A stretch of 34,343 nt of DNA, from assembly GCA_025353195.1 (NCBI GenBank), contig JANXRC010000238.1:1-34343 (forward strand), given 5' to 3'. Position numbers and translations under genes: made by a program. The stretch is from Rhodocyclaceae bacterium. Its GTDB lineage: Bacteria > Pseudomonadota > Gammaproteobacteria > Burkholderiales > Rhodocyclaceae. The stretch's first letter is position 1. Every line of letters begins with the position of its first letter. Shown here piece after piece: positions 1 through 34,343 of this stretch. The notes below the pieces were generated by a model. That model was not told where the DNA came from. It made no database searches and worked only from the letters and a program-made list of their open reading frames with translations.

Positions 1-246
1 CCGATCTCTGATGTAGATGGCGAGCTGCGTCGCCTCCGGTCCCGGCAGCAGCATGCAGAAGTTGAGAGCGTGCAGATAGCGGTGCTCGGAGATCCAGCGC
101 CGCCGCTCGACAAGTTCCTGATGCATCATCGCGATCTGTCCGGCGGGGCCGCCGAAACTGATGAAGCCGAGTTTCAGCCAGTACTTAAAGGCTTCGCCGA
201 GCGTCGGTGCGGGAGGCGCGGTGGTCGGGATGTGGACATCATTCAT
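1..246 (-). CDS. chrA: Chromate transporter ChrA, N-terminal part (gene runs off the left edge)
   Basis: Reverse-strand translation from ATG at 246: [79 protein letters not shown]; the [16 protein letters not shown] and [14 protein letters not shown] motifs are typical of ChrA. Overlaps the chrB stop. Confidence 0.93.
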
Positions 247-1150
247 GCGAATTCTCCTGCTGGTAGTTCTGATAAAGATTGTCGAGGACGCGGCTCGCCT
301 CGGTCACCAATTTGTCGTCGTTGGGCGCGGTAGCCCGTGCGCCAGCCAGCACCGCCTCGATGCCGGCCGCCTCGGCCACCGGCACGCCGCCGACATCGAG
401 GCAATGCACGATGGCAGCAATGCGGATGATGGCGAGATCACTGTCCAGACCGAAACTTGCCGCCAGCACCTCGAACGTAACCCGGCCATCGACATGGGTG
501 AAAGTCGCACCGTCGAAGTCGAAGCCGAGGGCCGTTTTCGGGCATTTCTTCGGATTGTCGAGCCAGAGAAATTTCGCCCTTTTGTCGATGAAGCGGCGGA
601 TCAGCCACGCCGAGGCCATGCGATCGACCCAGAGGTTCTTCCGTGTCGCCCAGGTCCGGCCTGAATAGTCGACGCTGGCGAGACGGCGAATCCGGCCCGA
701 AATCGCCGAAGGCTCACCGCTGGCAGCCACTTCCAGCGCCGCGAAGGCGTCCTGAGCCTGACGCCGCGCCTCGCCGGGGAAATAGTCAGTGGCAACCAAT
801 GCCGCCAAGTCGCGGCGCAGACTGCGCAGCACCTTGGCGTCTCCAGCATTGACGCCGGCCATTGCCACCAGCAGGCGGGAGTATTCGGGAGCGCGATCAA
901 ACAACGCAACGATTTCAGCTTGCTGCGCGTCGTCGCGCCCGCGAAGACGGTAGATATCGGCCGTGCCGTGCACCGCACCCACGTCCGCGGCAATCTGCGC
1001 CAATGCGGCCGCATGCTCCGTTGACTCGGGAAGCAGATACACGCCGTCGCGCAAGGTCGCGCAGCCCAAGGCGCGCAGCGCGCGCCAGATGCGCATGCGG
1101 CCGGCCGATTGCCGTGTCGGCAGGCTGACAAAAAGTGCGAGGAAGTCCAT
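239..1150 (-). CDS. chrB: Chromate resistance protein ChrB
   Basis: ORF 239..1168 with likely ATG at 1150 ([30 protein letters not shown]...); directly upstream of chrA; C-terminal segment ([29 protein letters not shown]) typical of ChrB. Confidence 0.88.
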
Positions 1151-1156
1151 CGGCGG

Positions 1157-1180
1157 GTTACATCGCAATATTGATGTAAC
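1157..1180 (-). promoter_or_regulatory. Inverted repeat GTTACATC-N8-GATGTAAC, candidate chrBA operator
   Basis: Perfect 8-bp arms (1157-1164 and 1173-1180), just upstream of the chrB ATG and downstream of a candidate -35/-10. Confidence 0.6.
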
Positions 1181-1181
1181 A

Positions 1182-1211
1182 AGTATAACACTATTGATAA
1201 CTATATGACAA
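1182..1211 (-). promoter_or_regulatory. Candidate sigma70 promoter of chrBA
   Basis: Minus strand TTGTCA (1206-1211) - 18 nt - TATACT (1182-1187). Confidence 0.55.
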
Positions 1212-1279
1212 CAATAATTCCCGGCAGCTGTCCAGGTCAGGCCAGTGAGACGATCTGTCCCGACCTGTCCCCGCCAGCG

Positions 1280-2329
1280 TCAATGAGTATGCCGGTGGTG
1301 AGCCTCGGGAAAATGCTGATGCGTGTGTATCTGCGGTGGGTGCTGGTGCGGGTGGCGGTGCCGGGTGCCGGGCATCACCGGAACCTCGTGCTCGTGCTGG
1401 TGGTGCTCGTCATCGGTGTGTTCATGATCGTGCCTCACAGCTTCGTGGGCATGTTCATGTTCATGGTGCTCGGTTACGTGCAACCAGGTGCCCAGCGCCA
1501 TCAAGGCGCCGGCGACGAGCAACGGCATCGTCACCGGTTCGCCCATGAGCACTGCCAGCAAGGCGCCGAAGAACGGCGCGACCGAGAAGTAGGCACCCGT
1601 GCGTGCAGTACCCAGGTGGCGCAAGCCAACCACGAATAGCGCCAAACTAACACCATAGGCAAGAAAGCCCAGCACCATCGCAGCGGCCAAATTCGCCGGT
1701 GCCGGCAGGGAAGCGCCCAGTGAAAAAGCAAGGATCAAATTGACGACACCGGACACCAGACCTTTCACCGCCGCGATCCAGGTGGCATCCGCAAGCGAAA
1801 TCTTGCGGGTCAGGTTGTTGTCGATACCCCAGGCGAAGCAAGCGCCGAGGACGGTCAGGGTTGGCCACCACCCGGCTAGCTGGGCGTCTCCCTGCCAACT
1901 AAGAACAACCGCGCCTGCCACGATGGCCGCCATGCCCAGAGCAATACGCCGGTCGAAATTCTCCTTGAACGCAAACCACGCCAGCAGCGCAGTGAATACG
2001 CCTTCGGCATTCAACATCAGCGAAGCGCCAGACGCGGGCATGCCGGTCAGGCCGACCATTAGCAGCACCGGGCCGACCATACCGCCCGCCAATATAGCCC
2101 CTGCAAACCAGGATACCTCACTGCGGGGAAAGCGAACCACGGGCGCGCGGATCAGGTAACGATACAGCGTCAGCCCAAGCCCCGAGCCAAGATAGAGCAG
2201 ACCCGCCAATAACCACGGACTTACGCCATCGAGCAACCATTTCGCAAGCGGTGTTCCCGCGCCAAACAACAGGGCAGCTCCGAGTGCCGCAGGCACGCCC
2301 GGTTGGCGAAAGCCCTTTTTCCGATTCAT
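1280..2329 (-). CDS. DMT/EamA-family transporter with His-rich C-terminal tail
   Basis: About ten hydrophobic segments in DMT arrangement; tail HVTEHHEHEHAHEAVRHDHEHTDDEHHQHEHEVPVMPGTRHRHPHQHPPQIHTHQHFPEAHHRHTH. Confidence 0.85.
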   Translation of the reverse strand: MNRKKGFRQPGVPAALGAALLFGAGTPLAKWLLDGVSPWLLAGLLYLGSGLGLTLYRYLIRAPVVRFPRSEVSWFAGAILAGGMVGPVLLMVGLTGMPASGASLMLNAEGVFTALLAWFAFKENFDRRIALGMAAIVAGAVVLSWQGDAQLAGWWPTLTVLGACFAWGIDNNLTRKISLADATWIAAVKGLVSGVVNLILAFSLGASLPAPANLAAAMVLGFLAYGVSLALFVVGLRHLGTARTGAYFSVAPFFGALLAVLMGEPVTMPLLVAGALMALGTWLHVTEHHEHEHAHEAVRHDHEHTDDEHHQHEHEVPVMPGTRHRHPHQHPPQIHTHQHFPEAHHRHTH

Positions 2330-2391
2330 GTGTTCAGCCGTCGATCACGTGTTTGCTCAGGAACTTGTTATGGCATACCGACAATCATCGC

Positions 2392-2661
2392 TCAAACGTC
2401 GCCGGCCAATCCCTTGCGCAGGAGTTCACCCACCAACTCGTTCAAACCAATCTGGCGTGACTCGGCGAGCGCACGGATCTCTCCGGCGAATTGCGCATCC
2501 AGCTTTACCGCAAAGGGAATCAGTCCCCTGGCCTGGTCCAGCTTGCGTTGCTCTTTGCGGTCGGGCATGGCGCCCCCGGCGAATCGATCCGGTGTCCCGG
2601 CGCGCTTCATGCGTTCATCGAGTTTGAGGGCCATGTTCTTTGCGAGGTCGGTTCTTTTCAT
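2392..2661 (-). CDS. Small hypothetical protein (89 aa), possibly ribbon-helix-helix-like C-terminus
   Basis: ORF starts 8 nt after the SNF2 stop in the same orientation; C-terminus AVKLDAQFAGEIRALAESRQIGLNELVGELLRKGLAG resembles RHH/CopG-type segments. Confidence 0.6.
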   Translation of the reverse strand: MKRTDLAKNMALKLDERMKRAGTPDRFAGGAMPDRKEQRKLDQARGLIPFAVKLDAQFAGEIRALAESRQIGLNELVGELLRKGLAGDV

Positions 2662-2669
2662 TGGGGGCC

Positions 2670-5600
2670 TCAGGTAAGCGGCTGAAACAATACATCAAGA
2701 TCGCCGGCAGTAATCAGATGACCACCGCCCTCGCCGCCAGAACCGCCTTTTTTCATCAGTTGATCGGCGAGGCCGCGCTTGCGGTTTTGCAGGGCAAGAA
2801 TTTTTTCTTCGACCGTACCCTGTGTCATCAGTTTGTAGACAAACACCGGCTTGTCCTGTCCTATCCTATGGGCGCGGGCCGTCGCCTGTTCTTCGACTGC
2901 CGGATTCCACCACGGATCGTAATGAATCACGGTATCGGCGGCCGTCAGATTCAGGCCCGTACCGCCGGCCTTGAGACTGACCAGGAACAACGGCACGCGG
3001 CCTTGCTGAAAGTCGCTGATCGGCGTTTCACGGTCGCGGGTCTGGCCGGTGAGCTTGGCATAGAAGATGCCGCGCTTTTCGAGTTCCAGCTCGATCAGCG
3101 CCAGCATCGAGGTGAACTGGGAGAACAGCAGCACCTTGCGGCCCTCGTCGAGCAACTCATCGAGCATTTCCATCAAGGTCGCCAGCTTCGCCGAATGGGC
3201 ATGACCTTTCTTCACCAACGCCTCGGCGGCCGGAAGTTTCACCAGGCGCGGATCGCAGCACACCTGCCGCAACTTGAGCAGTGCATCGAAGATCATGATC
3301 TGGCTGCGACCTATCCCCTGCTCGGTCAGTACCAGGCGAAGTTTACGGTCGAAAGCCACGCGCAGCGATTCATACAGATCGCGCTGACCGCCTTCGATTT
3401 CAACCCAGCGCACCATCTCGGTACGCGGCGGCAGGTCTGTCAGCACCTGTTCCTTGGTTCGCCGCAATAGAAAGGGTCGCACCCGGTCGGCAAGGCGGAT
3501 GCGCATTTCGTCGTCGCCCAGTTTTTCGATCGGCGTTCGAAACACCTGGGTAAAGCGCTTGGAATTGCTCAACAGCCCCGGCATCAGGAAATCGAACTGG
3601 GCCCAGAGTTCACCCAGATGATTCTCCAACGGGGTACCGGTGAGCGACAGGCGATGACGCGCCTTCAGGCTGCGTGCCACTTGGTGCGACTGCGCCTTGG
3701 GGTTCTTGATGAACTGGGCCTCGTCCATCACCAGCAGGTGCCAGTCGTGCGCCAGCAGCGTTTCGCGGTCGCGCACCAGCAGGGGGTATGTGGTCAATAC
3801 CAGATCGGCATCGGCGATCTCGCCAAAGCGCGTGGCGCGGTCCTTGCCGTGAAGCGTGAGTACCTTGAGCCCTGGCGCGAACTGTGCTGCCTCGTCGCGC
3901 CAGTTGGCCATCAGGCTGGTGGTAGCTACCACCAGACTGGGCCGATCCGCGCGGCCCGATGCCTTTTCCAGATGGAGATGGGCGAGGGTCTGCACGGTCT
4001 TGCCCAGGCCCATGTCATCGGCAAGAATTCCGGCCAGTCCGTACTCACGCAGAAATTGCAGCCAGTCCAGGCCGATCTGCTGATACGGGCGCAGCGTGGC
4101 GTTGAATCCGGGTGCCTGCGCACAATGGGTCAAGCCGGAAAAGTCGCGCAGGCGCCGACCCAGAGCACGCAACTCTTCGCCGCCGATCCATTGCGTCGGC
4201 AGATCATCCAGCCCGGCCAACGCCGCCGCATTGTGGCGCGACAGGCGCGGCCGGTCGTCGTCAAGAAATTCCAGCAAGGGCAACAACCACGCCTTGAGCC
4301 GACCCGCCGGCACCGGCAGGATGCGTCGCGCATCCAGTGCAACAGGAAATGTCTGGCTGTCTTCGAGCCCGCGCACCACGTCGAGCAAATCCGGCTGTTC
4401 GCGCAGCAGGCGCAGCAGTGGCGGCACCAAGCTCACACGCTCGCCGGCTACGCGCACGCCCAGATCCAGATCGAACCAGTCGTTGCCGACCGACTCTTCG
4501 ACCGCGACGAACCAGTCTTCCGCCTGAGCGATGCAATACGGAAAATCCTCGGCAAGGACCACCGGAATGCCCTGTCGTTCCAGTTCGGGCACACCCTGAT
4601 TGAGGAAGGACAACCAACCGACCGCATCGTTGCGCAGTGGCATCAGGCCATCCTCGGTCCCCTCAAGACGCTGATAGCTTCCCAGGCTGCGCTGCCAGTC
4701 CTCAAGCCCTGCAGCTTGCAGCAGTTGCCACACCTTGTTTTCTGCTTCCAGATCACGTTGCAGGGTTTGCCACTGTCCGCCAGCGCGCTGCCGCATGAAA
4801 GGCGAAGGCTGCTCGACGCCCACCACAGTCAAGCCCTGCGGATAGTCGAAATAAAGCACGGCGAGCGCCAGATCATCATGCAGACGATTCATCGCCGTGT
4901 GACGGAAGCGCCCCTGGGTCAACAGCAGCCGCGCGACAGGCTTTCCCGCGGCCACGGCTTCCGGCGCATCAGGCAGCGGCAGTGCCATCTGCCGCTCGCG
5001 CGCCAGCTTTGCCAACTGCTGTCGCACCAGCGGCGCATCGGCTTCATTCAGCGGCGGTGCGGTCATGAGTTGCTGCAGCAGATGGGCGGACAGGTCCGAC
5101 TGCAATTCACCGACCACACGAGCCGCGGTATCGACATAGAACGGCGGCCAGGTGGGGATCATCTGCACGGAGGCCGGCAGGTCGAACACCAGTTGCTGCA
5201 GGCCGGCCGGATTGTGCGTCCACAGCAGATCGAGCGCCATTGGCGCGCCCGACTCCAGCGGCAGTTCGACCAGGCCGTCGAGATACAGCCTTCCCGTGCG
5301 CAGCGCCAGACGCAGCAGCAGAGCGCCGGTCTCGCCACTCAGGTCGACCGCCTCATTGTAGAAATAACTGCCACCGGCCTGCAGCGCAAGAAACAGGCGC
5401 AGCACGGGAATATCCTCGTCAAGGATGAACTCCCGATGACTGCGGGCGCTGCCCAAGTCATAGGGCTGCGGCCGGTAAACCGCCGGCTTGCCAAAGCCGC
5501 CCTTCTTCAGCGGCCGGCTTTTGCCCAAGGAAAGGCTGGGCGGACTGCCCGGCCGTAACAGATAGACCACGCGAGACTGGGAAACCTTTGCAGGTAGTCT

Positions 5601-6032
5601 GGTCGCCTCCGGTTCATCCAGCGAACCCAGCCAGTCGAGTGTCGCCGCACTGGGTTCGGGATAATCGCCGTCATGCCGCCTGGGTGTATCCGCGTGCCCG
5701 GCGAAATTGCCTATGTCGGTGGTCTGTGCCAGCGTCAGCAGTACCGACACCACATGCTTGCAATTTTCCTGCATCGGACACATGCAGACGCTATCGACGT
5801 CGACGATCGCGCCGCCCTGATCTACTTCCAGCCAGAGATCGACTTCGTATGGACGGGGTCGCGTCCCCTGCACCACCGCTTCGACATGGACTTCGCCGGG
5901 CGCCCGTTCCACCTTCTTCATCCGGACGCGACCTTCGATCGCATAAGCCCGACCGCGTTGTAGTGTTCCTCCGTCAAAGTGCGCGGCAAATTTGCCCAGA
6001 ACATCGGTAGCGGGGATTGGATTGGCAGCCAT
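2670..6032 (-). CDS. SNF2-family DEAD/DEAH-box helicase with N-terminal SWIM zinc finger
   Basis: CMCPMQENCKHVVSVLL (SWIM CxCx(n)CxH); LRPYQQIGLDWLQFLREYGLAGILADDMGLGKTVQTLAHL; VMDEAQFIKNP; SLTGTPLENHLGELW; LVSLKAGGTGLNLTAADTVIHYDPWWNPAVEEQATARAHRIGQ. Confidence 0.95.
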   Translation of the reverse strand: MAANPIPATDVLGKFAAHFDGGTLQRGRAYAIEGRVRMKKVERAPGEVHVEAVVQGTRPRPYEVDLWLEVDQGGAIVDVDSVCMCPMQENCKHVVSVLLTLAQTTDIGNFAGHADTPRRHDGDYPEPSAATLDWLGSLDEPEATRLPAKVSQSRVVYLLRPGSPPSLSLGKSRPLKKGGFGKPAVYRPQPYDLGSARSHREFILDEDIPVLRLFLALQAGGSYFYNEAVDLSGETGALLLRLALRTGRLYLDGLVELPLESGAPMALDLLWTHNPAGLQQLVFDLPASVQMIPTWPPFYVDTAARVVGELQSDLSAHLLQQLMTAPPLNEADAPLVRQQLAKLARERQMALPLPDAPEAVAAGKPVARLLLTQGRFRHTAMNRLHDDLALAVLYFDYPQGLTVVGVEQPSPFMRQRAGGQWQTLQRDLEAENKVWQLLQAAGLEDWQRSLGSYQRLEGTEDGLMPLRNDAVGWLSFLNQGVPELERQGIPVVLAEDFPYCIAQAEDWFVAVEESVGNDWFDLDLGVRVAGERVSLVPPLLRLLREQPDLLDVVRGLEDSQTFPVALDARRILPVPAGRLKAWLLPLLEFLDDDRPRLSRHNAAALAGLDDLPTQWIGGEELRALGRRLRDFSGLTHCAQAPGFNATLRPYQQIGLDWLQFLREYGLAGILADDMGLGKTVQTLAHLHLEKASGRADRPSLVVATTSLMANWRDEAAQFAPGLKVLTLHGKDRATRFGEIADADLVLTTYPLLVRDRETLLAHDWHLLVMDEAQFIKNPKAQSHQVARSLKARHRLSLTGTPLENHLGELWAQFDFLMPGLLSNSKRFTQVFRTPIEKLGDDEMRIRLADRVRPFLLRRTKEQVLTDLPPRTEMVRWVEIEGGQRDLYESLRVAFDRKLRLVLTEQGIGRSQIMIFDALLKLRQVCCDPRLVKLPAAEALVKKGHAHSAKLATLMEMLDELLDEGRKVLLFSQFTSMLALIELELEKRGIFYAKLTGQTRDRETPISDFQQGRVPLFLVSLKAGGTGLNLTAADTVIHYDPWWNPAVEEQATARAHRIGQDKPVFVYKLMTQGTVEEKILALQNRKRGLADQLMKKGGSGGEGGGHLITAGDLDVLFQPLT

Positions 6033-6308
6033 TCAATAGAAGGAAGATCAGACAGTAGGGGGTCGGCGACCATAGCACATACCACCCGCCATTGAGCTTT
6101 TGATTTCCCGTTCAGCGCCTTCGTCGACAATTGCAGAACGCGCGCCGTAGCGCCAGCGCCGACTCTGCTGCCGGTAGCTGAAACATCACCAGGCCGGATA
6201 GCTGTCTGGGATGGCTGCATAGATGCTAACCATCTCGACATCGGCCTAATTTGGCAAGTAATTGATTCAATGGGAGTCGTTCAGCAACTTTGCCTGGGCA
6301 TGGATTTT

Positions 6309-6335
6309 GTATGAGGTTTTGAATAGACTTCATAC
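6309..6335 (+). promoter_or_regulatory. Candidate NikR operator GTATGA-N15-TCATAC
   Basis: GTATGAGGTTTTGAATAGACTTCATAC, perfect 6-bp arms, 27 bp before the NiCoT ATG (6363). Confidence 0.65.
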
Positions 6336-6362
6336 CGTGCACCGCTGAATAGGCTCCCATCC

Positions 6363-7190
6363 ATGGATTTGCCCAACGACTGGATCGCTCTCCTCGCCCT
6401 GGTTTTCATCCTGGGCGCCAAGCACGGCCTCGACGCGGATCACCTGGCCACCATCGACGGGCTGACACGCTACAACCTGCGTTTTGCCCCTACTCGAGCC
6501 CGCTGGTGCGGATCCCTCTTCTCGCTCGGACACGGCGCTGTCGTCATGCTGATCGCGCTCAGCGTCGGCTTGGTGTCGACCGGGTGGCAGGTACCGGAAT
6601 GGATGGAAGACCTCGGCACCTGGATTTCCATCACCTTCCTGACGATGCTTGGCATCCTCAATCTGCGTGCCGTGCTGATGGCACCAACCGGCGACATGGT
6701 CGCCACCATAGGCATCAGGGCCGGCCTCTTGTGCCGTCTGCAGGCCACGTCGCACCCTCTGGCGATTGCCGCCGTGGGTTCGCTTTTCGCACTATCTTTC
6801 GACACCATGAGTCAGGCCGCGCTGTTTGCCGTCACCGCCACCCGGCATGGTGGCGTCGCCCACGCCTTGACGCTAGGCCTGGCATTCACCGTCGGCATGT
6901 TGCTGGCCGACGGCGCCAATGGGCTGTGGATCGCTCGTCTGCTGAGCCGCGCCGACCACCGCGCACGCGTCGCCTCGCGCGTCATGGGCCTGATGGTGGC
7001 CGCCATCAGCTTTTCGGTCGCCGGCTTCGGTCTGGCGCGCTGGTTGCACGCTGATATCTCGCACTGGTACGAAGGCAAGGAACTGCTGGTCGGCGTCAGC
7101 GTCATTGCCTTGCTGACCGGCAGTTTTGTCTTTGGCAACTGGCTGGCGCGCAATCAGCGCCTGGCGGGAGTCGAATCCACCGCGCGTTGA
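6363..7190 (+). CDS. Nickel/cobalt (NiCoT-family) permease
   Basis: GAKHGLDADHLATIDGLTR, LFSLGHGAVVM and GSLFALSFDTMSQAALF are NiCoT signature motifs; next to nikR and hox genes. Confidence 0.88.
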   Translation: MDLPNDWIALLALVFILGAKHGLDADHLATIDGLTRYNLRFAPTRARWCGSLFSLGHGAVVMLIALSVGLVSTGWQVPEWMEDLGTWISITFLTMLGILNLRAVLMAPTGDMVATIGIRAGLLCRLQATSHPLAIAAVGSLFALSFDTMSQAALFAVTATRHGGVAHALTLGLAFTVGMLLADGANGLWIARLLSRADHRARVASRVMGLMVAAISFSVAGFGLARWLHADISHWYEGKELLVGVSVIALLTGSFVFGNWLARNQRLAGVESTAR

Positions 7191-7254
7191 ACTACGGTCG
7201 GCAACCGGCTCTTGCCCGAAACAATCCGTCCGCGATAGGCCTGTTCGCGACTTC

Positions 7255-7737
7255 TTAAGTCTTGGGCTTCAGATGCACGTGGCCATGCGTCCGGCCGGCC
7301 GGCGTGTAGTCGTGACGATGCTCGCGACCTGAATCGACGTCGACATCGATCAGGTTGAGCTGACCGTGACGCACGCCGCGCTCGGCGACCAAGGCATCCG
7401 AAAAGCTGCGCACCGCGGCAGTCGACCCGCGCAGGATCACGCTCTCAAGGCAATTTTCGTGATCGAGGTGGGCATGCAGGGTGGCCACCGTCAGATCGTG
7501 CCGGCCATGCTGCAAGGCCGTCAGTCGTTCGGCAAGATCGCGCTCGTGATGGTTATAGACATAGGACAGATTGGCGACGCAATGGGTGGCCTCGCCGCGC
7601 TTCTGCCGCGCCTGCTCGAGATGCGCACGCAGCAGATCGCGCACCGCTTCGGAGCGATTCCGATAGCCGCGTTCGGCGATCAGGCGGTCGAACTCGGCGG
7701 CCAGATCGGCGTCAAGCGAAATCGTTATGCGCTCCAT
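7255..7737 (-). CDS. nikR: Nickel-responsive transcriptional regulator NikR
   Basis: N-terminal RHH (MERITISLDADLAAEFDRLIAERGYRNRSEAVRDLLR) plus ACT-like metal domain (YVYNHHERDLAERL, HAHLDHENCLESVILRG). Confidence 0.95.
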   Translation of the reverse strand: MERITISLDADLAAEFDRLIAERGYRNRSEAVRDLLRAHLEQARQKRGEATHCVANLSYVYNHHERDLAERLTALQHGRHDLTVATLHAHLDHENCLESVILRGSTAAVRSFSDALVAERGVRHGQLNLIDVDVDSGREHRHDYTPAGRTHGHVHLKPKT

Positions 7738-7738
7738 C

Positions 7739-8650
7739 TTACTGGCCGCCCTTCATTTCCAGCACTTTCTCGACCACGCCACCACGCTTCAAGGATTCCA
7801 GGCGATGTTGTCTTTCGATCTTTATCACGCGCTGCAGATAATCGAGATTGCGTTCAATCGATTCCATGTAGAAATTCCGCTCGGCACCTTGCTGCTCGCT
7901 GAAATGCTGTGTCAAATGTGTTGAAAGGCCATTCAGATCCTGGTCAAGCCGGGCCTTGGTCATGCCGTAAAAGGCAGTGGTCTTTTCCAGAAGTTCGTGA
8001 ACATCGGCAAAGCCACCCATCCGCGCTTCCTCGAACTCGAAGTACAAAAGCAAGATCCGCTCTAGATATTCCCGGTTGGCCATCTGGCCGATCAGATCGG
8101 CGGTCGCGGTAGCGTAGGCGGCGCGCTGCTGTTGCGGGTTGTCGAACTTAACCCAGTCGGTGTGTTTGCGGTGGTCGGTGAGCAGAATCACCTTGGTGGT
8201 AGTGTCGAGCACATCCGGCGGCAAACCGGTCAGATGCCGACGCGCAAACTCGACGCCGCGTAGCACATGGCTATCAGTGAACTGCGCACCAGTGCCGCTG
8301 GCCTCCTCGTCATTCATCAGGTAGCCGACATCGTGCATCAGGGCACCAATCAGCGCAGCGTCGATGTGATCGGCATCGAGGCCTTGGCCGGCCAGATGCA
8401 ATCCATGCAGCATGCGCGCGGCGCACAGCACGACTTCGTTGGTATGGGTGCGGTTGTGATAAAGCGTCTTCAGCTTCTGATAGCCCGGCAGATCGCCATC
8501 AAATGCACGATCCAGCAGACTGAAGGTGTCGGCAATCCGGGTCAGATCATGGCCTGGCGCAAAAGCATGGACGATCATGCCGACCTGCGCCTCCACCTCT
8601 CCGGTGTCGCGGGTGTTTCCCAGCGCGGCAAAGGGGCTGTCGTGAGTCAT
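7739..8650 (-). CDS. HD-domain metal-dependent phosphohydrolase resembling 3',5'-cyclic-nucleotide PDE fold
   Basis: YHNRTHTNEVVLCAARML...DAALIGALMHDVGYLMNDEEASGTGAQFTDSH; HD metal motif and YHNxxH motif; stop lies 1 nt from the nikR start (same operon). Confidence 0.8.
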   Translation of the reverse strand: MTHDSPFAALGNTRDTGEVEAQVGMIVHAFAPGHDLTRIADTFSLLDRAFDGDLPGYQKLKTLYHNRTHTNEVVLCAARMLHGLHLAGQGLDADHIDAALIGALMHDVGYLMNDEEASGTGAQFTDSHVLRGVEFARRHLTGLPPDVLDTTTKVILLTDHRKHTDWVKFDNPQQQRAAYATATADLIGQMANREYLERILLLYFEFEEARMGGFADVHELLEKTTAFYGMTKARLDQDLNGLSTHLTQHFSEQQGAERNFYMESIERNLDYLQRVIKIERQHRLESLKRGGVVEKVLEMKGGQ

Positions 8651-8788
8651 CGTCCGCGTTTCGCAAGGCCAAGGTAGCTAAGGCTAAATCGTAGCAGAGC
8701 GGCATCAGAAAAACTGCTGGCACGATAGAAACTCACTGTTTTTCCGGCGACGGTCGCCGAGATCGCTTGCAGGCGGACGCGCAGAATG

Positions 8789-8802
8789 TTGACCCAGATT
8801 AA
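8789..8802 (+). promoter_or_regulatory. Candidate FNR/CRP-type box TTGAC-N4-ATTAA upstream of hoxF
   Basis: 8 of 10 match to TTGAT-N4-ATCAA; centred about 41 nt upstream of the start predicted from a possible -10 TATGCT (8824-8829). Confidence 0.35.
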
Positions 8803-8876
8803 ATCGCTGCGATGCCACAGGGCTATGCTGCATTGCACTCGCGATACACGGAGCATCGCTTTCCGGGGTTCTTGCC

Positions 8877-10676
8877 ATGTCCGATACCGATATGATCGAC
8901 GCCGTTCTTGACCGCCACCACCGCGACGGCACGCGCCTGATGCAGATTTTGCGCGAAACTCAGGAGCAGTTCGGCTGGCTCTCTTCGGCAACACTGACCC
9001 GCATCGCCGAAGCCGTCGCCTGGCCACGCGCATGGGTGGAAGGAACGGCCGACTTCTACAGCTTCTTTCACACCCGGCCGATGGGTCGCTATCGGGTTTT
9101 GTGGAGCGACAACATTACAGACCGCATGCTGGGCAATAGCGATCTGATGCAAGCCATGTGCAAGAAGCTCTGGCTGGAGCCAGGGCGCGTTTCGGAAGAT
9201 GGTCTGGTCAGCGTCGACACGACGTCCTGCACCGGCATGTGCGACCAGGGCCCGGCCGTGCTGGTGAACTATCGGGCCATCACGCGCATGACGCCGGCTC
9301 GCGTCGGAGAGATGGTCGGCCTGATTCGCAGCGAAACGCCGGTTGCCGAATGGCCCGCCGAATGGTTTGCGATCGACGACAATATCCGCCGCAAGGACAT
9401 GCTTCTCGCTCACGACCTCGCCCCGGGACAGGCCCTGTCCGCCGCGCTCGAACGCGGCCCGCAAAAGATGCTGGCCGAGATCAAGGCCGCCAAACTGCGC
9501 GGCCGCGGCGGTGCCGGCTTCGCCACCGGCCTCAAATGGGAAGCCTGCCGCAACGCCGCGGGACATGGTGCGGGCGCCACGCACTATGTCGTCTGCAACG
9601 CCGATGAAGGCGAGCCGGGAACATTCAAGGATCGAGTGCTGCTGACTTCATATGCCGATCTGGTGTTCGAGGGCATGAGCATCGCCGGCCTGGTGGTGGG
9701 CGCCCGAAAGGGTCTGCTCTACCTCCGAGGCGAGTACCGCTACCTGCTCGAACCCCTGATGTCGGCGCTGGCGACACGGCGTACCGCGAAACTGTTGGGC
9801 AAGAATATTCTCGGCACGGCTTTTGAATTCGATATCGAGATTCATCTCGGCGCCGGCGCCTATATCTGCGGTGAAGAGTCCGCCCTGATCGAATCACTGG
9901 AGGGCAAGCCGGGACGGCCTCGCATTCGGCCGCCTTTCCCCGTCACCCACGGCTACCTCGACCAGCCGACGACGGTGAACAACGTCGAGACGCTCGCCGC
10001 GTCCTGCCTGATCGCTGCCCACGGCAGCGAATCGTATGTGCAGCATGGGACCGAGAAATCAACCGGCAGCAAGATACTTTCCGTCAGCGGCGACTGCGAG
10101 CGGCCGGGCATCTACGAATATCCCTATGGTGTCACCGTGCGCCAGGTGCTGGAGGACTGTGGCGCCTCGGATTGCCAGGCCGTGCAGATTTCAGGTCCAT
10201 CGGGCCTGTGCGCTGCCGAAGCGGAGTTCGACCGCAAGATCGCCTTCGAGGATATTCCGACCGCAGGCGCCTTCATGGTCTTTGATGAAACCCGCGACAT
10301 GTTCGAAGTGGCACGCAACTTCGCCCACTTCTTCGCCCACGAATCCTGCGGCTTCTGCACCCCCTGCCGGGTCGGCACGACGCTGGTCAGGAACCTCATG
10401 GACAAGATCGCGCGCCAGCATGGCTCGCCCTACGACATCGACGAACTGTTCAAGCTGCATCGCCTGATGCAGGGCGCCAGCCATTGCGGGCTGGGTAACA
10501 GCGCCTGCAATCCGGTATTCGACACTCTCAACAAATTTCGCCCGGCTTACGAACACCGGCTCATGTCACTCGACTACGAGCCGGCCTTCGATCTCGACGC
10601 GGCATTGTCCCAGGCCAGACAGATGACCGGGCGCGATGACGCCGGCGCGCATTTGCAGAATGAGGCCGAAACATGA
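8877..10676 (+). CDS. hoxF: NAD-reducing hydrogenase diaphorase subunit HoxF (with fused HoxE/NuoE-like N-terminus)
   Basis: N-terminal thioredoxin-like 2Fe2S domain (TTSCTGMCDQGP); FMN/NAD region AKLRGRGGAGFATGLKWEAC, VVCNADEGEPGTFKDR, GAGAYICGEESALIESLEGKPGRPR; FeS motif ESCGFCTPCRVGT. Confidence 0.97.
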   Translation: MSDTDMIDAVLDRHHRDGTRLMQILRETQEQFGWLSSATLTRIAEAVAWPRAWVEGTADFYSFFHTRPMGRYRVLWSDNITDRMLGNSDLMQAMCKKLWLEPGRVSEDGLVSVDTTSCTGMCDQGPAVLVNYRAITRMTPARVGEMVGLIRSETPVAEWPAEWFAIDDNIRRKDMLLAHDLAPGQALSAALERGPQKMLAEIKAAKLRGRGGAGFATGLKWEACRNAAGHGAGATHYVVCNADEGEPGTFKDRVLLTSYADLVFEGMSIAGLVVGARKGLLYLRGEYRYLLEPLMSALATRRTAKLLGKNILGTAFEFDIEIHLGAGAYICGEESALIESLEGKPGRPRIRPPFPVTHGYLDQPTTVNNVETLAASCLIAAHGSESYVQHGTEKSTGSKILSVSGDCERPGIYEYPYGVTVRQVLEDCGASDCQAVQISGPSGLCAAEAEFDRKIAFEDIPTAGAFMVFDETRDMFEVARNFAHFFAHESCGFCTPCRVGTTLVRNLMDKIARQHGSPYDIDELFKLHRLMQGASHCGLGNSACNPVFDTLNKFRPAYEHRLMSLDYEPAFDLDAALSQARQMTGRDDAGAHLQNEAET

Positions 10677-11386
10677 ACACGACCAGTACTTTCAATCTGG
10701 ACAGCGAAGACATTCCCTTCACGCCGGGGCAAACCATCATGCAGGCGGCGACCGCGCATGGCACCTACATTCCCCATCTTTGCTGGCATCCGGATTTCAG
10801 CGCACACGGATCATGCAAGCTATGTACGGTCAAGGTCAACGGCCGTTTCGGTTCCTCCTGCACCATCGAGGCGCAGCCCGGCATGGAGGTCGAAAACCGC
10901 ACTACCGAACTCGACGACAAGCGCCGCACGCTGGTGCAGATGCTGTTCGTCGAAGGCAACCACTTCTGTCCCTCGTGCGAGAAAAGCGGCAACTGCGCCT
11001 TGCAGGCGACGGCCTACGAACTGAACATGATGTCGCCGCACTTCGACATGTTCTATCCCGATCGTCCGGTGGATGCCTCGCATCCCGATATCCTGCTCGA
11101 TTTCAACCGCTGCATCATGTGCGCGCTGTGCGTAGCGGCATCGCGCGACGTCGACGGCAAGAACATCTTTTCCATGGGCGGACGCGGCCTGCTCGGCCGG
11201 CGGGTGCACATCAGTAGCGAGAGCGGAAAACTCGGCGACACCGATTTTGCCGTTACCGACCGCGCCGCCAGCATCTGCCCGGTGGGCGTGATCGTGCCCA
11301 AACGCAAGGGTTTCGCCGTGCCCATCGGTCAGCGCACCTACGACCTGGCGCCGATCAGCAAGCAGGTCAAGGAAACAATGCCATGA
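10673..11386 (+). CDS. hoxU: NAD-reducing hydrogenase subunit HoxU
   Basis: 2Fe2S plus NuoG-like Cys motifs (HGSCKLCTVKVNGR, HFCPSCEKSGNCALQ, FNRCIMCALCVAASRDVDGK); ATGA overlap with hoxF. Confidence 0.96.
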   Translation: MNTTSTFNLDSEDIPFTPGQTIMQAATAHGTYIPHLCWHPDFSAHGSCKLCTVKVNGRFGSSCTIEAQPGMEVENRTTELDDKRRTLVQMLFVEGNHFCPSCEKSGNCALQATAYELNMMSPHFDMFYPDRPVDASHPDILLDFNRCIMCALCVAASRDVDGKNIFSMGGRGLLGRRVHISSESGKLGDTDFAVTDRAASICPVGVIVPKRKGFAVPIGQRTYDLAPISKQVKETMP

Positions 11387-11940
11387 ATGCCTCCATGTCC
11401 GCGCCCAGGAAGCTGCGTGTCGCCACCACCAGCCTCGCCGGCTGCTTCGGCTGCCACATGTCCTTCCTCGATATCGACGAGCGAATTCTCAAATTGCTTG
11501 ATCTGATCGAATTCGACCGTTCGCCGCTGACCGACATCAAGTACTGCGGCCCCTGCGATCTGGGTCTCATCGAAGGCGGGCTGTGCAATGCAGAAAACGT
11601 GCACGTGCTGCGCGAATTCCGCAAGAACTGCAAGATCCTGGTGGCCGTTGGCGCCTGCGCGATCAATGGCGGACTGCCGGCGCAACGCAATCACCTCGAT
11701 CTGCGCGATGTGCTCGAAGAGGTCTATCAAACCGAGCCGGGCTTGTCCCACGGCGGCGTGCCCAACGATCCGGAACTGCCCCTGCCGCTGAACAAGGTGC
11801 ACCCGATCCATGAGGTGGTGAAAGTCGACTACTTCCTGCCCGGTTGCCCGCCTCCGGCCGACGCGATCTGGAAGTTCCTGACCGACTTGCTGGCCGGTCG
11901 CACGCCGACTCTGGGCCACGGCCTGCTTCATTACGACTGA
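11383..11940 (+). CDS. hoxY: [NiFe]-hydrogenase small subunit HoxY
   Basis: TTSLAGCFGCHMSFLDIDERI, CGPCDLGLIEGGLCNAEN, VGACAINGGLPAQRN, PGCPPPADAIW. Confidence 0.96.
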   Translation: MNASMSAPRKLRVATTSLAGCFGCHMSFLDIDERILKLLDLIEFDRSPLTDIKYCGPCDLGLIEGGLCNAENVHVLREFRKNCKILVAVGACAINGGLPAQRNHLDLRDVLEEVYQTEPGLSHGGVPNDPELPLPLNKVHPIHEVVKVDYFLPGCPPPADAIWKFLTDLLAGRTPTLGHGLLHYD

Positions 11941-11947
11941 GACTGCC

Positions 11948-13438
11948 ATGAGCTTCGAACTCGAAACCGCCGCCACCTCCGAAAAGCTCCGCCGTGTCGC
12001 CATCGATCCGGTCTCGCGGGTCGAGGGCCACGGCAAGGTCACGATTCTCCTCGATGAAGACAACAAGGTGCATCAGGTGCGCCTGCACATCGTCGAGTTC
12101 CGCGGCTTCGAGAAGTTCATTCAGGGCCGTCCCTACTGGGAAGTTCCGGTGATGGTGCAGCGCCTGTGCGGCATCTGTCCGGTCTCGCACCACCTCGCCT
12201 CGTCGAAGGCCATGGACATGATGCTCGGCGTGAAGCAACTCACGCCAACGGCGGAGAAGATTCGCCGCCTGATGCACTACGGACAGATACTGCAATCGCA
12301 TGCCCTGCACTTCTTCCATCTCTCCTCGCCCGACCTGCTGTTCGGCTTCGGCTCAGACGTCGCCGCACGCAACATCGTGGGAATCGTCGCCGCACATCCG
12401 GAAATCGCCAGGAAGGGTGTCCTCCTCAGAAAATACGGCCAGGAAGTGATTCGCATGACCGCGGGCAAACGGGTGCATGGCACCGGGTCGATTCCCGGTG
12501 GCGTGAATAAGTCCCTCGCGCCGGACGAACGCGCCGAACTGATCAAGGACATCTACCAGATGGTGGCCTGGAGTCGCGATGCGGTAGGCATGATCCGCCA
12601 GTTGTTCGAGCAGAACCTCGTCGAGTACAACGCGTTCGGACGCTTTCCTTCCGCCGGCATGTCTCTGGTGCGTGCCGACGGCGCGATGGATCTCTACCAC
12701 GGCGGTCTGCGCGCACGCGACGCGGACGGCCACAGGCTGTTCGACCATTTCAACTATGAGCGCTACTGGGAGGTCATCGGCGAAGACGTAAAGCCGTGGT
12801 CCTACATGAAGTTCCCCTTCTTCAAGTCATTGGGACCGGACGACGGCTCCTATCGGGTCGGCCCGTTGACCCGCGTCACGCAGTGCGACAGCATTCCGAC
12901 CCCGCTGGCTGACAAGGAGCGCGAGGAATTCGTGGCCTTCGACGGCGGCAGCGTGGCCGGCGCGACGCTGGGCTACCACTGGGCGCGCATGATCGAAATG
13001 CTGCATGCGGCGGAGAACATCAAGGATCTGCTCCACGACGACGACATCATCGGCGACGATCTGATCGCCACCGGCGAGCGTCAGGGACGCGGCGTCGGCG
13101 TCATCGAAGCGCCACGCGGCACGCTGATTCACCACTACCGTGTCGATGAAAACGATCTGGTGATCCGCGCCAACCTGATCGTATCGACCACGCACAATAA
13201 TCAGGCGATGAACACGGCCGTGCGCGAGGTGGCAAAAAGATACCTCAACGGGCGCGAAATCACCGAAGGCCTGCTCAACCACATCGAAGTCGCGATCCGC
13301 GCCTTCGACCCCTGCCTCTCCTGCGCCACGCATGCGCTGGGCCAGATGCCGCTGGAAGTGGCAATAGTCGGCGCTGACGGTACGGTGATCGACGAGGCCA
13401 CGCGCGACCATCGCGGCCTGACCCGCGAAATTCCTTGA
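11948..13438 (+). CDS. hoxH: [NiFe]-hydrogenase large subunit HoxH
   Basis: L1/L2 motifs (RVEGHGKVTI, RLCGICPVSHHLASSKAMD) and C-terminal Ni ligand motif DPCLSCATH followed by a 28-residue tail, consistent with an unprocessed precursor. Confidence 0.97.
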   Translation: MSFELETAATSEKLRRVAIDPVSRVEGHGKVTILLDEDNKVHQVRLHIVEFRGFEKFIQGRPYWEVPVMVQRLCGICPVSHHLASSKAMDMMLGVKQLTPTAEKIRRLMHYGQILQSHALHFFHLSSPDLLFGFGSDVAARNIVGIVAAHPEIARKGVLLRKYGQEVIRMTAGKRVHGTGSIPGGVNKSLAPDERAELIKDIYQMVAWSRDAVGMIRQLFEQNLVEYNAFGRFPSAGMSLVRADGAMDLYHGGLRARDADGHRLFDHFNYERYWEVIGEDVKPWSYMKFPFFKSLGPDDGSYRVGPLTRVTQCDSIPTPLADKEREEFVAFDGGSVAGATLGYHWARMIEMLHAAENIKDLLHDDDIIGDDLIATGERQGRGVGVIEAPRGTLIHHYRVDENDLVIRANLIVSTTHNNQAMNTAVREVAKRYLNGREITEGLLNHIEVAIRAFDPCLSCATHALGQMPLEVAIVGADGTVIDEATRDHRGLTREIP

Positions 13439-13896
13439 CCGCGCCGACGCTGATCTTCGGCTGGGGCAATCCCAGCCGCGGCGATGATGCGCTGGGGCCG
13501 TTGTTCGTCGAGCACTTCGCAGCGCTTGCGGCACGTCATCCCGAATGGGGTGCGGTCGAATGCCTGACCGATTTTCAGTTGCAGGTGGAACATGCGCTGG
13601 ACCTGCAAGGTCGCCGCCGCGTGCTGTTCGTCGATGCCAGCCTCAACGCGCCGGTGCCCTGCTCGCTCGCGTGCATCGAAGCCGCACGCGACGCCAGCTT
13701 CACCACGCATGCCATGAGTCCGCAGGCCGTGTTGCAGGTCTATGCCGACATCCAAGACGACGCACCGCCGCCCTGCTGGCTGCTGGCGCTACGCGGCGAG
13801 CGCTTTGAACTGGGCGATGAAATCAGCCGCAGCGCACGCAGCAATCTCGCCGCGGCACTGGCACAGGCAGCGCACTGGATCGAAGATTCTTCATGA
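13435..13896 (+). CDS. hoxW: Hydrogenase maturation protease HoxW
   Basis: LIFGWGNPSRGDDALGPLFVEHF (HyaD/HycI-type GxGNxxxxDDG-like motif); TTG start overlaps the hoxH TGA stop. Confidence 0.9.
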   Translation: MTAPTLIFGWGNPSRGDDALGPLFVEHFAALAARHPEWGAVECLTDFQLQVEHALDLQGRRRVLFVDASLNAPVPCSLACIEAARDASFTTHAMSPQAVLQVYADIQDDAPPPCWLLALRGERFELGDEISRSARSNLAAALAQAAHWIEDSS

Positions 13897-14022
13897 TTGG
13901 CGACGGCAGTAAGCACCAGCCGTATCCGGAAGACAGTCCTTGAACACAGACATTGCTCTGCGACCCTGAGCAGTGCCGCGTGGGGGCGGTGCCAAAGCAA
14001 CGAGGAAGGACGCCCCGACGCA

Positions 14023-15483
14023 CTACCAGCCAAATTGCGCTGGAGGGTAGGCCGCAGCGTCTTCATCGATGACCCCCGCGCCACTTCTGACCGTCGGAAC
14101 GCGCACCACGTACACGCTGCAATGTGCACCGGCCGTTACGCTCGACGCGACCGAACGCCACCATGCAAGCGTGTGCTCTTTCGGGCCGGGAGCGCCGAGC
14201 ACGATGATATTGACATTGTTGCGTCGCGCGAATTCCAACAGCGTATCAGCAGGATTCGCCGATTCGATCACATGCAGCGACAGGCGCTGCGCCGGAAGTC
14301 CGAGCGGCTCGACCCAGTGCCGCAGCCGCACCAGATGTTCAAGGTGCAATCCGGACGCGGTCGCGGTTCCGCCCGAGCCCTCGACCAAAGGCGCCGCCCG
14401 GATCACCGATACACAGATGAGGCGGAACTCGCCGGAAAGCGAGAGGATGCGGGATGTTGCACGTTGCAGCGCCGGGTGGCGCTGATCGTTTGGATGCGAG
14501 GTGTCCACCGCCACCATGACCATCGGCGCCTCGGTCGCCGGCACGAGCGGCCGTCGGCGGGTAATCGGCAGGTGATCGTGCGAGTTCCACCAGCGTCTGA
14601 CCTGCTCGAAGAGTGAGGCGCTCTCCAGCTTGGTCGCCCGCTCGGTCAGCACCACCTGCTCCGGATTCCTCAGGTCGAAGGCGACGTACGCCGCCGACTG
14701 GTAGCGATCATCCGCTCGGGTCTCGAGGCAGCGCAGGATGATTTCCTGCAGCCACGGCGCCATGCCCTTGGCGATCGACCGCGGTGGCACCGGGTCGCGC
14801 CAAAGGCGGTCGCGCATTCCCTTCATGGTCTCCGGCATGCCGAAGGGCATTTCGCCGGTTGCCATTTCGTAGAGCACGACACCCAGCGAGAAAATGTCGC
14901 TGCGTGAATCCGAGCGGTCATCGAGCACCTGCTCGGGAGAAATGTAAGGCGCGGAGCCGGCGGCAAATCGTTCTTCCTCGGCTAGGAGATCGGGATAATG
15001 CGCATGATGCGCGAGTCCGAAGTCGATAAGCACCGCGGTGCCGTCGCGTTTCAATATGACGTTTTCCGGCTTCAGATCGAGGTGGATGGTGTGCTGCAGA
15101 TGCACGCTGTGCAGTGCGTCGGCGATCGCCGCGCCAACGCGTGCAACCTCCACCGCCGGCAGTCGGCCGCCGTCCAGCCAATACTCCAAGCTCTCGCCTT
15201 CGACCCATTCGGTGACCAGATAAGGCGTCCTCGCCAGATCTCCAACGGCAACGAAGCGCGGTACATGCGGCCCCGACAATGCCGGCAGGATCATCGCCTC
15301 CGTCTCAAAGCTCAGCAAGCTCTCGCTGGATTCTCCTTGTCCGACACGCGGCACCTTCATGATAAGAGCATATTCGGCGTCAGGCGATGCGACACCAATA
15401 ATCACCCCTTGTGCGCCGGAATGAATTCGTTCACCGATGACGAACCCATCGAGTTCCGTTCCGGGAGTCAGCTTCTCAAGCAT
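14023..15483 (-). CDS. Serine/threonine protein kinase fused to a C-terminal universal stress protein (USP) domain
   Basis: Kinase motifs HLDLKPENVIL, IDFGLAHHAHYPDLLAEEERFAAGSAPYISPEQ, SDIFSLGVVLYEMATGEMPF; C-terminus VMVAVDTSHPND...NIIVLGAPGP...VTAGAHCSVYVVR is USP-like. Confidence 0.92.
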   Translation of the reverse strand: MLEKLTPGTELDGFVIGERIHSGAQGVIIGVASPDAEYALIMKVPRVGQGESSESLLSFETEAMILPALSGPHVPRFVAVGDLARTPYLVTEWVEGESLEYWLDGGRLPAVEVARVGAAIADALHSVHLQHTIHLDLKPENVILKRDGTAVLIDFGLAHHAHYPDLLAEEERFAAGSAPYISPEQVLDDRSDSRSDIFSLGVVLYEMATGEMPFGMPETMKGMRDRLWRDPVPPRSIAKGMAPWLQEIILRCLETRADDRYQSAAYVAFDLRNPEQVVLTERATKLESASLFEQVRRWWNSHDHLPITRRRPLVPATEAPMVMVAVDTSHPNDQRHPALQRATSRILSLSGEFRLICVSVIRAAPLVEGSGGTATASGLHLEHLVRLRHWVEPLGLPAQRLSLHVIESANPADTLLEFARRNNVNIIVLGAPGPKEHTLAWWRSVASSVTAGAHCSVYVVRVPTVRSGAGVIDEDAAAYPPAQFGW

Positions 15484-15521
15484 CTCGGATCAGTCGGCGG
15501 CTGCGCAGAAGGGCATGAGTC

Positions 15522-16262
15522 CTAGATACCCTTTTGGACACGGTAGGCGAGCATCTCGGACAGTCCGGCCTCGCGAATATTGAGCGCGGCAGCGTGGTGA
15601 TTGTACGGAATTCGATAAAAAGTAATCTGCTCGCGGGTCGTGTCGAACATTGCATATGCAGCGGCGGGATTGCCGTCGCGCGGCTGGCCCACCGAGCCCA
15701 CCAGTGCCAGCCATCGACGGTGGCTGCCCACTGGAATCGCCGTCCCCGGCACCGGCTTGAAGGCACCGATCTTGTCCATCCCGGTTTGGAAGTAGAGCAT
15801 TTGATCGTGCACGTGTCCGGAAAACGTATACACCCTTTCCGCAGCTTCGATGCTTTCAGACGCGGCGGTCTTGCTGTCGATGTAGTCCCAGCGTTCGGGA
15901 AATGAGGCCGAGGCATGCACGAAACATAGCTTGTCCTCGCGGACGCACAGCGGCAATCCGGCGAGAAATACTTTTGCTTCTCCGTCGAGCATTTTCCGCG
16001 CCCAATTGATTGCCTCTTGCGCAGACTCATTCATGTAGCCGGCGCGTCTATCGATAGCCTCGTCGTGATTACCCTTGACCACTACCGCACCCGCTGCCGC
16101 GTAGCGAGAGACAACATCGACCACGGCTTGAACGTCCGAGCCGTAACCGACCAAATCGCCGAGGAAGGCGTAGCGCACTGCGCCGTTGTCATGCGCATGC
16201 CTGAGGCAGGTGTCAAGCGCCTGCAGGTTGGCGTGAATGTCGGAAAGCAGCGCGATGATCAT
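15522..16262 (-). CDS. Calcineurin-like metallophosphoesterase
   Basis: MIIALLSDIHANLQALD, FLGDLVGYG, VKGNHDEA, FVHAS, FSGHVHDQ: metallophosphoesterase motifs I-V; ATG at 16262 chosen within ORF 15522..16352. Confidence 0.92.
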   Translation of the reverse strand: MIIALLSDIHANLQALDTCLRHAHDNGAVRYAFLGDLVGYGSDVQAVVDVVSRYAAAGAVVVKGNHDEAIDRRAGYMNESAQEAINWARKMLDGEAKVFLAGLPLCVREDKLCFVHASASFPERWDYIDSKTAASESIEAAERVYTFSGHVHDQMLYFQTGMDKIGAFKPVPGTAIPVGSHRRWLALVGSVGQPRDGNPAAAYAMFDTTREQITFYRIPYNHHAAALNIREAGLSEMLAYRVQKGI

Positions 16263-16381
16263 TGAGCTTGGATACGTAGTCGAAACCGTTGCGACAATGC
16301 AGCAGGATGGGGTCTCCGAGTCAGATGCAGCACTCAGCGCCGTGGTGACCATCCGGTCAAGCGTCGCGTATGTACTCCACT

Positions 16382-17056
16382 TTAAGACTTCTCCTCTTCG
16401 ACGAGACGATACCCCAGACCGCGGACCAAGACAATCCGCAGACCGCTGTTCTCCAGTCGCCGACGCAAGCCATCCACTTCATTGTCAACTGCATTGTGGC
16501 CAACGTCGTTCATCCATTCGGATAAGCGCTTCGCGAACTCCTGGTTGCCAATCGACCTTGCCGCAAGCTGAATCAGCAGCCCCAGCAACGATCGCTCATG
16601 CGGTCGCAATTCAAGCGCGTCCTTGCGAAGCGAAATATCACCACTCGCCGGATCGAAGGTCAAAGGACCGAACTCCAGCGGCAACGACGTCGTGGCGAAG
16701 GGTTGTTGCGTGAGCTTGCCGATACTTGCTTCGAACTCCTTGAGTCCGAACGGCTTTGGCAGATACTCGTCGACCGTCAGGCCCATGCGAAGGACGCGAT
16801 CATAGGCATCGTCAAGGCCACTGATGAGAAGCACCGGAAGGTGCGGATTTTGCGCGCGAAACGACTTCAAGACTTCCGTGCCGGCCACCTTCAACAATCC
16901 AAAATCGAGAACGAGCAGATCAATGCCGTCAGCATTGATTGCCCGGATCGCCGTCTCCCCGTCTGCGGCCAACGCCACCGAATGGCCACGTTTGCGCAGG
17001 AAATATGCAAGGCCATCGGAAAGTATTGAATCGTCTTCGGCGATCAGAATGTGCAA
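16382..17056 (-). CDS. OmpR/PhoB-type response regulator
   Basis: Receiver MHILIAEDDSILSDGLAYFL...LLVLDFGLL...EYLPKPFG; winged-helix end VDGLRRRLENSGLRIVLVRGLGYRLV; TTG start. Confidence 0.9.
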   Translation of the reverse strand: MHILIAEDDSILSDGLAYFLRKRGHSVALAADGETAIRAINADGIDLLVLDFGLLKVAGTEVLKSFRAQNPHLPVLLISGLDDAYDRVLRMGLTVDEYLPKPFGLKEFEASIGKLTQQPFATTSLPLEFGPLTFDPASGDISLRKDALELRPHERSLLGLLIQLAARSIGNQEFAKRLSEWMNDVGHNAVDNEVDGLRRRLENSGLRIVLVRGLGYRLVEEEKS

Positions 17057-17140
17057 TTTGGCAACTCCACATGAATAGCGCTACTTTCATTCAAGCGAGT
17101 TCCTCGATTCCTCCCTTTTCGCAACCCCCGGTGATTGGCT

Positions 17141-17617
17141 TCATCCTATAAGCTCCTGCGCCCGCAGCTTGAGTACTGCAGCAATTTCTTCGCCGCTACC
17201 CTTTGCGATAGCCTTGACATAGGCATCCATCAGACCGTTCAGTTCCTCACAGGTGAAGCATCTTTCCAGCTTCAAGGTAAACATGAATGCGCGCATTCCG
17301 AGGGCATCGACCACGGTGTCGTTCATGAATTTCTGCGCTGCCCTGAAACGATCGGCGACTGGGGGAGCTGCGACTGTTGCCGCAGCGACCGATGCAGGGG
17401 CCGCGGATCCGGTCTCGATGAGTCCTTCCGCCTGCAAGCTATCGAGAAAATCGGGCGGCACCCCCATCTTGGCCGCTATCTCCTGCAACTTTCCCGCGGT
17501 CAGGGTGCCATCCATCATGATCAATATGGTGCGCAGTCGTTGCGGCAGTCTTTTTGATCGTGCCTCGACTTCCGCCACACCCTTAGCGGTCTTGATGACA
17601 ATGTCGTTACTATTCAT
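17141..17617 (-). CDS. Hypothetical protein (158 aa)
   Basis: Complete ORF with a G-rich putative RBS; no motif assigned. Confidence 0.65.
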   Translation of the reverse strand: MNSNDIVIKTAKGVAEVEARSKRLPQRLRTILIMMDGTLTAGKLQEIAAKMGVPPDFLDSLQAEGLIETGSAAPASVAAATVAAPPVADRFRAAQKFMNDTVVDALGMRAFMFTLKLERCFTCEELNGLMDAYVKAIAKGSGEEIAAVLKLRAQELIG

Positions 17618-17624
17618 GAGACCC

Positions 17625-17655
17625 CCAAAAAAGAGGAAGCCAGCACTTGGCTGGC
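17625..17655 (-). terminator. Candidate rho-independent terminator downstream of the MHS transporter
   Basis: Minus strand GCCAGC-CAAGT-GCTGGC followed by TTCCTCTTTTTT. Confidence 0.55.
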
Positions 17656-17686
17656 ATTCCGGTTAATTTAGCGCTACCAGCCAGGA

Positions 17687-19297
17687 TCAGTCCTGATGGA
17701 TATCGCGGTCCTTGGTTTCCCTGAGGAACAGCGTTCCGATCACCAGAGTCATGACCGCCACGCCTATCGGATACCACAGGCCGTAGTAGATGTCACCCGA
17801 GGCCGCTACCATGGCGGTCGCCAGCAGTGGCAGCATGCCGCCGAACCAGCCGTTGCCGATATGGTAAGGCAATGACATTGACGTGTAGCGGATCCGGGTC
17901 GGGAACAACTCAACGAGGAAGGCTGCGATTGGCCCATAGACCATGGTGACGTAGATCAACATGATGAACAGGATCAACAGGGTCATCGGATAGTTGACCT
18001 TGCTCTTGTCCGCCCCATTCGGATAGCCGCCCGCCTTGAGTACTTCCGCGGCCTTCTTCTCGTCCCACTTGCCCTTGAGTTCCTCCTTGCCGATCGTCAC
18101 CACCACGGCCTCGCCGGACACGCCGGGCAGAGACTTGAATGACAGACCCTGCTTGGTCAGGAAGTCCTTGGCCCGGTCGCACTCGCTGAACTTGCTCCAC
18201 GGCCCGACGAACATGTGAAAGTTGCAGTTCGCGGGCTCCGCCGCCACGGTGATCTTGGTATTGGCCGCGTAGACTTCCAGGGCCGGATTAACGTAGTGCG
18301 TTAGCCCGGCGAATAACGGGAAGTAAGTTATCGCGGCGATCAGGCAACCGGCCATGATGATCTTCAGGCGGCCTATCTTGTCGGAAAGCCAGCCGAAGAA
18401 GATAAAGAAAGGCGTGCCGAGCAGCAGCGATGCACCGATCAGCGCATAGGTGGTCAGATAGTCCAGCTTCAGCGTGATGATGAGGAAGAACAGGGCATAG
18501 AACTGTCCCGTGTACCACACCACGCCCTGGCCGGCGGTTGCGCCAAACAGTGCGAGAAACACGTACTTGTTGTTCGGATATCTGAGAAAGCTGTCGGTCA
18601 GCGGGGCTTTGGAGCCCTTGCCCTCAGCCTTCATCTTCTGGAAAACCGGCGACTCCTGCAGCTTGAGCCGGATGTAGATCGAGAACGCCAGCAGGATGGC
18701 CGATACCAGGAACGGAATACGCCAGCCCCACTCGGCAAAATCCTTGGTGTCCATCAAGATGCGCGCGCCGCCGATCACCGCCAGGGCCATGAAGAAGCCC
18801 AGGGTCGCCGTGGTCTGGATCCAGGCCGTATCGTAGCCGCGCCTATTGTTCGGCGCATGTTCGGCCACATAGGTGGCAGCGCCGCCGTACTCGCCGCCGA
18901 GCGCGAGGCCCTGTATCAGACGCAGCAGCACCAGCAGAACAGGGGCGAACCAGCCGATGCTCTCGAAGGTAGGCAGCAAGCCGACCGCGAAAGTTGCGCT
19001 GCCCATCACCACGATCGTTACCAGGAAGGTGTATTTGCGCCCGACCAGGTCACCAATGCGCCCGAACAGCAGCGCGCCGAAGGGCCGGACTAGAAACCCG
19101 GCGGCATAGGTGGCAAAAGCCGACAACAGTGCCGCGGTCTCGTTGCCCTTGGGGAAGAACAGCGCCGCAAAGAACGGCGCCAGCGTCGCGTATAAATAGA
19201 AGTCGTACCACTCGAACGTTGTTCCGAGTGAAGACGCGAAAATGACTTTCTTCTCTTCCGGCTGAAAATCGGCCGCTGCCTGACTCTGCGTAGACAT
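17687..19297 (-). CDS. MFS transporter, metabolite:H+ symporter (MHS) family
   Basis: ATG at 19297 (MSTQSQAAADFQPEEKKVIFASSLGTTFEWYDFYLYATLAPFFAALFFP); GRIGDLVGRK, RLIQGLALGGEYGGAATYVAEHAP motifs. Confidence 0.92.
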   Translation of the reverse strand: MSTQSQAAADFQPEEKKVIFASSLGTTFEWYDFYLYATLAPFFAALFFPKGNETAALLSAFATYAAGFLVRPFGALLFGRIGDLVGRKYTFLVTIVVMGSATFAVGLLPTFESIGWFAPVLLVLLRLIQGLALGGEYGGAATYVAEHAPNNRRGYDTAWIQTTATLGFFMALAVIGGARILMDTKDFAEWGWRIPFLVSAILLAFSIYIRLKLQESPVFQKMKAEGKGSKAPLTDSFLRYPNNKYVFLALFGATAGQGVVWYTGQFYALFFLIITLKLDYLTTYALIGASLLLGTPFFIFFGWLSDKIGRLKIIMAGCLIAAITYFPLFAGLTHYVNPALEVYAANTKITVAAEPANCNFHMFVGPWSKFSECDRAKDFLTKQGLSFKSLPGVSGEAVVVTIGKEELKGKWDEKKAAEVLKAGGYPNGADKSKVNYPMTLLILFIMLIYVTMVYGPIAAFLVELFPTRIRYTSMSLPYHIGNGWFGGMLPLLATAMVAASGDIYYGLWYPIGVAVMTLVIGTLFLRETKDRDIHQD

Positions 19298-19395
19298 TAG
19301 GGTCTCCTCCTTCGTTATGAATAGTCGGTAGTCGTGCGTCTTAACTGCGCTGTGACTCCGTGGCAAATACTATGGGCGACCGCGGATCACTTGGT

Positions 19396-19413
19396 ACTAG
19401 GGAACACCCTAGT
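19396..19413. promoter_or_regulatory. Inverted repeat ACTAGGG-AACA-CCCTAGT, candidate activator site for the MHS transporter promoter
   Basis: Perfect 7-bp arms between the transporter and a FixJ-type regulator; centre about 44 nt upstream of the start predicted from a possible minus-strand -10 TAGTAT (19367-19372). Confidence 0.5.
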
Positions 19414-19544
19414 TTTTTAGCAGCCAAGTAAGCTTCGTGTAAGCAGGCACGTTGCCTGGCGCGAATCGGCGCGGGAGCCGGTCGACCGGTAAGGATCGCC
19501 GCTCAGCACGATCAAATGCCCGATGTTTCAGCTCGGCGCACCCG

Positions 19545-20204
19545 CTACAACGCTCTGCTGTCGAGATACATTTGGAATAGTTCCCGAAGCGAGCCAACTT
19601 GCAGTTTCTGCATGATTCCGCCGCGGTGAAACTCCACGGTCTTGACGCTGATGAACAACTCCTCAGCGATGATGCGGCTAGTCTTGCCGGCGAGCACCAT
19701 GTCGAGTACCTGGTGTTCGCGGCGCGTCAGCGCAAGAAACCTCGCTTCGATCAATGCGTCCGCCGCCGCTTTGCGGCGAATCTTGTCATCAAGCTTCAGC
19801 GCATTGAACACGCAACATAGGAGTCGATGGTCGTCGAAGGGCTTCTCAATAAACTGCAGCGCGCCCTTCTTCACGGCATCCACAGCCGTCTGTATATCGC
19901 CATGGGCGGTGATGAAAATGATGGGAAGATCGATGCGCCTGGCGAGCAGCACATCCTGCAACTGCAGGCCGCTCATGCCGGGCAAGCGGACGTCAAGAAG
20001 CAGGCAACCTGCATAATCAGGCTGGTAGTAATCGAGGAATCTCTCGGCCGAGGAAAAGGCTTGAACCTGCAATCCGCTTGCGTTTAGCAGAAGCTGCAGA
20101 CCATCGCGTACAGCCTCGTCGTCGTCGACCAGAAAGACCTCTTGTGTAGCGTCAACATTCACGTCAATTGAACCGGCAGGATGAGATAAAGAACGGTACC
20201 TCAA
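19545..20204 (-). CDS. FixJ/NarL-type response regulator with LuxR-type HTH
   Basis: Receiver EVFLVDDDEAVRDGLQLLLNASG...LLLDVRLPGMSGLQLQ...FIEKPFDD; HTH LTRREHQVLDMVLAGKTSRIIAEELFISVKTVEFHRGGIMQKL. True start may be GTG at 20162. Confidence 0.92.
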   Translation of the reverse strand: MRYRSLSHPAGSIDVNVDATQEVFLVDDDEAVRDGLQLLLNASGLQVQAFSSAERFLDYYQPDYAGCLLLDVRLPGMSGLQLQDVLLARRIDLPIIFITAHGDIQTAVDAVKKGALQFIEKPFDDHRLLCCVFNALKLDDKIRRKAAADALIEARFLALTRREHQVLDMVLAGKTSRIIAEELFISVKTVEFHRGGIMQKLQVGSLRELFQMYLDSRAL

Positions 20205-20446
20205 TCGGCGCTGGACTTGTGCCGGATCGTGCCACCGTAAAGTTCAATGATAGCGCGGCAACCATCCGCCGGCATGGGCAAGAACTCGGCTTGCCGACTG
20301 GTTTCGTGCGCTAAGGTAAAGTAGCACCCTGAATCAAGACAGCAATCGATCGGCTTCATTCTGCAGATTCAGTTGCACCTTCGCCCGAGCGGCGATGCGC
20401 CGACGCTGTCCACATAAACAAGACACTGGTTGCCAGACGGACCCCC

Positions 20447-21871
20447 ATGCAGATACGGTATCCACGATCCTTCTTCAAACTGCTCTTTGTCGGCTTCATG
20501 CTGGCGGTGCTGCCGCTGTTGGTCGGCTTGATTGGCAACATCTTGGCCATCGAGCGACTCGCGGCACAAAGCCAGCGAGCTGTATATGACGCGGCGCGCA
20601 TTGCCCATGCCAGCCGCGAGTTGAACGATACGGCTGCTTCCCTGGAACGCGCCGCGCAACAAGCGACCGTACTACGCGACGCGGCGCTGTGGGAAGGCTA
20701 CAGGAACTTCCGTGCGCGCTTCCGCGACGCAGGCGCGAGGCTGGCGGAGATGCCGCTCGCGGCGGAAATACGCAAGACACTCGACGACCTGTTGCAGCAG
20801 GAATCCGCTCTCCACGAATCGCTGACGCGAAGCGGAACGACGGCAACCGAGGCCACAGCCACGGCCCGGCGCTACGCTGAAGTCGCCGCGGCGACGAGAA
20901 CTCTGCTGGAGGGCTCGAGTACGCTGATCGACCGCGAGGCCGAATCCTTGCGCGATTTGGCGGCAGAAACCGAGTCGCAGGCCCGGACCCAGCTGCTGGT
21001 ACTGCTGCCGCTGGCGGTCTTCGTCGTGGCCGGCTTCACCTACCTGCTGGCGCGGCCGATCAAGGAGCTGAACCAGGGCATACGCGATCTGGGCGAGCGT
21101 CGCCTCGACGCCCGGATCGAAGTCACCGGACCGGAAGACCTGGAACAACTGGGTCGTCAGCTCGACTGGCTGCGCCTGCGCCTGATCCAACTGGAGGAAC
21201 AGAAGAGCCGCTTCCTGCGACATGTCTCGCACGAACTGAAGACCCCCTTGACAATCCTGCGCGAGGGCTCGGAACTGCTGGCGGAAGAGGTGACCGGCAG
21301 CCTTTCCGGACGGCAACGCGAGATCGTGCATATACTGCAGCACAACAGCCTCGAATTGCAGCGCCTGATCGAGACCCTGTTGCGTCATGGCGAAGCCGAG
21401 TTCCAACTGGCACCGGTCAAGCTGCAGACGGTGAAGCCCTCGCAGATAATCGCCGCGATTGTGGAGCGGCAAAAGCTGGCCTATTCACCGAGGCGGATCC
21501 GGGTGACACTGCAGATGGAAGATTTCGCCATGCAAACCGACCCCGAACGATTGCGGGTAGTGCTCGACAACCTGCTGTCGAACGCCGCCAAGTATTCCCC
21601 CGACGACGGCGAGATCGTCGTGACCGCGAGAAAGGAAGAAGGATGGGCTGTGCTGGAAGTTCGCGATGACGGACCGGGAGTGGCGCCGGCGGAACGCGAC
21701 CGCATCTTCGAGCCTTTCTACCGCGGCAGCGCCGACGCAGCCGGCGCGGTGCGGGGAAGCGGCCTCGGCCTGTCCATCGCGCGGGATCACGTCCTGGCCA
21801 TGGGCGGAAATATCGCGGTGGGCGAGGGACAGGGGCGCTTCACGGTGACGCTGCCGCTGGGCACGCTATGA
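20447..21871 (+). CDS. glrK: Sensor histidine kinase, GlrK/QseE-like
   Basis: Two TM segments, HAMP, HisKA FLRHVSHELKTPLTILREGSELL, HATPase LDNLLSNAAKYSP..VRDDGPGVAPAERDRIFEPFYRG..GSGLGLSIARDHV; in operon with QseG- and GlrR-like genes. Confidence 0.88.
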   Translation: MQIRYPRSFFKLLFVGFMLAVLPLLVGLIGNILAIERLAAQSQRAVYDAARIAHASRELNDTAASLERAAQQATVLRDAALWEGYRNFRARFRDAGARLAEMPLAAEIRKTLDDLLQQESALHESLTRSGTTATEATATARRYAEVAAATRTLLEGSSTLIDREAESLRDLAAETESQARTQLLVLLPLAVFVVAGFTYLLARPIKELNQGIRDLGERRLDARIEVTGPEDLEQLGRQLDWLRLRLIQLEEQKSRFLRHVSHELKTPLTILREGSELLAEEVTGSLSGRQREIVHILQHNSLELQRLIETLLRHGEAEFQLAPVKLQTVKPSQIIAAIVERQKLAYSPRRIRVTLQMEDFAMQTDPERLRVVLDNLLSNAAKYSPDDGEIVVTARKEEGWAVLEVRDDGPGVAPAERDRIFEPFYRGSADAAGAVRGSGLGLSIARDHVLAMGGNIAVGEGQGRFTVTLPLGTL

Positions 21872-22421
21872 GCGCCCTGCGCCGGGTTGCGTTCATCTTG
21901 TGCAGCCTTCTCCTGTTGCCGGGGCTGAACAGTTGCGCGTTGCTGAAGGCGCCGCGCGACGCTTACTGGCTCGATCCGCAGGCGCCGCGGCCGAGCAGCG
22001 ATGCGGTATCGCTGCTTCACTATTCGGTGTTTGCCAGGAACCTGAGCGGCAAGCCGCTCGCCGAGGAAACGGAGCGTGTCCGTCTGGCCTACGCCGCCGA
22101 AAAAACCGATTTCCGTTTGCTGCAATACGCGACAGTGCTTTCCGTGCCCGGCGCGACCGCGGCAGACCACCGCCGCGCCCAACAACTGCTCGAGCCGGCG
22201 CCGCGGCCGGCGGATGGCCGCGACAGCGAGTTGCAGGCGTTGGCATCATTGATGCGTGCGAACCTGGCGGAGTACCGCCGCCTGGAAGAAGGCAGCCATT
22301 CCCAGGCGCAAAGGGCGCGGGAAGAACAGCGGCGAGCAGAGGATCTGGAGACCAAGTTGGAAGCCCTGAAAGACATCGAAAAGAGCTTGCAGCGCCACGA
22401 CAAGGGCGCGAAAGGTCCGAA

Positions 22422-22425
<4 letters not shown>
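21868..22425 (+). CDS. qseG: QseG-like lipoprotein
   Basis: Lipobox-like LLPGLNSC; coiled-coil C-terminus (RRAEDLETKLEALKDIEKSLQ); position between glrK and glrR; ATGA overlap with glrK. Confidence 0.65.
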
Positions 22426-23765
<1,340 letters not shown>

Positions 23766-23766
23766 G

Positions 23767-23784
23767 CGTCGCCGTTTGGCGACA
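23767..23784 (+). promoter_or_regulatory. Candidate GlrR upstream activating site 1
   Basis: cGTCGCCGTTTGGCGACa; begins 2 nt after the glrR stop; fits the TGTC-N10-GACA pattern with one mismatch. Confidence 0.7.
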
Positions 23785-23831
23785 TCGATAGTCCAGCAGA
23801 TTCAAGCAGTTGCTTCGGAACTCCGGGTTCC

Positions 23832-23849
23832 TGTCGCCGTTTGGCGACG
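23832..23849 (+). promoter_or_regulatory. Candidate GlrR upstream activating site 2
   Basis: tGTCGCCGTTTGGCGACg; same 16-bp core as site 1, 65 bp downstream. Confidence 0.7.
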
Positions 23850-23913
23850 GACGCGCACAGTCCTGTCCGCCGGGCAATCTAATAACCCTATGATTATAAA
23901 TAACTCTCCGTAT

Positions 23914-23928
23914 TGGCATGGCGCTTGC
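23914..23928 (+). promoter_or_regulatory. Sigma54 (-24/-12) promoter
   Basis: TGGCATGGCGCTTGC: GG-N10-GC spacing, near consensus TGGCACG-N4-TTGC; about 55 nt upstream of the first ATG. Confidence 0.8.
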
Positions 23929-23982
23929 GAAGGACCTGTTGAAGCATTCAATTCCGATGCTGCAACCACAAGGAGAGTAAGC

Positions 23983-24204
23983 ATGAAAGTTCAAGCGATA
24001 GCGCGGGTGGCCCTCCTGGTCATGGTGCCGTGGCTGGCGGCCTGCACCGGCAATCCGAGCAGGCAGGAGATCGGCATGGTTAGCGGAGCGATCGTCGGCG
24101 GCGTAGTGGGTTCCGCGCTGACAGGCGGAAGCACCGTGGGCACGGTCGGCGGCGCGGCCGCGGGCACCTATGTCGGCAACCGGATCGCCAAGGATATGAA
24201 ATAG
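23983..24204 (+). CDS. Small glycine-zipper lipoprotein
   Basis: MKVQAIARVALLVMVPWLAACTGNPSRQEIGMVSGAIVGGVVGSALTGGSTVGTVGGAAAGTYVGNRIAKDMK; lipobox LAAC, glycine zipper, AGGAG RBS. Confidence 0.85.
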   Translation: MKVQAIARVALLVMVPWLAACTGNPSRQEIGMVSGAIVGGVVGSALTGGSTVGTVGGAAAGTYVGNRIAKDMK

Positions 24205-24206
24205 TC

Positions 24207-24806
24207 ATGGATACCACCACCATCGACTCGCTGGGCGACAGCGCGGCAGCAAGTTCTGCGCGGCCGAAACTGCTGTATCCATCACTGGTCATCGCGGCGA
24301 TTTCGGTCACGATGTTCAGCCTGCTTGGCATCGCCACCCTGACCGGCCTCCTGCCGTCTGCCCATTCCACTCCGCAAGCGACCTTGGCGGCTAAATCCCC
24401 GCCGATAGGAAAATCAGCCCAAACGTCCAGCCAAACATCCCCTCAATCGACGCAGCTCGCGGCAACATCGTGCGCAGCTTGCGGCACGGTCGAATCGATC
24501 GCTGCCGTGGAACGCCCGGCGAGCACCACCGGCGTCGGTGCCGTGGCCGGCGGTCTGACCGGAGCCCTGCTGGGCAACCAGATGGGACGCGGCAACGGTC
24601 GCACCGTTATGACCCTCGCGGGCGGTGCAGGTGGCGCTTATCTCGGCAACCGGATCGAGCAGAACACGCGTCGCGTGACCTCTTACAAGATCGTGGTGCG
24701 CCTGGAGAACGGCAGCCAGCGCACGATCTATCAAAACGACGCGCCAAGCGTTGCGGTCGGCGGTCAGGTCCAGATCGTCGGCAATGCCATTGTCGCCCGC
24801 TCATGA
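24207..24806 (+). CDS. Glycine-zipper 2TM-domain membrane protein
   Basis: N-terminal TM; GVGAVAGGLTGALLGNQMGRGNGRTVMTLAGGAGGAYLGNRIEQN; C-terminal small beta-rich segment. Confidence 0.82.
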   Translation: MDTTTIDSLGDSAAASSARPKLLYPSLVIAAISVTMFSLLGIATLTGLLPSAHSTPQATLAAKSPPIGKSAQTSSQTSPQSTQLAATSCAACGTVESIAAVERPASTTGVGAVAGGLTGALLGNQMGRGNGRTVMTLAGGAGGAYLGNRIEQNTRRVTSYKIVVRLENGSQRTIYQNDAPSVAVGGQVQIVGNAIVARS

Positions 24807-25240
24807 AGACCCTGAGCCAGGCGAAGCAGCCGAACGGAATCAAGTTGCTCAGGCTGGTCACGATTTGCGGCGCCGTCGTGCTGCTCGGCGGCTGCGAGGC
24901 CATGGCCATTACGGCCTTCGGCGTCGGGGCGTCCACCGGCGTCGCACAAACCCTCAACGGCCGCGCCTACCGGACCTTCACGGCGCCGGTGGCTGAAGTC
25001 AAGCAAGCCACCCTGGCCGCCCTGGGGCGCATGGGCATGAAGGTGATTTCGAGCAAGCGGGTCGCCAACGAGGAAATCATCACCGCCAAAGCCACAGACC
25101 GGGAGATCGAAGTCACCCTGGAAATTCTCAGCCCCAATTCGACACGCATGCGCTCGATGACGAGGCAAGGAATGTTCTACGACAGCGCCACTTCGCTGGA
25201 AATTGTTTTGCAAACGGAAAAACGCATGATCAATGGATGA
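24803..25240 (+). CDS. DUF3568-like lipoprotein
   Basis: Lipobox VLLGGC; NGRAYRTFTAPVAEVKQATLAALGRMGMKVISSKRVANEEIITAKATDREIEVTLEILSPNSTRMRSMTRQG; ATGA overlap with the preceding gene. Confidence 0.72.
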   Translation: MKTLSQAKQPNGIKLLRLVTICGAVVLLGGCEAMAITAFGVGASTGVAQTLNGRAYRTFTAPVAEVKQATLAALGRMGMKVISSKRVANEEIITAKATDREIEVTLEILSPNSTRMRSMTRQGMFYDSATSLEIVLQTEKRMING

Positions 25241-25253
25241 GGAGATTGACGAA

Positions 25254-26087
25254 ATGAACAAACACACCCAAAGGCTGCTGGTCGTCAGCGCCACCTACTT
25301 TGCCCTGAGCCCCGCGTTCGCGGTGGAAGCAGCTGCCGGTACCGCCCCTGCCGTAACCATCACCGACACCAACACGGTCGGCAAAAGCGGCGGCGCCGTA
25401 CCCGCGACCCGCATCGCCAACCACTTCGCGCGCTTTGCCGGTTCGCCGCAAAACGCCGCCAGCCTGGTCGCCGGACTACGCAGCGGCACGGCGATCACGC
25501 TGGTCTCACCAGGCTCGGCGACCGGTGTCAGTTTCACCCCGACGACCAAGCCGATGGGCTACGGCAACATTACCCACGCTCTGACGCTGGCCCAGCGCCA
25601 GTTGGCGGCCCAGGGTGTCACCCAGCCCACGCCGCAACAGTTGAATACCGCGCTGAATGGCGGAACGCTGACCATCATCAGCAGCAGTGGCGCCACCCGC
25701 ACCGTCCAGATGTCGGGCGTCCTGCAGTTGCGCAGCCAGGGTCTGGGCTGGGGACAGATAGCCCACCAGCTTTCCGTGAGCCCCGGCAACGGTCCAACCA
25801 CGGCCAAGGCAACCACGACGCAAGGCAGTGTCGATGTGCGCGGCAGTGCCAGCAGTCACGGCGCAATCGTCTCCGGCGACGGCACGATAATGCACGGTCG
25901 CGCGCCGGGTGTTTCGACCGCGGTCGAGAAGCGCGAGCAAACTGAGGCACACGGACAGGAGCAGGCCCATGCACGCGTGCAAGTCGTCCAGACCGGCAGC
26001 CCGTCGTCGATCGCCCAGAGTTCCTCACTCGCGGCAGGCAACCCGGCAATGGGCTCCATTCAGGCGCACGGTCACGGCCGCTTTTGA
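25254..26087 (+). CDS. Hypothetical secreted protein
   Basis: ATG at 25254 with GAGGAG RBS; signal peptide MNKHTQRLLVVSATYFALSPAFA; low-complexity Ser/Thr/Gly/Gln-rich mature region. Confidence 0.75.
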   Translation: MNKHTQRLLVVSATYFALSPAFAVEAAAGTAPAVTITDTNTVGKSGGAVPATRIANHFARFAGSPQNAASLVAGLRSGTAITLVSPGSATGVSFTPTTKPMGYGNITHALTLAQRQLAAQGVTQPTPQQLNTALNGGTLTIISSSGATRTVQMSGVLQLRSQGLGWGQIAHQLSVSPGNGPTTAKATTTQGSVDVRGSASSHGAIVSGDGTIMHGRAPGVSTAVEKREQTEAHGQEQAHARVQVVQTGSPSSIAQSSSLAAGNPAMGSIQAHGHGRF

Positions 26088-26100
26088 GATATCTCGACGC

Positions 26101-26126
26101 TCAGGCGGCCGGTAATGGCCGCCTGA
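26101..26126. repeat. Strong hairpin TCAGGCGGCC-GGTAAT-GGCCGCCTGA
   Basis: Perfect 10-bp arms starting 14 nt after the stop of the secreted-protein gene; no U tract. Confidence 0.75.
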
Positions 26127-26152
26127 CGCCCAAGGAAGATTTGGAGATTGCC

Positions 26153-26458
26153 ATGTTCCAAATGAGCAAACAGTTGTTCAATCAGTGCTGGCCCACCATC
26201 GCCGCGCAAATCGTCGATGGCGACGCCGCCGGACACCCGACGGGCGACGCTGCGCTGGAGCCCTCCCATGCCGTAGCCGCCGAAGCGGGATATGTTCTTG
26301 GCGTAGCCATGGGATATGCCCTTGGCGTGGACCCGGCGTCCGGTAACCAGCTCAGCGCATCGATTCCGGGTTGGCAAGCGCAGGCCTGCGGTGAATTGAA
26401 CTGGCCGCGGATCGGCTCGCCCCGCATGCCATACGCAATAATCACAAGTCGGCGCTGA
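26153..26458 (+). CDS. Hypothetical protein (low-confidence ORF)
   Basis: ATG preceded by GGAG; within ORF 26084..26458; no recognised motif. Confidence 0.35.
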   Translation: MFQMSKQLFNQCWPTIAAQIVDGDAAGHPTGDAALEPSHAVAAEAGYVLGVAMGYALGVDPASGNQLSASIPGWQAQACGELNWPRIGSPRMPYAIITSRR

Positions 26459-26500
26459 CGCACCAATGCCCTGCCGGCAGCGACCGGAACGCAAGACTGC

Positions 26501-27130
26501 TCAGGGCTTTCGCGCGATAAGGCCGATCAGCGCCGAGCGCCCCTTGTGCCCGATTCCCTCCGCAATGTCGTCTTCGTAAGCGACCAGTTCCTCGATGTCC
26601 CACCCGGCAAACGCATCGAGCAGGATTTCCCGGGTGTAGAGATTTTCGATGGTGGACGGCCCGCCTGTTCCGTAGTCGAGTTGCTTCGGCGTGTAGCCAT
26701 GCAACAGGATGCGACCTCCCGGCTTCGCCAGTTGTTTCATGGCCGCGAATTGCCGCAGGCGCTCCTCGGCGCCGACGAACTGGATGAACACGCCGATCAC
26801 CCAGTCGAATGCGTTGTGCATATCGGCCGGGGGCCAATCCGGCGCCAGCATGTCGGCCAGCAGAAAACGGATCGCCAGCTTGCGCCCGGCAAGCAGCCGC
26901 CGTGCCTTTTCGACGGCGACCGGAGAAATTTCAACGGCAGTCACCTCCAGGCCCTGCTCGGCTAGCCAGACCGAGTTGCGCCCCTCGCCATCGGCGACCG
27001 ACACCGCGGTACTCCCATTGCGCAGCAGTTGCGCCCGATGGGCGAGGAAACGGTTGGGCTCGGTGCCGAACAGATAGTCGTCACCGGCGTTCTGGTAGCG
27101 CGTATTCCAGCGAACTTCCTGGCTCGTCAA
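26501..27130 (-). CDS. Class I SAM-dependent methyltransferase (TehB/thiopurine-methyltransferase-like)
   Basis: WNTRYQNAGDDYLFGTEPNRFLA, VSVADGEGRNSVWLAEQGLEVTAVEISPVAVEKAR, KPGGRILLHGYTP. Confidence 0.88.
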   Translation of the reverse strand: MTSQEVRWNTRYQNAGDDYLFGTEPNRFLAHRAQLLRNGSTAVSVADGEGRNSVWLAEQGLEVTAVEISPVAVEKARRLLAGRKLAIRFLLADMLAPDWPPADMHNAFDWVIGVFIQFVGAEERLRQFAAMKQLAKPGGRILLHGYTPKQLDYGTGGPSTIENLYTREILLDAFAGWDIEELVAYEDDIAEGIGHKGRSALIGLIARKP

Positions 27131-27198
27131 TGAATTTCCTCCTCAGCTCGGTAAAGCATAGACCGTCGCGGCGCGTCCGGCGTGCTACGCGGACTGGA

Positions 27199-27236
27199 TT
27201 GACTGGCGAAGCAAGAGTATATTAGATAAAACTAAT
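27199..27236 (+). promoter_or_regulatory. Candidate promoter with overlapping ATTAG-N6-CTAAT inverted repeat
   Basis: TTGACT (27199-27204) - 18 nt - TAGATA (27223-27228); repeat 27221-27236 overlaps the -10. Confidence 0.5.
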
Positions 27237-27251
27237 GCGCCGGAGACCGTC

Positions 27252-27737
27252 ATGAGCAAGGACCAGCAAACCCTCGGCGAGCAAGCCTACGACAAAGCCA
27301 TGAAGTACGAACTCGACTACGGCTGCTGCCCGCAATGCGTGCTGGCCACCGTTCAGGAAACCATCGGCATTATCGACGACCAGACCGTCAAGGCCAGCCA
27401 CGGCCTCTCCGGCGGCGGCGGCCTGCTCGGCGAAGGCGTATGCGGCGCCCTCAGTGGCGGCCTCTTGGCCCTGAGCGCAAAGTACGGCCGCGACCGCGAC
27501 AAGCTCGACCGCGGCCGCTACATCAACAATTTCAAGAAAGCCCGGGAACTGACCGAACGCTTCCGCGATGAATTCGGCGGCGTCACCTGCCGGCAGCTGC
27601 AACAGCAATTCACCGGCCGCACCTACGACATGTGGGACGCCGCGGAATACCAAGCCTTCGACGACGCCCGCGGCCAGCAATGCGCCCACGCCACCGGCAC
27701 GGTGACGAAATGGGTGGTCGGGATCCTCCAGGCGTAG
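27252..27737 (+). CDS. C_GCAxxG_C_C family (Cys-rich, probable redox) protein
   Basis: YGCCPQCVLATVQE, GEGVCGALSGGLLALS, GGVTCRQL, RGQQCAHATG: spaced Cys pattern of this family. Confidence 0.82.
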   Translation: MSKDQQTLGEQAYDKAMKYELDYGCCPQCVLATVQETIGIIDDQTVKASHGLSGGGGLLGEGVCGALSGGLLALSAKYGRDRDKLDRGRYINNFKKARELTERFRDEFGGVTCRQLQQQFTGRTYDMWDAAEYQAFDDARGQQCAHATGTVTKWVVGILQA

Positions 27738-27757
27738 TGGTTCAATCGCCGTTCAGC

Positions 27758-28528
27758 ATGTTCGACCACGCCGGCACCCTGCCGCCGGCCTTCTGGCTGC
27801 TGGCGATTGCGGCCACGGTGCTGATCGGCATGTCCAAGGCCGGCTTCGGCGGCGCGGCGGGCAGCCTCGGCGTGCCGCTGATGGCGCTGGTAGTGGCGCC
27901 GCCCGTCGCCGCCGCAGTGATGCTGCCCATCCTGCTCGCCATCGACGCCATCGGTCTGGTGGTGTTTCGCGGCCGCGGCGATCCCGCCAACCTGCGCATC
28001 ATTCTGCCCGGCGCCATGATCGGCATCGCACTCGGCTGGCTCACCTTCGGCCATGTCGACGCGCGCTGGATCCGGTTGCTGATCGGCATCGAAGCGCTGC
28101 TGTTCGCCTTCGACCGCTTTCGCGCCGCGCGCAGCCACCTCACCGCCGTACCGTCAGCGCCGACTCTTGCGCCCGGCATTATCTGGAGCGCGCTGTCCGG
28201 CTTCACCAGCTTCGTCTCCCATGCTGGCGGCCCGCCGATCATGCAATACCTGATGCCGCAGAACATGGACAAGATGCGCCTGGTCGGCACCACGGTGATC
28301 TTCTTTTCGGTGGTGAATTTCTCCAAGCTCGGCCCCTACGCCAAGCTCGGCCTGCTCGACGTCTCCAATCTCGGCGTCTCGCTGCTGCTGGCACCCGCCA
28401 TCCCGCTCGGCTACTTCGCCGGCTACCGCCTGCTCCATGCCGTCGACATGCGCGGCTTCAATCTCGTCACGGCGTGGACACTGCTGGCAGCCGGAGCGAA
28501 GCTGGTCTACGACGGCCTGGCCGGATAA
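27758..28528 (+). CDS. TauE/SafE-family sulfite exporter-like permease
   Basis: GMSKAGFGGAAGSLGVPLMALVVAPPVAAAVMLPILLAIDAIGL, SGFTSFVSHAGGPPIMQYLMPQ: TauE/SafE motifs; GTG at 27737 is an alternative start. Confidence 0.9.
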   Translation: MFDHAGTLPPAFWLLAIAATVLIGMSKAGFGGAAGSLGVPLMALVVAPPVAAAVMLPILLAIDAIGLVVFRGRGDPANLRIILPGAMIGIALGWLTFGHVDARWIRLLIGIEALLFAFDRFRAARSHLTAVPSAPTLAPGIIWSALSGFTSFVSHAGGPPIMQYLMPQNMDKMRLVGTTVIFFSVVNFSKLGPYAKLGLLDVSNLGVSLLLAPAIPLGYFAGYRLLHAVDMRGFNLVTAWTLLAAGAKLVYDGLAG

Positions 28529-28618
28529 TCGCAAAAGAGCTTGCGAAGCCCATACGGCATTCACGGGTGGCCTTGGCAAATTCTCAAAGGCCGCCGTGTC
28601 CTTCCAAGCCGCAGCAAT

Positions 28619-29545
28619 CTACAAATTCTTGTTTGCGGCAGCCAACCATGCCTCGTAACCCCCCTTCAGAGGCCGTACCGATAAATAGCCTGCGTTGAGC
28701 AGACTACGGGCCGCTTGAATCGCACCGGCATCCTCCGGGCAGGCGCATAGCGTGACTATCGGCTGGTTCTTCGGCCAATTCCCGACTGCGTCCAAAAGGC
28801 GGTCATGCTCGGCGATTGTTGCCCCTGGAATCGGACGGGTATTGGCAGCCATGCTGTGTCCGCGCAGGTCCAGAAGCAGAGGGGACGGGTAATCTTCCAT
28901 GGCCTCAAGGAGTTCATCCGGAAGGATATGAGGCACCGCAGACAGTTGCCGGAATCGATATCTTTGCCACAACTTCCAACTCAGCCAACAAGCCACGGCG
29001 CCCGCGACCAGTACCAGCACTCTTCCAGCATGCTCGTCCAGCGTGCTCATCGCTGTCTGAACCTCTTTACGCAAGATCCAGCCAGTCCCAAGGGCGAGTC
29101 CGGCCCACAAGGCCGCGCCCATCGCCGCAGAGAGCAGAAAGCCGGGCAGCGCCATACGCAATGAGCCCGCAATGGGCGGTGCAACCGTAGAGAATCCGGG
29201 TATGAACTTGGCTATCACCAGCGAACCGATCCCCCAACGGACAAACCGAGCTTCGGTTTGACTGACGCAGGAAGCGGGATTGATTGACAGCTTGCACAAG
29301 CCTGAAAGAACCCGATAACCAAAGGCCCGCCCGGCCAAATACCACATCCAGTCGGCGACGACCGAGGCGACTATCGCCGCCGCCAATAGACTGGCAAGTT
29401 CACCAGAGGTGGCTGCCAGGCTGCCAGCCAGCAGCAAGGTCGGGACAGCGGGAACCGGTAGCCCAGCCTGCTGCAGCAACACGTTCAGAAAGACGACCCA
29501 GACCGCGTCGCGATGCAGCGATTCAATGATCCGGGAGAGCTCCAT
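28619..29545 (-). CDS. DedA-family membrane protein fused to a C-terminal rhodanese-like domain
   Basis: DedA motifs (QQAGLPVPAVPTLLLAGSLA, FVRWGIGSLVIAKFIPGFSTVAPPIAGSLRM) plus rhodanese-like LLLDLRGHSMAANTRPIPGATIAEHDRL..PIVTLCACPEDAGAIQAARSLLNAGYLSVRPLKGGYEAWL; ATG at 29545. Confidence 0.9.
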   Translation of the reverse strand: MELSRIIESLHRDAVWVVFLNVLLQQAGLPVPAVPTLLLAGSLAATSGELASLLAAAIVASVVADWMWYLAGRAFGYRVLSGLCKLSINPASCVSQTEARFVRWGIGSLVIAKFIPGFSTVAPPIAGSLRMALPGFLLSAAMGAALWAGLALGTGWILRKEVQTAMSTLDEHAGRVLVLVAGAVACWLSWKLWQRYRFRQLSAVPHILPDELLEAMEDYPSPLLLDLRGHSMAANTRPIPGATIAEHDRLLDAVGNWPKNQPIVTLCACPEDAGAIQAARSLLNAGYLSVRPLKGGYEAWLAAANKNL

Positions 29546-29602
29546 CAAATTGTCGCCAGGCCTTCGTGGTCACTGCTTACAAGATTGATACAGATAATCG
29601 AA

Positions 29603-30921
29603 CACAGCTGTCCGGTTAAAACGCGAACAGATTCAATTGGTTGTTGATGATGAGGCTGTCGGAACTGGAGTTGCTGCCCGGAAACGCTTGCTGCAAGGGC
29701 ATCTTCTCGAAAAGGGTGACCGACAAGATCTGTAGCAATGTGTAGAGCGAGGCATCTATGCCAAGGCGCTTTTTGACGATAGCGACGAGCACGTAAACCG
29801 ACACCGCGATCCAGATTTGTGTCTTGACCGCATTCTCCGACGTACCGAAGAAACGCTTGATCCGAAGATGCTGCTTGATCCATTTGAAGAACAGTTCCAC
29901 CTGCCAGCGGTTCTTGTAGAGCGCGCAGATGGTGGCGCTCGGCAGTGTCATCTGATTGGTGAGGAAGACGAGCGTCTTGCCGGTCTCGGGGTCGTTGAAT
30001 CGCACCCGGCGCAGATGTGCGGGGTAGTCCTGCTTCGTGTAGAAGCCATCGAGCGCGATGGTCTGATCGCAAATGATGCCGGCCAACCGATCCGTCTTGG
30101 CCGAATAGACGCGATGGAAATCCATGTTCGACTTGGTCCGCGTGACGAAGAACGCGCCGGCCAGATGCAGAACGTGAAGACGAGCGAAATCGACGTAGCC
30201 GCGATCCATGACGTAGATTGCCCCGGCCTCGGGCATCAGCAGGTCGAGGGCATGGACGTCGTGCAGCTTGCCGTCGGAAACATGGATGAAGCTCGGAATG
30301 TTGCCGCGCAGATCGAGCAGGGTGTGCATCTTGACCGCGGCCTTGGTCGTGCGGAAATGCGCCCAGGGAAAGACCGACAGACAGATCGATGGTCGTCGAG
30401 TCGAGCGCATACACCGTGTTCGACAAGTCCAGCCCCAAGTCCTCGCTGGCATACAGTGCTCTGGCCTGCCCAATCAGGCGCTGCGCGAAGTCGGCATGGA
30501 TGCGCCAGTCGCGCAACTCGTTGGCATCGGCCAGCGTCGAGCGCCGAATCGGTTCGCGAAACCCCATGTGGTAGAGCTTGGCGTCCTGGGCCGACAGACA
30601 CACTTCGATGTCCCGCAGGCTCTCGCGGTAGGTCAGTTGGGCGAAGGCCATCACCCGGAACTGCTCCGCACACGTCAGCGCACGAACGCCCTTGTCGCCG
30701 TCGTAGCGCGCAACGTACCGGGCGAAGGACGTCCATGGCAGGAAATCCATGAGCTGGGCGAACAGCGTCTTGCCTGTGTTCATGACTACCTCCGGGCAAA
30801 AGCCCTGAAGGCTGCCAGAATCGGCAATCGCCGTTCAAATCGACACCGCCCTTCGTCGCTCGGAAACCAGCTTCAGTCATGGCTTTCAGCGATTCGCTCC
30901 CTCATTTAACCGGACAGCAGT
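29603..30921 (-). mobile_element. IS4-family insertion sequence
   Basis: IS4-type transposase in two frames; inner inverted repeats CTGTCCGGTTAAA (29608-29620) and TTTAACCGGACAG (30905-30917); flanked by 10-bp direct repeat GATAATCGAA (29593-29602 and 30922-30931). Confidence 0.9.
29616..30783 (-). pseudogene. IS4-family transposase, frameshifted
   Basis: N-terminal frame MNTGKTLFAQLMDFLPWTSF...NTVYALDSTTIDL, then C-terminal frame CLSVFPWAHFRTTKAAVKMHTLLDLRGNIPSF...VMDRGYVDF...YKNRWQVELFFKWIKQHL (YREK); frames change near 30380-30395. Confidence 0.88.
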
Positions 30922-31500
30922 GATAATCGAAACGATCTTCATGTGGTGCATGAATTCCCGCAGGATCAGAAGCATTGCAGCGAACTCGATGCTTTCTGGC
31001 AATCCCGCGTGAGAGACGGGGCTCCCGAGCGTGACGGAGGCCATCCGGTCAAACGTCCGCTCGACGGCTTCAAGACTCAAGATCATTTCAGGGCTCTCCT
31101 TGACACCGGAGAGCATAGCCACCTCACGCACGGCTGCATCTGTCGTGTATAGCCGTGAGCCGTCCGGGATCAATGTTCGCGCGCACGCGATCTGATCCTC
31201 GACAGTCTGAATGGCATTTTCAAGCTCGAGCGGCGTTGGCGGTGTGTGTTTGAACTGCTCCCGCGCGGTCTTCTGCGAACCAATGGCCAGCACCAGTATC
31301 GCGTCTGGCTCAAAACCATTGCCAACGGCAACTGCAGTTTCTTCCAGCCCGATATGAAGCACGGAGATCTTGCTGACGTTCGGAATCGAGTTCCGAATCG
31401 TCGAAACCTGGCTCCGGATCTCGTCTCCAATACTGCGGGCAACTATTGCCGAATCAATACCTGGACTCCCAACAGAACTGTTGATCAGCGGACCTGACAT
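30886..31500 (-). pseudogene. Conserved hypothetical gene with its 3' end displaced by the IS element
   Basis: MSGPLINSSVGSPGIDSAIVARSIGDEIRS...LREFMHHMKIVSII then reads into the IS (TAVRLNEGANR*). The original tail CINLVSSDHEGLATI* is found beyond the IS at 29545-29592. Confidence 0.82.
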
Positions 31501-31538
31501 GTGAAGCCTTTGTTGGTCGTCCAGATACTTGGCATGAA

Positions 31539-32099
31539 TCAACCCTTGAACTTGGTCGCCACTTCCGCCACGCGCTTGCCGAACAACCTGGCCGTTTCGA
31601 GATCGCCGGGAAGCATCTCCGCAGGGCTGCTGTCCGACGGCGATTGCGCCATGGCACCGCTGAAGGAACCGACATAATTGACGTCGTTGCGTTGCGCCGC
31701 CTTGGCGTTGCTCGGCATCATGCCGGTGCCGACCCAGATGCCGCTGTGCTGCATGGCCAGCGTAAACAGGTAGTGCAAGGTGGACAGCTTGTCGCCGTTC
31801 ATGGTGGCGCTGTTGGTGAAGCCGGCGAACACCTTGTCCTTCCATTGCTGGCTGAACCAGGGTTTGGAAGAGGCATCGGCAAACTTCTTGAACTGCCAGC
31901 TCACGCTGCCCATGTAGGTCGGGCTGCCCATGATGATGGCGTCAGCCGCCGCCAGGGTTTCCCATCCGCCCTCGGGCAGGTTGCCCTCGGCATCGATGGC
32001 GACGAGCGTAGCGCCGGCGCCTTCGGCGACCGATTGAGCCATGCGCCCGGTGTGACCATAACCAGAGTGATAAACCACTGCTACTGTTGTCATTTTCAT
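31539..32099 (-). CDS. Flavodoxin-family / WrbA-like NAD(P)H:quinone oxidoreductase
   Basis: VAVVYHSGYGHTGRMAQSVAEGA, AIIMGSPTYMGSVSWQFKKFAD, KVFAGFTNSATMNGDKLSTL. Confidence 0.88.
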   Translation of the reverse strand: MKMTTVAVVYHSGYGHTGRMAQSVAEGAGATLVAIDAEGNLPEGGWETLAAADAIIMGSPTYMGSVSWQFKKFADASSKPWFSQQWKDKVFAGFTNSATMNGDKLSTLHYLFTLAMQHSGIWVGTGMMPSNAKAAQRNDVNYVGSFSGAMAQSPSDSSPAEMLPGDLETARLFGKRVAEVATKFKG

Positions 32100-32157
32100 A
32101 TTCCTCGAAACGGGGTTAAAGAACTAAGGTGAGGCCGGGGCCGGCCGGAAAAAGCGG

Positions 32158-32568
32158 TTACTGCTCGCGACGGGCATCCAGACTCCATGCGCCGGCACCC
32201 CAGGCAGCCAGTGTCAGCAGGCCACCCGTCACGGCGATGTTCTTGAAGAACAGCAGTTGCTGCATGAACTGTTTGTCGGCCGGCACCGCCCAGTAGCCGT
32301 GGAAGAAGAATGACGCCACCAGGGTGAACACCGCGAGCACCAGGGCAGCCCAGCGGGTGCCGAAACCGGCGATCAAGGCCAGGCCGCCGAGAATCTCGAC
32401 GGTCAGCGCCAGCACCGCCGCGACTTCCGGCATGGGCAAGCCGACCGAGTTGATATAGCCGACCGTGCCCGCGAAGCCGGTGAGTTTGCCGATGCCTGCC
32501 GGCAGAAAGAGTACGGCCAGCAGAAGGCGGCCCGCCAGGGCCAGAGGGTCTTGAAGTGTTTTGAACAT
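32158..32568 (-). CDS. DoxX-family membrane protein
   Basis: ALAGRLLLAVLFLPAGIGKLTGFAGTVGYINSVGLPMP...LTVEILGGLALIAGFGTRWAALVLAVFTL. Confidence 0.9.
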   Translation of the reverse strand: MFKTLQDPLALAGRLLLAVLFLPAGIGKLTGFAGTVGYINSVGLPMPEVAAVLALTVEILGGLALIAGFGTRWAALVLAVFTLVASFFFHGYWAVPADKQFMQQLLFFKNIAVTGGLLTLAAWGAGAWSLDARREQ

Positions 32569-32607
32569 GTCGATTCCTTTACGTCGATCAGGGTTGAGAA
32601 GAGAAGC

Positions 32608-33309
32608 TCAGGCAGCCAGGTCGAACACCAGCACCTCGGCATCGGTGCCGTGGCTCAGTTCGATCCGATTTTCGTTTTGCAGCAAGACGGCATCGCCGGC
32701 GTCGATGCGCTGTCCATTGACCTCCAGCGCACCGCGCACCAGATGCACATAGGCCTTTCGCGCCGGGTCCAGCGCCAGTTCGGCACGCTCGACGCCGTCG
32801 AACAGCCCGGCGTACAGCGCCGCATCGGCATGCAGGGTGACCGACCCCTGCGCACCATCGGACGAGGCCACCAGGCGCAAGGTGCCGCGCTTCTGTTCGG
32901 CCGGAACGGTCTTCTGCTCATAGCCGGGCGGGATGCCGGTCAACTTCGGCTCGATCCATATCTGCAGGAAATGCGTGGTCTGGTCCTTGGCGTGGTTGAA
33001 CTCGCTGTGCGTCACCCCGGTGCCGGCGCTCATGCGTTGCACGTCGCCGGGCGGAATGCCCACGACGTTGCCCATGCTGTCCTGATGGGCCAGTTCGCCC
33101 GACAGCACATAGCTAATGATCTCCATGTCGCGATGGCTGTGCTTGCCGAAGCCGGTTCCCGGAGCGATGCGGTCTTCATTGATCACGCGCAGATTGCCCC
33201 AGCCCATGTGCGCCGGGTCGTGGTAGCCGGCAAACGAGAACGAGTGGTAGCTCTTGAGCCAGCCATGGTCCGCGTAGCCGCGGTCTTGCGATTTGCGAAG
33301 GGTAAGCAT
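32608..33309 (-). CDS. Pirin-family protein
   Basis: HGWLKSYHSFSFAGYHDPAHMGWGNLRVINEDRIAPGTGFGKHSHRDMEIISYVLSGELAHQDSMGN, GTGVTHSEFN. Confidence 0.95.
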   Translation of the reverse strand: MLTLRKSQDRGYADHGWLKSYHSFSFAGYHDPAHMGWGNLRVINEDRIAPGTGFGKHSHRDMEIISYVLSGELAHQDSMGNVVGIPPGDVQRMSAGTGVTHSEFNHAKDQTTHFLQIWIEPKLTGIPPGYEQKTVPAEQKRGTLRLVASSDGAQGSVTLHADAALYAGLFDGVERAELALDPARKAYVHLVRGALEVNGQRIDAGDAVLLQNENRIELSHGTDAEVLVFDLAA

Positions 33310-33388
33310 GAATAAATTCCTCCTTGACGATGGGATGAATTGTAGGAACTGCTGCTACCCTTGAGAGCCAGCCGATTTGATGGCATCA

Positions 33389-33403
33389 TTCAAATAAATT
33401 GAA
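33389..33403. promoter_or_regulatory. Inverted repeat TTCAA-N5-TTGAA, candidate LysR-type (T-N11-A) site
   Basis: TTCAAATAAATTGAA in the divergent intergenic region between pirin and LysR genes. Confidence 0.55.
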
Positions 33404-33417
33404 CTGACGTGGGCCCT

Positions 33418-34343
33418 ATGACGACGCCGCGCAATGTATTGACACCCGATGCCCTGGCCATGCTGCAGACCATCTCCAGCAGCGGCAGCTTTGCCGCCGC
33501 GGCCCGCGCCAGCAACATGGTGCCCAGCGCCCTCACCTATCGCGTGCGGCAGATGGAAGACGCGCTGGACGTGCTGCTGTTCGACCGCAGTTCGCGCCAG
33601 GCCCGCCTGACCGAAGCCGGCGCCGAGTTGCTGCGCGAAGGTGCGCGACTGCTGGCGGACATCGACGCCGTGGCCAATCGCGTCAAACGAGTGGCCACCG
33701 GCTGGGAATCGCAGCTCACGATCGCGGTGGACAGCATCATCAACCGGGCTACGCTGATGGAACTCTGCGAGGCGTTCTTTTCGCTGAGCCCCCCGACGCG
33801 GCTCAAGCTGCGCGACGAAACCCTTTCCGGCACGCTGGAGGCACTGACTTCAGGCCAGGCCGATCTGGCGCTCGGCGTGATGGTGGGCGCGACCACCATG
33901 GCGGGCTTGCATCATGAATCGCTGGGCACCGTGCATTTTGTTTTTGCGATGGCACCCCACCACCCGCTGGCGAAAATGCCCGAGCCGCTTAGCGACGAGG
34001 CCATCCGCCAGCAACGGGCAGTGGCGGTCGCTGACACCGTCCAGAGCGGCAGCGGCCTCACCATCGGGCTGCTGGCCGGCCAGGACGTGTTCACGGTGTC
34101 GGGCATGCCGGCCAAGCTGGATGCCCAGATCAGAGGCCTCGGCGTCGGCTTTTTGCCTGACTGCCTGGCCCAGCCCTACCTCGACTCCGGTCGTTTGGTG
34201 GCCCGGCGCGTGGAGCGGTCTGAGCGGCAGATCCAGGTCAGTTACGCTTGGCGCAAGAGCGGCAGGCCCGGCGAAGGGCGGGCGCTGCAATGGTGGCTCG
34301 CTCAACTGAAAAGCCCGATCACTCGCGCGGCGTTGCTGGGCGA
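33418..34343 (+). CDS. LysR-family transcriptional regulator (3' end beyond the window)
   Basis: Open frame from ATG 33418 to the right edge (absent from the ORF track because no stop is reached): MTTPRNVLTPDALAMLQTISSSGSFAAAARASNMVPSALTYRVRQMEDALDVLLFDRSSRQARLTEAGAELL. Confidence 0.93.
   Translation, partial: MTTPRNVLTPDALAMLQTISSSGSFAAAARASNMVPSALTYRVRQMEDALDVLLFDRSSRQARLTEAGAELLREGARLLADIDAVANRVKRVATGWESQLTIAVDSIINRATLMELCEAFFSLSPPTRLKLRDETLSGTLEALTSGQADLALGVMVGATTMAGLHHESLGTVHFVFAMAPHHPLAKMPEPLSDEAIRQQRAVAVADTVQSGSGLTIGLLAGQDVFTVSGMPAKLDAQIRGLGVGFLPDCLAQPYLDSGRLVARRVERSERQIQVSYAWRKSGRPGEGRALQWWLAQLKSPITRAALLG

Follow-up and report, generated by a model that had tools for sequence, protein, structure and literature searches.

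The 34,343-nucleotide stretch of DNA from a Rhodocyclaceae bacterium that was analysed here (the window) contains, between a glrR-like gene and an operon for glycine-zipper envelope proteins, an interval with two palindromes and a sigma54-type promoter, and it raises the question which regulator acts there and what is controlled by it. To our knowledge, work on GlrKR/QseEF has been confined almost entirely to enteric bacteria, where it dealt with GlmY, GlmS and virulence. An initial annotation of the window read the interval as a self-contained GlrR/sigma54 unit. We come to the conclusion, at a probability of roughly 0.9, that it is an enhancer-type sigma54 control region of the GlrK-QseG-GlrR system, predicted to drive the glycine-zipper envelope operon. 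The presence of this module, its conservation, its co-occurrence with glrR and the identity of its target are direct observations of the present, purely computational study; the regulator, its DNA site and the sigma54/IHF mechanism are already known from enterics.

The regulatory operon

Three genes on the forward strand precede the interval. The first (20447..21871) encodes a GlrK/QseE-like sensor histidine kinase with Pfam HAMP, HisKA and HATPase domains, and its relatives upstream of glrR in the genus are 60-90% identical. The second (21868..22425), located between kinase and regulator, encodes a QseG-like lipoprotein without a Pfam family. It was assigned by a profile: an HMM of same-position lipoproteins from non-enteric glrR loci, with the enterics left out, matched E. 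coli QseG at 41.7 bits; the window lipoprotein itself is not among the members of this HMM owing to the lipobox filter, and its close relative from locus L006 is included. A C-terminal motif, KLE-L-(D/E)IE--L, is shared as well.

The third gene (22422..23765) encodes a sigma54-dependent response regulator (Pfam REC, Sigma54_activat and lid), which the initial annotation had called GlrR. The top NCBIfam model is indeed GlrR (NF011695) with 603 bits, the runner-up reaching 387 bits. Since the score lies below the equivalog cut-off of 763 bits, which is an annotation threshold, we name the protein GlrR-like and regard it as an orthologue candidate. It combines a receiver, in which D56 is invariant, an AAA+ domain with GAFTGA at residue 216 and a Fis-type HTH. 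The latter was assigned by aligning the C-terminal GNV-QAA-LARRNRT-FYKLL segment to E. coli GlrR, not by Pfam, and the RNRT-FYKLL recognition region of the E. coli protein is retained. Because of the gene order kinase-lipoprotein-regulator together with the domain, NCBIfam and QseG-profile results, the locus is, as judged from its sequence, a complete glrK-qseG-glrR operon.

The genome also encodes a GlrR paralogue (approximately 48%) at G000:C141:8238-9525 (L132 3239-4525), likewise present in L133, which has lost GAFTGA but kept the GlrR DNA-binding helix and has its own kinase and lipoprotein. A glycine-zipper gene lies 3' of this paralogue in G002 and G023. Judging by these residues, the paralogue could bind GlrR sites without activating sigma54.

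The dyad pair

The palindromes are two exact copies of GTCGCCGTTTGGCGAC on the forward strand, dyad 1 at 23768..23783, directly 3' of the glrR stop codon, and dyad 2 at 23833..23848. As the initial annotation had stated, they are identical, 16 bp long and 65 bp apart from start to start. Dyad 1 has the same place in relatives, and the 65-bp spacing is conserved. The site of QseF/GlrR has been given as TGTCN10GACA (PMC8745638) and as TGTN12ACA, acting with the help of IHF (PMC6075780). The window holds a spaced pair of TGTC-N10-GACA/GTCGC-N6-GCGAC dyads. The annotation had TGTC-N10-GACA as the GlrR site, and this is the canonical one, but each window dyad is without one outer base (C-GTC...GAC-A in dyad 1, T-GTC...GAC-G in dyad 2), a deviation that is common among the conserved relatives too. 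In E. coli K-12, the dyads TGTCGCTTTCTGGCGACA and TGTCTCTTTTTAGCGACA lie 64 bp apart upstream of glmY; the window dyads share with them the GTCGC-N6-GCGAC core and the spacing.

A single dyad with at most three mismatches is expected 0.9 times per window by chance and hence not rare. The 3.4-Mb genome, in contrast, has just one strict pair and no match to the pattern read backwards. Under a looser rule, with two GTC-N10-GAC motifs at a distance of 65 bp, two places in the genome matched, both with a promoter at equal distance, against one match of the reversed control. Chance palindromes can be ruled out, the strict pair being unique in the genome and missing from glrR-negative congeners.

The position of dyad 1 right behind the stop codon, and the 6-bp stem with a 4-nt loop that it would form, could also be taken to mean that the dyads function in the RNA, as hairpins that close the glrR transcript on its 3' side and serve either as a terminator or as stability elements. 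There is no T-tract, however, no terminator-like site was called at the dyads, and the same spaced pair, with a -24/-12 element downstream, stands upstream of genes unlinked to glrR and of enteric glmY. We therefore rejected this explanation, to which we give hardly any weight.

Probable IHF site, promoter and predicted leader

The proposed TGGCATG-N4-TTGC element is present at 23914..23928 on the forward strand (TGGCATGGCGCTTGC, N4 being GCGC). Its GG at -24 and GC at -12 have the 10-bp spacing of sigma54 promoters (TGGCAY-N5-TTGC), this spacing is conserved in relatives, and rpoN is present in the genome. The AT-rich stretch between dyads and promoter contains a probable IHF site, as had been suggested: AATCATAGGGTTA on the reverse strand at 23883..23895 agrees with WATCARNNNNTTR in 12 of 13 positions. 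Its offset from the -24 element is fixed and equals that of the exact WATCARNNNNTTR matches in L006, L007, L008, L010 and L011.

Since transcription is predicted to start at about 23940 and the first ATG is at 23983, the leader would comprise about 43 nt, in agreement with the earlier estimate. The absence of a GlmY-like sRNA was borne out as well: between 20000 and 27500 there was no Rfam match at all, and thus none to the GlmY family (RF00128) downstream of the promoter, and the same search recovered GlmY in E. coli and two further enterics as positive controls. These results led us to reject a GlmY/GlmZ-like RNA hidden in the leader.

The predicted target operon

Four genes on the forward strand follow the promoter. 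Gene 1 (23983..24204) encodes a small OsmB-like glycine-zipper lipoprotein (Pfam PF05433/PF13488; weak match to the OsmB model) with the lipobox LAAC and the ribosome site AAGGAG. The product of gene 2 (24207..24806; PF05433) is a membrane-anchored glycine-zipper protein related to SlyB, which is also its top match among solved structures (7ojf, E 2.6e-5); a close copy occurs only in glrR-bearing relatives. Genes 1 and 2 thus share the glycine-zipper domain with the outer-membrane lipoproteins SlyB and OsmB. Unlike SlyB, the gene 2 product seems to be anchored in the membrane by its N-terminus and has no lipobox. SlyB itself is controlled by PhoPQ and is not known to depend on sigma54. Gene 3 (24803..25240) encodes a predicted DUF3568 lipoprotein (PF12092), which is kept in the operon, and gene 4 (25254..26087) a secreted protein without a family match in Pfam or NCBIfam, which is 47-53% identical in five of the six neighbourhood loci compared. 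Given the relationship of gene 2 to SlyB and the weak one of gene 1 to OsmB, the job of the operon is likely envelope reinforcement. A strong GC hairpin without a T-tract (CAGGCGGCC...GGCCGCCTG, 26102-26125) is located 3' of the last gene and possibly marks the end of the operon.

All of these genes point in the same direction as the regulatory operon, the intergenic gap measures about 217 nt, and no clear terminator follows glrR. The operon might therefore be transcribed mainly by readthrough of messages begun at the glrK promoter, or an internal sigma70 promoter might be used, the sigma54 promoter being minor. We regard this as rather improbable, since no sigma70-like promoter was found in the region and the entire enhancer-promoter geometry is strongly conserved.

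Conservation and co-occurrence with glrR

Within the genus of the window, the strict pair is present in all seven genomes whose GlrR is at least 67% identical and missing from all 24 genomes without glrR (Fisher p = 3.8e-7, an optimistic value because the congeners are related and the counts not independent). A class-wide search detected the strict pattern in only 4 of 369 genomes. As this pattern is overly stringent for a wide survey, a scan anchored on glrR took its place. Dyad pair and sigma54 promoter were found in the expected geometry at 32 of 61 loci of GlrR orthologues, but other sigma54 activators had them at 0 of 37 loci (344 kb; one match in 98 loci in the reversed-sequence control). 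At the remaining 29 GlrR loci, the strict rule gave no match in the DNA covered, some of the contigs ending early.

In the modules, the dyads are spaced by 63-68 bp (77 at one locus), and dyad 2 lies 79-126 bp from the -24 element. At a single offset upstream of the -24 element, the IHF consensus is exact in 15 of 47 modules (shuffled-spacer mean 0.02) and has at most one mismatch in 32 of 47 (shuffled-spacer mean 0.42); in E. coli, the promoter of glmY had no IHF site at this shared offset. Positions 4 and 13 of the dyad covary (G-C in 44 of 60 sites, T-A in 8), as would be expected of a site that a protein recognises symmetrically; the outer positions 1-3 and 14-16 are part of the search rule and cannot serve as evidence. 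The initial annotation had made its proposal depend first of all on conservation in orthologous loci. Since these loci conserve the dyad pair as well as the IHF position and the -24/-12 element, the proposal withstood this first attempt at refutation.

These data also bear on the identity of the regulator. Sigma54 activators are numerous in the genome (29 matches to the query) and include the GlrR paralogue with its nearly identical DNA-binding helix, so that another protein, an NtrC-type activator or a repressor, might bind the dyads and be associated with the operon by happenstance. Against this speaks that the sites track the presence of glrR exactly in the genus, that many families have them next to glrR and none of the other activators tested has them nearby, and that they match the E. 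coli GlrR/QseF consensus. Binding by another regulator is accordingly very unlikely in our view.

A second module and the proposed wider regulon

Pattern searches, on which the regulon of the organism itself is based, revealed a second, unlinked module. The looser search located its pair at G000:C45:5872-5952 (region C45:5148-5952, L134), the -24/-12 element is CGGCACGGCGCTTGCT, and the geometry (-146/-81) is identical to that of the window. The gene downstream encodes a bactofilin (PF04519). The bactofilin module is also present in six other glrR-bearing genomes, namely the congeners G001, G011, G015, G022 and G027 and, with a geometry of -146/-80, a member of another genus (G031). Among relatives with glrR, 14 of 22 have an orthologue of this bactofilin (at least 50% identity), as against 1 of 39 without glrR (p = 1.8e-7), and in the sole glrR-negative relative that has one, G043, no site was found there.

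Further GlrR-type modules of the genus (L120, L121-L124, L127 7179) precede genes for EipA (PF06577) or for a small secreted, periplasmic-type DPPPWAAAHG protein. Because of the bactofilin module and these further modules, GlrR is, as far as the predicted sites tell, the activator of a small envelope regulon and not purely local. The designation of the interval as self-contained therefore has to be modified: the window module does form a local arm beside glrR, but a module of identical geometry precedes the unlinked bactofilin gene. A further candidate at G000:C227:1471-1574 (L125 1560) was set aside as a GlrR target, as its dyads are 20 bp apart and differ in sequence. Its promoter, a consensus sigma54 promoter upstream of a gene for a long secreted protein with a CxxCH motif, is probably the target of another activator.

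Outputs of the module in different lineages

The genes behind the module differ between lineages. In the genus of the window they encode an OsmB-like lipoprotein and a SlyB-like glycine-zipper protein, and in other families of the order the glycine-zipper membrane protein stands by itself. Oxalobacteraceae, Dechloromonas and Chitinimonas have genes for BON-domain proteins at this place, Comamonadaceae and Sphaerotilaceae have opgG or opgH, and a number of gammaproteobacteria have genes for EF-hand proteins. The enteric module is directed towards glmY. The initial annotation was right in assuming an mRNA output without a GlmY-like RNA, but this is not peculiar to the window genome, as the mRNA-type arrangement, read from gene positions, is the commonest among the non-enteric loci examined.

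Short stretches that end in a terminator and have no Rfam match follow the module in L022 and L023 (the L022 terminator was read by eye). Here, a terminator-like hairpin stands downstream of a GlrR-type promoter (L023 1236-1254, reverse strand; L022 3025-3160), no more than about 75-120 nt away, and a gene is not evident; these may possibly be non-enteric, GlrR-driven small RNAs. In the Halomonadaceae loci L047 and L053, the module precedes glrK by about 470-500 nt, the position of glmY, with no Rfam match in between; an unrecognised GlmY-like RNA is possible in this interval. In six loci of Comamonadaceae and Sphaerotilaceae (L038, L041, L042, L048, L050, L070), a start codon, belonging to opgG, a small ORF or opgH, falls on approximately +1 to +5 relative to the sigma54 start predicted there, which suggests that these mRNAs are leaderless. 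L041 and L048 have a 67-aa leader ORF before opgH in common.

A tree of enteric and betaproteobacterial GlrR proteins, weakly rooted at its midpoint and containing few outgroups, unites the Opg outputs in a single group with good support; the remaining outputs cluster as well, though several changes are needed to account for them. This pattern fits a switch that was kept while its outputs were exchanged. We lean towards the view that GlrKR is an ancient envelope regulator of Pseudomonadota and some neighbouring phyla, whose portable enhancer-IHF-sigma54 cassette was placed on envelope effectors differing between lineages (glycine-zipper, BON and EF-hand proteins, glucan synthesis by OpgG/OpgH, bactofilin), GlmY being one derived output and not the original one.

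Comparison with known systems and proposed mechanism

The locus resembles the QseEGF/glmY system of Enterobacterales in gene order (kinase-lipoprotein-regulator), in having GTCGC-N6-GCGAC dyads at a distance of about 64 bp, in the sigma54 promoter, in the putative assistance by IHF (known for enterics from the literature) and in the tie to envelope homeostasis. It differs in that the enteric module lies upstream of glrK and yields the sRNA GlmY, whereas that of the window lies downstream of glrR and is predicted to yield a protein-coding mRNA. Furthermore, two dyads were found in the window as compared to three in QseEGF/glmY. A protein-coding envelope-stress target of GlrR/QseF, unlinked to the regulator, is also known from E. 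coli, namely rpoE P2 (PMC6075780). That target is a sigma factor, whereas those predicted in the window genome are structural envelope proteins and a bactofilin. Sigma54 regulons have been proposed to converge on the cell exterior in a study that lists 117 QseF-like activators (PMC3162934); the passages of it considered here describe neither a module of the window type nor its targets.

By analogy, envelope stress would be sensed by GlrK, modulated by the QseG-like lipoprotein, and lead to phosphorylation of GlrR. GlrR oligomers would then occupy both dyads, as the identity of the sites with those of E. coli suggests. The fixed geometry is consistent with IHF bending the AT-rich stretch, so that the GAFTGA loops of GlrR could reach sigma54-RNA polymerase at -24/-12. 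The mRNA starting at about 23940 would give rise to the glycine-zipper, DUF3568 and secreted envelope proteins, and the equal geometry at the unlinked bactofilin gene would mean that a single small regulon covers both envelope and cell shape.

We found no earlier report connecting GlrR/QseF with glycine zippers, SlyB, BON proteins, opgG or betaproteobacteria in the literature searched, which covered few subscription papers. Within the same literature, the arrangement downstream of glrR, the protein-coding outputs of the module, a bactofilin target and a lineage-wise exchange of outputs are unreported, and no tie of sigma54 to bactofilins or periplasmic glucan synthesis was encountered.

That numerous betaproteobacteria have the enhancer geometry next to genes for structural envelope proteins, together with the conserved bactofilin target, provides testable regulons in harmless organisms and links sigma54 to bactofilins and periplasmic glucan synthesis. 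It is also a clean case of a regulator that retains its DNA switch with the output swapped, and the non-enteric modules suggest what GlrKR may have served for before GlmY.
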